Positions 1-64,000 of a stretch of 64,000 nucleotides of DNA are shown one piece after another. Both the position numbers and the translations under genes were made by a program. This DNA is from Devosia aurantiaca (GTDB taxonomy: Bacteria > Pseudomonadota > Alphaproteobacteria > Rhizobiales > Devosiaceae): positions 186,001-250,000 of the forward strand of contig NZ_JAALFG010000004.1 in assembly GCF_011058215.1 (NCBI RefSeq), given 5' to 3'. How positions within the stretch are numbered: the first letter of the stretch is position 1; the number at the start of each line of letters is the position of its first letter. Below the pieces are notes generated by a model, which saw nothing but the letters and a program-made list of their open reading frames with translations, did no database searches and was not told where the DNA came from.

Positions 1-1019
1 TGGTGCTCGATGGCGGCATGGTCGTGCCCGGCTTCATCGATCTTCAGGTCAATGGCGGCGGCGGTGTCCTGTTCAACAATGCGCCGACGCTCGAAAGCAT
101 CCGCACCATCTGCGCTGCGCACGCCCAGTTCGGTACCACGGCGCTTCTGCCAACGCTGATCACCGATACTGTAGAAATCAACCAAGCCGCTATCGCTGCC
201 GGCATCGCAGCAGCCGAGGCGAAGGTTCCCGGCTTCATCGGACTCCATCTTGAAGGGCCGCACCTGTCGCTTGCGCGCAAGGGAACCCACGATCCGGCAC
301 TGATCCGGCCGATGGACAACGCAGACCTTGAGCGCTTAATTTCGGCGGCGTCTTCGTTGCCGAACCTGCTCTGCACCGTGGCCGCCGAAACCGTCAGACC
401 GGAGCAGATCAAGGCCCTGGTGAATGCGGGCATCGTCGTCAGCATCGGCCATTCCGATGCCGGCTTCGACACGGCCAACGCCGCTTTTGATAACGGTGCC
501 ACAATGGCAACCCATTTGTTCAACGCCATGAGCCAGCTCGGCAATCGCGAACCCGGCGTTGTTGGTGCCGTGATAGAACGTCCCGAGGCCTTTGCAGGGC
601 TCATTGCCGACGGCATTCATGTTCACGCCGCCGCAATCAAAGCGGCTTTGCGCGCAAAAAATGGCCCTGGCCGCATCTTTCTCGTTACCGACGCCATGTC
701 GCAGACGGGTACCGATCTCGCCAGCTTCGAACTGAACGGTCGCACCATTACCCGTGCTGACGGCGCCTTGCGCCTAGCCGACGGCACTCTGGCCGGCGCC
801 GACCTCGACATGATCGATGCCGTCAATTTCATGATCACCGAAGTCGGGCTGATCCCAGACGAGGCTTTCCGAATGGCGGCGCTTTATCCTGCGCACGCCA
901 TGGGCCTGGACGACACCTACGGGCATCTCCGCAGTTCGGCTGTAGCCAGCTTCGTGCATCTTGATGACCGATATCAGGTCAACGCCACTTGGGTTTGCGG
1001 CGAAAAAGTCTGGCCGTAA
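1..1019 (+). CDS. nagA: N-acetylglucosamine-6-phosphate deacetylase, 5' end outside window
   Basis: Hydrolyses GlcNAc-6-phosphate to glucosamine-6-phosphate and acetate in amino-sugar catabolism and cell-wall recycling (cytosolic). The first complete codon is at base 3; 338 codons are visible, so roughly 40-50 N-terminal residues of the usual 380 are missing. Amidohydrolase-fold signatures are present in order: PGFIDLQVNG near the start, HLEGPHL at visible residue ~82 (metal ligand Glu), GHSDA at ~148 and THLFNAMS at ~168 (metal-binding His), LVTDAMSQTG at ~228 (catalytic Asp) and LADGTLAGADL at ~258. The upstream context (kinase, transporter or regulator) cannot be seen. The gene ends cleanly and is followed by 380 bp without a gene. 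Confidence 0.93.
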   Translation, partial: VLDGGMVVPGFIDLQVNGGGGVLFNNAPTLESIRTICAAHAQFGTTALLPTLITDTVEINQAAIAAGIAAAEAKVPGFIGLHLEGPHLSLARKGTHDPALIRPMDNADLERLISAASSLPNLLCTVAAETVRPEQIKALVNAGIVVSIGHSDAGFDTANAAFDNGATMATHLFNAMSQLGNREPGVVGAVIERPEAFAGLIADGIHVHAAAIKAALRAKNGPGRIFLVTDAMSQTGTDLASFELNGRTITRADGALRLADGTLAGADLDMIDAVNFMITEVGLIPDEAFRMAALYPAHAMGLDDTYGHLRSSAVASFVHLDDRYQVNATWVCGEKVWP

Positions 1020-1399
1020 CCGCCAGCAACGGGTCCTCCGCTCGCATTTGCACCACATCTCTGCCACGAAGTTACATGGCTTCGAACTGGCCGCGAGCTG
1101 TTCATCCGCCCGTTATACTGCGTATCTTAGCAGTTTCTTTAAACTTCTTAACAGGACGTTACGATCTGTGTGCTGAATCTGCAACAAGCGCTCTGCAAGC
1201 AGATTGTGACCGGGCCAAAACAGCATTGCCGCGATTGCGTCCAAGTTTTCCATGCGTAGAGTGGGTCTTGCGAATCCATGCATGGGATCGTTTGTCGGTC
1301 GCAACGCGACGGCAACACACTGCACCACGATAGTGTGGTCGCGTTTCGACAAACTGCTGGGCAACCAGCGCAAAAATGACTGACTTTGGAGGTCACCTA
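1020..1399. other. Intergenic region without a recognisable gene
   Basis: This 380-bp gap separates nagA from the porin gene. It has no ORF with a family-like translation on either strand and no recognised RNA. It presumably holds the promoter and a long untranslated leader of the porin mRNA; a purine-rich ribosome-binding site (TTTGGAGG) lies about 8 bases before the porin ATG. I could not assign promoter hexamers with confidence. Confidence 0.5.
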
Positions 1400-2803
1400 A
1401 TGAAACTCAAGAGCCTTATGCTTGGTTCTATCGCCGCTGCTGGTCTCTCGACCGCCGGTTATGCTGCCGATCTCGGCGTTCTGACTTCGCTCGACGTTTG
1501 CGACTCGCTCGGCATCTCGGGCCTGACCATTTCGTCTTCCGACAACTGCCTCGTCATCACCGGCGGCGTCAGCTACGAATTCGGCTACGGCGAATTCCGT
1601 GACGAATCTCCGGTTGCTGCAACCATCGACCCCCGCCAGGTTGCCATCGGTGGCGTCGGCGAAGACTGGGATAGCCGCGTCATTTCCTGGCTGAAGGCTG
1701 TTGGTTCCTCCTCCAGCGACTTCGGTCGTGCTTCAGCCACCATCACCCTCAAGAGCGACTACCGCTTCCGCACCCGCGGTGGTGTTGACCTCGATGGCGA
1801 CGGCCCGGGCACTGCTATCGGCACCACCCAGACGCTTGCTGAAGACGGCCAGTTCTTTGCCGACGAAGCCTTTGTCCAGGTCGGCGACACCACCACCATT
1901 ATGGCTGGTAAGAAGGGCTCGATTGCCAACCTCGGCGACGACGCTCCGTTCAGCTACCTCGGCCTCTTCAACTCCTCGTCGCTCGACGGCGGTGGTGTTG
2001 GTATTGACGCCGACACCGACTACCTCGGCGGCCACGTGATCCAGGTCGTTTCCAGCGTTGCTGATGGCATCAGCGTCGGCGTTGGTTTCGAAGCCCTTCA
2101 GCTCGGCGAAGATTTCGACGATGCTTACGACGAAGACTCTGCTGGCACTCTGGTCGGTGTTGTGTCCTACTCTGGTGAAGGCGTAACGGCCCACCTCACC
2201 GGTGCTGCTTTTGAAGTCTTGAGTGGTGACGTCGACTCTTGGTTGATCCACGCTGGCGCAACCGGCACCTTCGACGCGTTTAAGGTTCGTGCTGCCGTTT
2301 CGTACTTCAACAACTCGCTTATCGGTGTAGATACCAAGCACATCGGCGCTGACATTTTGAATGCTCTGGTGTCGGGCGAAGCAACGTTTGACCTGTTCAC
2401 CATCGCATTGAGCGGCGAAATCCAGAACGTGACCGACGGTCCCGCTGCTGACTTCACAGATTACGGTGTTGGTGGCTCGGTCGGCGTTGGTATCACCGAA
2501 GGCGTTTCGATCAACCTTGGTGCACGCTACTTCCAGGACGGCCTTGCCGACGAGGATACCTACCAGGTTGCCGCTCAGGTTGTTGCTGCTGTCACCGAAA
2601 CCATCAAGGTTACCGGTGAAATCGGCGGCTACTTCGGTGAAGCTATCGAAAACAATCCTGACTTCAGCGACGACAACATCTACTACGGTGCTGCCGAACT
2701 CGGCTGGACCCCGGGTGGTTCGTTCACCTCGTCGCTCCGCGGCGAAGTCAACAGCGAAGATGCCTACAAGGTCACCTTCAAGGCTGCCAAGGAATTCAAG
2801 TAA
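1400..2803 (+). CDS. Porin (Porin_2 / Omp2b-like outer-membrane protein)
   Basis: 467-aa outer-membrane general diffusion porin of the type dominant in Rhizobiales. A signal peptide is obvious (MKLKSLMLGSIAAAG..., cleavage probably after GYA at residue ~23). The mature part is acidic, rich in Gly, Thr, Asp and aromatics, with alternating amphipathic beta-strand segments and a C-terminal strand ending in FK, typical of beta-barrels. An upstream in-frame start at 1376 was rejected because the signal peptide and the ribosome-binding site fit the ATG at 1400. Codon use is relaxed towards GTT/GCT/GGT compared with the strongly C-ending neighbours, as in highly expressed genes. It stands alone, with a strong terminator directly downstream. 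Confidence 0.9.
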   Translation: MKLKSLMLGSIAAAGLSTAGYAADLGVLTSLDVCDSLGISGLTISSSDNCLVITGGVSYEFGYGEFRDESPVAATIDPRQVAIGGVGEDWDSRVISWLKAVGSSSSDFGRASATITLKSDYRFRTRGGVDLDGDGPGTAIGTTQTLAEDGQFFADEAFVQVGDTTTIMAGKKGSIANLGDDAPFSYLGLFNSSSLDGGGVGIDADTDYLGGHVIQVVSSVADGISVGVGFEALQLGEDFDDAYDEDSAGTLVGVVSYSGEGVTAHLTGAAFEVLSGDVDSWLIHAGATGTFDAFKVRAAVSYFNNSLIGVDTKHIGADILNALVSGEATFDLFTIALSGEIQNVTDGPAADFTDYGVGGSVGVGITEGVSINLGARYFQDGLADEDTYQVAAQVVAAVTETIKVTGEIGGYFGEAIENNPDFSDDNIYYGAAELGWTPGGSFTSSLRGEVNSEDAYKVTFKAAKEFK

Positions 2804-2826
2804 TCCTCTGATTACTCTTGAATTGG

Positions 2827-2853
2827 AAAGGCCCGGCTCTGCCGGGCCTTTTC
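2827..2853 (+). terminator. Rho-independent terminator of the porin gene
   Basis: An AAAGGCCCGGC arm, a 4-base loop and GCCGGGCCTTTT form a near-perfect GC-rich hairpin with a T-rich tail, 24 bases after the porin stop codon. Confidence 0.9.
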
Positions 2854-2970
2854 TTTGCGCGGTTGGCGAAAGCGAGAACATGGGGTCGTCGGCACATCCG
2901 GCATTTTGCTTTTTCGCGTGAGGCAAATCATTTAACCTCTGGCAAGTTGCGGCTTTCCAGTGGATTCGGG

Positions 2971-5456
2971 ATGATCAAGGACCTCCTTTTCTGGGTGGCG
3001 CCCGGCGCGCTGACAGTGATCGGCACGACCGGCGTTGCGCTGGCGATGGCCAGTCCGGTCATGGTGGCAGACCTCACCGCAAAGGGCAGGGCACAGCTTG
3101 ATGCTTCGGACGCGAGCTGGGCGGAAGTCGCTGCAACCGGTCGCGACCTGTTTTTGACTGGTAGCACGGATAGTGAGCAGAAGCGCAGCGCCGCCGAACG
3201 CGTGTTGGCAGCACTTCCTGGGACGGGCACGGTCGACAACCGCATCTTCCTTGCAGCAGCTGAAACCCCGTTTCGACTTAAAGCGATAGTTGAAGATGGC
3301 GTCATAACCCTTCGTGGAAGTGTGCCGAACCAAGTGGTACTTGAGGATCTCACCCATCGCGTCGAGGTGGCCAACCTCGCAGTGCACGCGGGATATCCAG
3401 ACCTTCAACACTGGAGGGAGGGCGTCGACTTCGCGATCGCCCGTGCGGCCGAGATGGAAAGCGGAGAGATCGAGCTTTCCGATTTGACCTGACCATCCAC
3501 GGCCGAGCCAAGTCGTTGACTTCGCTCGGTGCTCTGCAGATGGCGGTGGCAGAGATACCGGCGGGTCTGACGCTGGATAGATCGTCCATCGAACCGATGT
3601 GGGTCGCACCTTACATCTGGACTGCCCGTTTCGACGGAACGCGTATCGAGCTTTCGGGCTATGCCCCTGACGAGCCAAGCATCGCTCGCTTTCGCACGGC
3701 AGATTTGTCCGGGACGCCCTTGGCCACCGGGCTTTCACTTGCCTCCGGTGCACCCGAAAACTACGCTGATCTCAGCCTGTCACTGCTCGAACAATTGGCG
3801 TTGTTGGAAGAGGGCGAGGCCAGCATCATTGACGGTGTCGGTCGTCTCAGCGGCAGGCCGGCGACGGTGGAAATCGCCCAGGCGGTCACCAACCGGCTGT
3901 CCGGCAACGGCTCGATCGTGACGCTGGCTCCGCCACCCGTTGCTGATTACTGGGTGAGCGTATCGCGCCAGGCCAGCGGCATCCTGGTCTTCGATGGCTT
4001 TGTGCCTGATGAAGCAACGCGCGCGTCCCTGTCCGAGATCGATGGTGCCGACGTCAATTTCCTTAAACTCGGCAGCGGTGCGCCGGCGAGCTACCGGTCC
4101 GGGCTCGACTTCGCTCTATCGCTGCTAACGCATATTTCGGAAGGTCGCGTGAACTTATCCGGCGAGCGTCTTTCGATCACCGGGATCGCCAAATCTCCAA
4201 CCGATTACGGGACTTTGCAGCAACTCGTTACTGCCGAACTTCCGCAAGGCATTCAAGTTGGGACGATGGATTTTGTCCCGCCTCGGGCAGCGCGCTACGA
4301 GTTTACGGCGACGCGGCAAGAGGATGGGGTGATTACCCTCACCGGCATGCTGCCGAATCCGGATGTCGAGCAACAGCTCTTGACCGCCGCCGGGTCCAAG
4401 GCATCGTCCCAGGTGGCTTACGCTTCCGGTGCGCCGAACAACTTTGCTTCCGCCTCGAGGCAGGCGCTCGATCTCCTGGCATTGCTCGATGAAGGCACCG
4501 TTCAGTTCGATGGCACGGGCTGGACGGTCAAAGGCATTCCCGGCTCCTCTATCGATCGCGGCGCTATCGAGACCGAATTTGCGGTCAATGGATTGGCCCA
4601 GGCAGGCTGGTCGTGGCAACTGGCCGAACCCGCCGCTACACCCGCCGCGGTGTCGCCCTATGTTTTCTCCGCGGAACGCCTGCCGGATGGCAGTTTCTTG
4701 TTTACTGGCAATGTACCGGCCCAGTCACTGCGCGACTATCTCGCCGTTCATGTCGAAAGCCGGGTGACCGATACGACAAAACTTTCTGCGGGCGCGCCGG
4801 AGCAGTTTGCGGGACAGGTTCGCAGCGCCGTAGACGCGCTTCTGGAGCTGGAAGAGGGCAAGGCGGTCTTTAACGGGCAACAGTGGACAGTTTCCGGCGT
4901 GGCCGAGAACGCCGAGAGGCGTGCCGCAAGTTTGGCGTTAGTCACACAAACACTTCCCCTCGGCGCGAGCCCGGCGATTTCCGCGCCGCAGCCCGAAGCC
5001 CCAAAACCGCCAGTAGCGCAGGCCGAACAGCCGCCCGTCCCGACCGAGACACCGGCAGCGCCCACCACGACGCCGGCCTTGCTGGCGCAATGCAAGGAGG
5101 AGGTCGCAGCGCTTTCCGCACGCAACGCCATCTTGTTTCAGTCCGGCGCCGCCATCATCGCGTCGAGCGCGGTGCCGGAGCTCGATGCCCTTGCACAGGC
5201 TGTCGCCATTTGTCCCGAGACCTCGGTCTATGTCGAAGGCCATACCGATAGCGATGGCGACGAGCAGAAGAACCTCGCGCTTTCGGTTGCCCGTGCCGAG
5301 GCCGTGGTCGGTGCTTTGATCGAGCGCGGGGTTGCGGCCGACCGTCTTTATGCCGTCGGTTACGGCGAGTCCCAGCCCGTCACAGCCAATGACACGGCAG
5401 ACGGCAAGCGGCAAAACCGGCGCATCGTCGTCACCGTTCAGGACAAGAACAGCTAA
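2971..5456 (+). CDS. OmpA-family protein with five tandem BON-like modules (frame broken once)
   Basis: Restored length about 828 aa. An N-terminal hydrophobic segment (IKDLLFWVAPGALTVIGTTG) is an anchor or signal. The middle holds five divergent copies of a ~120-140-aa module. Each has an 'x-DG-x-I-x-L-x-G-x-(V/A/L)P' strand motif, then 'GAP-x-x-(F/Y)', then 'L-x-x-L-x-x-(E/D)EG', then 'x-G-x-x-x-G-x-A'. A Pro/Ala-rich linker (~residues 660-700) leads to a C-terminal OmpA-like peptidoglycan-binding domain with VEGHTDSDGDEQKNLALS and RLYAVGYGESQP...NRRI motifs. By family it should link outer envelope and peptidoglycan. A stop codon at 3490 separates the first module from the rest. Adding one C to the CC at ~3487 restores a continuous module (DLTLTIHGRA), so this is read as one gene. 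The ATG at 2971 is inferred. Confidence 0.8.
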
Positions 5457-5466
5457 GGCTGGTTCA

Positions 5467-5598
5467 ATGGCTTGGTGGTCGACCCTTTGGTTTCTGATCG
5501 GCTTTTATTGGCCATACCTGTTGGTTGCTGCGTCTATCGGCATGGTCGTTGGCTGGCTCAGCCTGTCCAGAGCCGGAAGACCTGACACAACCAAATGA
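5467..5598 (+). CDS. Small single-pass membrane protein
   Basis: 43-aa ORF beginning 10 bases after the OmpA-family stop. It is almost entirely one hydrophobic helix (LWFLIGFYWPYLLVAASIGM) followed by a short basic/polar tail. Its TGA overlaps the ATG of the next gene (ATGA), so the two are translationally coupled and probably work together. I recognise no family. It was kept as a gene because of the tight spacing, the overlap and the coherent transmembrane composition. Confidence 0.6.
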   Translation: MAWWSTLWFLIGFYWPYLLVAASIGMVVGWLSLSRAGRPDTTK

Positions 5599-6086
5599 TC
5601 CCGCTGAGCCACGTCATAGAAATCGGTCTGCTGATGCTTGCAGCCTACGTGGTCGGCTGCGCCACGGGCTATGCGGCTCGCCTGGCGTTGCGCCACTTGC
5701 TGAGACCAAGAGACACTTTAACGGCAAGCACACCCATCCCGGTTGCAGCTCCGCAATCCGCTGCACGGCGGCTCGCCCGGGTGGGAGCAGAAGAACAGCC
5801 GGCGATCAAGCTTCCGGCAGCGGCCGCTATTCGCAGGCCGCCAGAATTGCCAGGGCCGCGCCGCAACAAGCCGGATAATCTGAGGCTGATCAAAGGCATC
5901 GGGGCGAAAACGGAATCAGCATTGCAGGATCTGGGGATCTACCATTTTGATCAGATCGCCGAATGGCAGCCCGCGCATGTGGCCTGGCTCGAAGGCCGCA
6001 TCGCCATCAAAGGCCGGATCGGACGCGAGCAGTGGGTCGAGCAGGCAACGCTTCTGGCGACGGCGCCGCGCTCAAACGCGGCCTAG
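5595..6086 (+). CDS. Membrane-anchored helix-hairpin-helix domain protein
   Basis: 163 aa. An N-terminal transmembrane helix (residues ~8-30) is followed by a Pro/Ala-rich linker and a C-terminal HhH-like domain: DNLRLIKGIGAKTE (~residues 98-111), LGIYHFDQIAEW and a KGRIGREQWVEQA tail. This block is common in small alphaproteobacterial proteins and resembles domains seen appended to NADH-dehydrogenase-related or ribosomal-protein-L21-related proteins. HhH motifs usually bind nucleic acid non-specifically, but the function here is unknown. Coupled to the 43-aa membrane protein upstream by an ATGA overlap and facing a convergent hydrolase gene downstream. Confidence 0.75.
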   Translation: MIPLSHVIEIGLLMLAAYVVGCATGYAARLALRHLLRPRDTLTASTPIPVAAPQSAARRLARVGAEEQPAIKLPAAAAIRRPPELPGPRRNKPDNLRLIKGIGAKTESALQDLGIYHFDQIAEWQPAHVAWLEGRIAIKGRIGREQWVEQATLLATAPRSNAA

Positions 6087-7030
6087 GTTGCCGCAAGCCT
6101 CGAACTTGCTTCGTCCAGGAACCGTGCCACCGCCTCGACGTCTTCGATCTCATCGAACAGGGCAGGGGAGCCTTGCCCCATAATGGTAAGCGCCGTGGCG
6201 TCGGGACGGCGTCGCACCATCTCCTCGAAGGTCTCGCGGCGCACCTGGTCGGTAAGCTGCGTGCGCAGCAGCAAAAGCGGCGCCGAAGTCAGCGCATCGA
6301 AGAGCGGCCACTGCGGCGCCAGCACATCGTCAAAGCTGAAATCCTTGAGCCGGGCGATGAGCTTGTCGTCGAACAGCGGCCGCGCCCGCCCGCGCTTGTC
6401 GAACCAATGGCTGCGCGAAGCAAGCGGCGGCAGCAGGTTCTCGGGCAGGCCGGGATAGATGGCGGCGAGGATCTTGGTGAACCCGGCCATCACCGTCTTG
6501 CTGCCGCGAAGGCCGTGAAGGTGCGCAAGATTGTTGCGCAGCCGCACGATCGAACGCGAATCCGTCACCGGCCCTGCATCGAGCAGGATCGCGCCGCCAA
6601 CCAGAAGCGGGTGCTCGGATGCGAGCGCCATGGCCACCTGTCCGCCATGCCCCTGGCCAAGAATGATCGCTCTGCCGATGCCGAGCGCCATCAGCATATC
6701 GGAAAGATCATGGGCGTCGGCGACAGAGCCATAATCGGCCTCCTTCGACCGGTCGTCTGCACGACCGCGACCGGCAAGGTCGATCAGCACAAGCGGCCAG
6801 TCTCCACGACCGACGCGGGGCAGGTAGTCGGCGAGACTGGTGAAATCCGACATGTTGCGGTTATAGCCCGGCACACAGACGAGCGGCATGCGTCCCGATC
6901 CGAAGTCGCCGCGGCGATGCACGGCGATGCGCGTCTTGGCGTCGCCCATGGTGATCCAGTCGACCGGCAGGTTTGCAAAGGCCAGGTGATCGGCGGGCAC
7001 AATACGGCGGGCTGGGAAAACGGACTTCAT
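6083..7030 (-). CDS. Alpha/beta-hydrolase fold protein with altered nucleophile elbow
   Basis: 315 aa. The fold is supported by VCVPGYNRNMSDF (oxyanion-hole region), VLIDLAGRGRADD and the nucleophile-elbow position ILGQGHGGQVAM. The usual G-x-S-x-G is here G-Q-G-H-G, so the catalytic serine is replaced by glycine; the DNA codon is GGG, not one base from a misread run. It may therefore be a non-hydrolytic member or use different chemistry. Start chosen at the MKSVFPARR methionine rather than the more upstream ORF start, which precedes a non-family extension. It overlaps the 3' end of the HhH gene by 4 bases (convergent). No substrate can be named. Confidence 0.75.
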   Translation of the reverse strand: MKSVFPARRIVPADHLAFANLPVDWITMGDAKTRIAVHRRGDFGSGRMPLVCVPGYNRNMSDFTSLADYLPRVGRGDWPLVLIDLAGRGRADDRSKEADYGSVADAHDLSDMLMALGIGRAIILGQGHGGQVAMALASEHPLLVGGAILLDAGPVTDSRSIVRLRNNLAHLHGLRGSKTVMAGFTKILAAIYPGLPENLLPPLASRSHWFDKRGRARPLFDDKLIARLKDFSFDDVLAPQWPLFDALTSAPLLLLRTQLTDQVRRETFEEMVRRRPDATALTIMGQGSPALFDEIEDVEAVARFLDEASSRLAAT

Positions 7031-7196
7031 GACCCCGTTTACCCGTCCGCGCAGGAGGGCCACAAGCCGTTTTGCTCACCTTGTGACGAAGCACGGTTGA
7101 AAGTATGGTGCACCCGTCCTGCGCCGCCCGGCCGGGGTCCATCCTGTCATGCAATATGCCGGCGCAAAGCCGGGTCTATCCGAGGAATACCGACAA

Positions 7197-8072
7197 ATGC
7201 TGCGAGGTTCGATTACGGCACTCATCACCCCCATGCGCGACGGGGCCGTGGATGAGAAAGCCTTCGCCAGCTTTGTCGATTGGCAGATCACCGAGGGCAC
7301 GCATGGCCTCGTGCCGGTGGGTACGACCGGCGAAAGCCCGACCGTCAGCCACGAGGAACATCATCGCGTCGTCGAGATCTGCATCGAGGTTGCCAATGGC
7401 CGCGTGCCGGTAATCGCCGGTGCCGGGTCGAACTCGACGGCCGAAGCCATTTCCCTCGCGCAACACGCCGAAAAGTCCGGTGCCGATGCCGTGCTCTCGG
7501 TTGTGCCTTATTACAACAAGCCGACCCAGGAAGGCCTGTTCCAGCATTTTTCCGCCGTCGCCAAGTCCGTCGGCATTCCGGTGATCCTTTATTCGGTGCC
7601 GGGTCGTACCGTTGCCGATCTCACCGTCGACACCATTGCCCGCCTGCACGAGGCGCACAGCAACATCATTGGCGTCAAGGATGCGACCGCCGATCTTGGT
7701 CGCGCCAGCCTGCAGCGGGCCAAGCTCGGCAAGGATTTCATCCTGCTTTCGGGTGAGGATATTACCGCTCTCGGCTTCAACGCCCATGGCGGCAATGGCT
7801 GTATCTCGGTGACGTCCAACGTTGCGCCGAAGCTCTGCTCGCAGATGCAGGAGCTTTCGCTGGCTGGCGACTTCAAGGGTGCGCTGGCGATCCAGGACAA
7901 GCTCGTCCACCTGCACAAGAACATCTTCATCGAGCCGAGCCCGGCCCCGGCCAAGTACGGCGCCAGCAAGCTTGGCCTTTGCGCCAACGAGCTGCGCCTC
8001 CCACTGGTGCCCGCTACCAAAGGCGCGGAAGAGGCCATGGACTTTGCAATGCACCATGCCGGTCTTATCTAA
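7197..8072 (+). CDS. dapA: 4-hydroxy-tetrahydrodipicolinate synthase
   Basis: 291 aa. Condenses pyruvate with aspartate semialdehyde, the first committed step of the lysine and meso-diaminopimelate pathway. Family motifs in order: TALITPM at the N-terminus, VGTTGESPT (~41-49; substrate-binding Thr), [13 protein letters not shown] (~127-139; Tyr), ILYSVPGRT (~153; Arg) and [10 protein letters not shown] with the Schiff-base Lys at ~164. The ATG at 7197 matches the family N-terminus; the upstream GTG/ATG extension in the same frame does not. smpB starts only 5 bases after the stop, a common alphaproteobacterial pairing. Confidence 0.96.
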
Positions 8073-8077
8073 GACCC

Positions 8078-8578
8078 ATGGCCACACCAAAGAACGACAA
8101 AGCAAAAAACGGATGGATCAGCCACGGCCTCGTGGCTGAGAACCGCCGCGCGCGTTTTGACTACGAGATCGGCGACACGCTGGAGGCCGGCATCGTCCTG
8201 ACCGGCACCGAGGTCAAGTCGCTGCGCATGGGCAAGGCACAGATCGCCGAAGCCTATGCCTCGCCCGAAAAGGGCGAGCTGTGGCTGATCAACGCGCATA
8301 TTCCCGAGTATCTTCAGGCCAATCGCTTCAATCACGAAGAAAAGCGCCCGCGCAAACTTCTTGTCAGCAAGAAGCAGCTGGCCAAGCTCGATCAGGAAGT
8401 CGCCCGCGCCGGCAACACCATCGTGCCGCTAAAGCTGTTCTTCAACGACCAGGGCCGCGCCAAGCTTCTTATCGGCCTCGGCAAGGGCAAGAAGAATTTC
8501 GACAAGCGCGCCACCAGCCGCGAGCGCGACTGGAACCGCGACAAGGCACGCATCATGAAAGAAGGCGGGCGCGGGTAG
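8078..8578 (+). CDS. smpB: SsrA-binding protein SmpB
   Basis: 166 aa. Binds tmRNA and delivers it to stalled ribosomes for trans-translation. The N-terminal beta-barrel motifs [20 protein letters not shown] and GTEVKSLR (residues ~25-55), the INAHIPEY strand and the conserved EKRPRKLL segment are all present. The basic C-terminal tail that folds in the ribosomal A site ends in [17 protein letters not shown]. Starts 5 bases after dapA, probably one operon. The tmRNA gene itself is not in the window. Confidence 0.97.
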
Positions 8579-8601
8579 GGGGCAAAGCTTCCAAACACTC
8601 G

Positions 8602-8766
8602 ATCCCACTCCCCCCTTGATGGGGAGGGTAGCGGCGCTTGGCTCGAAGAGCCTTAGCAAAGCTGGGTGGGAAGGGGCCACAAGCTGCCCCATACGATGAT
8701 ACCCACATTCCACTCCCGCGACTCAACCCCACCCTCATTCCCTCCCCCTCAAGGGGAGGGAGGCGC
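8602..8766. repeat. Intergenic palindromic repeat, CTCCCC...GGGGAG family (copy 1)
   Basis: The gap between smpB and the convergent NYN gene contains two CCCTTGA/TGGGGAGGG-type palindromes flanking a ~120-base body with GCTTGGCTCG, TTAGCAAAGCTGGGTGGG and ACCCCACCCTCATTCC. The same body and flanks occur in opposite orientation at 34.78-34.91 kb, and partial relatives occur at 16.9, 50.6, 51.8 and 54.2 kb. Confidence 0.7.
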
Positions 8767-8788
8767 AGGCTACGGGCTTGGTGGTTGA

Positions 8789-9343
8789 TCAAGCCTCGAC
8801 GGGCTGCCGCACCACTTGCGGCCGTCCGGCCGTCTTTGCCAGATCCGCGACATCCATGAAGAAATCGGCCTGCCGCCGCAGGTCGTCGGAAATCATCGGC
8901 GTTGAGGTCGTGAGCGTCGAGACAACCGTCACACGCTTGCCCTTGCGCTGCATGGCGGCGACCAGGGCGGTGAAGTCGCCATCGCCGGAAAACAGCACCA
9001 TGTGATCGAAGTAGGGGGACTGCTCGAGCGCGTCTACGGCCAGCTCGATGTCCATATTGCCCTTGACCTTGCGGCGGCCGGCAGCATCGGTGAATTCCTT
9101 GGCCGGCTTGGTCACCACCGTATAGCCATTGTAGTCGAGCCAATCGATCAGCGGGCGGATGGACGAGTATTCCTGATCCTCGACCAGTGCCGTGTAATAG
9201 TTGGCGCGCAGCATATAGGCCTTGCTGCTGAATTCGGTCAGCAGCTTGCGATAATCGATGTCGATGCCGACCGCCTTGGAAGTGGCGTAGAGGTTGGCGC
9301 CATCGATGAAGAGCGCGATCTTTTCGCGTGGATCAATTGCCAT
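8789..9343 (-). CDS. NYN-domain (LabA/DUF88-like) protein
   Basis: 184 aa. NYN domains are PIN-like nucleases thought to cut RNA. The family hallmarks are present: IALFIDGANLY near the N-terminus (first acidic residue), NYYTALVEDQEY, KGNMDIELAVDAL (~residue 98) and MVLFSGDGDFTALVAAMQRKG (~116-136), which together supply the acidic metal-binding pocket. The ATG at 9343 was chosen because it gives the typical MAIDPREKIALF start. Transcribed towards smpB, from a promoter region shared with rpoZ. The biological substrate is unknown. Confidence 0.88.
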   Translation of the reverse strand: MAIDPREKIALFIDGANLYATSKAVGIDIDYRKLLTEFSSKAYMLRANYYTALVEDQEYSSIRPLIDWLDYNGYTVVTKPAKEFTDAAGRRKVKGNMDIELAVDALEQSPYFDHMVLFSGDGDFTALVAAMQRKGKRVTVVSTLTTSTPMISDDLRRQADFFMDVADLAKTAGRPQVVRQPVEA

Positions 9344-9481
9344 GATAAAAACTCCGAAGCGGGAAAAGCCCGCGAAAACGCACATACAGATTCAAAGTCT
9401 AACTTAAGTTCGGGTGTCGCATATTTTCGCTGCGGCGACAAGCGGCGTCATTGCGACGCAAATCGGCTGCAAAACTTGTCA

Positions 9482-9510
9482 AGGCCCCACACATGGTGTA
9501 GTGGGGGCCT
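9482..9510 (+). promoter_or_regulatory. Hairpin in the rpoZ leader
   Basis: AGGCCCCAC pairs with GTGGGGGCCT (one bulged G) across a 10-base loop, 28 bases before the rpoZ GTG. There is no T-tract and no upstream + strand gene to terminate, so I read it as part of the rpoZ 5' untranslated region rather than a terminator. The function is speculative. Confidence 0.35.
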
Positions 9511-9537
9511 TCATCCCCATCCATTTTGGAGACGTTC

Positions 9538-9906
9538 GTGGCACGCGTCACCGTTGAAGACTGCATTGAAAAGGTCGAGAACCGCTTCGACCTCGTCCTC
9601 ATGGCCGCCCATCGCGCGCGCATGATTTCCTCCGGTGGCCAGATCACCGTTCCGCGCGACAACGACAAGAACCCCGTCGTTGCCTTGCGCGAAATCGGTG
9701 ACGGCACCATTTCGCCGGAAGATCTGCGTGAAGACCTGATCCACTCGCTGCAGAAGTATGTGGAAGTCGACGAGCCGGAAGACACCGCCGCTCCGCTGAT
9801 CGAAAGCGCCGGCGACGACGATTCGATCAACTTCGACACGATTAGCGAAGAAGAACTGCTGCGCGGCATCGAGAGCCTGGCTCCGCCGGAACGCCGCGAC
9901 GACTAA
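9538..9906 (+). CDS. rpoZ: RNA polymerase omega subunit
   Basis: 122 aa. Structural/assembly subunit that stabilises beta' in RNA polymerase. The conserved N-terminal region reads ARVTVEDC, then [16 protein letters not shown] (residues ~12-27), followed by [12 protein letters not shown] and DLREDLI. The acidic C-terminal extension is typical of alphaproteobacterial omega. The start is a GTG preceded by TTGGAGA at good spacing; an ATG 12 bases upstream lacks this. Immediately upstream of rel, the arrangement common to many proteobacteria, but a terminator lies between them. Confidence 0.96.
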
Positions 9907-9934
9907 AGCGTAAAATCGTGCTGCAGATGCATTA

Positions 9935-9967
9935 AGGGCGTCCGGTATGTGCCGGGCGCTCTTTTCT
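9935..9967 (+). terminator. Terminator after rpoZ
   Basis: GGGCGTCCGG and CCGGGCGCTC form a 10-bp stem (two wobble pairs) with a short loop, followed by CTTTTCTTTTT. It lies between rpoZ and rel, so rel probably has its own promoter or depends on read-through. Confidence 0.75.
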
Positions 9968-10017
9968 TTTTCCGATCAGGCGCTAAGCTTAATGTCCAGA
10001 AGCGGCGGCTACCTTCC

Positions 10018-12294
10018 ATGATGCGACAGTACGAGCTTGTCGAACGCGTTCAGGCCTATAACCCGAACGCCGACGAAAATTTGTTGAATAAGGCCTATGT
10101 CTACGCCATGCAAAAGCATGGCTCAAAAACGCGCCTCCGGCGACCCCTATTTCAACCACCCGCTCGAAGTCGCCGCCATCCTCACCGAGCTCAAGCTCGA
10201 CGACGCTTCGATCGCCGTCGGCCTCCTGCACGACACGATCGAAGATACCGACGCGACCCGATCCGAAATCGATCAGCTCTTTGGCGGCGAGATCGGCACC
10301 ATTGTCGATGGCCTGACCAAGATCGAGCGCCTCAACCTCGTCAGCCGCGAGGAAGCGCAGGCTGAAAACCTCCGCAAGCTGCTGCTCGCCATCAGCCAGG
10401 ACGTGCGGGTGTTGCTGGTCAAGCTGGCCGATCGCTTGCACAACATGCGCACGCTCCACTTCGTGCCGGCGGAGAAGCAGCGGCGCATCGCTCAGGAAAC
10501 CATGGATATCTATGCCCCGCTTGCCGGGCGCATGGGTATGCAGGACATGCGCAACGAGCTCGAGGATTTGAGCTTCCGCATCCTTCAGCCCGAGCATTAT
10601 CGCGCCATCACGGCGCGGCTCGAACAGCTGCAGCACGATTACAGCGAGACCATCGCCACCATCACCAACGAGCTGACCGAGCGGCTCGCCGAGGCCGGGA
10701 TCGCGACCAACATCAAGGCGCGGGTCAAGTCGCCTTATTCGATCTTCTCCAAGATCGAGCGCAAGTCGATCGCGCTGGAACAGCTTTCCGACATGATCGG
10801 CTTCCGCGTCATCGTCGGCTCGCTGGCCCAGTGCTACCAGACCGTGGGCATCATCCACACCCAGTGGAAGGTCGTGCCCGGGCGCTTCAAGGACTATATC
10901 TCGGTCCCCAAGCACAACGATTATCAGTCGATCCATACCACGATCGTCGGGCCCAGCCGCCAGCGCGTCGAGCTGCAGATCCGCACCGAGGACATGGACC
11001 GCATCGCCGAATTCGGCATCGCCGCGCATGCGCTTTATAAGGACGGCGCCTCGGCCAATCTCGATCGCATCGAGACCGAATCGCAGGCCTATGGCTCCTT
11101 GCGGCAGACCATCAGCCACCTGACCTCGGGTATCGCCTCCGAAGATTTTCTCGAATACACCAAGCTCGAGCTCTTCCAGGACCAGGTCTTCTGCTTCACC
11201 CCGCGCGGGCGGCTGATCGCCCTTCCGCGCGGCGCGACGCCCATCGACTTTGCCTATGCGCTCCATACCGATATCGGCGACACCTGCGTTGGCGCCAAGA
11301 TCAACGGCTTGATCCTGCCGCTCGTGACCCAGCTGCGCTCGGGCGACGAGGTCGAAATCCTTCGCGACCAGAACCATCGCCCGCCGAGCAACTGGATCGG
11401 CATCGCCGCCACCGGCAAGGCCCGCGCCGCCATCCGTCGTGCCGTGCGCCAGACGGCGACGCAGCGCGCCTTCGCCCTGGGCGAGCAGGTGCTCAACATG
11501 CTGCTCGAGCGCGAAGGCGTCATGCTCGACGACAGCGAGAGCAAGGCTTTGGCCGACGCGCTCGATCACCCCAACAAGCGCGACCTGATCATTGCCGTCG
11601 GTGAGGGCAAGATCGGCTCCGAGGCGCTTGGCAATGCGCTGGCCCAGGTCAAGGGTATACGTAAACGCCGCCGCAAGCTCGACCTGCCGGTCGCCGACAC
11701 GGCCGACGGATGGTTTGCCCTCCGCGCCACCGACCAGTTCCGCTTCCGCGTTCCCGGCGGGCAAAAAGGTGGACCCAAGGCCAAGGCGGCGCTGGCGCAG
11801 CTCGATTTCCACACCCCCGTGACCCTGTCGGGGAGGGGGTCGTGCCGGGCGATCGCCTGGTCGGCATCCTTGAGCCCGACCGGCCGCTAACCGTTTTCCC
11901 GATCCATTCCGATGCCCTGATCGACATGCATGATGGCGATCTGGCCTGGGTCGACGTGCGCTGGAACCTGGCATCGGCCGACGACAAGCTCTACGCCACC
12001 GTGATTTCGATGGAATCGGTCAACAAGCCCGGCTCGCTGGCGCAGATCTCGTCGGCCATCGCCGCTTGCGATGCCAACATCAACAATCTGGTCATGCGCA
12101 TGATTTCGCCGGACTTCCACCAGATGATCTTCGAAATCGAGGTTCGCGATCTTGCGCAGCTGACCGATGTCCTGCAAACGCTCAAGCGCAGCCCGGGCCT
12201 CTCCGCCGTCCAGCGCGCGGGCATTCGCGAAGCCTCGATGATTTCGACGCTCGAATGGGACGGCAGCGTCGATAGGAGTGCGCGCGGTGACTAA
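10018..12294 (+). CDS. rel: Bifunctional (p)ppGpp synthetase/hydrolase (frame broken twice)
   Basis: RelA/SpoT homologue, ~758 aa when restored. It makes and degrades the alarmone (p)ppGpp in the stringent response. Order of domains: HD hydrolase (residues ~20-180; [22 protein letters not shown] with the HD pair, [13 protein letters not shown]), synthetase (~230-350; [32 protein letters not shown]), TGS (~395-455; [25 protein letters not shown]) and a C-terminal ACT domain ([15 protein letters not shown]). The start [12 protein letters not shown] is family-typical. Frame changes occur at ~10127 (A-run in GGCTCAAAAACGC; net +1) and ~11831 (GGGG lacking one G before a GDRLVGIL segment). The 3' end overlaps pyrE by 8 bases. 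Confidence 0.93.
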
Positions 12295-12877
12295 GGACGA
12301 AGTGCTGGATATTTTCCGCGAATGCGGGGCGATGCTCGAGGGTCACTTCATCCTCTCCTCGGGCCTGCGCTCGCCGGTCTTCCTGCAGAAGGCCAAGGTC
12401 TTTCAGTACGCCCAGCATACCGAAACCCTGTGCAAGGCCCTGGCAGAACGCATCCGCGCCGACGTTCCGGGTGTCACCAAGGTCGTGTCGCCGGCCATCG
12501 GCGGCATCATTCCCGGCTACGAAACCTCCCGGCACCTTGGTGTGCCTGCGCTCTACACCGAGCGCGTCGAAGGCCAGTTCGAGCTGCGCCGCGGTTTCGA
12601 GATCAGCCCGGACGACAAGGTCATCGTCGTCGAGGACATCGTCTCCACCGGCCTTTCCATCCGCGAATGCGTCGACGCCCTGCGTAAGATCGGCGCCAAT
12701 GTCGTTGCCGCCGCCTGCCTCATCGACCGCTCGGGCGGCGAAGCCGATGTCGGCGTGCCGCTGATCTCGCTGATCGAGTTCAAGGTTCCGGCCTATCCTG
12801 CCGACCAGCTGCCACCGGAACTGGCCGCCATTCCTGCCGTCAAACCCGGCAGCCGCGGCATCCAGGGTGTGAAATGA
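12287..12877 (+). CDS. pyrE: Orotate phosphoribosyltransferase
   Basis: 196 aa. Converts orotate and PRPP to OMP in pyrimidine synthesis. Motifs: [19 protein letters not shown] (residues ~20-38), [13 protein letters not shown] (~66-78) and the PRPP-binding loop [14 protein letters not shown] (~113-126). Two in-frame GTG codons compete (12278 and 12287). The second was chosen because AGGAG lies 8 bases upstream of it and it gives the family start MTKDEVL. Overlaps the end of rel and is itself coupled to acpS by ATGA. Confidence 0.95.
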
Positions 12878-13296
12878 TCATTGGCCTCGGCTCCGACCTC
12901 ATCCAGATCCACCGCATCGAGCAGACGCTGGCCAAATATGGCGAGCGCTTCACCCAGCGTTGCTTTACCGAGGTTGAGCAGAAGAAGTCCGACCGCCGGG
13001 CCCAGCGCGCGGCTTCCTATGCCAAGCGCTTCGCCGCCAAGGAGGCTTGCTCCAAGGCACTAGGCACCGGGATTTCCTGGGGCGTTTACTGGCGCGACAT
13101 GGGCGTCGTAAACCTTCCCTCGGGCAAGCCGACCATGAAGTTGACCAATGGTGCGGCCAAAGCTTTGGCCCGCCTTGTTCCTGCCGGACACGAGGCCCAT
13201 ATCCACCTCACCATCACCGACGATGCCGGCCTCGCCCAGGCCTTCGTCATCATCGAAGCGCTGCCGGTAATTGACCGGACGGACGCAAACGCCTAA
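12874..13296 (+). CDS. acpS: Holo-[acyl-carrier-protein] synthase
   Basis: 140 aa. Transfers 4'-phosphopantetheine from CoA to acyl carrier protein. The signature [16 protein letters not shown] carries the Mg-binding Asp at residue 8, and [16 protein letters not shown] carries the second conserved acidic residue at ~52. The length matches the family. ATGA overlap with pyrE. The gene sits in a coupled run leading to lepB, rnc and era. Confidence 0.96.
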
Positions 13297-13327
13297 CGCT
13301 TCGGCACCGCGAGAACCCGGAACCGCA

Positions 13328-14155
13328 ATGACTCAGCCTGCCGACAAGCCCATCGCCAAGAAATCGGCTACCAACGAATGGGTCGAGACCTTCATTGTGG
13401 TCGTCGAAGCGCTGCTGATCGCCATCTTCCTGCGCTTCTTTTTCTACCAGCCCTTCTCGATCCCCACTGCATCCATGCAGCAGACGCTGATGATCGGTGA
13501 CTACTTCGTCGCCAATAAATTCGTCTGGGGCTACGGCAAGCATTCCTTCTCGCTCGGCCGCTACGGCGATTTCGCGCTGCTCGATTTTGAACTGCCGATC
13601 TCGAACCGCATCTTCGGTCGCGAACCCAATCGCGGCGATGTCGCTGTGTTCCGCCCGGTGCCCCAGGACCAGGAATATATCAAGCGCGTCGTTGGCCTTC
13701 CGGGCGATCGCATCCAGGTCACGGCTGGCCGCCTTTATATCAACGGCACGATGGTGGAGCGCGAGGAAGTCGGCAAGGCGCTCGATACCGACAGCAACGG
13801 CGATACCCGCGAAGTCACGGTTTATCGCGAGACGTTCCCGGAAGGCACGACGCATATCATCCAGGAAATCGGCGATGATCTGCAGCTCGACAATACGCCC
13901 GAATATGTCGTTCCCGCCGGTCATTACTTCATGATGGGCGACAACCGCGATCGCTCGGCCGATAGCCGCGTGCTCAGCCAGGTCGGCTATGTCCCCGCCG
14001 TCAATCTCATCGCCAAGGCCGAAGCGCGCTTCTTCTCCATCAAGGACAACATCGCGCCCTGGCAGATCTGGCAGTGGCCCGCCAATGTGCGCTGGGACCG
14101 CATGTTCCAGGGCGTTTCCAGCGACCAGCCTTATGGCGGCACGGCAGCGCCGTGA
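13328..14155 (+). CDS. lepB: Signal peptidase I
   Basis: 275 aa inner-membrane serine/lysine protease that removes signal peptides. One N-terminal transmembrane helix (FIVVVEALLIAIFLRFFFYQ) is followed by the catalytic Ser motif FSIPTASMQQTL (Ser ~49), the catalytic Lys motif YIKRVVGLPGD (~118) and the box E GHYFMMGDNRDRSADSR (~200). The motif TASM replaces the commoner SGSM. The ATG at 13328 was chosen over the upstream extension. GTGA overlap with rnc. Confidence 0.96.
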   Translation: MTQPADKPIAKKSATNEWVETFIVVVEALLIAIFLRFFFYQPFSIPTASMQQTLMIGDYFVANKFVWGYGKHSFSLGRYGDFALLDFELPISNRIFGREPNRGDVAVFRPVPQDQEYIKRVVGLPGDRIQVTAGRLYINGTMVEREEVGKALDTDSNGDTREVTVYRETFPEGTTHIIQEIGDDLQLDNTPEYVVPAGHYFMMGDNRDRSADSRVLSQVGYVPAVNLIAKAEARFFSIKDNIAPWQIWQWPANVRWDRMFQGVSSDQPYGGTAAP

Positions 14156-14859
14156 GCCGGCGCGACAAAGGCTACGAAAAGCTCCAGTTCCGCCTCGGCT
14201 ACCGCTTTGCCGATCTCGACCTGCTGGAGCGGGCGCTGACCCATTCCAGCGCTCTGGCTCCGGCCAAGCGCATCGAACGCTCCTACCAGCGCCTAGAATT
14301 TCTCGGCGACCGCGTCCTTGGCCTCGTGGTTGCCGAACTGCTCTACCGCCGCTTTCCCAAGTCCAACGAGGGTGAGCTGAGCCGCACGCTCAACACCCTC
14401 GTGCGCAAGGAAACCTGCGCCATTGTCGCTCGCCAGCTCGGTCTCGGACCTGAAATGATCCTGGGCGAAAGCGAAGCGCGCTCGGGCGGCGCCGAAAAGG
14501 AAGCGATCCTCGGCGACGTCACCGAAGCGGTAATCGGCGCCATCTTCCTCGATGGCGGGCTCGAACCGGCCCGCACCTTTATCGAGACCAATTTCGAAGA
14601 CATCCTCCACGACGGCCAGGCCAACCGCGCCGACGCCAAGACCACGCTCCAGGAATGGGGCCAGGCCAAGGGTCTCGAACCACCCAATTACGTTCTGGTC
14701 GAGCGCACCGGCCCGGACCATGCTCCCGAATTCACCATCGCCGTAGAGCTCGCCGGCTTCCCCCGCGTCGAAGCCACCGGCAGCTCCAAGCGCATCGCCG
14801 AACACAAGGCCGCCGAACGCTTCCTCGTCGAGCAAAAGGTGTGGAAGGACGAAAAATGA
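14152..14859 (+). CDS. rnc: Ribonuclease III
   Basis: 235 aa. Cleaves double-stranded RNA in rRNA processing and mRNA turnover. The RNase III signature RLEFLGDRVLGLVVAE (residues ~46-61) carries the metal-binding acidic residues; EAILGDVTEAVIGAIFLDGG is the second acidic cluster. The C-terminal dsRNA-binding domain starts at DAKTTLQEWGQAKG and ends GSSKRIAEHKAAERFL. GTG start overlapping the lepB TGA; ATGA overlap with era. The lepB-rnc-era order is conserved in proteobacteria. Confidence 0.97.
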   Translation: MSRRDKGYEKLQFRLGYRFADLDLLERALTHSSALAPAKRIERSYQRLEFLGDRVLGLVVAELLYRRFPKSNEGELSRTLNTLVRKETCAIVARQLGLGPEMILGESEARSGGAEKEAILGDVTEAVIGAIFLDGGLEPARTFIETNFEDILHDGQANRADAKTTLQEWGQAKGLEPPNYVLVERTGPDHAPEFTIAVELAGFPRVEATGSSKRIAEHKAAERFLVEQKVWKDEK

Positions 14860-15779
14860 ACACACCCATCGAGCTTTCCGACACCTCCTGCGGCTTCATC
14901 GCTCTCGTCGGCGCACCCAATGCGGGCAAGTCAACGCTGCTTAATTCGCTTGTCGGAACGAAAGTGTCGATCGTCACCCACAAGGCGCAGACCACAAGGT
15001 CGCAGGTGCGCGGCGTCCTGACGCTGGATAAGGCGCAGCTCGTCTTCATCGATACGCCCGGCATCTTCCAGCCCAAAAAGCGGCTCGAACGCGCCATGGT
15101 CGAAAATGCCTGGGGCGGGGCAGGGGACGCGGACCTCGTCGCCTTTTTGATCGATGCCGACAGGGGCATAACGCCCGACATTGAATCCCTGCTTGAGGGG
15201 CTCGAAAACATCACGCACCCCAAAGTGCTGATCATCAACAAGATCGACACCGTCAAGAACGAAAGCCTCTTGGCGCTATCTCAGAAGCTGAACGAGCGCC
15301 TGCGCTTTGAAGCGACCTTCATGCTTTCGGCGCTCAAGGGTTTTGGCGTTCCCGACTTCATCGACTGGTGCGTCAAGCACGTGCCGCCCGGTCCCTGGCA
15401 CTTCCCGGAAGATCACCTCACCGATCTCACCATGGCCATCACCGCCGCCGAGATCACGCGCGAAAAGCTCTTCCTGCGCGTCCACGACGAAATCCCCTAC
15501 AACGCCACGGTCGAAACTGAGAGCTTCAAGATCCAGAAGGATGGCTCCTACAAGATCGACCAGGTCGTCTACGTCACCCGCGACAGCCACAAGAAGATCG
15601 TGCTCGGTGCCGGCGGCCAGACCATCAAGGCCATCGGCCAGGAAGCCCGCAAGGAACTGATGGAAATGTACGAGGTGCCGATCCACCTCTTCCTTTTCGT
15701 CAAGGTGCGGGAAAAGTGGGCGGAAGATCCGGAGCGCTACCGCGAAATGGGCCTCGAATTTCCGCACGGGAAAAGCTGA
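14856..15779 (+). CDS. era: GTPase Era
   Basis: 307 aa. Ribosome-assembly GTPase that binds the 3' end of 16S rRNA. G1 GAPNAGKS (~residue 19), G2 region with TTRSQVRG, G3 DTPGIF (~66), G4 NKID (~128) and G5 SALKG (~156). The C-terminal KH domain contains HKKIVLGAGGQTIKAIGQEA. Coupled to rnc by ATGA and followed 5 bases later by the YkvA-like gene. Confidence 0.97.
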   Translation: MNTPIELSDTSCGFIALVGAPNAGKSTLLNSLVGTKVSIVTHKAQTTRSQVRGVLTLDKAQLVFIDTPGIFQPKKRLERAMVENAWGGAGDADLVAFLIDADRGITPDIESLLEGLENITHPKVLIINKIDTVKNESLLALSQKLNERLRFEATFMLSALKGFGVPDFIDWCVKHVPPGPWHFPEDHLTDLTMAITAAEITREKLFLRVHDEIPYNATVETESFKIQKDGSYKIDQVVYVTRDSHKKIVLGAGGQTIKAIGQEARKELMEMYEVPIHLFLFVKVREKWAEDPERYREMGLEFPHGKS

Positions 15780-15784
15780 CGTCC

Positions 15785-16167
15785 ATGCCCGCCTGGCTCG
15801 ATCGCGCAAAGCTTTGGGCCCGCGCCATCAAGCGCGACGTCATCGCCATCTGGCTTGCCGCAAAGGATACCCGGACGCCATGGCCCGCGCGTATCCTCGC
15901 GGCTTGCGTGGCCGCCTATGCGCTCTCGCCGATCGACCTGATCCCCGATTTCGTGCCGGTCCTTGGCTATCTCGATGATCTTCTGATCGTCCCCCTGGGG
16001 ATTCTCGCGGTGGTCGCCCTGATACCCCCAGCCTCATGGCCGATTATCGTGCCGCCGCTAGCGTCATTGCCGCCAAGCCGACGAGCAGGGTGGGGCTGAT
16101 CGTCATCGTCCTGCTCTGGCTGCTGCTGGCGCTCTGGTGCGTGGCGGCCTTCACCAATCTCCTCTGA
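15785..16167 (+). CDS. YkvA / DUF1232 small membrane protein (frame broken once)
   Basis: About 127 aa when restored. The DUF1232 core PARILAACVAAYALSPIDLI...DFVPVLGYLDDLLIVPLG is intact. After 'VALIPP' the written frame runs into unrelated sequence. Adding one C to the CCCCC at 16025-16029 gives SLMADYRAAASVIAA and a final transmembrane helix (VGLIVIVLLWLLLALWCVAA), ending at a TGA that overlaps the recO ATG (TGATG). That overlap strongly supports the repaired reading. The family has no established biochemical role. Confidence 0.85.
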
Positions 16168-16895
16168 TGGAATGGACCGGTGAAGCGCTGCTGATCGGCG
16201 TCCGCCGCCATGGCGAAACCAGCCTCATCGCCGAGGCCATGGTTGCCGGCCGCGGCCGCTCGCTCGGTCTCGTGCGCGGCGGCCGCTCCCCAAAATTGGC
16301 CGCAACGCTCCAGCCCGGCAACACCGTCCAGCTCACCTGGCGTGCCCGGCTCGAAGATCATCTGGGCATCTTCACCGTAGAAATGCTGCAGGCGCGCGCC
16401 GCCGCCCTGATCGCCGATCGCAAGCGCCTTTACCTCGCCCAGCTCGTTTGCGAACACCTGCGCCTGCTCCCCGAGCGCGATCCGCACGACCGGCTGCTGG
16501 GCATGGCGCTGTCCTTGCTCGATCACGATCCCGATGGCGCCACGCTCGCCCGCTTCGAACTGACCCTCCTCGACGAACTCGGCTTCGGCCTCGATCTTTC
16601 AAGCTGCGCCTCGACGGGCGTGACCGAGGACCTCACCCACGTCTCGCCCCGATCCGGCCGCGCGGTTTCGCGCGCCGCGGCCCAACCCTATCTCGACCGC
16701 CTCCTCGCGCTCCCGAGCTTCCTCACCGCCCGCGGCAATGCCAGTCCAGACGACCTCCGCGCCGCCTTTCGCCTTACGGGCCATTTCCTCGACATGCACC
16801 TCTGGTCCGCCAGGGGCATCGAGCACCCACCGACGCGCGAGCCGCTGATCGATATGCTGACGGAGGACGAGACACCCCCTTCCGAGCGCCGCTAG
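16167..16895 (+). CDS. recO: DNA repair protein RecO
   Basis: 242 aa. Assists RecA loading at gaps in the RecFOR pathway. The N-terminal OB-fold reads MEWTGEALLIGVRRHGE and SLGLVRGGRSPK. The helical C-terminal domain includes FELTLLDELGFGLDLSSCA and the closing FLDMHLW region. The zinc-finger cysteines seen in some RecO proteins are not evident, as is usual in Rhizobiales. Start ATG overlaps the stop of the YkvA gene; end of the lepB-rnc-era-recO run. Confidence 0.93.
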   Translation: MEWTGEALLIGVRRHGETSLIAEAMVAGRGRSLGLVRGGRSPKLAATLQPGNTVQLTWRARLEDHLGIFTVEMLQARAAALIADRKRLYLAQLVCEHLRLLPERDPHDRLLGMALSLLDHDPDGATLARFELTLLDELGFGLDLSSCASTGVTEDLTHVSPRSGRAVSRAAAQPYLDRLLALPSFLTARGNASPDDLRAAFRLTGHFLDMHLWSARGIEHPPTREPLIDMLTEDETPPSERR

Positions 16896-16921
16896 GCTCC
16901 TGCGTCGCCAAGCTCTGCTTG

Positions 16922-17040
16922 CCTTCCCCTCTGAGGGGAAGGTAAGTCCTGTGCGTGGTTGCCCATTGCGTCCACCCTCCCCTCAGAGGGGAGGGTACCG
17001 AAGCTTAGCCGCAAGGCTTAGCGCAGGTAGGGAGGGGGCG
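16922..17040. repeat. Intergenic palindromic repeat (copy 2)
   Basis: Two palindromes, CTTCCCCTCTGAGGGGAAG and CCCTCCCCTCAGAGGGGAGGG, flank a short unique stretch and are followed by AAGCTTAGCCGCAAGGCTTAG. They lie between recO and parC. The CCCTCTGAGGGG core and the AGCTTAG tail recur at 51.9 kb. Confidence 0.65.
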
Positions 17041-17149
17041 CGATATCTCCGCTTCACTCCATAACCCGTGCAAAACCGCCAAAATCTGCGCGTTTCGCTC
17101 CCCAGCTGCTATACTTTGCTCCTGATTCGTTCTCCTTGCGGAGCCGCCC

Positions 17150-19449
17150 ATGTCCGATGCCGAAACCATTCAGCCGCCCGACGATCAGCGCATTGTTGAT
17201 CTCAAGCAGGCGCTCGAAGAGCGGTATCTGAGCTATGCGCTCTCGACCATCACCCAGCGCGCGCTGCCCGATGCACGCGATGGTCTCAAGCCCGTGCATC
17301 GCCGCATTCTTCACGCCATGCGCCTGCTGCGGCTCGATCCGAATCAGGGCTATAAAAAGAGCGCCCGCATCGTCGGCGACGTGATCGGCAAATTCCACCC
17401 GCACGGCGACCAGTCGATCTATGACGCGCTGGTGCGCCTCGCCCAGGATTTTGCGCTGCGCTACCCGCTGGTGGATGGCCAGGGCAATTTCGGCAATATC
17501 GACGGCGATAGCCCCGCCGCCATGCGCTACACCGAATCGCGCATGACCGAGGTGGCGACGCGGCTGCTCGAGGGCATTACCGAGAACGCCATCGACTTCA
17601 AAGCCACCTATGACGGCGAAGACGAAGAGCCGATCGTCCTGCCGTCGAATTTTCCCAACCTTTTGGCCAATGGCTCGACCGGCATCGCCGTCGGCATGGC
17701 GACCTCGGTGCCGCCGCACAATCTCGTTGAGCTCTGCAACGCTGCGCTGAAGCTGATCCACAATCCCGCGGCAACGACCGAGGAACTGATCCACCCCGAT
17801 CCGTCCGCGCCACCCAGCATGGACGACCTGGTGCGCGGTCCCGATTTTCCGACCGGCGGACAGCTGGTGGAGGGCCGTTCCTCGATCGTTCATTCCTATG
17901 AGACCGGCCGCGGCTCGTTCCGCCTCCGGGCCGTCTGGAACAAGGAAGACAAGGGCCGCGGCGTCTATCAGATCGTCGTCACGCAGATCCCCTATGGCGT
18001 GCCCAAGGCCCGGCTGGTGGAAAAGATCGCCGAACTGCTGCTGGCCAAGAAACTGCCCTTGCTTAAGGACGTGCGCGACGAAAGCGCCGACGACATCCGC
18101 CTTGTGCTCGAGCCCCGCGCCGGCACGGTCGACGCGGTGATCCTGATGGAGCAGCTGTTCAAGCTAACCGAGCTCGAAATCCGCTTCCCGCTCAATCTCA
18201 ACGTGCTTGACCGGGGCACGGTGCCGCGCGTCATGAGCCTCGCCGATGCGTTGCGCGCCTGGCTCGACCACCGCAAGATCGTGCTCGTCCGCCGCAGCCA
18301 GCACCGCCTGGAGCAGATCGCCGGGCGCCTCGAAGTGCTCGAAGGCTATATCATCGCCTACCTCAACCTCGATGAGGTGATCCGCATCATCCGCGAGGAG
18401 GATGATGCCAAGGCGTCGCTGATGGCGACCTTCTCGCTGACCGACAATCAGGCCGAAGCCATCCTCAACATGCGCCTGCGCTCTTTGCGCAAGCTCGAGG
18501 AGATCGAGCTCCGCCAGGAGCACAAGAACCTCACCACCGAAAAGGGCAAGCTCGAAGCGCTGCTGGCTTCCGACAAGCGTCAGTGGGGCGAGATCGCCAA
18601 GCAGGTCGAGGGGCTGAAGAAAGCCTATCCGCTATTCGAAGCCGATGGCGAAACGCTCCATCCGCTTGGCGCCCGCCGCTCGCTCTTCGGTGCCGTACCC
18701 AGCGCCGACGCGGCCGAAGTCAGCGAAGCGTTCATCGAACGCGAACCGATCACCGTCGTGCTTTCGGAAAAAGGCTGGATCCGCGCGCCGCGCGGTCACA
18801 ATGCGCCGATCGACGAGAAGGGGTTCAAGACCGGCGACCGGCTGCGGCTGTCGATCAATTGCGAAACCACCGACAAGCTCCTGATGCTGACCACCGGCGG
18901 CAAGGTCTACACCATCGGTGCCGACAAGCTGCCCGGAGGCCGCGGGCAGGGCGAGCCGGTGCGCATCATCGTCGATATCGAAGAGGGTCAGGACATCGTC
19001 GACCTCTTCGTTTATCGCCCGGGCAAGACGCGGATCATCGCCGCCTCCAATGGCTATGGCTTCCGCGTGCCCGAGGACGATCTCATCGCCAACACGCGCA
19101 AGGGCAAGCAGATCCTCAACGTTTCGCTCCCCGACGAAGCGCGTCTGATCGTGCCGGGCGAGGGTGACCGCGTCGCCATCATCGGACAGAACCGCAAGCT
19201 CCTCGTCTTCCCCATGGCCCAGCTTGCCACCATGACCCGCGGCAAGGGCGTGCGCCTCCAGCGCTACAAGGATGGCGGCACGTCCGACATCAAGGCTTTT
19301 ATGCGGCCGACGGCCTCACCTGGACCGACTCATCCGGCCGAACCTATTCCAAGCCGACCGAGGAACTGACCGACTGGCTGAGCGACCGCGCCACTGCCGG
19401 CCGCCAGCCACCAACGGGGTTCCCCAAGAACAACAAGTTCCGCGGCTAA
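17150..19449 (+). CDS. parC: DNA topoisomerase IV subunit A (frame broken near 3' end)
   Basis: Restored ~766 aa. DNA-cleaving subunit that decatenates chromosomes with ParE. The breakage-reunion domain carries [13 protein letters not shown] (~residue 75-87) and the catalytic Tyr in [12 protein letters not shown] (~residue 127). A coiled-coil region (~440-500) and a six-bladed C-terminal domain with repeated 'R-G-x-G'-type blades follow. The written frame ends early at 19369. Adding one T to the TTTT at 19297-19300 restores the conserved tail ([20 protein letters not shown] ... NNKFRG) ending at 19449. The ATG at 17150 follows TTGCGGAG. Confidence 0.95.
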
Positions 19450-19469
19450 GGGATTCAAAGGGAACAACA

Positions 19470-19778
19470 ATGATCCGACACTGCGTCTTCGTCCGCTTCC
19501 GTGCCGATGTTCCTGAAACCGAGCGCAACGAAATCTACGCCGATCTCGCTGCCCTCAGGAACGTCGTCGATGGCTTCCTTGCCATCAGCTACGGCGCCAA
19601 TGTGTCTCCCGAAGGCCTGCATCAGGGATTTCGCGATGGCTTCACCATGGACTTCGTCGACGAAGCCGCCCGCGACGCCTACCTCGTCCATCCCGCGCAC
19701 AAGGCAACGGGCGGGCGCCTCCTCGCCGCACTCGAAGGCGGTCGCGACGGGCTGATCGTGTTCGATTTGGTGGTCTAG
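19470..19778 (+). CDS. Dabb (stress-responsive A/B barrel) family protein
   Basis: 102 aa. Begins MIRHCVFVRFRADVP, with the conserved N-terminal His of the Dabb ferredoxin-like fold, and continues through ISYGANVSPEG, DGFTMDFVDEAARDAYLVHP and ends VFDLVV. The arrangement of strand-helix-strand with 'YLVHPAH' is typical. Enzymatic role is unknown; many members are small dimeric proteins. Starts 21 bases after the restored parC stop. Confidence 0.85.
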   Translation: MIRHCVFVRFRADVPETERNEIYADLAALRNVVDGFLAISYGANVSPEGLHQGFRDGFTMDFVDEAARDAYLVHPAHKATGGRLLAALEGGRDGLIVFDLVV

Positions 19779-19793
19779 GACTAATCTCACAGT

Positions 19794-19888
19794 AGACCTC
19801 ATCCTGAGCCTGTCGAAGGACGAGGTCGTGGCACCATTTGAGTGCCCGACCTCGTGGTTCGACGGGCTCACCATGATGCCTCAGGAAG
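19794..19888. repeat. Intergenic repeat, CTCATCCTGAGCCTGTCGAAGG family (copy 1)
   Basis: A ~95-base imperfect palindrome between the Dabb gene and the convergent bpt gene: CCTGTCGAAGGACGAGGTCG on the left and GACCTCGTGGTTCGACGGGC on the right. A relative lies at 49.1-49.2 kb. Confidence 0.7.
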
Positions 19889-19895
19889 AGACGTC

Positions 19896-20626
19896 TTAAT
19901 CTCGCAGTTGCGCCCAGCCCAGCGACCCGCGCTGCACTTCAAGCGGTTGGTAGTCCGCCTTGTACGCCATTTTGGGCGAATCCTTCACCCAATAGCCGAG
20001 ATAGACATAGTCCAGAGCCGCTGACCGCACCTGGTGGATGTGGTCGAGGATCAGGTACGTCCCCATGCTGCGATGGGCGAGGTCGGGGTCGTAAAAGGAA
20101 TAAACCATCGAAAGCCCATCGGGCAGCACGTCGGTAAGCGCCACGGCCACCAGCGGCTGGTGGGGCAGGCCGGTGAGCCGATACTCCACCAGCACCGAAT
20201 GCACCGGCGTGTCCTCGACCATGTATTCATAGTCCTGGTAGCTCATCTGCGTCATGCCGCCGCCATAGTGGCGGGCATCGAGATAGCGCTTGAAGAGCTC
20301 GTATTGCTCGGCCGTGGCCACTGCGGGCTGCACCGAGACGCTGATGTCGGAATTGTTGCGCAGCACGCGCCGGAAGCGTTTGTTGGGCTCAAATTCGCCG
20401 GCGATGATCCGAACCGATTGGCAGGCATTGCAGCCTTCGCAGGCCGGACGGTAGATCAGGTTCTGGCTGCGGCGGAAACCGTTGTCGCTCAACAGCTGAT
20501 GCAGCATGGATGCGCGCCGGCCGCTGAGATGGGTGAAAAGCTTCCGCTCCATCTTGCCCGGCAGGTAGGGGCAAGGCATGGCCGCCGTCAAAAAAGCTGG
20601 GTGGTTTCCGGTGTCTGGTCGGTCAT
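19896..20626 (-). CDS. bpt: Aspartate/glutamate leucyltransferase (frame broken at 5' end)
   Basis: About 243 aa restored. Adds leucine to N-terminal Asp/Glu of proteins, marking them for the ClpS/ClpAP N-end-rule pathway. Motifs: CPYLPGKMERKLFTHL, the Cys cluster RPACEGCNACQSVRI (~residue 55), and the C-terminal GNAT-like part with YDPDLAHRSMGTYLILDHI and YLGYWVKDSPKMAYK. The uninterrupted ORF begins at 20591 inside the family N-terminus. One extra T in the T6 run (A6 on + strand at 20590-20595) joins it to MTDQTPETTQLFLTAAMP, giving a start at 20626. Transcribed with the RDD gene upstream. Confidence 0.92.
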
Positions 20627-20707
20627 CCAGGACCTGTCAAAAGCTTGGGCGACGAATGTAGCGCGCTCGCCCCTTTGCTACAACGGCCCAAACGCCCTCT
20701 TGATCCA

Positions 20708-21205
20708 TCACCCACGCCGCTGCCAGCGCCGAACCATCGGCGATCGGCGCACCATCAGCGTGCCCATGATCAGGTCATGGATCATCTGCCGGCGCGGGGT
20801 GAACAGCGCGAAAAGAATGGTGATCGGCCAGGAAATCCAGAACGTCAGCCAGAACAAGGCCGCGTGGAAAATTGCCATCCAGCCATCGAGCGGCTGGCCG
20901 CGCGTGGGCGTGAGGACAATGTCCATTACCTGCATGCCAACTGTGGCGCGGCGTGGGGAGCCGAGCGTCACGCCGTAATAAACGACAACCGCTGCCGGGA
21001 TCACGAAGACCATGGCCACAAGCCCGAGCCCAAAGGTCAAAAGGCCAAAGATCAGTCCGGCCACCCCGAAGACCAGCGACAAGACGCCGATCAGCACCAG
21101 ATCAATCAGGTAGGCACCGACGCGTCTCGAAAGCAGGCCGTCGAAAAGTTCGGGCGCCGTTGCGGGATCGGGAAGGTAGGGGCGGTCGACGAATTCCTGG
21201 TTCAT
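20708..21205 (-). CDS. RDD family membrane protein
   Basis: 165 aa. The RDD domain begins LLSRRVGAYLIDLVLIG (Arg/Asp signature), followed by three or four hydrophobic helices (~residues 30-75, 108-132) and a short 'VGMQVMDIVLT' segment typical of RDD proteins between helices. Ends basic (MVRRSPMVRRWQRRG). The ATG at 21205 was chosen over a 5' extension. RDD proteins are proposed transporters or membrane accessory proteins; no substrate can be assigned. Same strand as bpt, 81 bases apart. Confidence 0.85.
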   Translation of the reverse strand: MNQEFVDRPYLPDPATAPELFDGLLSRRVGAYLIDLVLIGVLSLVFGVAGLIFGLLTFGLGLVAMVFVIPAAVVVYYGVTLGSPRRATVGMQVMDIVLTPTRGQPLDGWMAIFHAALFWLTFWISWPITILFALFTPRRQMIHDLIMGTLMVRRSPMVRRWQRRG

Positions 21206-21340
21206 GGGTGAGAAATTAGGACGATCGGGCCCCAGCACAAGAGCCTGGCCGCAAAACTTGCGCGGCCGGTGCGCGATTGCTCTATCGTGAGGGCATCATG
21301 TTTGCGAATCGCCTTGGCGATCGCCCCTCCGGACCACGCC

Positions 21341-22282
21341 ATGCCTCCCGCCACCACAGCGCCCGCACCGCTGACTCATCAGCCCTTGCGCGGTCTTGTC
21401 TGCGTCCTCGGCGCGACCCTGCTTTTTGCCTACAACGACACCACCAACAAGCTTCTGATCGCCGACTACAACGTGCCCCTGGTTACTGCCATCCGCTACA
21501 TCAGCCATTGCCTGCTGATGCTGGCGCTGGTGGCGCCCTTCCAGGGCCGAGAGATGGTGCGCACGGTTCGCACGCGACTGGTGATCGTTCGGGCCGCCAG
21601 CCTTGCCTTCGGCTCGTTCCTCATCAGCCTCGCCTTCCAGCGCATGCCGGTGCCCGAAACTACGGCCATCGCTTATCTTTGCCCGGTTCTCGTCGTGGTG
21701 CTGTCGGGCCCCATCCTGCGCGAAAAAGTCCAGCCCGTGGCCTGGATCGCAGCGCTTGTGGGGTTCAGCGGGGTCTTGCTGATAGCCCGTCCCGGCGGCG
21801 GGCTCGATCCGCTGGGCGTGATATTCGCGCTCGGCAACGTGATCGTTGCCACGTCCTACAATCTGCTCTCCCGCGTCCTCGCCCACACCGAACGCACCAT
21901 GGCCATGCTGTTCTATTCGGCCCTGGTCGGAGCAATCGGTTTTGGCATCTTCCTGCCCTGGACGCTTTACGGCGTGGCGCCCACCCAGCTGCAGCTGGCG
22001 CTGTTCGCAAGCCTGGGCGTTTCCGCCTGGCTCGGCCATTACCTTTTCACCCAGTCCTATCGCTATGCGCCGGCCGCGCTGATTGCGCCGATGACCTACG
22101 TGCACCTTCTGTGGGCCGGGCTCCTGGGCTGGTTCGTCTTCGGCCACGCCCCCGAGCCCATTGCCATCGGCGGCATGCTCTTGGTCGCATTGGCCGGCAT
22201 CATCAGCGCCGTCCGCCCCCGCAAGGGCCAGCGCCCGGCGCAGCTAGCGTCGGAAGATGGCCTTACGGAAAAAGCTGGCTAG
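21341..22282 (+). CDS. DMT-superfamily transporter (EamA domains)
   Basis: 313 aa with ten predicted transmembrane helices in two EamA repeats. The first starts LRGLVCVLGATLLFAYNDTTNKLLI, and the second 'PLGVIFALGNVIVATSYNLLSRVLA'-like segment begins at ~residue 160. The conserved AFQRMPVPETTAIAYLCPVL segment is the 'helix 3-4' hallmark. Substrate unknown: such proteins export metabolites or drugs. The ATG at 21341 precedes the first helix by ~25 residues. Its 3' end overlaps hemB by 4 bases (convergent). Confidence 0.85.
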   Translation: MPPATTAPAPLTHQPLRGLVCVLGATLLFAYNDTTNKLLIADYNVPLVTAIRYISHCLLMLALVAPFQGREMVRTVRTRLVIVRAASLAFGSFLISLAFQRMPVPETTAIAYLCPVLVVVLSGPILREKVQPVAWIAALVGFSGVLLIARPGGGLDPLGVIFALGNVIVATSYNLLSRVLAHTERTMAMLFYSALVGAIGFGIFLPWTLYGVAPTQLQLALFASLGVSAWLGHYLFTQSYRYAPAALIAPMTYVHLLWAGLLGWFVFGHAPEPIAIGGMLLVALAGIISAVRPRKGQRPAQLASEDGLTEKAG

Positions 22283-23292
22283 CGGCCGAGCTTTCGCGCC
22301 ATCTCCAGCGCATAATAGGTCAGGATGCCATTGGCGCCGGCGCGCTTGAAGGCCCAGAGGCTTTCCAGCACCGCCGCATCGCGGTTGATCGCGCCGGCAG
22401 CCCCGGCCAGCTCGATCATCGCGTATTCGCCGCTGACCTGATAGGCATAGATGGGGACGTTGAACGCATCCTTGGCCCGCCGGATGATGTCGAGATAGGG
22501 CAGGCCGGGCTTGACCATGATGCTGTCGGCGCCTTCCTCGATGTCCTGCGCGATCTCGCGCAGAGCTTCGTCGGAATTGGCGTAGTCCATCTGGTACGTT
22601 CGCTTGTCGCCCCGCAACCGGCTGCCGGAGCCCACCGCTTCGCGGAACGGACCATAAAAGCACGAGGCATATTTGGCCGCGTAGCTCATGATCTGCACAT
22701 GCTCGAAGCCTTCGGCATCGAGCGCGTCGCGGATTGCAGCAACCCGCCCGTCCATCATGTCCGACGGCGCGATGATGTCTGCGCCCGCCCGCGCCTGCAC
22801 CAGCGCGGATTTGACCATGGCCGCAATTGTTTCGTCATTGAGGATGACGCCATCGCGCACCAGCCCGTCCTGGCCATCGCTCGAATATTCATCCAGCGCA
22901 ACGTCGGCGATGAGCCCGATTTCCGGCACCGCCGCCTTGATCGCCGCGAGCGCCCGGCACATCAGATTGTCCGGATTGTAGGCCTCGGCGCCATTCTCCG
23001 ACCGCAGGTGATCCGGCGTGTTGGGGAAAATCGCAAGGGCAGGGATGCCCGCGTCACGCGCAGCCTTGGCGGCCTCTACCATGAGGTCGACACTCAAGCG
23101 CTCGACACCGGGCATGGTGCGGATCGCCGTGCGCTCGTTCTGCCCCTCGATCACGAAAAGCGGCCAGATCAGGTCGCGCGGCAACAGCTCGGTTTCGCGC
23201 ATCATCGCGCGGCTCCACTCCGTCTGCCGCATCCGCCGCAGCCGGCGCCCGCCAAGAAAGCTCATGTCGTGCTTGGGCCAATCAGTGCTCAT
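22279..23292 (-). CDS. hemB: Delta-aminolevulinic acid dehydratase (porphobilinogen synthase)
   Basis: 337 aa. Condenses two ALA molecules to porphobilinogen in tetrapyrrole synthesis. The two active-site Lys lie in SYAAKYASCFYGPFR (~residue 205) and MVKPGLPYLDI (~260). The metal loop reads DVALDEYSSDGQDG: Asp residues replace the Cys triad of zinc enzymes, which marks the Mg-dependent type first described in Bradyrhizobium. The ATG at 23292 was chosen; an upstream extension lacks family similarity. Confidence 0.96.
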   Translation of the reverse strand: MSTDWPKHDMSFLGGRRLRRMRQTEWSRAMMRETELLPRDLIWPLFVIEGQNERTAIRTMPGVERLSVDLMVEAAKAARDAGIPALAIFPNTPDHLRSENGAEAYNPDNLMCRALAAIKAAVPEIGLIADVALDEYSSDGQDGLVRDGVILNDETIAAMVKSALVQARAGADIIAPSDMMDGRVAAIRDALDAEGFEHVQIMSYAAKYASCFYGPFREAVGSGSRLRGDKRTYQMDYANSDEALREIAQDIEEGADSIMVKPGLPYLDIIRRAKDAFNVPIYAYQVSGEYAMIELAGAAGAINRDAAVLESLWAFKRAGANGILTYYALEMARKLGR

Positions 23293-23386
23293 CGGGCGTC
23301 TCCTTGTCGCCGCCTGATTATCAGCCCTGCTTGGGCAGTCCAAGCCTTGCGCTTGTCGCAGCCCTGCCGACGTTCTATCAGAGCGC

Positions 23387-23772
23387 ATGCTCTTTCAGGC
23401 GCCAAGTCTCGGCCTATACCTTCGCATCGTTTCGATCCTTGCGCTGCTGCTCGGCCTCAGCGATGCGGCGCGGCTGCTTGGCGTGAACCTGGGCGCCACC
23501 AGCCCCATCACCGCGCTCGGCTCCTCGGCCTTTATATATCTCGGCGTTTTCGCGATTGCCCGGCTTTTTGCCGCCGTCGGCCTTTGGATAAAGGCGAGCT
23601 GGGGGCCGTTCTGCTGATTGGTGCATCGGCTGCCGAGCTTCTGCTTTACCTCACCGGCAGCCCCGACGTGCGCATGTCGGTCCTCGCTTTTTCCATGCGC
23701 GCCGTGCTGTTGCTGGCCATCCTCGTGATCTTCGCGATAGCCATTCGCCTCCAGCGTGCACAGGCCGACTGA
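23387..23772 (+). CDS. Small four-helix membrane protein, DUF6163-like (frame broken once)
   Basis: About 128 aa restored, with four hydrophobic segments (LRIVSILALLLGLSDAARLL; AFIYLGVFAIARLFAAVGLWI; AVLLIGASAAELLLYLTGS; FSMRAVLLLAILVIFAIAIRL). The written frame stops after 'ASWGPFC'. Adding one G to the GGGGG at 23601-23605 continues it (ASWGAVLLIGAS) to 23772. I recall such proteins next to ldtR in Rhizobiales (DUF6163), but that name is tentative. Function unknown; context suggests the cell envelope. Confidence 0.75.
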
Positions 23773-23792
23773 AGCGTTTACGGGCCGGAAAG

Positions 23793-23818
23793 GTTACAAC
23801 TTTCTCACCCAGTGTAAC
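23793..23818. promoter_or_regulatory. Inverted repeat GTTACA-N14-TGTAAC upstream of ldtR
   Basis: A perfect 6-bp inverted repeat with a 14-base spacer, 141 bases before the ldtR ATG and just after the preceding gene. Winged-helix MarR-type regulators bind such dyads, so it is a candidate operator for autoregulation. It could equally be a weak RNA hairpin. No binding data can be inferred from sequence alone. Confidence 0.3.
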
Positions 23819-23958
23819 GCTCGATTAAGCCAAATTCTCATTGCATTCCAGTAAGATAGTTTTAAGCGTGCGGCTTAGGCTGATCTTAGGTGGGCAGCCG
23901 TAGTTTGGCCTCATGAGATGCGAACAATCGCACACGAATGCAAAACAGTGAGGCACAA

Positions 23959-24468
23959 ATGGCAATCAAATCGAACGCGGCCGAGGCGCTTACTCCGGAA
24001 CGTAGCGAAGGCCTGAAACCCCTCTACCTGGAAGCCGTCTCGCGTGTCGAACGTCTCCATCGTCGTCTGCTCGACCTCATCAAGGACGAGTTCGACCGCA
24101 TGGGCTGGGACGACATCAACCCCGTCCAGGCGCTCTTGATGTTCAATATCGGCGATGCCGAACTGACCGCCGGCGAACTGCGCAGCCGCGGTTACTATCT
24201 CGGCTCCAACGTTTCCTACAACCTCAAGAAGCTGGTCGAAACCGGCTATATCTTTCAGGAACGCTCGCGCACCGACCGCCGCTCGGTCCGCATCAAGCTG
24301 ACCCCCAAGGGCGAAGAAGTCGCCGAGGTGATCGACGAACTCTATGATCGTCACCTCAAGTCCATCGACAAGGTCGGCGGCCTCGGCGACGAAGAATTCG
24401 ACGGCCTCAACAAGGCTCTGGCCCGCCTCGAGCGCTTCTGGGTCGATCAGATCCTTTATAAGCTCTAG
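23959..24468 (+). CDS. ldtR: LdtR, MarR-type winged-helix regulator
   Basis: 169 aa. The translation matches the LdtR family known from Candidatus Liberibacter and rhizobia: LKPLYLEAVSRVERLHRRLL (dimerisation helix), WDDINPVQALLMFNIG, then the winged helix AGELRSRGYYLGSNVSYNLK...TGYIFQERSRTDRRSVRIKLT (residues ~75-120). The known family role is control of an L,D-transpeptidase gene and osmotic-stress tolerance; here such a gene (ldtP) is directly downstream. An ATG 21 bases upstream is also possible; 23959 has GAGG at good spacing. A terminator separates it from ldtP. Confidence 0.9.
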   Translation: MAIKSNAAEALTPERSEGLKPLYLEAVSRVERLHRRLLDLIKDEFDRMGWDDINPVQALLMFNIGDAELTAGELRSRGYYLGSNVSYNLKKLVETGYIFQERSRTDRRSVRIKLTPKGEEVAEVIDELYDRHLKSIDKVGGLGDEEFDGLNKALARLERFWVDQILYKL

Positions 24469-24530
24469 CCTAAGGGGCAGCGCATTCGGGTGGTGGCATG
24501 TGTTGCCTCACTGCCACGACCGAAAGGAAG

Positions 24531-24557
24531 ACGCCGGCCGAAAGGTCGGCGTTTCTT
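24531..24557 (+). terminator. Terminator after ldtR
   Basis: ACGCCGGCC-GAAA-GGTCGGCGT hairpin followed by TTCTTATTT. Confidence 0.85.
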
Positions 24558-24719
24558 ATTTCAGCCGCAAACGGAATTCATCGGCATTACCGGATAGAAA
24601 CCATTTCCTCTTAGAAACTACCCTCTCGTATGGTTCACAACGCCTTGACCGCGATTGTGAAGCCTGCGCTGGCGATGGTATCGGCCACACGTGGTGGCAG
24701 TGACTTTTCGGGTGACTTG

Positions 24720-25982
24720 ATGCGGCTCAATCGACGTAAATTTCTTCGGTCCATGACCTATCTCGGCGCTTTCGCGGCCATTCCGGCAACGCGCGCCCAG
24801 GATTCGCTCTTCGACATGTTCGATGGTGGCGCAAGCCGCGTGCTGCGCGAAACCGACCGCGATGGCAACACGGCAGCCGCTCAGGCGCTGATTGCCACCA
24901 ATGAACCGATCCTGAGCTTTGACACGCTGCACAATCTGCAGCTTGCCATTTCTCAGTATGAGCCCTTCGTCGCCAGCGGCGGCTGGGAAGAAATTCCGCA
25001 GGAAGCCTATCAGCTGCAGCTCGGCGTTTCCTCGCCGGCCGTCGTCCAGCTCAAGCGTCGCCTCATTTCCTCGAGCGACATGCCGCTGGTCGAATATGCC
25101 AGCGACGTTTTCGACGCCGAGACGGATCGTGGCGTCAAGAATTTCCAGGCCCGCCATGGCCTCATTCCCAACGGCCAAATCGACGAGCCGACGTGGTATG
25201 CGATGAACGTGCCCGCGGCGACGCGCCTGCAGCAGCTTTATCTCAACTACACCCGCGTCCAGAACATGGCTGCGAGCCTTTCGGAACGCTATGTCGTCGT
25301 CAACATTCCGGCCGCGACCATCGAGGCCGTTGCCGGTGGCATGGTCGAGCAGCGCCATACCGCCGTGGTCGGCCGCGTCGAGCGCGCCACCCCGATCATG
25401 GCCAGCAAGATCAGCCAGATCAACTTCAACCCCTATTGGCATGTGCCCAAGTCGCTGGTTCGCCAGGACCTGACCAAGTACATGCTCGAGAACCCGAACT
25501 ACCTGACCGAGCAGAACATCTTCATCTACGATGGCGGTGGCCAGAAGGTCGATCCGCAGTCGATCAACTGGGCCAACATCACCGACGCCCAGGTGAACTA
25601 CATGTATCGCCAGGAGCCCGGCGCGGCCAACTCCATGGGCCACTGCAAGATCAACTTCTACAACCCCTACGATTGCTACCTGCACGACACGCCATCCAAG
25701 GCGCTGTTCGGCGAAAATGCCCGCTTCCACTCCTCGGGCTGCGTGCGCGTCGATGGCGTCAACCAGCTCGTCAACTGGCTGCTGCGCGACAACGGCACCT
25801 GGGACCAGAACAAGGTCGACCAGACCTTCGCCTCGCTCCAGCGTCTCGATGTTGAATGCCAGGGCAAGGTGCCGATCCACACCACCTACATCACCGCCTG
25901 GGCCAACCGCCAGGGCACCGTCAGCTTCCGCGACGACGTCTACAAATTTGACGAGCAGGGCAAGGTGACGTTCGAGGCTTGA
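24720..25982 (+). CDS. ldtP: L,D-transpeptidase with peptidoglycan-binding domain (LdtP)
   Basis: 420 aa. Forms 3-3 cross-links or remodels peptidoglycan in the periplasm. The N-terminus MRLNRRKFLRSMTYLGAFAA is a Tat-like signal (RRKFL). A PG_binding_1 domain (~residues 95-150; GVSSPAVVQLKRRL...VKNFQARHGL) precedes the YkuD domain. Its catalytic motif is HDTPSKALFGE...HSSGCVRVD (Cys ~344). The ORF is open from 24630, but the ATG at 24720 directly precedes the signal peptide. LdtR upstream is the expected regulator. Confidence 0.92.
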   Translation: MRLNRRKFLRSMTYLGAFAAIPATRAQDSLFDMFDGGASRVLRETDRDGNTAAAQALIATNEPILSFDTLHNLQLAISQYEPFVASGGWEEIPQEAYQLQLGVSSPAVVQLKRRLISSSDMPLVEYASDVFDAETDRGVKNFQARHGLIPNGQIDEPTWYAMNVPAATRLQQLYLNYTRVQNMAASLSERYVVVNIPAATIEAVAGGMVEQRHTAVVGRVERATPIMASKISQINFNPYWHVPKSLVRQDLTKYMLENPNYLTEQNIFIYDGGGQKVDPQSINWANITDAQVNYMYRQEPGAANSMGHCKINFYNPYDCYLHDTPSKALFGENARFHSSGCVRVDGVNQLVNWLLRDNGTWDQNKVDQTFASLQRLDVECQGKVPIHTTYITAWANRQGTVSFRDDVYKFDEQGKVTFEA

Positions 25983-25989
25983 TGCGCAA

Positions 25990-26018
25990 AGGAAATCGCT
26001 CCGGTGGAGCGATTTCGC
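25990..26018 (+). terminator. Hairpin after ldtP
   Basis: GAAATCGCTCC and GGAGCGATTTC form an almost perfect stem with a tiny loop, 8 bases after the ldtP stop. The T-tract is only the TTT within the stem, so termination efficiency is uncertain. Confidence 0.55.
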
Positions 26019-26077
26019 GCAGCAAGGCCATGAGAGCTACGCTCGAATAGCGGGCAGTCTCCCCATCCACAGGTTGT

Positions 26078-26155
26078 CGTCCCCGCGAAGGCGGGGACCC
26101 ATCCTGAGATCTCAAGATAGGCCCCGGCTCAAGGCCGGGGTGACAATCGCGTTTG
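26078..26155. repeat. Dispersed two-hairpin repeat, GTCCCCGCGAAGGCGGGGAC family (copy A)
   Basis: Left hairpin CCCCGCGAAGGCGGGG, spacer ACCCATCCTGAGATCTCA, right hairpin CCCCGGCTCAAGGCCGGGG. The same structure occurs in reverse orientation at 34680-34747 and 35066-35137. Confidence 0.8.
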
Positions 26156-26202
26156 GTCTTGCTTAAGTGCCTCAACGGTAATGCATGAGGGCAGGGGGTA
26201 CC

Positions 26203-26415
26203 ATGAGCGACGGCGAAGTTCTCTTTGAGTTCACCCAGGTCGGCCAGACGATGCGGGTGGCGGCGATCGATGTTGCGACCGATACCGAAGTCATCGTCAT
26301 CACCCCCGTTAATGCCCACCGCGGTCACATGCAGCGCCTGGCTCTAGCAAAATTACAGCGCCGGCTCGGGGAGAAAAACCCCGAACCGGCGATCACGACG
26401 TCCAAATACGCCTAA
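26203..26415 (+). CDS. Small conserved protein, DUF6898-like
   Basis: 70 aa, soluble. Reads MSDGEVLFEFTQVGQTMRVA, then AIDVATDTEVIVITP and AHRGHMQRLALAKLQRRL. It looks like a small two- or three-stranded beta-meander followed by a helix. I associate this pattern with the DUF6898 family of Alphaproteobacteria, from memory only. No function is known. The start is the ATG after CAGGGGGTACC; an earlier in-frame start at 26185 has no ribosome-binding site. Confidence 0.7.
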   Translation: MSDGEVLFEFTQVGQTMRVAAIDVATDTEVIVITPVNAHRGHMQRLALAKLQRRLGEKNPEPAITTSKYA

Positions 26416-26439
26416 CGCAAAGCCAGCTGTGAAGGCTGA

Positions 26440-26882
26440 CTAGAGATTGCAGGGGTGGCGCACGCCATCATAGCCAAGGAACGTGTTGGTCCGTACGTCG
26501 TAAGAACGGTAACGCGCCTGGCACGCCGCAACGTTCACATTGCTGCCGCGCGCTGGGCCCACGAGAACGTCCTGGTTCCGATTGTTGTTGCTGTTGGCGA
26601 TAGCGCCACCGACGATTGCACCAAGCGTCAGGCCAAAGAGGGGCCTGCGGCAACGGTGTCGAGGTCGCTACGTCGGTTGTCATAAAAGCGGTTGTACTGG
26701 TTGCGGCTCCAGCGGCCATCGCGGTAGCCGAAACAGTCGGGATCGCGCGGATTGCGGTCGCAATAGGTTTCGACGACACGCACGCGTTCACCGTAATTCA
26801 GCGTCACGACCTGGGCCTGGATGGGCATCATGGTGGCGGCAGTAGCTGCAAGCGCGACGGCGGTAGCAACGAACTTTTTCAT
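26440..26882 (-). CDS. BA14K family secreted protein (frame broken once)
   Basis: About 147 aa restored. Signal peptide MKKFVATAVALAATAATMMPIQA, a Tyr/Arg/Asp-rich middle (YCDRNPRDPDCFGYRDGR), a glycine-zipper-like helix (LFGLTLGAIVGGAIANSN) and the diagnostic C-terminal BA14K repeat ACQARYRSYDVRTNTFLGYD ending RHPCNL. The written frame stops after 'AAGPSLA'; adding one C to the CCCC (GGGG on +, 26640-26643) joins the halves. BA14K was first described as an immunoreactive Brucella protein; lectin-like activity has been proposed. Confidence 0.85.
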
Positions 26883-27019
26883 GGTCGTTTTCCTTTTAGA
26901 TGAGTGCTTGCATGGCCAAATGAAGCCAGACCCTCGCGGTTCCCGCGCCTCAGTTCACAAACAGCTGCAGACCGTCCCAGTTTGCGCTTTCATGCCTCCT
27001 TTTTCTGCGGCATAATGGA

Positions 27020-27098
27020 GCCGTTCGCGCGACTGGCGAGAAGAGATGGGTAACCATCGGGGAACGCGAACCTTGTAGAGCCGCTCGCCTGGGCACCC
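27020..27098 (+). promoter_or_regulatory. ZTP (pfl) riboswitch upstream of glyA
   Basis: Senses ZTP/ZMP (AICAR nucleotide), a signal of 10-formyl-THF shortage, and activates one-carbon genes. Conserved elements seen: P1 arms GTTCGCG (27023-27029) and CGCGAAC (27065-27071), a perfect 7-bp stem; the core GCGACTGGCGA; the P2 hairpin GATGGGTAACCATC; GGGGAACG; and the 3' pseudoknot element CCGCTCGCCTGGGCA. These match the published consensus closely. Immediately downstream come a Shine-Dalgarno sequence (AGGGGAG) and a 34-codon ORF overlapping glyA, a typical ZTP-riboswitch target. Confidence 0.92.
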
Positions 27099-27119
27099 AT
27101 CCGCAACCAGGGGAGCCCC

Positions 27120-27224
27120 ATGCAATTTGCACAGCCCTTACGGCCTTCCAATTTCACGCTGCTGCGTGATAAAGCCACCGCCATGCTCACCGATTTGCTC
27201 GTCCGCGAGGTATCCGACCGATGA
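27120..27224 (+). CDS. 34-aa small ORF between ZTP riboswitch and glyA
   Basis: [20 protein letters not shown]... ending LLVREVSDR. The ATG is preceded by AGGGGAGCCCC, a strong Shine-Dalgarno sequence, while the glyA ATG has only a weak, distant one. The TGA overlaps the glyA start (ATGA), so glyA is probably translated by coupling. The peptide is amphipathic and charged, with no signal or transmembrane segment and no family I know. It may be a coupling leader peptide or a genuine small protein. Too short for routine annotation. Confidence 0.6.
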
Positions 27225-28516
27225 ACGCTCACACATCGTCGCTTTTTCCGCAGTTCTTCTCCAACACGCTTGCCGAGACCGATCCGGAATTGGCCGCAGC
27301 CGTTGGCCAGGAACTTGGTCGCCAGCAGCATGAGATCGAGCTGATCGCGTCCGAGAACATCGTCTCGCGTGCCGTGCTTGAAGCACAGGGCTCGGTGCTG
27401 ACAAACAAGTATGCCGAAGGTTATCCGGGCAAGCGCTACTATGGTGGCTGCGAATATGTCGATGTTGCCGAGACGCTCGCTATCGAGCGCGCCAAGCAGC
27501 TCTTCGGTGTCGGCTTTGCCAATGTGCAGCCCAATTCAGGGTCGCAGGCCAACCAGGGTGTGTATCAGGCGCTGATCCAGCCCGGCGACACAATCCTCGG
27601 CATGTCGCTCGACGCCGGTGGCCACCTCACCCATGGCGCCAAGCCCAATCAGTCCGGCAAGTGGTTCAACGCGATCCAGTATGGCCTGCGCCAGCAGGAC
27701 GGCATGGTCGACATGGATCAGGTGCGCAGCCTGGCCAAGGAACACAAGCCCAAGATGATCGTCGCTGGCTTCTCGGCCTATTCGCGCATCATGGACTGGG
27801 CCGAGTTCCGCGCCATCGCCGATGAAGTTGGTGCCATCCTTTTTGTCGACATGGCCCATGTTGCAGGGCTTGTCGCCGGCGGCGTTTACCCCAGCCCGTT
27901 CCCGCATGCCCACGTCGCCACGACGACCACCCACAAGACGCTGCGCGGTCCGCGCGGCGGCCTGATCCTCACCAACGACGAGGATATCGCCAAGAAGATC
28001 AATTCGGCCATCTTCCCGGGTATTCAGGGCGGACCGCTGATGCACGTCATTGCCGGCAAGGCCGTGGCCTTCAAGGAAGCGCTGACGCCTGAGTTCAAGA
28101 CCTATGCAGCCCAGGTCGTCGCCAATGCCAAGGTGCTGGCCGATACGCTGGTCAAGGGTGGCGTCGATATCGTTTCGGGCGGCACCGACAATCACCTCAT
28201 GCTTGTCGACCTGCGCCCAAAGGGCCTGACCGGCAAGGCGACCGAAAACGCGCTCGGCCGCGCCTTCATCACCTGCAACAAGAACGCCGTTCCCTTCGAT
28301 CCGGAAAAGCCTGCGATTACTTCCGGCATTCGTCTCGGCACCCCGGCAGGCACGACGCGCGGCTTCGGCGAGGCCGAGTTCGAGGAGATCGGCGAGCTCA
28401 TCATTGAAGTGCTCGATGGTCTTAAGGGCAATGGCGACGACAACAACGGTGCCGTCGAAGCAGTGGTTCGTGAAAAGGTGAAGGCGCTGACCGCGCGCTT
28501 CCCGATCTATAGCTAA
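27221..28516 (+). CDS. glyA: Serine hydroxymethyltransferase
   Basis: 431 aa PLP enzyme interconverting serine + THF and glycine + methylene-THF; the main source of one-carbon units. Motifs: [20 protein letters not shown] (~residue 41), [15 protein letters not shown] (~66-80), the PLP-Lys motif [15 protein letters not shown] (Lys ~242) and [17 protein letters not shown] near the C-terminus. Probably expressed under the ZTP riboswitch and coupled to the 34-aa ORF. nrdR follows 9 bases later. Confidence 0.97.
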
Positions 28517-28525
28517 AGGCCACGC

Positions 28526-29003
28526 ATGCGCTGCCCCTATTGCGGCAATGACGACACCCAGGTGAAGGATAGCCGCCCGACCGAAGATCGGGCGCTATCC
28601 GGCGCCGTCGCGTGTGCAATGCCTGTGGGGGCGCTTCACCACGTTCGAGCGCGTGCAATTGCGCGAACTCACCGTGGTCAAGAAGACCGGCCGCAAGGTC
28701 CCGTTCGATCGCGAAAAGCTCGCTCGCTCCGTCAACACCGCCCTGCGCAAGCGCTCGGTGGAGCCGGAGCGGGTGGAACGGATGATCTCGGGCATCGTTC
28801 GGCAACTCGAAAGCCTGGGCGATATCGAGGTCACCTCCGACCAGATCGGCGAATATGTGATGGAAGGCTTGAAAGGTCTCGATGACGTTGCCTTCGTACG
28901 TTTCGCCAGTGTTTACAAGAACTTCTCCGCTGCTGACGACTTCCGCTCGTTTCTGGCCCATCTTGCGGATAACAACAGCCCGATCAGCGGCGACGAGGAC
29001 TGA
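28526..29003 (+). CDS. nrdR: Transcriptional repressor NrdR (frame broken twice)
   Basis: About 159 aa restored. Zinc-ribbon/ATP-cone repressor of ribonucleotide reductase genes. The N-terminal ribbon [20 protein letters not shown] is in one frame. [11 protein letters not shown] is in a second frame and [20 protein letters not shown] onward in a third. One G added at ~28590-28592 (GATCGGGCGC) and one in the GGGGG at 28627-28631 restore the family sequence, including the second zinc Cys pair and the ATP-cone [15 protein letters not shown]. Two independent breaks in 40 bases make this the most damaged small gene here. Lies between glyA and nusB. Confidence 0.93.
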
Positions 29004-29005
29004 CA

Positions 29006-29488
29006 ATGCCTGACTTCCCCAAGCGCGACCCCGAGATCCAGCGCTCCGCCAACCAGCGCGGTGCCGCCCGTTTGGCCGCCGTGCAGGCGCTCTACCAGAT
29101 GGATGTCGGCCGCCAGACGCTGGAAGATACGCTGGCCCAGTTCGGCGCCTTCCACCTCGGCCGCGAGATCGAGGGCGAACAATATCTTCCGGCTGACGCC
29201 GATTTCTTCCGCCAGATCGTGGGCGGCGTCACCAAGCATCAGCTTCAGATCGACCCCGCAGTCGACAAGGCCCTGTCCGAAGGCTGGCCGATCGAGCGCG
29301 TCGACGCGACGCTCCGCGCCATCCTTCGTGCCGCAGCCTTCGAGCTTCTGCGCCGCCGCGATATCCCGTCCAAGGTCGTCATCACCGAATATGTCGACGT
29401 CGCCCGCGCCTTCTACGAGGACGATGCCAGCGGCATGGTCAACGCGGCGCTCGATTCGATCGCCAAGACCGTCCCTGCCGTCGAATAG
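29006..29488 (+). CDS. nusB: Transcription antitermination factor NusB
   Basis: 160 aa. Binds boxA RNA with NusE (S10) to promote rRNA antitermination. All-helical; N-terminal RGAARLAAVQALYQMDVG and the C-terminal RAILRAAAFELL...DIPSKVVITEYVDVARAF...SGMVNAALDSIAK segments are family signatures. It starts 2 bases after nrdR. In many Rhizobiales riboflavin genes (ribD, ribE, ribH) lie between these two; they are absent here. Confidence 0.96.
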   Translation: MPDFPKRDPEIQRSANQRGAARLAAVQALYQMDVGRQTLEDTLAQFGAFHLGREIEGEQYLPADADFFRQIVGGVTKHQLQIDPAVDKALSEGWPIERVDATLRAILRAAAFELLRRRDIPSKVVITEYVDVARAFYEDDASGMVNAALDSIAKTVPAVE

Positions 29489-29542
29489 ACACTGGAGCAA
29501 GCTCGGCTCTGGCGCGTTGTTCCCAAAACAACGAGGCCCAAG

Positions 29543-29772
29543 ATGAGCGCAGCAGACAATCAATTCACCGGCACGTGGCTCGACGCCGGCCGCCAGCGCG
29601 GCCAGCAATTCTCGCATAGCCATGCCGAATATGACCATGCGGAGGAGGGGCCTCCGGCACCACGCCGATGCGCCATGCTCATGTCGAGCAGAATGGCGAA
29701 AAAGTCGGCGTCTGGGTTCCTGCCGACTGGAGCGATGACCAGGCGCGCGAAGCTCTCGAAAGCAACTGGTAG
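29543..29772 (+). CDS. Hypothetical 76-aa protein (frame broken once)
   Basis: Restored reading: MSAADNQFTGTWLDAGRQRG ... SHAEYDHAEEGASGTTPMRH ... GEKVGVWVPADWSDDQAREA, ending LESNW. The written frame reads into unrelated sequence after 'HAEE'. One G added to the GGGG at 29647-29650 restores it, with its stop just before a strong terminator. It is soluble, acidic and His-rich at the centre, with a C-terminal helix. I know no family for it. The repaired frame, the ATG and the terminator together argue it is a real gene. Confidence 0.6.
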
Positions 29773-29775
29773 AAA

Positions 29776-29811
29776 CAAAAAAGCCCCGGCACCAACCGGG
29801 GCTTTTTCTTG
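29776..29811. terminator. Bidirectional terminator
   Basis: AAAAAAGCCCCGG-loop-CCGGGGCTTTTTCTT: a perfect stem with A-tract and T-tract, shared by the convergent 76-aa gene and bamE. Confidence 0.92.
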
Positions 29812-29823
29812 AATGTTGTTCGA

Positions 29824-30261
29824 TCAGAACGACGACAGGATGCTGTCGATAAAGGTCGCGTCCTCGCCGAAGGACGGCGTGCGGCGGCTTTCGATGGCAA
29901 CCACCTTGCCATCGTTGAGCGTATAGACGGCGCGATCCGCCACTTTCTTGTTCTTGTCGAAATACACCGCGAGAACCGTGCGCTCCTGCACCATCGCCAA
30001 TCCAAAAGAGGTCTGGTTGACCTTGGTCTCGACATAATACCAGGCCGTCTGGTCGCCAAACGTGTTGGTCGACATCGGCGACCCCAGCACCAGCGTCACC
30101 AGCTGCTCGCTCTGGCCGACGCGGATCTGCTGCAGCGCCGAAGCGGGGATTTCATAGCCCTGCGTACGCTTGGTCACCAGAGATGTGCTGCTGGTGCACC
30201 CGGCGAGGGCGACCGCGAGAACGGCGGCAGCAACAGATGCTTTGGCAAAAGGCAGGAGCAT
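29824..30261 (-). CDS. bamE: Outer-membrane assembly lipoprotein BamE (SmpA/OmlA)
   Basis: 145 aa. Small lipoprotein of the BAM complex that inserts outer-membrane beta-barrels. Signal peptide with lipobox LALAGC-like (VALAGC, Cys ~22), then ALQQIRVGQSEQLVTLVLGSP, STNTFGDQTAWYYVE and VLAVYFDKNKKVADRAVYTL, matching the SmpA/OmlA fold. Divergent from the UPF0174 gene. Confidence 0.92.
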   Translation of the reverse strand: MLLPFAKASVAAAVLAVALAGCTSSTSLVTKRTQGYEIPASALQQIRVGQSEQLVTLVLGSPMSTNTFGDQTAWYYVETKVNQTSFGLAMVQERTVLAVYFDKNKKVADRAVYTLNDGKVVAIESRRTPSFGEDATFIDSILSSF

Positions 30262-30424
30262 GAATTTGACTTTCCCGATGGCTCTCGACTATAGGCGTGA
30301 CAACGAGGCGCGTGCCCCTTGGCCGCCGGAATGTGTAACTGTCAACCCAACAGTCTGGCAAGCAGGCATCCGCCCGCTTCCGTTTCGCCCGTGTTTGACC
30401 CATACCGACGCTGGACGCAATCCC

Positions 30425-30952
30425 ATGATCTTGTCCTTGTTTCGCAAGAACTCTGCCACAGAGCCGGTTTACGCCGTCTATAATTCCATTGTGGCGCAAT
30501 CCCGGCAGCCGGTTTTTTATGCCCAGTGGGGCGTGCCCGATACGGTCACTGGCCGCTTCGACATGATCAGCCTTCACATGGCGCTTTTGTTCCGCCGCCT
30601 GCGGCATGGCCCGCAATCTGCCAAGGACTTCAGCCAGGCGGTTTTCGACCTGTTCTTCAAGGACATGGACCGCTCGCTGCGCGAAATGGGGGTAGGGGAC
30701 CTCGCCGTTCCCAAAAAGATCCAGAAGATGGGCAACATCTTCTTCGGCCTCCTCGCTGCCATGAACGAAGCCATCGATCGCAACGATCAGGCCGCGCTCG
30801 CCGGTGTCATCTCGCGAAACATCTTCGATGGCGGCGAGCCCGAGCATTCGGCAACGCTCGCCAGCTACATCATCGAGCGCGATGCGACACTCGCCACCCA
30901 GCCGGTCGAAGCCATCACCAAGGGTGCCATAGCTTTCGAGGCCGCCGCATGA
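30425..30952 (+). CDS. Ubiquinol-cytochrome c chaperone family protein (UPF0174)
   Basis: 175 aa. Homologous to the CBP3 domain that assists assembly of the mitochondrial bc1 complex. Core motif GRFDMISLHMALLFRRLRHG, then DFSQAVFDLFFKDMDRSLRE and VPKKIQKMGNIFFG. The ATG at 30425 was chosen because the family begins shortly before this core; the open frame upstream contains no such sequence. Coupled by ATGA to the DUF177 gene, the usual alphaproteobacterial arrangement ahead of plsX. Confidence 0.9.
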   Translation: MILSLFRKNSATEPVYAVYNSIVAQSRQPVFYAQWGVPDTVTGRFDMISLHMALLFRRLRHGPQSAKDFSQAVFDLFFKDMDRSLREMGVGDLAVPKKIQKMGNIFFGLLAAMNEAIDRNDQAALAGVISRNIFDGGEPEHSATLASYIIERDATLATQPVEAITKGAIAFEAAA

Positions 30953-31500
30953 GCCAGCGCGACACACCCATCTTTGACGCAATCGTCCGCATCGACCGCC
31001 TGCCATCGGGCGGCCGCTCCGTTGATGTCGACGCCAGCGAAGCCGAACGCGCCGCCATCGCCGAGGCCATGAACATCTTGTCGGTCGAGCGCTTCGTCGC
31101 CCACTTGACCGTCGTCCCCCTGCGCAGCGGTCTTAGGGCACAGGGGAAGCTCGAGGCCGCCGTCACACAGGCCTCGACCGTCAGCTTCGAGCCTGTCACC
31201 GAAACTGTCGTCGAGGAGATCGACCGCGTCTTCCTGCCTGCCCCGCGCGAGGCACAGGCACCGGCGCCCGGCTCGGAAGTCTTCGTCGATCTCGAGGACG
31301 ATGACTTTCCCGATCACATCGATGGGCCCGAGGTCGACCTAAGCGCGCTCCTCCTCGAGACGCTGGCGCTGGGCCTCGACCCTTATCCGCGCCTGCCCGG
31401 CGAGTCGCTCGATGCCCTCGGATTGCGCACCGGCGATGCGGAAGAAAGCCCCTTTGCCCAGCTCGCGCGACTCAAGGGCGAAGACCCTGATAAGAGCTGA
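30949..31500 (+). CDS. DUF177 (YceD-like) protein
   Basis: 183 aa, acidic. The YceD family is implicated in 23S rRNA and ribosome metabolism and sits next to rpmF/plsX in many bacteria. The recognisable region is VERFVAHLTVVPLRSGLRAQGKLEA, and the acidic second half has DFPDHIDGPEVDLSALLLETLAL and the DPYPRLPG motif. The two-Cys motif of some members is absent, as in other alphaproteobacteria. Overlaps the upstream gene by ATGA; plsX follows after 77 bases. Confidence 0.85.
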   Translation: MSQRDTPIFDAIVRIDRLPSGGRSVDVDASEAERAAIAEAMNILSVERFVAHLTVVPLRSGLRAQGKLEAAVTQASTVSFEPVTETVVEEIDRVFLPAPREAQAPAPGSEVFVDLEDDDFPDHIDGPEVDLSALLLETLALGLDPYPRLPGESLDALGLRTGDAEESPFAQLARLKGEDPDKS

Positions 31501-31577
31501 TCGGCCCTCCAGGGGTTGCGCCGACCCGACGATGTTATATGTTCTAGCCCCGCCCAGCGGGCGAAAAACGGGCTGAA

Positions 31578-32597
31578 ATGACCGATTCTATTACGATCTC
31601 CGTGGATGCCATGGGTGGCGACCACGCCCCGCGTGCCGTGCTGCATGGGGCCAATCTTCTCCTCCAAGACCGCGGCGATACACGCTTCATCTTTCACGGT
31701 CGCCAGGAGCAAATCGCTCCGCTTCTCGCCGAATTTCCGGCGCTCAAACCCGTCTCCACCCTCCGCCATTGCGAAACCGTCATCGCCATGGACGAAAAGC
31801 CGAGCCAGGCCCTGCGCAAGGGGCGCGGCACGTCCTCGATGTGGATGGCCGTCCAGTCGGTCAAGGACGGCGAGGCCGATGTCGCCGTTTCGGGCGGCAA
31901 TACCGGCGCGCTGATGGCCATGGCCACCTTCTGCCTGCGCCCCATGGAAGGCATTTCCCGCCCCGGCATCGCCGCCATCTGGCCGACGCTGCGCTCCGAC
32001 ATCATCGTTCTCGACATGGGCGCGACCATCGGCGCCGATGCCGAGCAGCTGGTAGATTATGCGATCCTCGGCTCTGCCCTCGCCCGGGCGCTGCTCAACA
32101 CCGAAAAACCAACTGTCGGCCTGCTCAATGTCGGCACCGAGGAAGTCAAAGGCCTCGACTACATCAAGGAAGCCGGCAGGATCCTGGCCCAGGCCAGCGG
32201 CGCCGGCTTTACCTATCACGGCTTTGTCGAGGGCGACGATATTGGCAAGGGCACGGTCGACGTCGTCGTTACCGAAGGTTTTGTCGGCAATATCGCGCTC
32301 AAGACTGCCGAAGGCACTGCCCGCCAGGTCAGCTCCTATCTGCGCAGCGCCCTCAGCGCCAATTGGCTGAGCAAGCTCGGCGCACTGTTCGCTTCCTCTG
32401 CCCTTTCTGACCTTCGACGCCGCATGGACCCGCGCACCGTCAATGGCGGCGTCTTCATGGGCCTCAATGGGATCGTCATCAAATCCCATGGCGGCACCGA
32501 CGAGATCGGTTACAAGAGCGCGTTGAGCCTCGCCCACGGCATGGCGCGCAACCGCCTGATGGACAAGATCGGCGACACGATGAAGAGCTTTCCCTAA
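31578..32597 (+). CDS. plsX: Phosphate acyltransferase PlsX
   Basis: 339 aa. Makes acyl-phosphate from acyl-ACP for phospholipid synthesis. Begins [20 protein letters not shown]; then [64 protein letters not shown] and [20 protein letters not shown], covering the whole family profile. First of the plsX-fabH-ihfA-merR set. Confidence 0.97.
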
Positions 32598-32643
32598 CCA
32601 GGGCCACACCCGATGTGCCGCCCGAGACCGAGGTTCATTCGGC

Positions 32644-33621
32644 GTGACCAGAATTCGCTCCTTCATCAGCGGTGTCGGCAGCTACCTGCCGGCACGCACC
32701 GTCACCAATGAGGAACTGGCGAAAACCGTCGACACCTCCGACGAGTGGATCCAGCAGCGCGTCGGTATCAAGGAGCGCCATATCGCCGCTGAAGGCGAGT
32801 TCACCTCCGATCTGGCGACCGCTGCCGCGCGTGCCGCGCTCGACAATGCCGGCCTCACGATTGAGGACATCGACCTCATCGTCGTCGCGACCACCACGCC
32901 CGACTACACCTTCCCTGCTGCCGCAACCTTGGTGCAGATGAAGCTCGGCATGAACCACGGCTTCGCCTTCGACATCCAGGCCGTTTGCTCCGGCTTCGTT
33001 TACGCGGTCACCACGGCGGATAGCTACATCAAGAACGGCCTTGCCAAGCGCGCATTGGTGATCGGCGCCGAAACCTTTTCGCGCCTGCTCGACTGGACCG
33101 ACCGCACCACCTGCGTCCTGTTCGGCGACGGTGCCGGCGCCGTGGTCATGGAGCGCATCGATCTTGCCGACGACGAAGCCGAGCGCGGCGTCATCGCCTC
33201 GGCTCTGCGCTCTGACGGCAAGCACTGGGACAAGCTCTATGTCGATGGCGGTCCATCGACCACCGGCACGACAGGTCACGTTCACATGCAGGGCCCGGAA
33301 GTCTTCCGCCACGCCGTCGGCAAGATCACCGATGTCGTCTACGCGACCCTCGAACAGTCCGGCCATAGCGTCGACGATCTCGACTGGTTCGTGCCGCACC
33401 AAGCCAATCGCCGCATCATCGAAGGGGCGGGCAACAAGCTCGGCCTGCCGCCTGAAAAGGTGATCATCACCGTCGATCGCCACGCCAACACCTCGGCTGC
33501 CTCCGTGCCGCTGGCGCTCGGTGTTGCCGTCGCCGATGGTCGAATCAAGGAGGGCGATCTCGTCATGCTCGAAGCCATGGGCGGCGGTTTCACCTGGGGC
33601 GCCTCGCTCATTCGCTGGTAA
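32644..33621 (+). CDS. fabH: Beta-ketoacyl-ACP synthase III
   Basis: 325 aa. Starts fatty-acid synthesis by condensing acetyl-CoA with malonyl-ACP. Catalytic Cys in [14 protein letters not shown] (~residue 114), His in [12 protein letters not shown] (~252) and Asn in [14 protein letters not shown] (~282). GTG start following plsX by 46 bases. Confidence 0.97.
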
Positions 33622-33807
33622 AGCCCGCACTGCATTGACCGCAAAGCTTGCAAGGCGTTAAGGTTTAGGCGGTTGGAATTTAGCGTCGCTGGCGGGACTT
33701 AGCCGCTTTGGCGCTACACCGAATACGGCGGGGGTCGCGTTCGGAAGTCTCTATGTTGTGCCTCCTGCGGCGCGACATTGCTCGACCTGAGGAAAACGGG
33801 GGTCCGA

Positions 33808-34119
33808 ATGACACAGAAGACAGTGACGCGCGCCGATCTGGCAGAAGCGGTTTATGGCTCTGTCGGCCTTTCGCGAACCGAGTCCGCCGAACTGGTTGAG
33901 CGCGTGCTCGAACTCGTCACCGACGCGCTGGTCACCGGCGCCAATGTCAAACTCTCCTCCTTCGGCTCCTTCCAGGTTCGCTCGAAAAACGAGCGCATCG
34001 GCCGCAATCCCAAGACCGGCGAAGAAGTCCCGATCCTGCCGCGGCAGGTTCTTGTGTTCAAACCGTCCAACGTGTTGAAGTCCAAGATCAACAAGTCTAT
34101 GGTTGCTGCTGGAAAGTAA
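33808..34119 (+). CDS. ihfA: Integration host factor subunit alpha
   Basis: 103 aa nucleoid protein that bends DNA as a heterodimer with IHF-beta. The HU/IHF signature [20 protein letters not shown] (~residues 46-65) and the [15 protein letters not shown] arm with the intercalating Pro are present. The upstream open frame was excluded; the ATG at 33808 gives the typical [16 protein letters not shown] start. There is 186 bp upstream for its own promoter. Confidence 0.96.
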
Positions 34120-34176
34120 GGCTTTTCAGGGCATGTGCTGAGTCTGCACTCTGCTCTGGCAGGGGAGACCGGCGGT

Positions 34177-34632
34177 TTGGACAAGTCGCCAGACGCGTTT
34201 CGCACCATATCTGAAGCCGCTGAGGAACTCGATCTTCCCCAGCACGTCCTCCGATTCTGGGAAACACGCTTCGCCACCATCAAGCCGCTGAAACGCGGCG
34301 GCGGACGCCGCTACTACCGGCCCGAAGACGTGTTGCTGCTGCGCGGCATTCGCCACCTGCTCTACGATCAGGGCTTCACCATCAAGGGCGTCCAGAAGAT
34401 CCTCAAGGATCAGGGGCCGCGCTATGTCATCGCCGTGGGCGAGGGCAAGCCGCTGGACGAAATCCTGCCGCTGATCGAGCAGGCCGAAGAAGCCGGGGAC
34501 GAGGCTGAACTCGAAGAGGCCGAAATGCTCGCCAGCCCGGCGCTCGACGCCGAGTCCCGCGAAAAGCTGTCAGAAGTGCTGCGCGAGCTGCTCGAATGCA
34601 AGCGGCTCCTCGAGCGTGCGAGAGAGCATTAG
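34177..34632 (+). CDS. MerR-family transcriptional regulator
   Basis: ~151 aa. N-terminal MerR winged helix: [40 protein letters not shown] and [20 protein letters not shown], followed by an acidic coiled coil (residues ~90-150) for dimerisation. No metal-binding Cys, so not a classical metal sensor. The chosen start is TTG at 34177 ([11 protein letters not shown], as in rhizobial homologues). An in-frame GTG at 34135 would add 14 residues. The gene following ihfA is of this type throughout Rhizobiales; its target is unknown. Confidence 0.85.
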
Positions 34633-34679
34633 CCGGAGGGGGCGCTTCGAAGTTGCCGAAGCGTCACCGCACCGACCGG

Positions 34680-34747
34680 CTGTCACCCCGGGCTTGACCC
34701 GGGGCCCATCCCGAGATCTCAGGATGGATCCTCGCCTCCGCGGGCAC
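34680..34747. repeat. Two-hairpin repeat (copy B)
   Basis: Reverse-orientation relative of the 26.1-kb repeat: TGTCACCCCGGGCTTGACCC..., the CCCATCC...CTCAGGATGGAT spacer and the CGCCTCCGCG hairpin. Confidence 0.8.
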
Positions 34748-34777
34748 TGAAATACTCCGATGTGATTGTTCATCGCC

Positions 34778-34912
34778 TCCCTCCCCTTGAGGGGGAGGGA
34801 ATGAGGGTGGGGTGGGGCCATGCTATCCAGGTGGCGTGCTTGGACCGCCCCACCCAGCTTCGCTAAGCCTGCCGGCCAAGCTTCGCTACCCTCCCCCTCA
34901 AGGGGAGGGAGG
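34778..34912. repeat. CTCCCC...GGGGAG composite repeat (copy 3)
   Basis: Flanking palindromes CTCCCCTTGAGGGGGAG and CCTCCCCCTCAAGGGGAGG enclose TGAGGGTGGGGTGGGGC and CCACCCAGCTTCGCTAAG, the reverse complement of the 8.6-kb copy with substitutions. Confidence 0.75.
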
Positions 34913-35065
34913 TTCGAAACTGATCATTTTGAGCAAAGGAAGCGTCCCGTCTGAACGGTCCCTGCTCCCCGGGAATGACATCAAGCTAGTGGCTGAGGGG
35001 AAGCCAAGGTCCCACGCTCCGGCGGTCACCTCGGCGAAGTTGTCACACAATTTCTACACCCACCG

Positions 35066-35137
35066 GCTGTCACCCCGGGCTTGACCCGGGGCCCATCCCA
35101 AAACCTCAGGATGGATTCCCGCCTCCGCGGGGACAAC
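35066..35137. repeat. Two-hairpin repeat (copy C)
   Basis: Same orientation as copy B: TGTCACCCCGGGCTTGACCC, CTCAGGATGGATTCCCGC and CCTCCGCGGGG. Confidence 0.8.
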
Positions 35138-35168
35138 ACCGAGTTTTTTGAAGTAGGCGAGGCAAAAG

Positions 35169-35426
35169 CTAAAGCCGCCCGTCGTCATCACGAGTTTCAG
35201 TATGCTCGACCGGTGGTGCCACAGGCTCCACCACTTCCGTGTCCCGCGGGTAAGCATAAAAGAAATTCCACGCCACATAGGCGAGCGCCGCGCCCACCAG
35301 CAGCGCCCAAAACATGTCCTGCGTGAAAAGCAGTTCCCAGCCCAGCCACAGCGTCAAGAACACCGCGACGGCCACGCGCCGCCACATCGGCTTGAACCAC
35401 TTGAGGTCGTTTTCCTTGAGTGCCAT
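35169..35426 (-). CDS. Small two-helix membrane protein, DUF3329-like
   Basis: 85 aa. MALKENDLKWFKPMWRRVAV, then two hydrophobic helices (VAVFLTLWLGWELLF; FWALLVGAALAYVAWNFFY) and a short acidic cytosolic tail. The W-F-K-P-x-W-R-R start and helix layout resemble DUF3329 proteins of Rhizobiales, recalled without a database check. Function unknown. Confidence 0.7.
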   Translation of the reverse strand: MALKENDLKWFKPMWRRVAVAVFLTLWLGWELLFTQDMFWALLVGAALAYVAWNFFYAYPRDTEVVEPVAPPVEHTETRDDDGRL

Positions 35427-35494
35427 GGCGGGGTCCTGTGCTTGAATCTTTGTGGCAAGGCTCTAGCACAAAGCCTTGCCGAGATTCGAAGATT

Positions 35495-36469
35495 TTAGGC
35501 CGGCATCATCCGGCCGCGCCGGTGCTGGCCATGCTCGACCCAATATATAAAAGCCGAAGCACCCACGATCAGCAAGGCGCCGGGCCAGAACCAGGCCGAC
35601 GGCACCTGACCCAGGGCCACCCAGCCAATCAGGCCACTGAGCGGCACCTTAATATCGCCGAAAGGCTGCAAGTAGACCGCATCGGCAACCTTGTAGGCAA
35701 AGGCCAGCAAGTACTGCGCTGCCGCGGTCAAGGCGCCCAGCAGCAACAGCAGCCAGAGCCCGTCTCCGCTTGGAAGAGCAAATGGAAAACCAGTTGCCAT
35801 CCCCGCGGGCAAGACGCCACCCAGGGCGTTGACCAGCAGCAGGATCGCGAGATGGTTCGGCGTCATCAACACGAGGAGCGAGATCGTCAGCGTCTCGGGG
35901 CGCTCGCCGCGCATCACCAGGTACTTGGTCAGAACGTCGGTCACCGCCCACAGTGCAGCAGCCACGATCGGCACCAGCGCCTGCCAGCCCAGCCCCTCCG
36001 CACCGACGCCGGAAACGATGATCGCCCCGGCAAAACCCGTCATCGCCGCGGCGATGCGTGCCGGCGAAGCGCGCTCGCCCAGGAACAGCGTCGAGCCGAT
36101 GATGATGAACAGCGGACCTGTCGCCAGCAACGTCACCATCTGCCAGATCGGCACGCCCGAAGCGTAGCCATAAACAAACACATGCACGCCCAGTGCCGAA
36201 GCAAAGGCACGCAGCTCATGGGCAAGCGGGTGTCGCGTGCGCAGATTGTTAAGGCCGATCCTCAGGATCAGCGGCAGCGCGAGCACTGAGGCGATCAAGT
36301 ATTGCCAGAAGGCCATGCCCGTCGAACTCATGCCGAAGCCGCCATATTCGGCCGGCGTCGGCAACACAGCTTGAAGCGTATTGGTGCCAGCAAACGCGAG
36401 GCTTGCGACCAGCATGAACAGCGCGCCGGAAGTGGCGTGGCTGCGGTAGGTAGAGGAAATCTGGTTCAT
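35495..36469 (-). CDS. ribN: Riboflavin importer RibN (EamA/DMT family)
   Basis: 324 aa, ten transmembrane helices in two EamA repeats (first ~residues 14-145, second ~155-305). The identification rests on the FMN riboswitch in its leader; RibN of Rhizobium and Ochrobactrum is a DMT-family riboflavin importer under such a switch. Without the riboswitch only 'DMT transporter' could be called. The start MNQISSTYRSHATS at 36469 is inferred; the longer open frame reads back towards the riboswitch and has no family sequence. Confidence 0.82.
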   Translation of the reverse strand: MNQISSTYRSHATSGALFMLVASLAFAGTNTLQAVLPTPAEYGGFGMSSTGMAFWQYLIASVLALPLILRIGLNNLRTRHPLAHELRAFASALGVHVFVYGYASGVPIWQMVTLLATGPLFIIIGSTLFLGERASPARIAAAMTGFAGAIIVSGVGAEGLGWQALVPIVAAALWAVTDVLTKYLVMRGERPETLTISLLVLMTPNHLAILLLVNALGGVLPAGMATGFPFALPSGDGLWLLLLLGALTAAAQYLLAFAYKVADAVYLQPFGDIKVPLSGLIGWVALGQVPSAWFWPGALLIVGASAFIYWVEHGQHRRGRMMPA

Positions 36470-36566
36470 AGTCGTCCTTTCCGTAACCAGTTTCCTCAGG
36501 GTTACGGGAGACGACGAGCCGAGAAAGCGCTGCCAATAGGCTGCGGCGCCCGGCAAGGCGCTTGAT

Positions 36567-36700
36567 CCCGTTCTCTTTCATCCGGACTATACCGTCGGCT
36601 CCGGAGTCACACCGGATCTGCTGACCTCCCACCGGGAGCGCTCGCGGGCTTGGCATCGCTGCCTTACCGCCGGTGGGGAATTGCACCCCGCCCTGAGAAC
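36567..36700 (-). promoter_or_regulatory. FMN riboswitch (RFN element) controlling ribN
   Basis: Reading the minus strand, the hallmarks appear in order: GTTCTCAGGGCGGGGTG, CCCCACCGGCGGTAAGG, the AGCCCGCGAGCGC junction, ATCCGGTGTGACTCCGGAGC and CCGACGGTATAGTCCGGATG ending in GAGAACG. The first and last blocks pair as P1. About 100 bases separate it from the ribN ATG, room for a terminator or anti-Shine-Dalgarno expression platform. FMN binding should switch the gene off. Confidence 0.96.
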
Positions 36701-36863
36701 ATTGCAGGCCAAGCCTGCGACCGCAAATCTAGTTCAGGGGCGCCCGGTCGGCAAGGGAGCACAAGAGTGTAACTATGCGCCGATTGGGCAACTGCTGGAG
36801 CAAAGCGCTTCCCAAAGATGCCGCACTAAAATACTCAGCCACTGATTACCTTCCGAGACCGCC

Positions 36864-38282
36864 ATGACCGAAACCGTCGAGGGCCGCTGGGCCGAAATCT
36901 TTGGCCCGCGCTACCTGCCGGTCACGCTGATCCTTTGCCTCGGCGTTTCGCTGTTTGCCTTCAACGCATTTCTGTCCTCGACTGCTCTCCCGTCGGCCGT
37001 GCAGGAGCTCGGCGGCGTCGAAGTGATCTCTTGGGCAACGACGCTTTACCTCGTCTTCGCCATCGTCGGCGGTGCGGCCGCCGCCATGTTGAAGCGCCGG
37101 TTGGGTTCGCGCTGGTCGCTGCTGAGCATGGCCGGTATGTTCCTCGCCGGCACCCTGATCGCTGCCGTCGCCGGCGACATGACCCAGGTTCTAGCCGGAC
37201 GCGCCATTCAGGGCCTGGGGGAGGGCGTCGTCGCTGCCCTCTGCTTCGCCTTGATCCCCGAACTCTTCCCCAGCCGCCTCGTGCCCAAGGTCTTCGGCAT
37301 GCAGGCCGTCGTCTGGGCCGTCGCCGCCTTTGGCGGGCCTGCCGGCGCCGGGGCGCTGACCGAGCTCATTTCCTGGCGCGCCGCCTTCCTTATCAACGTG
37401 CCGCTGGTCCTGATCTTTTGTGCCATGGTGCTGGCCGTCGTCCCACGCGGCGGCAAGCCGGTCGACGCGCATGGCTTCCCAGGCCTTCGCCTCCTGGCCA
37501 TCGGCGGCGGTACCATGCTGGTTGCGCTCGCCGCCGTTGCGCCAGCCGCCCAGGCCCTGGCCCTGCTGCTCGTTGCAGCCGTCGTTCTCGCAACTGCGGT
37601 CTGGCTCGATCGCCGCAGCCAGGAGCGGCTCATGCCGCCCGATGCCTTCTCGTCCCGCACCGCGGTTGGCTCGGGCCTCTGGATGTTTCTGCTGATGCCG
37701 ATCGCCGGCGCCACCACAGGCGTCTACCTCGTTCTCATCCTGCAGCAGGTCTGGGATTACGGTCCGACCCACGCCGCCATCGTCGGCGCCGTGATGGCCA
37801 TCGGCTGGAGCCTGTCCTCGGTCACGGTAGCAAATGTGCGCAAGCGCTCAACCCGTCGCATCCTCATACGCACGGGGCCGGTTCTGCTGGCGGTCGGTCT
37901 CTTAAGTGTTCTCGCCGGTCTGCAGTTTGCACAACCTGTCGTGCTGATCGTGGGTCAGTTGCTGATCGGCATGGGCTTTGGCATCTCCAATGGCTACATC
38001 ATGCTGACCATCATGGAATCGAGCTCCGACGTCGAGCGCGACCGCACCTCGGCACTGCTTCCAACCACCCAATCTGCCGGCAATGCCCTGGGCGCCGCAT
38101 TGGCCGGCGTCGCCGCGAACGCTGCGGGTTATGCAGCTGCCACAACGCAGCAAGCCATGCTGTCGGCGATCGTGCCGCTTTTTGCAGTGGGCGTCGTCTT
38201 CGCCGTCCTGGCTTTTCTGGCCGGTCTGAGACTGGTCCAGCTGTCCAAGACCGCAACCATCGCGACTTTTGCCGAAGAGTAA
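36864..38282 (+). CDS. MFS transporter, multidrug-efflux type (DHA2-like)
   Basis: 472 aa with 12-14 hydrophobic segments. Helix 1 ends at 'AFNAFLSSTALPSAVQELGG', the acidic/proline motif of drug exporters; the motif A loop is LKRRLGSRWSLL, and AGRAIQGLGEGVVAALCFAL is the helix-4 arginine motif. Repeated motif near helix 11: LPTTQSAGNALGAALAGVAA. Substrate unknown. Divergent from ribN. Confidence 0.85.
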   Translation: MTETVEGRWAEIFGPRYLPVTLILCLGVSLFAFNAFLSSTALPSAVQELGGVEVISWATTLYLVFAIVGGAAAAMLKRRLGSRWSLLSMAGMFLAGTLIAAVAGDMTQVLAGRAIQGLGEGVVAALCFALIPELFPSRLVPKVFGMQAVVWAVAAFGGPAGAGALTELISWRAAFLINVPLVLIFCAMVLAVVPRGGKPVDAHGFPGLRLLAIGGGTMLVALAAVAPAAQALALLLVAAVVLATAVWLDRRSQERLMPPDAFSSRTAVGSGLWMFLLMPIAGATTGVYLVLILQQVWDYGPTHAAIVGAVMAIGWSLSSVTVANVRKRSTRRILIRTGPVLLAVGLLSVLAGLQFAQPVVLIVGQLLIGMGFGISNGYIMLTIMESSSDVERDRTSALLPTTQSAGNALGAALAGVAANAAGYAAATTQQAMLSAIVPLFAVGVVFAVLAFLAGLRLVQLSKTATIATFAEE

Positions 38283-38303
38283 AAGTCGCGAGGCTACAAC
38301 GTC

Positions 38304-38432
38304 TTAGATGCGGCCCTGGCCAAGCACGACCATGGTGATCAGCGTCACGGCGCCGATCACCCAGATCCCGCCGGCGAGCAAGGCGAAGCCGCCGACGAAA
38401 TCGAGTTCGGGGTCGTTGGAACGTGCGTTCAT
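38304..38432 (-). CDS. 42-aa single-pass membrane protein
   Basis: MNARSNDPELDFVGGFALLA, a hydrophobic helix GGFALLAGGIWVIGAVTLITMVV with Gly-rich packing faces, and the tail GQGRI. Preceded by AAGGAGACACTC-ATG, an excellent ribosome-binding site. It converges on the MFS gene, 21 bases away. No family recognised. The strong ribosome-binding site and clean single-helix composition support it as a real small gene below usual length cut-offs. Confidence 0.65.
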   Translation of the reverse strand: MNARSNDPELDFVGGFALLAGGIWVIGAVTLITMVVLGQGRI

Positions 38433-38570
38433 GAGTGTCTCCTTGTTTTGTTTTTCAATGTCGGAGGCGAACATCCGGTTGCCTCACCGGCTTGGCAAGC
38501 CTCACAATGTCTTCCTCACCGAAAAACAGGGTTGCGCTCCTTCGGCGTGTTGATTATTGGTCCGCGCAGT

Positions 38571-38647
38571 CGGGGCGTAGCGCAGCCTGGTAGCGCATTT
38601 GTCTGGGGGACAAAGGGTCGTCGGTTCAAATCCGGCCGCTCCGACCA
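38571..38647 (+). tRNA. tRNA-Pro (anticodon GGG)
   Basis: 77 bases including the encoded CCA. Acceptor arms CGGGGCG/CGCTCCG (one G-T pair), D-arm GCGCAGCCTGGTAGCGC, anticodon stem TTTGT/ACAAA around loop CTGGGGG (anticodon GGG), T-arm GTCGGTTCAAATCCGGC. Confidence 0.97.
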
Positions 38648-38670
38648 TTTCACCAAAGCCTTGGGCCGTC

Positions 38671-39621
38671 ATGCCGCTTGACCCGCAGGACCTGCGAGAA
38701 GCCACGAAGCTTTGGCCGCAACTCGCCGGTGCCGCCGGCCGGCTGATCAATTATTCCGAAAACCACACCTTTCTCTTTGACGGCTACACGCTGCGCGTGC
38801 ACCGGCCGGACTACCAGAGCCCCGAGACGATCGAGAGCGAACTGGCCTGGCTTGCAGCTCTACGCCGCGATACCGACCTTCCGGTCGCCGAACCCGTCCC
38901 TGGCTCAAATGGCAAGTTGCTGCAGCATTTTGCCATGCCGGACGGCGAGCGCCGCTACGCCGTGCTCTTCCGTTACCTGCCTGGCAGCGAGCCGACCATG
39001 GATAGCGACCTGACCGGGCTTTTCGCTAAGCTCGGGAGCTACGCCGCCACGCTGCACCAACACGCCATTACCTGGACCCAACCGACAGAATTTAACCGTC
39101 AGGCTTGGAATACCGCATCGATCCTCGATGCCGATGGCCTCTGGGGAGATTGGCGGGTCGCGCCCGGCGTCGACGACACAAACAGACCGCTCATCGAAGC
39201 GGCGTCAGAGCTCCTGCGCGCCGACCTGGCCGCATACGGCACGGAGCCCGATCGATATGGCCTCATCCACGCCGACATGCGGCTCGGCAATCTCCTGGTG
39301 GACGGTGATAAGGTCAGCCTCATCGACTTCGACGACTCAGGCTTCTGCTGGTTCACCTACGACTTTGCCGCCTCGATCTCGTTCTACGAGACTCACCCCT
39401 CGGTGCCGGAACTCCGGGCGGCGTGGCTCCAAGCCTACCAGCAAGTGCGGCCTCTCAGCCCAGCGGACATCGCCTCGCTCGATGCCATGATCCTGCTGCG
39501 TCGTCTGGCGCTCCTGGCCTGGATCGGCACGCATGCAGAAACCAAGCTGGCGCAACACCACATGCCGGGCTTTGCCCAAGGCACGGCCGAACTGGCCGCG
39601 CGCTATCTCGACCGCGGCTGA
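38671..39621 (+). CDS. APH-fold phosphotransferase (SrkA/YihE or homoserine-kinase-like)
   Basis: 316 aa. Aminoglycoside-phosphotransferase/kinase fold: FLFDGYTLRVHRPDY (nucleotide-binding beta strands), VLFRYLPGSEP (hinge) and the catalytic loop LIHADMRLGNLLVDG with Asp and Asn, followed by VSLIDFDDSGFCWFTYD (metal-binding Asp). Such proteins phosphorylate small molecules or proteins; the substrate cannot be told. The ATG at 38671 lies 23 bases after the tRNA-Pro gene; upstream in-frame codons run through the tRNA and were excluded. Confidence 0.8.
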   Translation: MPLDPQDLREATKLWPQLAGAAGRLINYSENHTFLFDGYTLRVHRPDYQSPETIESELAWLAALRRDTDLPVAEPVPGSNGKLLQHFAMPDGERRYAVLFRYLPGSEPTMDSDLTGLFAKLGSYAATLHQHAITWTQPTEFNRQAWNTASILDADGLWGDWRVAPGVDDTNRPLIEAASELLRADLAAYGTEPDRYGLIHADMRLGNLLVDGDKVSLIDFDDSGFCWFTYDFAASISFYETHPSVPELRAAWLQAYQQVRPLSPADIASLDAMILLRRLALLAWIGTHAETKLAQHHMPGFAQGTAELAARYLDRG

Positions 39622-40882
39622 GCCTTGACCGGGGCAGGGGACTGCTCTGCCGGCCGCTGCTGCGTCGCCAGCCCGAGATTGTAGGCGTTTACGCCCCAGA
39701 TCAAACCAAAGGCCAGCCACATGTGACGCCAGTGTTCACCCTCGTGGAGCGAACAGCACATGACGACGCCGATCATGCCGATCAGCAGGGCAATGGTGAT
39801 CTCGTTACGCGTGCGCCAGTAATTGTGGATCGAGACCACGATGCTCGACAGCACCAGCGTAAGCCAGGTGAAGCCGCCGCCCCAGCCATAGTTCACGAAG
39901 GAACTCAGCCAGATATTGTGGATCGGCTCGGGGAAAATCTTTTCGAGCTGCAGCACGCCGACCCCGAGCGGATTGCTGAGGATCATCGGGATCACAAGGA
40001 GATAGCGGTTATAGCGGCCCTGTTCGCCGAGGTCGTAGGCCTTGGCAAAGGTCAGGCGGTCCATGAGCTTGTCGGTGAATTCTGCGGAGGTCATGCTGGC
40101 AATGGCAAAGAGAATGGCGCCCACGACCACGACGCCGCCGATCACCATGAACAGGCGGCGCGGATTTTTGCGAAAGTGGAACACCAGGTAGACCAGGAGG
40201 CAAAAGACCATGGCCACGGCGGCGATGCGCGAAAAGGACAGGAAAATGCCCATCATGATCAGCGCCATGCAGCCGAGGTAATAAAGCGCGCCGCCGCGTC
40301 CCTTGGAGAGGAAGTAGGCGCAAAAAACGATGCCGGGGATCAGGAACGACCCATACATGTTGGGATCGTCGATCAGGCCCTTGGCGCGGCCGTCCCAGGT
40401 CAGAAGCTGCATCTGCGTGAGGAAGCCGATCGTTCCCAAGACGCCGCCGATGCAGCAGGAGACGATATAGACCTTCATGAAGGTCTCGAAGTGCCGCTGC
40501 TTCCAAGTCATCGACACGAAGGCTGCGATAAAGGCGATCGAAATGGCGAAAGTCTTGGCGATCAATTCGAAGATCACGAAGGGTTCGCTGAGAAACGCCA
40601 GCGACGGCAGGATGAAGAACACGGCCCATGAGCCCAGGAGCAGCGTCAGGAACAGGGCCCGGCGCGAGATGATGGCCTGGGGTTGCAGGACGATATGGGC
40701 AAGCGTGAACAGGAACGACAGAATGAACAGCAGATCGACCGGCGAGGGTCGCATTAACGTATAATTCATCGCCAGAACGGCAATCCAGAACACCGCATTG
40801 CGGGTCGAAAAAGGGCGAAGCGCAGTCCGCCATAGGTCGTACCGAGAGCTTGCCCGCCATCGCGGGAATCGAGAGTGGTCAT
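39603..40882 (-). CDS. O-antigen ligase / exopolysaccharide polymerase, Wzy_C type (frame broken once)
   Basis: About 426 aa restored, 10-12 transmembrane helices. The Wzy_C region contains GLIDDPNMYGSFLIPGIVF, FLSFSRIAAVAMVFCLLVYL and, in the large periplasmic loop, IFPEPIHNIWLSSFVNYGWG, with the conserved His. These proteins polymerise or ligate lipid-linked repeat units. The longest open frame starts at 41042 with non-family residues. Adding one T in the T5 run (A5 on +, 40808-40812) gives MTTLDSRDGGQALGTTYGGL...ALFSTRNAVFWIAVL, starting at 40882 and overlapping the upstream gene by ATGA. Overlaps the kinase gene 3' end by 19 bases. Confidence 0.85.
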
Positions 40883-42320
40883 GGTGCCAATCCATATCCG
40901 AGCACGAATTCCATCGCGCCGAGGCCTTCGCAATCGGTCGCAGCCGAAGCGAAGTGGGTCTGCTGGTCTTCCGCATAGCAGCGATAAACCGGCACGCTAC
41001 CCGCCTGCTCCTCCGCAAAGAGCCAGCCCGCCGTGCGGTCACGGGAATAGTCGGCGCAACTGCCGTCTTCCGCCAGCATCTGGTCGAGATGCCCCGCCCA
41101 ATCGCTTGAACATTCGCTAATCTTGCGGCTCGCGATATTTTCTGGTGCCTTGGTCAGGAGATGCGCCACGACGGCGTCCTGCCGGTATCCGGCACGCTCC
41201 CCGTTTGCGGCCCGGTCGAGGTCACGAACCGGTTCTCATCGTCGACATATCGCGACAGCGCAATTCCGGCTTGGACCAGCGGCGCTTCTGGCTCGACGGT
41301 CAGCGACACTTTCTGGTGGACGAGGTAGCGGTCCTCAAAAGCCTTGTCGGACGGCACGAAGATATAGCTGAGGAGGAACCGCTGCCCGACCGAATTGCTG
41401 CCGGTTTCGGGATCGACGATGGTGCTATAGCCAACCAGCTCGGTCTTTGCCGGACGCTCCCACTCGGTGCCATCCACCGGCAGGATCGGTTCGGCGAGGT
41501 CGGCAAATTCGAGCTTGTCGCGCGACAGCGACAACCGCACCCCGCCAAACCAGGGATCGTTGGCGACCGCGGCCACAAGGCCGAAGTCGCGGAGATATCC
41601 TGCACCTGTCCCCACAAAACCGATATCGGTGGCGCGCCCATCAAGGCCCGGTTCGGTCCAGCTGCCTTCGAAATATTTGCGCCAGTCGGTCGGCAGGCCC
41701 AGCGGCGCGCGTGCAACGATGGTCTGCCAGTCGCTGGCCCTGAGGCAATAGGCGTAAAGGAAACCGTCCCCGCCATCGAGCATCGAGCAGTCGCCTTCGC
41801 CGGTGGTGTAACCCACTTTCGGCGCGTCCGCACCGCTGATGACGGTCCCCAGATCAGTCCAGGAGAGCCCGTCGTCGAGCGATCGGGCGATGGCCATGGT
41901 CTTGTCGGTCTGCCCGCCCGGCCCGTATTTGCAGATGCTCTCCTGGTGCACGAAGCCCAGCACTTCGTCGCCATTGCGCACGGTCGAGGTCAGCCAGCGC
42001 CCGCACTCCTCGGGCTCACCGGGGCTGCCGGGCTCGAGCACGGCCCGGCGCTCGCCACCCATGTCATAGATATCGGCGCCATCCACCGCATAGGTCGCGC
42101 CATTGGCGCTGAAGCCGCGCATTCTGCCGTCAGGCAGGCGGAGCGCGGTGAACGAGGCGTCGAGTTCATCGGGGAAGGGGCCGCGCACCACAACAGGCGG
42201 GCCGACGCGAATGCTAAGGCACTCGATGCAAAGCTCACCGACTGTCTGCGCCGAAACGCCGGCCGTGCCCGCAGCGAGCAGCGCCAGCAGTCCAGCCGTG
42301 CCCAAGAGTGCCTTGCTCAT
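40879..42320 (-). CDS. Secreted protein of unknown function in the exopolysaccharide locus (frame broken once)
   Basis: About 480 aa restored. Signal peptide MSKALLGTAGLLALLAAGTA GVSAQ. Several 'D-x-G' or Asp-box-like turns (ARSLDDGLSWTDLG, CSMLDGGDGFLYAYCL, AVANDPWFGGVRLSLS) and the strand pattern recall five-bladed propeller or sialidase-like proteins, but no active-site set could be assigned. The written frame ends in 'TPSWRIS'; one G added at the GGGG (CCCC on +, 41199-41202) continues as RAGYRQDAVVAHLLTKAPEN... to a TGA overlapping the ligase ATG. Probably acts on, or with, the polysaccharide in the periplasm (inference). Confidence 0.7.
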
Positions 42321-42327
42321 GGCCCGC

Positions 42328-43842
42328 TCAGTAGGCGTTCTTGGACGTGAACAGCCGGATCGGCGTCATGACCAGGATGTAGATATCGAGGAGGATCGAC
42401 CAGTTCTCGATGTAGTAAAGGTCGTGGTTTACGCGCTGCATGATCTTGTCGATCGTGTCGGTCTCGCCGCGCCAGCCGTTGATCTGCGCCCAGCCTGTGA
42501 TCCCGGGCTTGACGCGGTGGCGAGCGAAATAGCCCTCCACGGCTTCATAATAGAGCTTGTTGTCCGCCTTGGCCTGCAGCGCATGCGGCCGCGGACCCAC
42601 GACGGACAACTGACCCTTGAGCACGTTGAAGAGCTGCGGCAGCTCGTCGATCGACGTCTTGCGGATGAACCGGCCAACCCGCGTTACCCGCGGATCGTCG
42701 CGCGTCACGAGCTTTGCCGCATTGGCATCGGTGCGATCGGTATACATCGAGCGGAACTTGTAGATCTCGATCAGCTCGTTGTTGAAGCCATGCCGCTTCT
42801 GCCGAAACAGGATCGGTCCCTTGCTCTCGAGCTTGATGGCAATGGCGGTGATGATCATCACCGGCGACAGCAGGATCAGGGCGAACAGGGCTACGACGCG
42901 ATCGAACACCGCCTTGAACACCAGGTTCCAGTCCGAGATCGGCCGGTCCGCCATGTCGAGCACCGGCAACTCGCCGACATAGGAATAGGCCTTGTCGGTG
43001 AACTTGAGCTTGCTGGCATGGGCGGAGAGCCGAATATCGACCGGCAGCACCCAAAGCTGGGTGAGCATGTCGAGCACGCGCTTTTCCGCCGAAAGCGGCA
43101 TCGAAACGATCACTAGATCAACGGGTGTGCGGCGGGCAAACTCGATGAGGTCGGACACCCGGCCCAACTTTTTATAGCCCATTACCTCTTCCGGCGACCG
43201 TTCGCCGTCGCGATCGTCGAAGAGGCCGAGCAGGTTTATATCGCGGGCCGCGCCAGCCTCGATCTGCTGGATAAGAAGCGCCGCATCGCTGCCCCCGCCG
43301 ACGATCGCCGTCCGGCGCTTGAGGCGCCCCTCTTCGGTCCAGCGTTGCACCAGGCCGCGCAGCAGCATGCGGTAAGCGACCAGCGTCGCGGCGCCGGACA
43401 GGAGCCAGGCGATGAGCCACACGCGCGAGATGAGGTCGCTGGCCTTGAACAGGAAAACGCCAACGATCAACACGACCATTACGGCGCTCCAGGCGCCGAT
43501 GATCTTGCCGATCTGGGAGTAAAGCGTCCGATAGGCCGAGATGCGATGAAGCCGCGCTGCGTTGAAGACCACGTTGGCCAGCAACACCGTCGTCAGGATG
43601 ACTGGAATATAGACGGCGTCGCTATTCGGATTGATGTAGGCGGCGTGGATGCCATAGCCGAGGATAGCCAGCAGCACGGCCTCGACCACCTGCGCGACGC
43701 CAGCAATCACTGCGCCCGAAAGCGACGACTCGACCGGCGCGGCGATAATCGCTTCCGCCTGCGGGGTCAGCCGCTGCTCCTGGTCGACCGGCTGCCGCGT
43801 GGCATGGTCGATGATGGCCTTCTGAGGGTCGACGCGATACAT
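42328..43842 (-). CDS. Exopolysaccharide priming sugar transferase (polyprenyl-phosphate glycosylphosphotransferase)
   Basis: 504 aa, WcaJ/ExoY/PssA type. Transfers a sugar-1-phosphate to undecaprenyl phosphate, the first step of repeat-unit assembly. Four N-terminal helices (~40-165), a Rossmann-like CoA-binding domain (TAIVGGGSDAALLIQQI, ~200), a membrane hairpin and the catalytic domain: FRQKRHGFNNELIEIYKFRS, DELPQLFNVLKGQLSVVGPR and KPGITGWAQINGWRG. The sugar cannot be read from the sequence. Ends 8 bases before the secreted-protein gene, so co-transcribed. Confidence 0.93.
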   Translation of the reverse strand: MYRVDPQKAIIDHATRQPVDQEQRLTPQAEAIIAAPVESSLSGAVIAGVAQVVEAVLLAILGYGIHAAYINPNSDAVYIPVILTTVLLANVVFNAARLHRISAYRTLYSQIGKIIGAWSAVMVVLIVGVFLFKASDLISRVWLIAWLLSGAATLVAYRMLLRGLVQRWTEEGRLKRRTAIVGGGSDAALLIQQIEAGAARDINLLGLFDDRDGERSPEEVMGYKKLGRVSDLIEFARRTPVDLVIVSMPLSAEKRVLDMLTQLWVLPVDIRLSAHASKLKFTDKAYSYVGELPVLDMADRPISDWNLVFKAVFDRVVALFALILLSPVMIITAIAIKLESKGPILFRQKRHGFNNELIEIYKFRSMYTDRTDANAAKLVTRDDPRVTRVGRFIRKTSIDELPQLFNVLKGQLSVVGPRPHALQAKADNKLYYEAVEGYFARHRVKPGITGWAQINGWRGETDTIDKIMQRVNHDLYYIENWSILLDIYILVMTPIRLFTSKNAY

Positions 43843-43897
43843 GAGACACTACCGGCACACGTGTGGTGCCAGCATTCTCAGTCATAGGCGTTTAAGT

Positions 43898-45043
43898 TCA
43901 ATGAAATACGGCGTCTGCATTGCGCAAACTGCCGTGATAGAGCGCTTCGATACTGTCGGTCATCCGCGCAATCGAGAAGCCTGCTTCGATATGGGAAAGG
44001 CGGATTTTCATTTCTGCCTGCGCCGCATCCGGATCGTCGATGGCGCTTTGCATTGCTTTTCGCAAGGCAAGCACATCGTCCGCCGGCACCAGCCTGTCCG
44101 CCGTTGATCCGAATATTTCTGGAATGCCGCCCACGCGCGTCGAGATCACCGGAAGCTGCGCTGCCGCGGCTTCGAGCACGACATAGGGCAGGGATTCGGC
44201 ATGCGATGGCACGACCGCAATCCGCCCCTTGGCAAAGGTCGGCCGAGCCGGTTGCGCGCCGAGCAAGCTCACGCGTCCACTCAAGCCCAGCTGATCGATC
44301 TGCGCTTCCAGCGATCCGCGTTCGGCGCCATCGCCTGCCATGACAAGGCTGGCCCCCGAGCCATCCCGGCGTTTGACGTCCTTGAGCGCCGCGACAAGCG
44401 TGAAAATACCCTTGAGCGCCCGTAGTTCGCCGACAAAGACGAAATCTGCAGCATCGCCAGCCGGTATGACCGGGACAAATTCCTCCGGCCGCAACCCGTT
44501 ATGGATGATCTCGGTGCGGCAGCTCGGCTCGCCGATCAGCTCGGCATAGGTCTTCCTGGCATAGGCACTTTCGAAGATGATGGCAGAAGTCTTGCCCATC
44601 AGCATACGTTCCAGCCGGTGAAACAATCGGCCGGATGCCGAAATTTTCGGATAATGCAGCACGCCGCCATGCGGAGTGTAAAATACCCGTGCCTTTGTCC
44701 GCCCAAACTTGGCGAGCCGGGCATAAAAGCCACCCTTCGCGCCGTGCCCGTGGATCACGTCGACCTGAAGCCGCCGTGCCAGCGCGCTGACAGCCAGCGG
44801 CGTCGTCAGGTCACCCCGACCGAAAAGCCGCGGCATGGGATAGCGGTGGATGCCAAGCGATGCATGAGCGCCCAGATCGTCCAGCAGGACCTCGGTCTGG
44901 CTGTCATTGCTGAGCGTATCGACGACGATGCCGACGCTGTGCCCGCGCGCCGCAAGTTCTCGCGTGAGGTCGGCCACGTGGCGGAAGAGACCACCGACCG
45001 GCGCCCGCAGCACCTCCAAAATGCGCAATGGCCTTCTGTTCAC
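43898..45043 (-). CDS. Glycosyltransferase family 4
   Basis: 381 aa GT-B enzyme. N-terminal LRILEVLRAPVGGLFRHVAD acceptor domain with VDVIHGHGAKGGFYARL; C-terminal donor domain with FVFVGELRALKGIFTLVAAL, LVMAGDGAERGSLEAQ and the signature VVPSHAESLPYVVLEAAAAQ, the E-x7-E nucleotide-sugar motif. Adds a sugar to the growing lipid-linked repeat unit. Acceptor and donor unknown. Upstream of the priming transferase, on the same strand. Confidence 0.92.
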   Translation of the reverse strand: MNRRPLRILEVLRAPVGGLFRHVADLTRELAARGHSVGIVVDTLSNDSQTEVLLDDLGAHASLGIHRYPMPRLFGRGDLTTPLAVSALARRLQVDVIHGHGAKGGFYARLAKFGRTKARVFYTPHGGVLHYPKISASGRLFHRLERMLMGKTSAIIFESAYARKTYAELIGEPSCRTEIIHNGLRPEEFVPVIPAGDAADFVFVGELRALKGIFTLVAALKDVKRRDGSGASLVMAGDGAERGSLEAQIDQLGLSGRVSLLGAQPARPTFAKGRIAVVPSHAESLPYVVLEAAAAQLPVISTRVGGIPEIFGSTADRLVPADDVLALRKAMQSAIDDPDAAQAEMKIRLSHIEAGFSIARMTDSIEALYHGSLRNADAVFH

Positions 45044-45046
45044 CGC

Positions 45047-45598
45047 CTAGAACCAGCGTTCGGAAACGACCACTGTGTCGCCGGGATAGATGGGGAAGTC
45101 GAGATTGACCACGCCCTTGACCATCTGGTTGCCCTGGCGGCGATACACCACCACCTGGTTTCGGTCGGCAGTGTCGGTATAGCCGCCAGCCGTGCTGATC
45201 GCTGCCCGCACGGTCATGCCGTAGACATAGGTGAACTGGCCGGCATTGCGGATTTCGCCCTGGATGAAGAAGGGCCGGTACTGGTCGATCTCCACGGCCA
45301 CGTCCGGGTCACGCAGGAAACCGTTGGCCAAAGCCGAAGAAAGCCGCGCCGAAGCCTGCTCGGTCGTGCCACCGCGCACCGCGACCGGTCCCACCAGCGG
45401 GAAGGCGATCGCGCCGCTATCGTCGACCTTGTAGCTCTTGCTGAGCTCGGCATCCCCGTAAACGGTCACTCGCACCACATCGCCGGTATCCAGCTGATAG
45501 GGACCCTTTGTCTCCACCAGGTAGGTAGCCGGCCGCGTCGTGGCGCAACCAGTCAGCGCCAGGGAAAAAGTCAGAGCAACAATAGGTAGCCAGCGCAT
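45047..45598 (-). CDS. Polysaccharide export lipoprotein (Wza/ExoF family)
   Basis: 183 aa. Lipobox LALTGCATT (Cys ~18), then the Poly_export domain: YQLDTGDVVRVTVYGDAELS...DDSGAIAFPLVGPVAVRG and RDPDVAVEIDQYRPFFIQGE, and one SLBB-like strand set (IRNAGQFTYVYGMTVRAAIS). Shorter than E. coli Wza (one SLBB, no C-terminal helix), as in ExoF/PssN-type proteins. Forms the outer-membrane or periplasmic exit path for the polymer. The start at 45598 precedes the lipobox. Divergent from the Wzz/GumC gene. Confidence 0.92.
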   Translation of the reverse strand: MRWLPIVALTFSLALTGCATTRPATYLVETKGPYQLDTGDVVRVTVYGDAELSKSYKVDDSGAIAFPLVGPVAVRGGTTEQASARLSSALANGFLRDPDVAVEIDQYRPFFIQGEIRNAGQFTYVYGMTVRAAISTAGGYTDTADRNQVVVYRRQGNQMVKGVVNLDFPIYPGDTVVVSERWF

Positions 45599-45747
45599 GG
45601 ACGATCCCGCGGTCGAGTTGGCGCTACTTTCCTCTGGCGTGGTTAAGATTTCACTTATGCTTGCCAAGTCCTCGTGCACTCTGCAGCGCGATTAACCGAA
45701 TGTTGACCACACATGGGCTTATCTCATTGTGAATTCGAGGATCGTCC

Positions 45748-48029
45748 ATGTCTTACGACCAGTCCGCACCAGATGACGCACGCATCGATGTTGCCGCTAT
45801 TCTCTCGGCCATCCTCCGGCGGCTGCCACGCATCATCCTCGTGACGTTAGGCCTCTTGGCACTGACCTTCGTCTTCCTGATGTTCCAGCCCAGGCTCTAC
45901 GAATCCTCGGCGTCCATCCTGGTCGAACCGCGCACCGCGTCCGAACAGACCAATACCGTCGTCACCGGCAATGCCATCGGCGTCGTCTCCAGCCAGATCG
46001 GTCTGATCAAGTCGCGCGATACGCTGATCTCGGTCATCGATGCGCTCGATCTTCGTTCCGTTTCCGAATTCAACGGCAGCCAGTCCGGCTTCTCGCCGCT
46101 GGGCATGATCATGCAGCTCGCTGGTCGCGGGGCTGCCACGCCCAACAGCATTGATGAAACAGTGATCCGCTCGCTCGACGAACGCCTGACCGTCCGTCAG
46201 GAAGGCGATTCCGGCATCATTTCCGTCCAGGTTCTGTCGGAAGATCCCGACCTTGCCGCGCGCATCGCCAATGCCATCGCCAATACCCACGTCACCCGCC
46301 GCGCAGGTCTCTCCATCTCAGACACCGCCGAAACCTCCGGCTGGCTGTTGGGCGAGATCGAGCGCCTGCGTGCCTCCGTGGTCGAGGCCGAAAGCGCCGT
46401 CGCCGAATTCCGCGTCAACAATGACCTCCTTGCCAGCCAGGGCACATCGAGCCTCCTCGACCAGCAGCTCTCGACCATTTCCGGCAACATCACCGCCGCC
46501 CAGGAGCGTCGCAGCAATTCGGAAGCCCGCGCCGCCCTGATCCGCGGCATGATCGATCGCGGCCAGCCGCTGGAAGGCCTTGCCGACGTGCAAAGCTCGG
46601 CCATCATCCAGCAGCTCAGCCAGGAAAAGGCCCGCGTGCAGGGCGAGCTGGCGCAGCGCTCCGCAACCCTGCTGTCGAGCCATCCGACCATTCGTTCGCT
46701 CAACGCGCAGGTCGCCCAGCTCAACGATCAGATCCGCATCGAAGGCCAGCGCGTCGCCGCCTCGCTCGATGCCGAAGCGCAGATCCAGTCCGATCTCGAG
46801 ACTTCGCTCCGTGCCGAACTGGCCCGCGCTAAGTCCACCGCCTCCACCGCCACCCGCGATACGGTGACCCTCGATAGCCTCGAACGCGAAGCCAAGGCGC
46901 AGCGCGACCTGCTTGAAGCCTATCTCCTGCGCTACAATGAAGCTTCCTCGCGCGTCGAAGCCAATTCGGCTCTTCCCGACGTCCGCGTCGTTTCCGTTGC
47001 CGCGCCTTCGGTGACGCCCGCTTCGCCCAAGACGTCGCTGGTCATGATCGGCGTGGGCCTTGTTTCCATCGCCCTCCAGATCGGCATCATCGCCTTCTCC
47101 GAACTCATGTCCGGCCGCGCCCTGGCCCCGGTCCGCGCCCGCCCGCAGGATGAGCTAGAAGCCGTGCCCTTCGACGAAGCGGAACTCGAGCCCGAGCAGC
47201 GTTGGGAAGAACCCGAGGTCGTTGCCGAAACCGAGCCGGTCATTGTTCCCGTCGTCGAACCGATCGTTGCCGAGCCTGTGCTGGCCGAGCCCGTCTTGAT
47301 CGAGCCAGAAGTGGTCGAGCCGATCGCCCCCGCCGTCGAGGCCACCGCGCCGCAACCCGACACGGCCCGCCAGTTCATCCAGATGGTCATGGCCGACAAC
47401 AAGGCCGATGCCATCGACGAACCCGAACTGCCGCTGCCGCCCGTCGTCACCCCCGCGCCATGCCGCAGCGCCGCCGGGTGCCGGGCGTGATCCGCTATTC
47501 CGATCTCTCGTCCGATCTCGTTCTCGGCCGCACGCATCTTCTGCTTCTTGCGGATCACACCGACGATCAGCCCAGCCAGTTGATGGCCGAGGAACTGGTT
47601 GGCGAGGCGCTGGGGCAGGGGCTCAGTGTCGCCCTGATCGATGCCGGCACCGGTCGCCGCACCGAAGCGCCTGGTCTCACCGATCTTTCCGCCGGTTCTG
47701 CCAGCTTCGGCGATGTGGTGCAGAAATCTGCCGACAACAGCTTTGCCGAAGTCACCTGGGGCCAGGGCCGCGCCGTCGATGCCCGCTCCAGCAAACCGCT
47801 GACGCTGGTTGAAGCCTTGGGCGACATCTACGAAGTCGTCGTCGTGCTCACCGGCAAGGTGGGTGGCGCTACGACGCTGCCGTATTTCGCCGAGCTTGGC
47901 GGTCGCATCGTCCTCGTTACCGGTGCCGAAACCAGCGTCGAGGAAGCCGAAGCGGTCCGCCGCTCGCTTCAGGACGCCGGCCTGCCGCAGATCGAGATCG
48001 CCGCGCTCGCCGAGGCGGTCGCCGCCTGA
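45748..48029 (+). CDS. Wzz/GumC chain-length protein with degenerate kinase-like C-terminus (frame broken once)
   Basis: About 760 aa restored. Wzz domain with TM1 (IILVTLGLLALTFVFLMF, ~30-48), periplasmic coiled coil (~190-400) and TM2 (LVMIGVGLVSIALQIGIIAF, ~430-450). Then a Glu/Val/Pro-rich linker (~470-565) and a Rossmann-like domain (VIRYSDLSSDLVLGRTHLLL...) laid out like a BY-kinase. However, the Walker A site reads ADHTDDQPSQL, with no GK[ST], and the Walker B Asp is replaced (YEVVVVLTG). The break at ~47459 is repaired by one C (GCGCCATG to GCGCCCATG), fusing two ORFs. Probably regulates polymer length without tyrosine-kinase activity (inference). TGATG overlap with the deacetylase. 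Confidence 0.82.
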
Positions 48030-49068
48030 TGTCGCTGAAATACGCCGCCATTCGCGCCAGCTTCGAGGCGCTCTGGCTGGCGCGCCTGCCATCGCTATTC
48101 CGCCTCCTCTCCAAGTCGCGCGGCGTCATCTTCACCCTCCACCGTGTGCTGCCGGAGCCGCCGGCAGACTTCTCGCCCAATGCCATCCTCCAGGTCCGCC
48201 CCGACTTTCTGAGCTATGTCATCGAGCGGGTCCGGGCCCTCGGCATCGACATTGTTGACCTCGACCAAGCCCTCCGCCGTCTCGCCGAACCCAGGCGCGG
48301 CCGCTCCTTCATCGTCCTCACCTTCGACGATGCCTACCGCGACAATCTCCAATACGCCTTGCCGATCCTCCGCCAGCACGAGGCGCCTTTCACGCTTTAT
48401 GTGCCGACAGCTTTCGTCGATGGCACCGGGCAGCTCTGGTGGCAGGCCATTGAAGACATCATCGCGCGCCAGGAAGCAGTGGCTTTCACGGAAAATGGCG
48501 ACACCGAATATGTCGACACCAGCAGCACGGCGCTCAAGAAAGATGCCTTCAACCGTCTTTATTGGCAGCTCCGCAAGCTCCCCGAACCGCAGCGGCTGGA
48601 GCTGCTGGAAACCTTCTGTGCCGCCTATGGCTATGACCTCGGCAAGCAGTGCCGCGAACTGATCATGGACTGGCAGGAGCTGCGCCTTTTGCCGGCGACC
48701 CGCTCTGCACCGTCGGTGCGCACACCGTGCACCACTATGAACTGGCAAAGCTTCCGGCCGATCAGGCGCGCAACGAAATGGCGCAATCGGTATCCGTCAT
48801 CGAGGCGCAGTTCGGCATCCGTCCGGCGCACTTTTCCTATCCGCTGGGTGGACCGCTCTCCTGCGGCCCGCGAGAGTTCGATCTGGCCCAAGACCTCGGC
48901 TTCCGCACCGCTGTCACGACCCGGCCGGGTGGCCTTTACCCGCGTCACCTCGAAACGCCGACCGCGTTGCCGCGCGTGTCGCTCAATGGCTATTTCCAGC
49001 ACCGCCGCTACGTCGATGTCTTCGCCAGCGGCGGCCTCTTCACCCAGCTCGGCCGGGTTATGGGCTAA
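48029..49068 (+). CDS. Polysaccharide deacetylase, NodB-fold (frame broken once)
   Basis: About 346 aa restored. NodB-homology (CE4) motifs: FIVLTFDDAYRDN (motif 1, catalytic and metal-binding Asp), VGAHTVHHYELAKL (motif 2, H-x3-H), then SYPLGGPLSCG (motif 3) and the C-terminal FRTAVTTRPGG. The written frame is lost after 'WQELRL'. One T added to the TTTT at 48687-48690 gives WQELRLFAGDPLCTVGAHTVHHY. Probably removes acetyl groups from the exopolysaccharide or its precursor. Last gene of the + strand branch of the locus. Confidence 0.88.
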
Positions 49069-49092
49069 TCGACTAGGAGTCAGAAACCTTGA

Positions 49093-49213
49093 GTAGCCCT
49101 CATGGTGAGGTGCGGAGCGCAGCGTAGCCTCGAACCACGAGGGCGTGGCACGTCGCTCCACTCGCCCGACCTCGTCCTTCGAGGCTAGGCTTCGCTGCGC
49201 ACCTCAGGATGAG
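49093..49213. repeat. Intergenic repeat, CCTCGTCCTTCGAGGCTAGG family (copy 2)
   Basis: Long imperfect palindrome: left arm TGAGGTGCGGAGCGCAGCGT...CCTCGAACCACGAGG, right arm CCTCGTCCTTCGAGGCTAGG...GCTGCGCACCTCAGGATGAGG. Related to the 19.8-kb repeat (CTCATCCTGAG, CGAAGGACGAGG). Confidence 0.7.
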
Positions 49214-49216
49214 GTC

Positions 49217-49426
49217 TCAAAACTTATCCGGCTTGGACATCCAACCGATCGTCAACATGGCCGGCAGCAGCCAGCCCATGCCCGCGACGATGAAGAAGGC
49301 AATCAGCACCAGGCCCGGCAGGCCCTCCGGCAGCAGCAGGTAGATCGCCGTCGCCACGAAACACCAGGCGATGATCGAGGCGACCAGCACCGGTATCCCG
49401 ATCAACTTGCGGTTACGCTGTTTCAT
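49217..49426 (-). CDS. DUF2842 small membrane protein
   Basis: 69 aa, two helices (GIPVLVASIIAWCFVATAIY; GLVLIAFFIVAGMGWLLPAM) with the family start MKQRNRKLIG and the LLPAMLTIGWMSKPD end. DUF2842 proteins occur next to ctaA in many Rhizobiales, here divergent from it. The function is unknown, possibly respiratory-chain related by context. Confidence 0.85.
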   Translation of the reverse strand: MKQRNRKLIGIPVLVASIIAWCFVATAIYLLLPEGLPGLVLIAFFIVAGMGWLLPAMLTIGWMSKPDKF

Positions 49427-49505
49427 CTGCGGCATCTGAACTGTTGCGGGCCCATGCTTGCGGGATTACCACTCCGCCAGTTTTGCCGATACCGGAAACC
49501 GCGCC

Positions 49506-50567
49506 GTGACCACGATCCAAGATGCCGCACCAGGCCAAATCAGCTTCGCCAGCGACCGCCTGCGGCCCGTGCGCATCTGGCTCTACGGCCTCGCGGCCTT
49601 CGTGCTGCTGATCGTGGTCGTCGGGGGCATCACCCGCCTCACCGAATCCGGCCTCTCCATCACATCGTGGAAGCCCCTTTCCGGCGTCATACCGCCGCTC
49701 AATCAGGCGCAATGGGATGCCGAGTTCGAGGCCTATAAGCAGATCCCGCAATATTCGGTGCTCAACTCCTGGATGAGCCTCGACGACTTCAAATACATCT
49801 TCTTTTGGGAGTGGTTTCACCGGCTCCTGGCGCGAGCGCTCGGCCTCGTCTTCCTCGTGCCCTTCGTCATCTTCCTGTTCCAGAAGCGCCTGAGCCGCGA
49901 CCTGGCGCTGCCGCTCTTCGGCCTCTTCGTGCTCGGCGGTTTTCAGGGTGCGCTCGGCTGGTGGATGGTGTCGTCCGGCCTCACCGAACTGACCTCTGTC
50001 TCGCAATATCGCCTTGCCGCCCACCTGACGGCGGCGTCCCTTCTCTTTATTGCGCTCATCTTCGTCGCCCGTTCGCTGACCCCCGGCCGTGTCCTGGGTC
50101 ACGTCACGCGCTTCCACATGATCACCGCCTCTGTGCTCGTGGCGGCGGTTATCTTCCAGATCGGGGCAGGGGCCTTCGTCGCCGGTCTCGACGCGGGCAT
50201 GGGCTACAACACCTGGCCGCTGATGGATGGCGCGATCATCCCCAATGGCCTCCTGGTCATGGACCCCGCTTGGCGCAACCTCTTCGAAAACGCGCTGACC
50301 GTGCAGTTCGTCCACCGCATGATCGCTTACGCCATCGTGGCCTACATTGCCTGGTTGCTCTGGACCCGCAATCGCGATGGTGGCTTCGGTGGTGTGCATG
50401 GCTGGCTTCCCCGCCTCGGCCTCGTCGTCCTTCTCCAGGTCGCCCTTGGCATTGCCACGCTTCTCACCAGCGTCCCGATCAGCCTCGCCGTCGGCCACCA
50501 GGCCTTGGCCTTCATGCTCGCCGGCCTCGCCATCGCCTACCTCGCCGACCTCCGCCGCGTGGGCTGA
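49506..50567 (+). CDS. ctaA: Heme A synthase (CtaA/COX15)
   Basis: 353 aa, eight helices. Oxidises heme O to heme A for cytochrome c oxidase. The long alphaproteobacterial/mitochondrial COX15-type form: VVVGGITRLTESGLSITSWK (~32-51), FKYIFFWEWFHRLLARALGL (His ligand, ~105-120), YRLAAHLTAASLLF, GLDAGMGYNTWPLMDG and TVQFVHRMIAYAIVAYIAW with the remaining His. The GTG at 49506 was chosen; a longer frame from 49458 is possible but lacks a ribosome-binding site. Confidence 0.95.
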   Translation: MTTIQDAAPGQISFASDRLRPVRIWLYGLAAFVLLIVVVGGITRLTESGLSITSWKPLSGVIPPLNQAQWDAEFEAYKQIPQYSVLNSWMSLDDFKYIFFWEWFHRLLARALGLVFLVPFVIFLFQKRLSRDLALPLFGLFVLGGFQGALGWWMVSSGLTELTSVSQYRLAAHLTAASLLFIALIFVARSLTPGRVLGHVTRFHMITASVLVAAVIFQIGAGAFVAGLDAGMGYNTWPLMDGAIIPNGLLVMDPAWRNLFENALTVQFVHRMIAYAIVAYIAWLLWTRNRDGGFGGVHGWLPRLGLVVLLQVALGIATLLTSVPISLAVGHQALAFMLAGLAIAYLADLRRVG

Positions 50568-50577
50568 CCACCCTGCT

Positions 50578-50638
50578 TTCCTCTCCCGCCTACGGGAGAG
50601 GGGGACCACGCGACGCGTGGTGGAGAGGGGAGCCCCTC
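50578..50638. repeat. Intergenic repeat, CTCTCCCGCCTACGGGAGAG (copy 4)
   Basis: Palindrome CTCTCCCGCCTACGGGAGAG, then ACCACGCGACGCGTGGT and GGAGAGGGGAG. It lies between ctaA and the rplM leader. Confidence 0.6.
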
Positions 50639-50768
50639 GCTCAAATAAATGAACAGAGCACGAGAAGCCTACGGTACAATAATACCGCATTCATAAACCG
50701 CTGTAATCGTTATGCTTTTTCACCCTCTTGACGCTGTGGTGAATCTCCCCTACACCCCGCCTCGAACT

Positions 50769-50791
50769 GGCCGGTTCCTCGTGAGCCGGCC
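50769..50791 (+). promoter_or_regulatory. Hairpin in the rplM-rpsI leader
   Basis: GGCCGGTT-CCTCGTG-AGCCGGCC is an 8-bp stem (one G-T pair) ending 24 bases before the rplM ATG. No T-tract follows. It could be a ribosomal-protein binding or autoregulatory structure, by analogy with other r-protein leaders; no known class was recognised. Confidence 0.35.
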
Positions 50792-50815
50792 GCTTGATTT
50801 CATAGGATTTTCGAC

Positions 50816-51279
50816 ATGAGCACGTACTCGGCAAAACCGAGCGAGATCGAAAAGAGCTGGTTGCTGATCGACGCCGAAGGGCTTGTCGTCGGTCGCCTCG
50901 CTTCGATCATTGCCTCGCGCCTGCGCGGCAAGCATAAGCCGACCTTCACCCCCACATGGACATGGGTGACAACATCATCGTCATCAATGCCGACAAGGTG
51001 AAGCTGACCGGCCGCAAGCTGGACCAGCACCGCTTCTACTGGCACACCGGTTACCCCGGCGGCATCAAGGACCGCACCGCGCGTGAGCTGCTGGAAGGTC
51101 GCTTCCCGAACCGCGTCCTCGAAAACGCCGTCCGCCGCATGATGCCGGGTGGTCCGCTGACTCGCGCCCAGCTCAAGAACCTGCGTGTTTACGCCGGCGC
51201 TGAGCATCCCCATGTCGCACAGAACCCGACCAAGCTCGACGTTGCTGCGATGAACACCAAGAACGTCCGGGTGAAGTAA
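50816..51279 (+). CDS. rplM: 50S ribosomal protein L13 (frame broken once)
   Basis: 154 aa restored. Starts [21 protein letters not shown]13 motifs [20 protein letters not shown] and [20 protein letters not shown], then [18 protein letters not shown] and [18 protein letters not shown]. The frame is lost in CCCCC at 50949-50953; adding one C gives [13 protein letters not shown]. An essential protein, so the break is very probably an error in the data. rpsI starts 2 bases after the stop. Confidence 0.97.
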
Positions 51280-51280
51280 T

Positions 51281-51762
51281 ATGGCTGAAACCATCAATTC
51301 TCTCGAAGACCTCGGCACCTCGGCAGCAGCTCCGCCGCCAACACCGCACCGGTCCATGTCCAGAAGCTCGACAGCCTCGGCCGCGCCTATGCCACCGGCA
51401 AGCGCAAGAACGCCGTCGCCCGCGTCTGGATCAAGCCCGGCAAGGGCAAGGTCACCGTCAACGGCCGTGAATTCGCCAAGTACTTCGCCCGTCCGGTTCT
51501 TCAGCTGATCGTGCAGCAGCCGATCGTCGCCACCGAACGCACCGAGCAGTATGACGTCAACGTCACGGTTGCCGGCGGCGGTCTCTCCGGTCAGGCCGGT
51601 GCCGTTCGTCACGGCATCTCCAAGGCGCTCAACTTCTTCGAGCCCGCCCTGCGCCCGACCCTCAAGAAGGGTGGCTTCCTGACCCGCGACTCGCGCGTCG
51701 TCGAACGCAAGAAGTACGGCAAGGCCAAGGCCCGCCGCTCCTTCCAGTTCTCCAAGCGCTAA
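51281..51762 (+). CDS. rpsI: 30S ribosomal protein S9 (frame broken once)
   Basis: 160 aa restored. An N-terminal acidic extension ([16 protein letters not shown]), common in Rhizobiales, precedes [20 protein letters not shown] and ends in the universal [14 protein letters not shown]. The two parts are in different frames; one C added at 51332-51333 (GCTCCG to GCTCCCG) joins them as [15 protein letters not shown]. Shares an operon with rplM. Confidence 0.97.
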
Positions 51763-51783
51763 GCTTCGGATTTTTGCGAACAC

Positions 51784-51812
51784 AAAGGGCCGGGAAACCG
51801 GCCCTTTTCTTT
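51784..51812 (+). terminator. Terminator of the rplM-rpsI operon
   Basis: AAAGGGCCGG-GAAA-CCGGCCCTTTTCTTTCTT hairpin with T-rich tail, 21 bases after the rpsI stop. Confidence 0.92.
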
Positions 51813-51820
51813 CTTCCCTT

Positions 51821-51972
51821 TGCCCCCGTGGGGAGAAGGTGCCCGAAGGGCGGATGAGGGGTGACCTTCACCTCGCGGTCCAAGTCTGCGCCTTAGCCCT
51901 ACCTTCCCCTCAGAGGGGAAGGCAAGCAGAGCTTAGGTGCGCCGCACCCTAGCGTCGCTCGGAAGGGGGTGC
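51821..51972. repeat. Intergenic composite repeat (copy 5)
   Basis: GTGGGGAGAAGGTGCCCGAA, then CTTCCCCTCAGAGGGGAAGG and a GCAGAGCTTAGG segment. The palindromic core matches the 16.9-kb copy. Confidence 0.65.
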
Positions 51973-52046
51973 CTGACGACGAGTACAGCAAGCCCCTTCC
52001 GATCCTTCGTCCGCCACCTATATCACCCGGACCACCGGACTCCCCT

Positions 52047-52685
52047 ATGCCTAGCCTCGTCACCCGCTTTCATCTGCTGATCTTCGGTGTGACCATCGCC
52101 ATGGCTGGCGTCATCATCGCCCATGTTCCCGCAAGCTTTTCCTTTCCGGCGCACTGGCAGGGCTCCACAGCTGACGTGCTCTGGCCGCGCGACCTGGCCG
52201 CTGCCACGGCGCCGCTGGTTCAACTTGTCCTGATGGCTGTGTTCTTCCTGCTCGGTCGCCTTCTCACGAAAAACCACTTCGCCAAGACCCAGCACATCTT
52301 GGACCCCATACTGACCGTAGCGCTCGCGACGGCCGCCGCCTGCCAGCTGTCGCTACTTTTTCTCGCCATTGGTTCCGACCTCGACCTCTTCCGCCTTACT
52401 GCCTTCGGTCTTGCGGCGACACTTGCCGTTTTTGCGATTGTCATCTTCGAAGCCGAGCGCCACTCCTATGCCGGCCTGCGCATGCCGTGGCGCGTCGGGT
52501 CAGACCGCGCCTGGACACTGGTCCATCGCCTCACCGGCGTCATCAGTGGTCTGGCCGCGATAAGTCTCGCCTGGCTGGCTTGGAGCGATCCGGGACCCGC
52601 CACCCTTGTCGCTTCCTTGGCCGCGAGTCTTTTGGCGATACCATTCGTTGCCGCGCTCGCAACCATGCTGACGCGGCGCCTCTGA
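52047..52685 (+). CDS. DUF1648 / SdpI-like membrane protein
   Basis: 212 aa, about six helices. The N-terminal part VPASFSFPAHWQGSTADVLW, with its Pro-x-His-Trp pattern, matches DUF1648. The C-terminal helices with AWTLVHRLTGVISGLAAIS resemble the SdpI domain (immunity to a killing peptide in Bacillus, also common in non-immune proteins). The role here is unknown. The start at 52047 precedes helix 1; the longer open frame upstream is Pro-rich non-family sequence from the repeat. Confidence 0.6.
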   Translation: MPSLVTRFHLLIFGVTIAMAGVIIAHVPASFSFPAHWQGSTADVLWPRDLAAATAPLVQLVLMAVFFLLGRLLTKNHFAKTQHILDPILTVALATAAACQLSLLFLAIGSDLDLFRLTAFGLAATLAVFAIVIFEAERHSYAGLRMPWRVGSDRAWTLVHRLTGVISGLAAISLAWLAWSDPGPATLVASLAASLLAIPFVAALATMLTRRL

Positions 52686-52856
52686 CAAGGCTTTTCTAGC
52701 ACACTCGCCATAGGCGCAAAAATTTCTGCCAGCGCTTTCCCAAAGGGTACGTCATTCGCTGCTTTATCGCGGCAGGCGGCGTAGCTTCTGGTCAAGAGTG
52801 TGGCACACTGCTTAGTTTGTGAGCAGGTGCCGCGCGCACCTGAAAGGCTTCTCTCA

Positions 52857-54226
52857 ATGCCCACCACACTTTCGGCCACCGCGGCTCCGCGCGCGCCCAA
52901 ACCGTCTTATACCAATTTCGGCGTCCAGGTTCTCGCGGCCATGGTCATCGGCTTGGTCCTTGGCTTCATCGCCCGCACCATGGGACCCGACGCTGCCGGA
53001 AATGCCAACTGGCTGACGCAGACGCTCGCGACCGTTGGCTCGTCTTTCGTTTCGCTCCTGCGCGCGCTTGTGCCGGTGCTCGTTTTCACCGCCATCGTTG
53101 CATCGATAGCCAACCTTCGCGAACTCAACAACGCTGCCAAGCTCGTCTGGCAGACCCTTCTTTGGTTCGCCATCACCGCGCTGATCGCGGTGGCCATCGG
53201 CATCGCTCTTGGTCTCATCATCCAGCCTGGCCTCAACACCGCCGTTGCCGCAGAAGCCGCCAGCGCCCCTTCATCGACGGGGTCCTGGCTCGACTTCCTC
53301 AAGGGTCTGATCCCCTCCAACTTCATCGGCCTCCAAGCCTCAACCCGCGTCTCCGATAGCGTCGCCACGACCAGCCTCAATTTCAATGTCCTCCAAATCC
53401 TCATCGTTTCGATCGTCATCGGCATTGCAGCGCTCAAGGTTGGTCCGGCGGCAGACGCCTTCCTCGCCTTCAACCGCTCCTCCTCTCAAGATCATCCATA
53501 AGGTCCTGTGGTGGGTCATTCGCCTCACGCCTATCGGCACGATTGGCCTTCTCGGCAATGCTGTCGCTGTCTACGGCTGGGACGCCTTGGCCCAGCTCGG
53601 TTGGTACGCCGCGGCCATCTATATCGGCCTCGCGCTTGTCCTCTTCGTGGTCTATCCGCTGCTGCTCCAGGCCAATGGGCTGAGCCCCATCCGCTACTTC
53701 CAGAGTGCATGGCCCGCCATTCAGCTTGCCTTTGTGTCGCGGTCTTCGATCGGTACGCTTCCGGTTACCGAGCGCATCACGGAAAAGAACCTCGGCGTGC
53801 CGCGCGAATATGCCTCTTTTGCCGTGCCGCTTGGCGCAACCACCAAGATGGATGGCTGCGCCGCGATCTACCCGGCGATCTCGGCAATCTTCGTCGCCCA
53901 GTTCTTCGGCATTAGCCTCGGCATCGAGCACTATCTGCTGATCGTCTTCGTCTCGGTCATCGGCTCGGCGGCAACGGCAGGTCCTCACCGGCGCCACCGT
54001 CATGCTGACGCTGACGCTCTCGACCCTTGGCCTCCCGTTAGAAGGCGTTGGCCTGCTGCTCGCTATCGACCCGATCCTCGACATGGGCCGCACCGCGGTC
54101 AACGTCGCCGGCCAGGCACTGGTCCCCACCATTGTCGCCAAGCGTCAGGGCATGCTCAACCAGGCCGTCTACGACAACGGCAAGACCATCGAAGACCTCG
54201 ACGCCGAAGCCGTCCCCGCCGAGTAA
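52857..54226 (+). CDS. Dicarboxylate/amino-acid:cation symporter, DAACS family (frame broken twice)
   Basis: About 455 aa restored, GltP/DctA-like. N-terminal helices (FGVQVLAAMVIGLVLGFIAR, ~20-40), re-entrant loop HP1 SRSSIGTLPVTERITEKNLG, TM7 VPLGATTKMDGCAAIYPAIS, HP2 GATVMLTLTLSTLGLPLEG and TM8 LLLAIDPILDMGRTAVNVAG. TM7 has Lys where most members have Asn in the 'N-M-D-G' motif. Net +1 frame changes lie at ~53484-53490 (CTCCTCCTCTCAAG) and ~53972-53976 (GCAGGTCCTC). Unlike most breaks here, these look like one extra base (or two lost), so true decay cannot be fully excluded. It takes up acidic amino or dicarboxylic acids. Confidence 0.85.
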
Positions 54227-54235
54227 CCGCACCGC

Positions 54236-54275
54236 TCCTCCTCCCCCGACTTCCGGGGAGGCCGGGTGGGGGCCT
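54236..54275. repeat. Short GC-rich palindromic repeat (copy 6)
   Basis: CTCCTCCCCCGACTTCCGGG followed by GAGGCCGGGTGGGGGCC between two convergent genes. It resembles the CTCCCC-type elements and may serve as a terminator. Confidence 0.5.
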
Positions 54276-55530
54276 TACCTCCACCCCACCATCAGCTTTT
54301 CGAGCCCATGGAAGTGATAAACATTTCCGTAGCGCGGTGGCTCGACGATCCTGAGCTTCGGCAGGCGTTCGAACAGCACCCCCATTGCCTCCTGCAATTC
54401 GATCCGTGCCAGTGGCGCGCCGATGCAGAAGTGAATGCCAGCACCGAAGCTGACATTTGCGCCATCGGTCCGGAACGGATCGAAGCGGTTGGCATCGGCA
54501 AAGCGGGCAGGGTCCCGGTTGGCGGCGCCAAGCATCAAGCCCACCACATCGCCCTTGCGTAGCGAAATGCCTTCGATCTCCGTATCTGCTAGGACGTAGC
54601 GGGTGAAGAGATGCAATGGCGCATCGAAGCGCAGGCATTCTTCCACGGTCTTTTCCGCCTGCTCCGGTGTTGCGAAGAGTGCCGCCGGATTGAGCCCGCT
54701 TTCGAGGATCGATTTGACCCCATTACCGGTCGTATGCACCGTCGCTTCATGCCCGGCATTGAGCAGCAGGATGGCGGTCGACATCACTTCGTCGTCGCTG
54801 AGCACATCGCCATTGCGGTCGCTGGTCAGCATGTGGCTCAGGAGATCTTCCCGCGGTGCCTTACGCCGATCCGCGATCGCTTCGCGAAGATAGGCCGTGA
54901 AATCGGCCGCTGCCTGGTTGGCGTCGATCTCGGTCTCGTGCGTGACGCCATACATGTACATGGTCACCATCCGGTTCGACCACTGCAGCAGCAGCGGCGC
55001 CGCCTCGGCCGGAAGCCCAATCATTTCGGCAATGACAATGGCAGGGATCGGCGCGGCGAATGCCTTGATCAGGTCGACGCTGTCCTCACCTTCCAACCCG
55101 TCGATCGTGTCATGCGCAAGCTGCCGAATGCGCGGACGCAACTGCTCCACCTGCCGCGAAACAAAGGCGCGATTCACCAGCGTCCGCAGCCGCGTATGCG
55201 CCGGCGGTTCGAGGTTCAGCAGCGAATATTGTTCGGTAAGATCAAAGTCGACCGTATGCGGCTTGGGCGTCGGCAGCCCGATTTCCTCGCGCGTCGCCAC
55301 ATGCAGGATTTCACGTCCCAGGCGCTTGTCGCGAAGAAGGGCGCTGACCGAGCGGAAGTCCGAGAAGCACCAATGCCCATACTCCTCCCAAAAGAACGTC
55401 GGATGGGACGCGTGCTGCTGCGCATAGAAGGGGTATGGGTTCTGGAAGAACACCGGATCCTGCGGTTTCGCAGAAGCCCGGAATGGGCCGGGACATCGGT
55501 GATCGGCTTGACTTGAATGATGGCGGCCAT
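54275..55530 (-). CDS. Cytochrome P450 (frame broken once)
   Basis: About 418 aa restored, soluble bacterial CYP. I-helix LLLNAGHEATVHTTGNG, K-helix ExxR in VEECLRFDAP, and the heme loop VSFGAGIHFCIGAPLARIEL with the Cys ligand (~residue 362). Resembles CYP107-type enzymes that hydroxylate small hydrophobic substrates. The N-terminus MAAIIQVKPITDVPAHS is in another frame; one C added (TTCCGGG to TTCCCGGG, + strand ~55490) joins it to RASAKPQDPVFF. No ferredoxin or reductase gene adjoins it; the substrate is unknown. The start is ATG 55530 (an ATG at 55539 is possible). Confidence 0.9.
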
Positions 55531-55652
55531 GGTCTTCAAACTGGTTGCAACGACCAGACACTAAGGTGCGGCACGGCCAATGCAATCACCATCGACGCCG
55601 CACTGCCCCACTGGCAACATCATTGGATCGCCCTATTTAACGTGATACATAA

Positions 55653-55898
55653 ATGCAGATTATCTGGGACGAGCCGAAACGACGCGCGAACTTGCTTAAG
55701 CACGGCTTGGACTTCGCGGACTTAACGCTCGAGTTTTTCGAGGATGCGTATTTCGAAGATGCCAAGTTGGGTCGTCGCTTGGCGGTTGGGTGGCTGAATG
55801 GACGTGGCACAACCGTAGTCCACGTGCAGTATGGCTTTGAAGCAATCTCGGTCATCTCAATGCGCCCTGCGAGCGAGAAGGAGAGAGAAGCATTATGA
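55653..55898 (+). CDS. brnT: BrnT family toxin
   Basis: 81 aa. RelE-fold ribonuclease toxin of the type II BrnT/BrnA system. Signature IIWDEPKRRANLLKHGLDFA (W-D-x3-R-x3-N-x2-K-H-G), DLTLEFFEDAY and VISMRPASEKEREA near the C-terminus. Overlaps brnA by 4 bases. AT content is slightly higher than in the neighbours. Confidence 0.95.
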   Translation: MQIIWDEPKRRANLLKHGLDFADLTLEFFEDAYFEDAKLGRRLAVGWLNGRGTTVVHVQYGFEAISVISMRPASEKEREAL

Positions 55899-56182
55899 AC
55901 AAGGAATTTCGCGAAGGTCTTGGCTTCACCAAGGAGGACTGGGACGCGGTGGACTCCCCAGAACTTACGGATGAGCAACTAGCTGGGCTGAAGCCACTTT
56001 CAGAGTTCGATCCTGAACTCTACGCCCGCATCCGCCGCGCCCGTGGCCGTCCTGCCGTCGCTGCCCCCAAGCAGCAAATATCTCTTCGGCTCGACCCGGA
56101 CGTCATCGAAAAGTTCAAAGCCACAGGAAAGGGTTGGCAAGCGCGCATCAATGATGTTCTGAAGGCGGCAAAACTCGATTGA
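55895..56182 (+). CDS. brnA: BrnA family antitoxin
   Basis: 95 aa. The N-terminal half wraps the toxin; the C-terminal ribbon-helix-helix binds DNA and autoregulates (QQISLRLDPDVIEKFKATGK, GWQARINDVLKAA). Translationally coupled to brnT. Confidence 0.95.
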   Translation: MNKEFREGLGFTKEDWDAVDSPELTDEQLAGLKPLSEFDPELYARIRRARGRPAVAAPKQQISLRLDPDVIEKFKATGKGWQARINDVLKAAKLD

Positions 56183-56192
56183 GGATTTTCCT

Positions 56193-56420
56193 GTGAGCGA
56201 CATCACTGTTACCCAAGCCATCGACGCGATCTACGCCTCGATCCAGAATGGCAATGAAGACCTCGACCTCCACATTGCGGCCCTCAAAGGCGCAATGGCC
56301 AAGGAAGGCGCAAAGGAGGCGACCTTCGAAACCGCCAAGCTCGCACAAGGCAACCGTCAGGGCCGCAAGCTGATGCAATCCTACTTCAAGAAGAAGGGCG
56401 TCACCGTCGCCTTCGTCTGA
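56193..56420 (+). CDS. Conserved hypothetical protein, 75 aa
   Basis: GTG start 10 bases after brnA. MSDITVTQAIDAIYASIQNG, HIAALKGAMAKEGAKEATFE, NRQGRKLMQSYFKKKGVTVA, ending FV. Soluble, helical first half and basic second half. Similar short proteins occur in other Rhizobiales from memory, with no known role. Its position after brnTA may be incidental. Confidence 0.7.
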   Translation: MSDITVTQAIDAIYASIQNGNEDLDLHIAALKGAMAKEGAKEATFETAKLAQGNRQGRKLMQSYFKKKGVTVAFV

Positions 56421-56449
56421 CCCTGGGCGCAACAAGACGCAGGAGCACT

Positions 56450-56478
56450 ATTGAAGCGCGCCCCATTGCCGCCTATCT
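56450..56478 (+). promoter_or_regulatory. RpoH-like (heat-shock) promoter upstream of clpP
   Basis: ATTG (56450-56453), 18 bases, CCTATCT (56472-56478). It matches the alphaproteobacterial sigma-32 consensus CTTG-N17/18-CYTATNT at all but the first position, with TTGAAG extending the -35. It lies 168 bases before the clpP ATG. Confidence 0.5.
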
Positions 56479-56645
56479 GTGCCTTTACCGCCCGTTAAGG
56501 CGGCGTCGCTGCAATCGGCCAGTCGCGCTGATTCGATTTTCCCGGCATGCCATCCTGTCCATCCGAGTGCGCGTTCGGGGCAGGGGCATGCCAAACAACC
56601 AAGCCGTTCCGGTCCGCGACCTGGAGCATGGCCAAGGGGCATACT

Positions 56646-57275
56646 ATGCGGGATCCGCACGATCTTTACATGAACACGCTCGTTCCCATGGTGGTCGAGC
56701 AGTCGAACCGTGGCGAACGCGCCTTCGACATCTACTCACGCCTGCTGCGCGAGCGCATCATCTTCGTGACCGGCGTGGTCGAGGACAACATGGCCTCGCT
56801 GATCGTCGCACAGCTTCTGTTCCTCGAATCGGAAAACCCGAAAAAGGAAATTGCGCTCTACATCAACTCGCCCGGCGGCGTTGTAACGGCTGGCCTCTCC
56901 ATCTATGACACCATGCAGTTCATCCGTCCTGCCGTGGCCACCATGGTCATGGGTCAGGCTGCATCGATGGGTTCGCTGCTGCTCGCCGCTGGCGAAGCCG
57001 GCATGCGCACCTCGCTGCCGAACTCGCGCGTCATGGTTCATCAGCCTTCCGGCGGTTTCCAGGGTCAGGTCACCGACATCCTGATTCACGCTAAGGAAGT
57101 CGAGGGTTTGAAGCGCCGTCTTAATCAGATCTATGAAAAGCACACCGGTCGCACCTACGAGGAAATCGAGAACGCCCTCGAGCGCGATCGCTTCCTGTCG
57201 CCGGAAGAAGCCAAGGCCTTCGGCCTCATCGACACCGTGCTCGAAAAGCGCATCGTCCCCGAGGCAACGGTCTGA
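56646..57275 (+). CDS. clpP: ATP-dependent Clp protease proteolytic subunit
   Basis: 209 aa serine peptidase forming the tetradecameric ClpP barrel. Catalytic triad: Ser in [17 protein letters not shown] (~101), His in [15 protein letters not shown] (~126) and Asp in [15 protein letters not shown] (~175). [20 protein letters not shown] is the substrate-binding loop. The ATG at 56646 gives the family-like [20 protein letters not shown]; upstream codons were excluded. Followed by clpX, 174 bases on. Confidence 0.98.
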
Positions 57276-57340
57276 CTTTCGACCCGTTAAGCACAACGCC
57301 CTTGCGCCGTGGACTGTGATCCCGGTGCAATTGCACGCAG

Positions 57341-57437
57341 CCGGAACGATCTTTAAGGTCGTTTCGGCTTAGACTTTCTTTATGCCTTGGGCGTTAGCGT
57401 CGTTGCTAATGTCTAGATTTGGGGGTGCTCAACCCCC
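57341..57437 (+). promoter_or_regulatory. Two hairpins in the clpX leader
   Basis: CCGGAACGA (57341-57349) pairs perfectly over 9 bp (one G-T) with TCGTTTCGG (57359-57367). GGGGGT-GCTCA-ACCCCC (57421-57437) is a second hairpin directly before the clpX Shine-Dalgarno region. No long T-tract follows the first, so it is a poor terminator. The second could mask or set translation initiation. Confidence 0.4.
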
Positions 57438-57449
57438 GGGAGTGACTGG

Positions 57450-58727
57450 ATGTCCAAAGAGACCAATACCGGCGAAACCAGCAAGAATACGCTGTACTGC
57501 TCGTTCTGCGGCAAGTCGCAGCATGAAGTACGCAAGCTGATCGCTGGTCCGACCGTATTCATCTGCGATGAATGCGTTGAACTTTGCATGGACATCATCC
57601 GCGAAGAGAACAAGACCTCGATGGTCAAGTCCTCGGACGGCGTGCCCACCCCTGCCGATATCTGCAAGGTGCTCGACGATTACGTCATCGGCCAGTTCCG
57701 CGCCAAGCGCGTGCTCTCCGTGGCCGTGCACAATCACTATAAGCGCCTCCACCACGCGACCAAGAATCAGGACGTTGAGCTTTCCAAGTCCAACATTCTG
57801 CTGATCGGCCCCACCGGTTCGGGCAAGACGCTGCTGGCCCAGACCATGGCCCGCATCATCGACGTGCCCTTCACCATGGCGGATGCGACGACGCTGACCG
57901 AAGCCGGCTATGTCGGTGAAGACGTCGAAAACATTATTCTCAAGCTCCTTCAGGCTGCCGACTACAACGTCGAAAAGGCCCAGCGCGGCATCGTCTACAT
58001 CGACGAAGTCGACAAGATTTCGCGCAAGTCTGACAATCCGTCGATCACTCGCGACGTTTCGGGCGAAGGCGTGCAGCAGGCCCTGCTCAAGATCATGGAA
58101 GGCACCGTTGCCTCCGTGCCGCCGCAAGGTGGCCGCAAGCATCCGCAGCAGGAATTCCTGCAGGTTGACACGACCAACATCCTCTTCATCTGCGGCGGCG
58201 CTTTTGCTGGCCTCGAGAAGGTGATTTCGGCGCGCGGCGAAGGCTCCGGCATCGGCTTCTCGGCAACGGTCAAGGATCCCAACGATCGCCGCATCGGTCA
58301 GGTGCTTGCCGATGTCGAGCCTGAAGATCTGGTGCGCTTCGGTCTCATCCCCGAATTCATCGGTCGTCTGCCGATCCTTGCCACGCTTGAAGATCTCGAC
58401 ATTCCGGCACTGATCGAAATCCTGACCGCGCCCAAGAACGCCCTCGTGCGCCAGTACCAGCGCCTGTTCCAGATGGAAGACGTGGAACTCACCTTCCACG
58501 AGGACGCCCTCAAGGCAATCGCCGAAAAGGCCATCGAGCGCAAGACCGGTGCCCGCGGCCTGCGGTCAATCCTCGAAGGCATCCTCCTCGACACCATGTA
58601 CGATCTGCCCTCGCTCGAAGGCGTTGAAGAAGTGGTGATCTCGGAGGAAGTGGTGAAGGGCAAGGACGTGCGTCCGCTCTACATCTATTCCGATCGCAAG
58701 AAGGAAGACGCGCCAGCTTCCGCTTAA
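57450..58727 (+). CDS. clpX: ATP-dependent Clp protease ATP-binding subunit ClpX
   Basis: 425 aa AAA+ unfoldase feeding ClpP. N-terminal zinc finger [15 protein letters not shown]...[10 protein letters not shown] (~residues 14-50), Walker [14 protein letters not shown] (~119), Walker [11 protein letters not shown] (~182), the ClpP-binding IGF loop (GIGFSA) and arginine/sensor regions. C-terminal domain [15 protein letters not shown]. Confidence 0.98.
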
Positions 58728-58753
58728 ACCAAGCGCGCTCACGAACCAATCCT

Positions 58754-58796
58754 TTACGGCCTCCAGCTTAGATGCTGGGGGCCGTTGCTTTTTTTG
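58754..58796 (+). terminator. Terminator after clpX
   Basis: ACGGCCTCCAGC-TTAGAT-GCTGGGGGCCGT hairpin followed by TGCTTTTTTT. Confidence 0.9.
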
Positions 58797-58814
58797 CGGC
58801 CGCTAGGAGCAGCT

Positions 58815-59980
58815 GTGGACGCAGCCTATTCTCTCGATATGCCGTCCTTGGTCGTGGCGCGCATCGTCAGCGTCATGGTTTTGCCATCGCCGTGCCGATC
58901 ATGACCGTGCGCCGCAATCGCCCCGAAACCGTGCTGTTTTGTTGGTCTCTGGTCATGGCCGTATGCTGCTGGGCCGCAATTCTCGGGGCCGTGGCCACCC
59001 GAAATCTGTTTTTGACCGCCCTCTACGCCGGCTGCATCAGCGGCGTCGTTGCCCTGCAATGGGCGGCCATCGTCACGCTCACAGGCCGCAGGCTCCATGT
59101 TGCCTGGTTCGTCCTGCCGCCGGCCATGGTGGTCGTCGCCATCCTTGCCCTGCAGCTGAACTCCGAGAATGCCGCGCAAGTCAGCGCCGTGATCCTGAGC
59201 TTCCAGCTGGCAGCGGCGGCGATCTTCGTGCTTCGGCACGCGACCAAGGTGGTGCGCACCAACACGGCCTTCCTGATGGCCTTGGGCTATGCCACCTCCT
59301 TTTGCAGTGCCATTGCGCGGCCGATCGAAGCGATCCTCATGCCCGGCGTGCATTTCTCGCCGCTTTCCGGCGAAATGGTCAATTCGATACCGTTTATTGC
59401 CAGTTACGTCGGCACCACGATCATCATTCTGTCCTGGCTGGCAGCGCTTAAGGACCGTGCCGAATCGACGCTTGCCGATCTTGCCTTCCGCGATGAGCTC
59501 ACCCAGCTTTCCAATCGTCGCGCACTGCGGGAGCAGGGACGCAAGCTTTGGACCAGCTCCCGCTGGCAGGGGACCGCCTTCACACTGGTGGCGCTCGACC
59601 TAGACCACTTCAAGCAGGTCAACGATCTCTTCGGTCACGATGAGGGCGACCGGGTGCTGGCCACCTTCGGCGAGGCCATTCGCGCAGCACAGCCCACACC
59701 TCGGATCGCCGCGCGTATGGGCGGCGAAGAATTCTGCCTTATCTATATCGGCGTCGACGCGCGCACTGCGCATGACTTCGTCGAGGATCTGCGCGACTCC
59801 TTCGGCGAAAAGCTCAAGCTCCCGAACGGCCTTCCGGTTCGCTTCAGCGCCGGCATTGCCCAATCCAGCCCAGCCGACGAAAGCATCAACTCCGTGTTCC
59901 GCCGTGCAGACGATGCCCTCTACAACGCCAAGGCCTCGGGCCGCGATTGCACGATCATCGGCTCGGCCCTAGCCGCTTAA
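58815..59980 (+). CDS. Membrane-bound diguanylate cyclase (frame broken once)
   Basis: About 388 aa restored. An N-terminal sensor region of 6-7 helices with no recognised ligand domain precedes a GGDEF domain: RDELTQLSNRRALREQG, LDLDHFKQVNDLFGHDEGDR and the active-site signature ARMGGEEFCLI (GGEEF, compatible with c-di-GMP synthesis). No clear RxxD inhibitory site four residues upstream. The GTG at 58815 follows TAGGAG; the first helix SLVVARIVSVMVFAIAVPIM needs one T added to the TTTT at 58879-58882. Without it the ORF starts upstream inside the clpX terminator, which is implausible. Confidence 0.85.
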
Positions 59981-59996
59981 GACGCCGCCGCCTTGC

Positions 59997-60038
59997 TTGA
60001 CAACCCAACACCGCCCTGAAATATGACGCCCAATATCA
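59997..60038 (+). promoter_or_regulatory. Promoter with RirA-type iron-box (TGA-N9-TCA)
   Basis: TTGACA (59997-60002) is a good -35; AATATG/TATGAC 17-19 bases on is a plausible -10. Overlapping and following it is the dyad ATGA-CGCCCAATA-TCAT (TGA 60024-60026, TCA 60036-60038), the TGA-N9-TCA motif described for the rhizobial iron repressor RirA. It lies just ahead of an iron-siderophore operon, as expected for iron repression. Confidence 0.55.
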
Positions 60039-60053
60039 TAATTGGAGGGCATC

Positions 60054-61040
60054 ATGCTCAACGTGGCCCATATTGCGGCGTCTTTCACCTTTGTCGCCGC
60101 AAGCTTTGTAACCGGCGCTGCGATCGCGCAGGACTATCCGCTGACCATCGAGCATGCCCTGGGCACAACCACGATCGAGGCTAAGCCCGAGCGTATCGTC
60201 ACGGTCAATTGGGCCAACCATGAAGTGCCGCTGGCGCTCGGCGTCGTTCCCGTTGGCATGGCCTTTGCGAACTTCGGCGACGACGACAGCGATGGCCTTC
60301 TGCCATGGGTCAAGGAACGCCTCGATGAGCTTGGCGCCGAAACCCCGGTCCTGTTCGATGAAGGCGACGGCATCGACTTCGAAGCCGTAGCCGCGCTCGA
60401 TCCCGACGTGATCCTCGCCGCCTATTCCGGGCTCGACCAGCAGACCTATGACACGCTCAGCGAAATCGCTCCGGTCGTCGCCTATCCCGAAGCCGCCTGG
60501 TCGACCGACTGGCGCGACATGATCCGCTTTAATTCCATGGGCATGGGCATGGCTGCCGAAGGCGAACAGCTGATCGCCGACCTTGAAGCCGAGATCAAGG
60601 CCGTCGCCGCCGAACATCCGGTGCTCGAGGGCAAGCCGGCAATGTTCATCACCCACCTCGACACCACCAATCTCTCGACGGTCAAGTTCTACACCAACCA
60701 CGACACGCGCGTTCAGTTCTTCGAAGACCTGGGTCTCGCCATGCCGCAGTCGGTGATCGACGCTTCCCAAGACGGCGCCTTCTCCGGTGAAGTCAGCGCC
60801 GAGAATATCGACGCCTTTAACGACGTCAAGCTTCTCGTCACCTATGGCGGCCAGGAATTGATCGACGCCCTCAATGCCGATCCGCTGACGTCCAAGATGC
60901 CAGCCGTCGCTTCGGGTGCCATCGTCACCCTGGGCTCCGACCCGCTCGGTACGGCCGCCAATCCGACGCCGCTTGCTATCTCCTGGGTCCTCAAGGACTA
61001 CGTCAAGCTGCTGGCCGACGCTGCTGCCAAGGCTGAATGA
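60054..61040 (+). CDS. Iron-siderophore ABC transporter, substrate-binding protein
   Basis: 328 aa periplasmic binding protein (FepB/FecB-like, TroA fold). Signal peptide ASFTFVAASFVTGAAIAQ. IEAKPERIVTVNWANHEVPL is the family's first strand, followed by FEAVAALDPDVILAAYSGLD and the C-terminal helix SWVLKDYVKLLADAAAKAE. Start ATG after TTGGAGGGCATC. First gene of an operon with two permeases. The ligand is probably a ferric siderophore or similar, inferred from family and iron-box. Confidence 0.9.
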   Translation: MLNVAHIAASFTFVAASFVTGAAIAQDYPLTIEHALGTTTIEAKPERIVTVNWANHEVPLALGVVPVGMAFANFGDDDSDGLLPWVKERLDELGAETPVLFDEGDGIDFEAVAALDPDVILAAYSGLDQQTYDTLSEIAPVVAYPEAAWSTDWRDMIRFNSMGMGMAAEGEQLIADLEAEIKAVAAEHPVLEGKPAMFITHLDTTNLSTVKFYTNHDTRVQFFEDLGLAMPQSVIDASQDGAFSGEVSAENIDAFNDVKLLVTYGGQELIDALNADPLTSKMPAVASGAIVTLGSDPLGTAANPTPLAISWVLKDYVKLLADAAAKAE

Positions 61041-61047
61041 TCAGGCT

Positions 61048-62079
61048 TTGACCACCACGACTTTGCGGGCGCCCGATCTTGGGCGCCAGACGCGTTTAAG
61101 GCTGTTCTGGCTCTGCGTGGTTCTTGGCCTCGTTGCCATCTGCTGCGCGCTCTCCATCGCCATCGGCGCCCGCAATGTCGGCTTCGGTGACATCGTTGCA
61201 GCCTTTGGCGGCGCCACCGACACAATCGAGCAAGCCGCCATCGCCAAGCGTATCCCGCGCACCGTTCTGGCTGCCCTGGCTGGCGCAGCACTCGGCCTTG
61301 CAGGTGCCGTCATGCAAGGCGTCACCCGCAATCCGCTCGCCGAGCCCGGCATCTTGGGCGTCAACATGGGTGCAGCGCTTGCCGTCGTTATCGGCCTTGC
61401 ATGGTTCGGGTTGGCCTCAGCCCAAGCCTATATCTGGACCGCTATCCTCGGCGCCGGGCTTACTGCGGTTTTCGTCTTCGCCATCGGTTCCTTGGGCCGG
61501 GGCGGACCGACACCGCTGAAACTGGCGCTTGCTGGCACCGCCACCACAATCGCACTTGCGAGCTTTGTCACCGCCGTCATCCTGCCGCGCAACGACATCG
61601 CCGAAGGTGCACGATCCTGGCAGATCGGCGGAGTAGGGGGCACCTCATTTGCCACCATCTGGCAGGTCGTGCCCTTCCTCGTCGTCGGCTTCGGTCTGTG
61701 CCTGCTTTCCGCCCGCAAGCTTAACTCGCTGGCCCTCGGCGACGATCTTGCAGCGGGTCTTGGTGAAAACGTCGTTCTAGCCCGCTGGCTGGCTTCGCTG
61801 GGCGCGGTCATCCTGGCCGGAGCAACGACCGCCGTTTGTGGCCCCATTTCCTTTGTCGGCCTTCTCGTGCCGCATATCTGTCGCCTCATCGTCGGCGTCG
61901 ACCATCGCTGGCTACTGCCATTCTCGGCACTCGGCGGCGCCATCTTGCTTCTCAGTTCCGACGTCATCGGCCGCACCGTCGCCCGTCCTGGCGAACTCGA
62001 TGTCGGCATCGTCACTGCCTTTGTCGGCGCGCCGGTCTTCATCTGGATCGTGCAACGCTACCGGGGCAGGGACCTGTGA
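61048..62079 (+). CDS. Iron ABC transporter permease (FecCD family), FepD-like
   Basis: 343 aa, 9-10 helices. Motifs: RIPRTVLAALAGAALGLAGA, VMQGVTRNPLAEPGILGVNM (the family hallmark), GPISFVGLLVPHICRLIVG and LPFSALGGAILLLSSDVIGR. The start is TTG at 61048, 7 bases after the binding-protein stop. Its TGA overlaps the next start (GTGA). Confidence 0.92.
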   Translation: MTTTTLRAPDLGRQTRLRLFWLCVVLGLVAICCALSIAIGARNVGFGDIVAAFGGATDTIEQAAIAKRIPRTVLAALAGAALGLAGAVMQGVTRNPLAEPGILGVNMGAALAVVIGLAWFGLASAQAYIWTAILGAGLTAVFVFAIGSLGRGGPTPLKLALAGTATTIALASFVTAVILPRNDIAEGARSWQIGGVGGTSFATIWQVVPFLVVGFGLCLLSARKLNSLALGDDLAAGLGENVVLARWLASLGAVILAGATTAVCGPISFVGLLVPHICRLIVGVDHRWLLPFSALGGAILLLSSDVIGRTVARPGELDVGIVTAFVGAPVFIWIVQRYRGRDL

Positions 62080-63125
62080 GCGTTATCCTGCCGATCGAAG
62101 CAAACGAAGTCGCCGCCGTCGCCATCGTGCGGCGCCGCCAGTCTCTGCGGCGCAACCTCGTAACGGCGCTCCTGGCCATCCTCGTCATCGCCGCCTTCGC
62201 CACGACCCTCATGGCCGGCAAATCCTTTGTCGGCCCGCTCGACGTGTGGCAAGTGCTTCTAGGCACCGATATGGGCGGCCTCAACTTCACCGTCGGCCAG
62301 CTGCGCCTGCCTCGCGCCATCCTCTCCATCGTGGCCGGCCTGAGCTTCGGCCTTGGCGGCGTCGCGTCCCAGACGCTCCTGCGCAATCCGCTGGCAAGCC
62401 CCGACATCATCGGCATCTCCAACAGCGCCAGTGCGGCAGCGGTGGTCGCGATCATCGTTCTCGGCCTTGAGGGCAGCGGCGTCGCGCTCTTTGCCGTGGT
62501 CGCAAGCCTCGCCGTCGCGCTCTTTATCTTCCTCCTCTCCTTCCGTCGCGGCGGCTTCGGCGCCAGGCTGATCCTCACCGGCATTGGCGTCTCTGCCATC
62601 TGCCAGTCGATCATCTACTATGTCCTTTCCCGCGCCCCGGTCTGGGATGCTGCCGAGGCGACGCGCTGGCTGGCCGGCAGCGTCAACGGCGCCGCCTGGC
62701 CGCAGATCCTTCCTGCTTCCATTGTCCTGGTCGTCTGCGGCAGCGTGCTCTTCAACCGCGCTAATGCGCTTGAAACCATGCGCCTGGGCGAAGACACCGC
62801 TGCCTCGCTCGGCGTACGCGTCAACCTCTCGCGCATCCTGATCCTCCTCTCGGCCGTCGCGCTGATCGCCTTCGCCACCGCGGCAGCCGGCCCCATCGCC
62901 TTCGTGGCCTTCCTCTCGGGTCCCATCGCCACCCGCCTCGTCGGCCATTCCGGCTCGATGCTTTTGCCTTCAGCTCTGACCGGCGCTCTCCTCGTGCTGG
63001 TCTGTGACTTCGCCGGTCAGTATCTACTCGGCGCGCGCTTCCCGGTCGGCGTCGTCACCGGTGCCTTGGGCGCGCCATATCTGATCTATCTGATCGTCGT
63101 TTCGAACCGCGCTGAGAAGAGCTGA
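62076..63125 (+). CDS. Iron ABC transporter permease (FecCD family), FepG-like
   Basis: 349 aa. Second permease of a heterodimer: RLPRAILSIVAGLSFGLGGV, ASQTLLRNPLASPDIIGISN, ATRWLAGSVNGAAWPQIL and AAAGPIAFVAFLSGPIATRL. GTG start overlapping the previous gene. No ATPase gene follows; lon is next. The FepC-type ATPase and a TonB receptor must be encoded elsewhere if the system works. Confidence 0.92.
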   Translation: MSVILPIEANEVAAVAIVRRRQSLRRNLVTALLAILVIAAFATTLMAGKSFVGPLDVWQVLLGTDMGGLNFTVGQLRLPRAILSIVAGLSFGLGGVASQTLLRNPLASPDIIGISNSASAAAVVAIIVLGLEGSGVALFAVVASLAVALFIFLLSFRRGGFGARLILTGIGVSAICQSIIYYVLSRAPVWDAAEATRWLAGSVNGAAWPQILPASIVLVVCGSVLFNRANALETMRLGEDTAASLGVRVNLSRILILLSAVALIAFATAAAGPIAFVAFLSGPIATRLVGHSGSMLLPSALTGALLVLVCDFAGQYLLGARFPVGVVTGALGAPYLIYLIVVSNRAEKS

Positions 63126-63229
63126 GCCTCCGCATCCGCCTTGTGCGCAAGGCACATCGCTGTTCCCGGCACGGCGTGCACATCTCCTGTGCGTTGACGA
63201 CAAGATGGTCACAAATCGGCAAGGCTTGA

Positions 63230-63257
63230 CTTGCGGAGGGGGTAGGGCACCCTATTT
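63230..63257 (+). promoter_or_regulatory. RpoH-like (heat-shock) promoter upstream of lon
   Basis: CTTG (63230-63233), exactly 17 bases, CCTATTT (63251-63257): a full match to the alphaproteobacterial sigma-32 consensus CTTG-N17/18-CYTATNT, 93 bases before the lon ATG. Confidence 0.75.
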
Positions 63258-63350
63258 ATTAACCGGAATCGACCAGCCTCGCATGATTGGCCGATCGTAA
63301 TACGGGCGCGCTTTCTTCCTTCCTCCGGCGCGCCCCGGAAAGGAAATGTG

Positions 63351-64000
63351 ATGTCGGAAGCTACTTCCCCGGCGAAACCAGCCGGGACCGGGTCTACCCG
63401 GTTCTCCCCCTGCGCGACATCGTCGTCTTCCCCGGCATGATCGTGCCGCTGTTCGTTGGCCGTGAAAAGTCGGTCAAGGCTCTGGAAGAGGTCATGCGCG
63501 ACGACAAGCACATTCTCGTCGTGACGCAGAAGAACGCGCAGGATGATGATCCGGCCCCGGATCAGATCTACCCCACGGGCACCATCGCCACCGTTTTGCA
63601 GCTGCTCAAGCTTCCGGACGGCACCGTCAAGGTGCTGGTCGAGGGCCTGCATCGTGCGACCATCGATAATTACCTGCAGACCGAAGACTATTTCGAGGCC
63701 GAAGCCTCCATCCTCCCCGAGCCTGCGGAAGACGCCACCGAAATCGAAGCGCTGGCCCGATCGGCCACCTCCGAGTTCGAGAATTACGTCAAGCTCAACA
63801 AGAAGATCTCTGCCGAGGTCGTCGCTGCCGTCGGACAGATCGAAAATTCGAGCAAGCTGGCCGATACCATTGCCAGCCACCTCGTCATCAAGATTCCCGA
63901 AAAGGAAGAGCTGCTCGAAACCGTCTCGGTCATCGAGCGCCTCCAGAAGGTCATTGGCCTCATGGAAGGCGAGATCGGCGTCCTGCAGGTCGAAAAGCGC
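63351..64000 (+). CDS. lon: Lon protease, 5' part (frame broken once; continues past window)
   Basis: ATP-dependent AAA+ serine protease; only the N-terminal ~217 residues are inside the window. MSEATSP, then (after one C added to the CCCC at 63367-63370) GETSRDRVYPVLPLRDIVVF, FPGMIVPLFVGREKSVKALE, the LON substrate-recognition domain through LVEGLHRATI...EKEELLETVSVIERLQ and the start of the coiled coil. The written frame from the ATG meets a stop after ~28 codons. Follows clpP-clpX and the iron operon. Preceded by a heat-shock-type promoter. Confidence 0.95.

Follow-up and report, generated by a model that had tools for sequence, protein, structure and literature searches.

A small overlapping ORF that may relay a ZTP riboswitch to glyA in Devosia and its allies

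In a 64,000-nucleotide stretch of the Devosia aurantiaca genome (contig NZ_JAALFG010000004.1, positions 186,001 to 250,000; hereafter the window, with the leader and glyA on its forward strand), a ZTP riboswitch leads into a 34-codon ORF whose stop codon overlaps the start of glyA, and this arrangement recurs across the Devosiaceae, the family of Hyphomicrobiales to which Devosia belongs. The best explanation, which we consider likely, is a translational ON switch that acts through a relay: the aptamer would gate the small ORF and ribosomes that have read it would reinitiate on glyA. Without Z nucleotides, the 3' strand of the P3 helix (GGGC) would pair around the Shine-Dalgarno (SD) sequence of the small ORF and keep ribosomes off. 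When ZTP/ZMP rises, as in a shortage of 10-formyl-THF, P3 and the pseudoknot would hold GGGC and the small ORF would be translated, its ribosomes terminating in the ATGA overlap and then reinitiating on glyA. The small ORF would act as a bridge of ~100 nt between the riboswitch module and glyA, a bridge that would be needed because the module sits upstream of what appears to be glyA's own promoter (P2, below). Selection on it would bear on openness and on an end at glyA in the right phase, with the peptide sequence left free, and P2 transcripts, which lack the aptamer, would provide riboswitch-independent glyA. We also favour, although with less assurance, a wider reading, in which a riboswitch module upstream of an existing promoter is connected to the gene through a bridge ORF that is translated, free in sequence and runs across that promoter; only openness and terminal phase would be kept, riboswitch-gated and riboswitch-free transcripts would coexist, and frames would drift by compensating indels.

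The aptamer, its expression platform and the small ORF

The aptamer (27019-27101) matches the Rfam covariance model of the ZMP/ZTP riboswitch (RF01750) over its full length (model positions 1-86; cmscan 65.3 bits vs a gathering score of 39, E 2.5e-8); no other ZTP match in the window reaches that score, and a search of the genome at E <= 0.001 gave this match alone. Its helix P1 is a perfect 7 bp (GTTCGCG/CGCGAAC, 27023-27029/27065-27071), the arm CGCCTGGGCA is read at 27086-27095, and the P3 helix/pseudoknot region (27080-27094, from the Rfam alignment and folds) contains the 3' strand GGGC (27091-27094) that is common to the aptamer and to the predicted SD-masking helix. A gene of the expected class (purine/one-carbon) is associated with the aptamer, since glyA lies downstream, and glyA is among the genes listed after the pfl/ZTP motif in its original description (PMC2864571). 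Altogether, the aptamer of the window is itself ordinary for the ZTP class. The window also carries an FMN riboswitch, on the reverse strand (36566-36704, 125.4 bits).

The small ORF (27120-27224, from the ORF list and the comparison with relatives) starts with an ATG at 27120 led by the SD AGGGGAG (27109-27115), and its TGA (27222-27224) overlaps the glyA ATG at 27221 out of frame (ATGA, 27221-27224). The overlapping gene (27221-28516) is a 431-aa ORF to which the glyA pieces of the 69 other aptamer-glyA loci are 73-94% identical (tblastn); we take its product, the downstream target, to be serine hydroxymethyltransferase (SHMT). The original prediction, made from the letters of the window, thus holds in its structural part: it had read a ZTP/pfl aptamer with a perfect P1 and a pseudoknot arm, for which it proposed the covariance search reported here, and it had assigned the first start after the aptamer to a 34-aa ORF with the SD AGGGGAG and a TGA overlapping the glyA ATG.

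The expression platform lies between aptamer and ORF (27091-27118). In its predicted fold, GGGC+CCC (27091-27098) pair with GGG (27110-27112) and GCCC (27115-27118), and this GGG sits inside the small-ORF SD. Because the masking helix and P3 use the same GGGC, they would be mutually exclusive. When each locus was folded from the P3 3' strand (GGGC) through the small-ORF start, a helix between GGGC and the last bases before the ORF start, with the SD enclosed, was predicted in 70/70 loci in which the aptamer precedes the main glyA, with modest fold z-scores (mean -1.5). The enclosed SD was GGGGAG in 35 loci, GGGAG in 28, GGGAA in 4 and weaker in 3. The predicted helix targets the small-ORF start, not the glyA start.

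These loci come from a survey that found the aptamer in 62 of 75 genus genomes (65 matches) and in 82/136 family genomes, with 28 matches outside the genus, 25 of which were taken into the locus comparison. Duplicates (L100, which is the same place as L065, and L115, L124-L127 and L131) were dropped, as was L117, whose glyA has an internal stop and no start that could be found. The aptamer precedes the main glyA in 55 loci of the genus and 15 outside it; ten genus matches stand before other genes or are unclassified.

An SD-linked start follows the aptamer in every one of the 70 aptamer-glyA loci (the start being chosen by its SD and not by openness), and the riboswitch-linked ORF stops at +1 of glyA, in exact overlap, in 66 of them. 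The four exceptions differ in kind: a TAG stop overlaps a GTG start of glyA in L022 (+5, read by hand from the alignment); frame-disrupting changes make the ORF stop 7 nt before glyA in L036 and 25 nt before it in L005; and in L070 (genome G092) the small ORF has no stop and is fused in frame to glyA. This fusion is possibly a riboswitch-controlled N-terminal extension of GlyA (33 residues), and it could likewise deliver switch-controlled ribosomes to glyA. The early stops of L036 and L005 count against the relay. The exact stop/start overlap, shared by 66 of the 70 loci, is more than chance. A leader alignment across Devosiaceae had been proposed in the original prediction, with relatives that lack the ORF or disrupt its frame as the evidence to look for against it; the alignment returned the ORF start at every locus and two disrupted frames. 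Its central idea, that the switch regulates translation of the small ORF and glyA responds by coupling, gains support from these overlaps together with the predicted masking helix.

Two further observations concern aptamer recognition. In the glyA leader of L065 (genome G027), the aptamer barely reaches the gathering score (39.1 bits) and its 5' half looks replaced, with P3, platform and small ORF retained. Aptamer-like regex matches before glyA in Microvirga (L202) and Sphingosinicella (L225) were discarded as false, being without an Rfam match.

Promoter-like elements and the glyA start

Just 5' of the aptamer lies a distal promoter-like element, P1 (26987-27016), made of CTTTCA (26987-26992) and CATAAT (27011-27016) separated by 18 nt. 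In sequence logos of 67 leaders it forms two high-information blocks at a fixed distance, at -36..-33 and -17..-8 from the aptamer (CTTTC..N..CATAA; L056, with the same leader as L054, was left out of the logos). The switch-bearing transcript probably starts from it.

A second promoter-like element, P2 (27145-27173), lies inside the small ORF. In the window its boxes are CTTCCA (27145-27150) and TGATAA (27167-27172); the close relative G027 also has CTTCCA, but almost every other relative has CTTGGA as the first box. TGNTA stands exactly 22 nt from the first box in 70/70 aptamer loci. Of 24 loci that lack the aptamer, 21 also carry the pair ahead of glyA, with invariant spacing (first box CTTGGA in 17, CATGGA in 4). 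The second box is GCTANA in 16 of these 21 and mostly GATAA-like in the aptamer loci. The RpoD consensus given for Caulobacter is TTGaCgS and GCtANAWC (PMC8144410), of which the first box shares only TTG. Because the pair precedes aptamer-less glyA genes and its second box there resembles the Caulobacter RpoD -10, we infer that P2 is probably glyA's own promoter. An E. coli-type sigma-70 scan, which returned no match at P1 or P2, speaks against this, as do the two results that follow.

Two broader views of P2 were set aside. Searched in strict form, the pattern gave 1 forward match in the window genome vs 2 and 3 for the reversed-pattern control (the window's own CTTCCA being unable to match); it thus does not recur, and P2 is not supported as a motif widespread in this genome. 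Nor is P2 supported as a general feature of alphaproteobacterial glyA, where it occurred in 4 of the 72 loci surveyed (80 less 8 short ones; for L167, L197 and L218 the 215 nt surveyed were off by 50-110 nt), three of these being Devosia, which leaves 1/69 non-Devosia loci. In the window (region 27145-27169) and in G027, a perfect TCACGC/GCGTGA hairpin reaches into the second box. As their first box is CTTCCA and not CTTGGA, our guess is that P2 may be weak in these two genomes and glyA more dependent on the relay.

glyA has an SD of its own inside the small ORF (GCGAGGT, 27205-27211, ending 9 nt before its ATG), so uncoupled initiation is possible, which again counts against the relay. This SD is conserved: GCGAGG in 38 of the 70 loci, another GAGG form in 16, GGGGA/GGGAG-like in 15 and none in 1. 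The predicted unpaired probability of the glyA ribosome-binding site (RBS) averaged 0.38 and 0.42 in long RNAs vs 0.44 in P2-type RNAs (n = 68; paired P 2e-6 and 0.006); in the window the values were 0.30 and 0.35 vs 0.31. These differences are small though consistent, and by prediction the glyA RBS would be only slightly masked in the long RNA, strong masking being unsupported. Masking of the glyA SD by first-box RNA (CCUUG/CGAGG) was considered and set aside, since both sides are fixed for other reasons and their covariation is uninformative.

GlyA itself falls into two classes in genus loci such as L012 and L031, ~75% and ~90% identical to that of the window, with closely similar leaders, which suggests that the coding part was replaced by recombination. 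The gene after glyA (28526-29003), presumably nrdR-like, is split over two overlapping frames (28526-28885 and 28614-29003) and looks frameshifted, either by gene damage or by sequencing error.

Phase, openness and the encoded peptide

Three peptide patches of the small ORF recur in the genus, PWNR, RDKA and CEV, and each coincides with a DNA signal: PWNR is encoded by CTTGGAATCGC, RDKA by CGTGATAAAGCC and CEV by the glyA SD. Recurrent patches (PWNR, RDKA, EV) are what a regulatory leader peptide would leave, the nascent peptide or specific codons stalling the ribosome, but outside the genus the same box-pair DNA that gives WNR is read as LES or LGI, depending on the locus, and the patches map onto the two boxes and the glyA SD. 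In the nine loci with the LES frame, where TGATAA would introduce a stop, the second box is TGCTAC. Furthermore, in the variable segments of the ORF, which exclude the glyA SD and both boxes, substitution rates are roughly equal at the three codon positions (0.226/0.219/0.195, that is 263, 255 and 227 of 1163 sites each, from pairs of the same length class that differ at no more than 35% of these sites, with sequences shared among pairs). The leader-peptide reading is very improbable and, on these comparisons, already largely refuted. A function of the peptide is likewise rejected, since relatives read the box pair in three frames and codon positions change about equally; the conserved patches are best read as by-products of the promoter-like box pair and the glyA SD. 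This pattern suggests that what matters is the reading of the mini-gene and not the peptide it encodes.

The same variable segments keep one frame open. Stops occupy 1/1246 codons in frame 0, against 19/1177 in frame 1 and 12/1225 in frame 2 (31/2402 in frames 1 and 2), a depletion in the ORF frame with a Fisher P of 4e-5, uncorrected for relatedness; the segments counted do not include the frame-0 stops of L036 and L022. As stops are rare in frame 0 and codon positions change about equally, the ORF would be translated while its product is free to vary.

Phase across the box pair points the same way. Phase is kept by 11 linker-length classes and lost by 3 (11/14; P = 7e-4 at 1/3 each, a hand count of classes that are not independent). 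Measured from the first box, the phases of the two starts (small ORF, glyA) are (1,1) in 51 rows, (2,0) in 9 and (0,2) in 5, each pair summing to the phase that gives the ATGA overlap, and these make up 65/69 rows (the identical leader L056 left out); the remaining four are the exceptions L022, L036, L005 and L070. A glyA tree (FastTree, likewise without L056, 20/66 inner branches open) gives 7 changes of the combined phase and 4 of the phase sum, in line with the four single-row exceptions and three sum-keeping changes. Among aptamer-less loci, box-to-start distances fall in all three phases.

The ORF could nevertheless be incidental, with P2 and the glyA SD providing most of the expression of glyA, and the ORF open only because the region is short and G+C-rich. 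P2 and the glyA SD are indeed conserved, and an open frame +2 of at least 95 nt occurs in 17/24 aptamer-less loci (vs 67/70 with the aptamer), which makes openness alone weak evidence. An incidental ORF does not account for stop depletion limited to frame 0 of the variable segments, for phases that compensate across the box pair, or for a platform predicted to open the small-ORF start and not that of glyA, and we regard it as improbable. It is the frame contrast and the phase compensation, both drawn from sequence comparison, that carry the argument for a translated bridge.

Rho-dependent polarity would also ask for openness only and no peptide. Here translation of the small ORF would shield the leader, Rho otherwise stopping RNA polymerase before glyA, and the ATGA overlap would make this protection continuous into glyA. 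In its favour, the variable segments of the ORF have much C and little G (C 0.39-0.43, G 0.15-0.18), and no intrinsic-terminator-like site was found in 26880-27400. However, over its full length the ORF (C 0.34, G 0.23) shows no stronger bias than the beginning of glyA (C 0.38, G 0.23), aptamer-less leaders have a similar composition (C 0.39, G 0.20), and Rho alone leaves the exact stop/start overlap unexplained. As the main mechanism we think Rho polarity rather unlikely, although it is a better candidate than an incidental ORF; it can act alongside the relay, so that the chances we give to the two overlap.

If the relay reading is true, this would be the first relay ORF known to us for the ZTP class and, in the loci sampled, the usual link of the ZTP sensor to the main glyA in Devosia and allies. 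It suggests that a riboswitch can be added before a gene that already has a promoter, with ribosomes bridging the gap. It also carries a warning, since the conservation of a small-ORF peptide may merely mirror signals in the underlying DNA. Openness without codon-position bias, combined with phase compensation across a fixed element, makes a test that is usable on other riboswitch leaders and on small-protein catalogues.

Comparison with other riboswitch leaders and upstream ORFs

The closest comparison by sensor is with ZTP (pfl) riboswitches joined directly to their genes. They share the aptamer family and the masking of the SD by the P3 strand: a similar predicted helix, built of other sequences (for example GGGCGGC/GCCGCCC and GGCAAATC/GATTTGCC), appeared in 38 of 41 hand-picked loci, a count without a shuffled control, and was absent in L146, L153 and L159. 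Other aptamer loci without the main glyA lie outside the 41, for example L032, L061, L063, L134, L141, L142, L145, L148-L150, L152, L154, L156, L157 and L160-L162. The directly joined riboswitches differ from the glyA leaders in what follows the platform: the first start of a long ORF belongs to the gene, in place of a small ORF, with no relay ORF seen. From their translations, we take the directly joined genes to be folD-, purH- and DJ-1/PfpI-like. A class scan also placed an SHMT beside the aptamer at 9 loci; these proteins are 46-49% identical to GlyA (tblastn) and so are paralogues, and the paralogue follows the aptamer directly in 7/9, no start being found in L160 and L161. In another genus of the family (L080, L082-L087), the ZTP riboswitch stands directly before one gene, presumably purH-like.

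Short upstream ORFs that gate the next gene are known in bacteria, for example before an Mg2+ transporter gene (PMC8092293) and in a copper-related case (PMC9426467). As in Devosia, a short upstream ORF affects the next gene, but direct control of that ORF by a metabolite aptamer, as proposed for the Devosia relay, is not apparent in the available text of either report. For the ZTP class, we found no relay ORF in the open-access literature (subscription papers being outside its scope), and the available text of a 2026 covariation study of whole ZTP switches speaks of no uORF, leader peptide or translational coupling (PMC13273304).

The nearest parallel in working is ppe2 of M. tuberculosis, where, according to the available text of Kipkorir et al. 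2024 (PMC11260477), a B12 riboswitch (a class IIb variant and an OFF switch) masks the SD of a short out-of-frame uORF, uPPE2, which ends in an AUGA overlap with PPE2; PPE2 expression requires translation of uPPE2, mostly by termination-reinitiation, and PPE2 has no obvious SD of its own. This shows the same logic experimentally and speaks for the relay in Devosia, where the small-ORF SD likewise lies in the expression platform (predicted fold, 70/70 loci) and the stop overlaps the gene start out of frame (AUGA; the window and 66/70 loci). The two differ in that glyA has its own SD (GCGAGGT, 9 nt before the ATG), the missing SD being a trait of ppe2 and not a requirement, and in that the aptamer is of the ZTP class with an ON response expected, as against B12 and OFF. 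Moreover, uPPE2 is one system, with no internal promoter described in that text, whereas the proposed Devosia relay is conserved in the family and its peptide runs frame-free over a promoter-like element. The original prediction, whose author knew of no such intermediate ORF, thus stands for the ZTP class as far as the open-access literature goes, but not for the relay principle itself, already known from the B12 riboswitch. We would therefore claim a likeness of working to uPPE2 and not membership: a relay of this kind was already on record, and a ZTP version whose sequence-free bridge crosses a promoter would be a new one.
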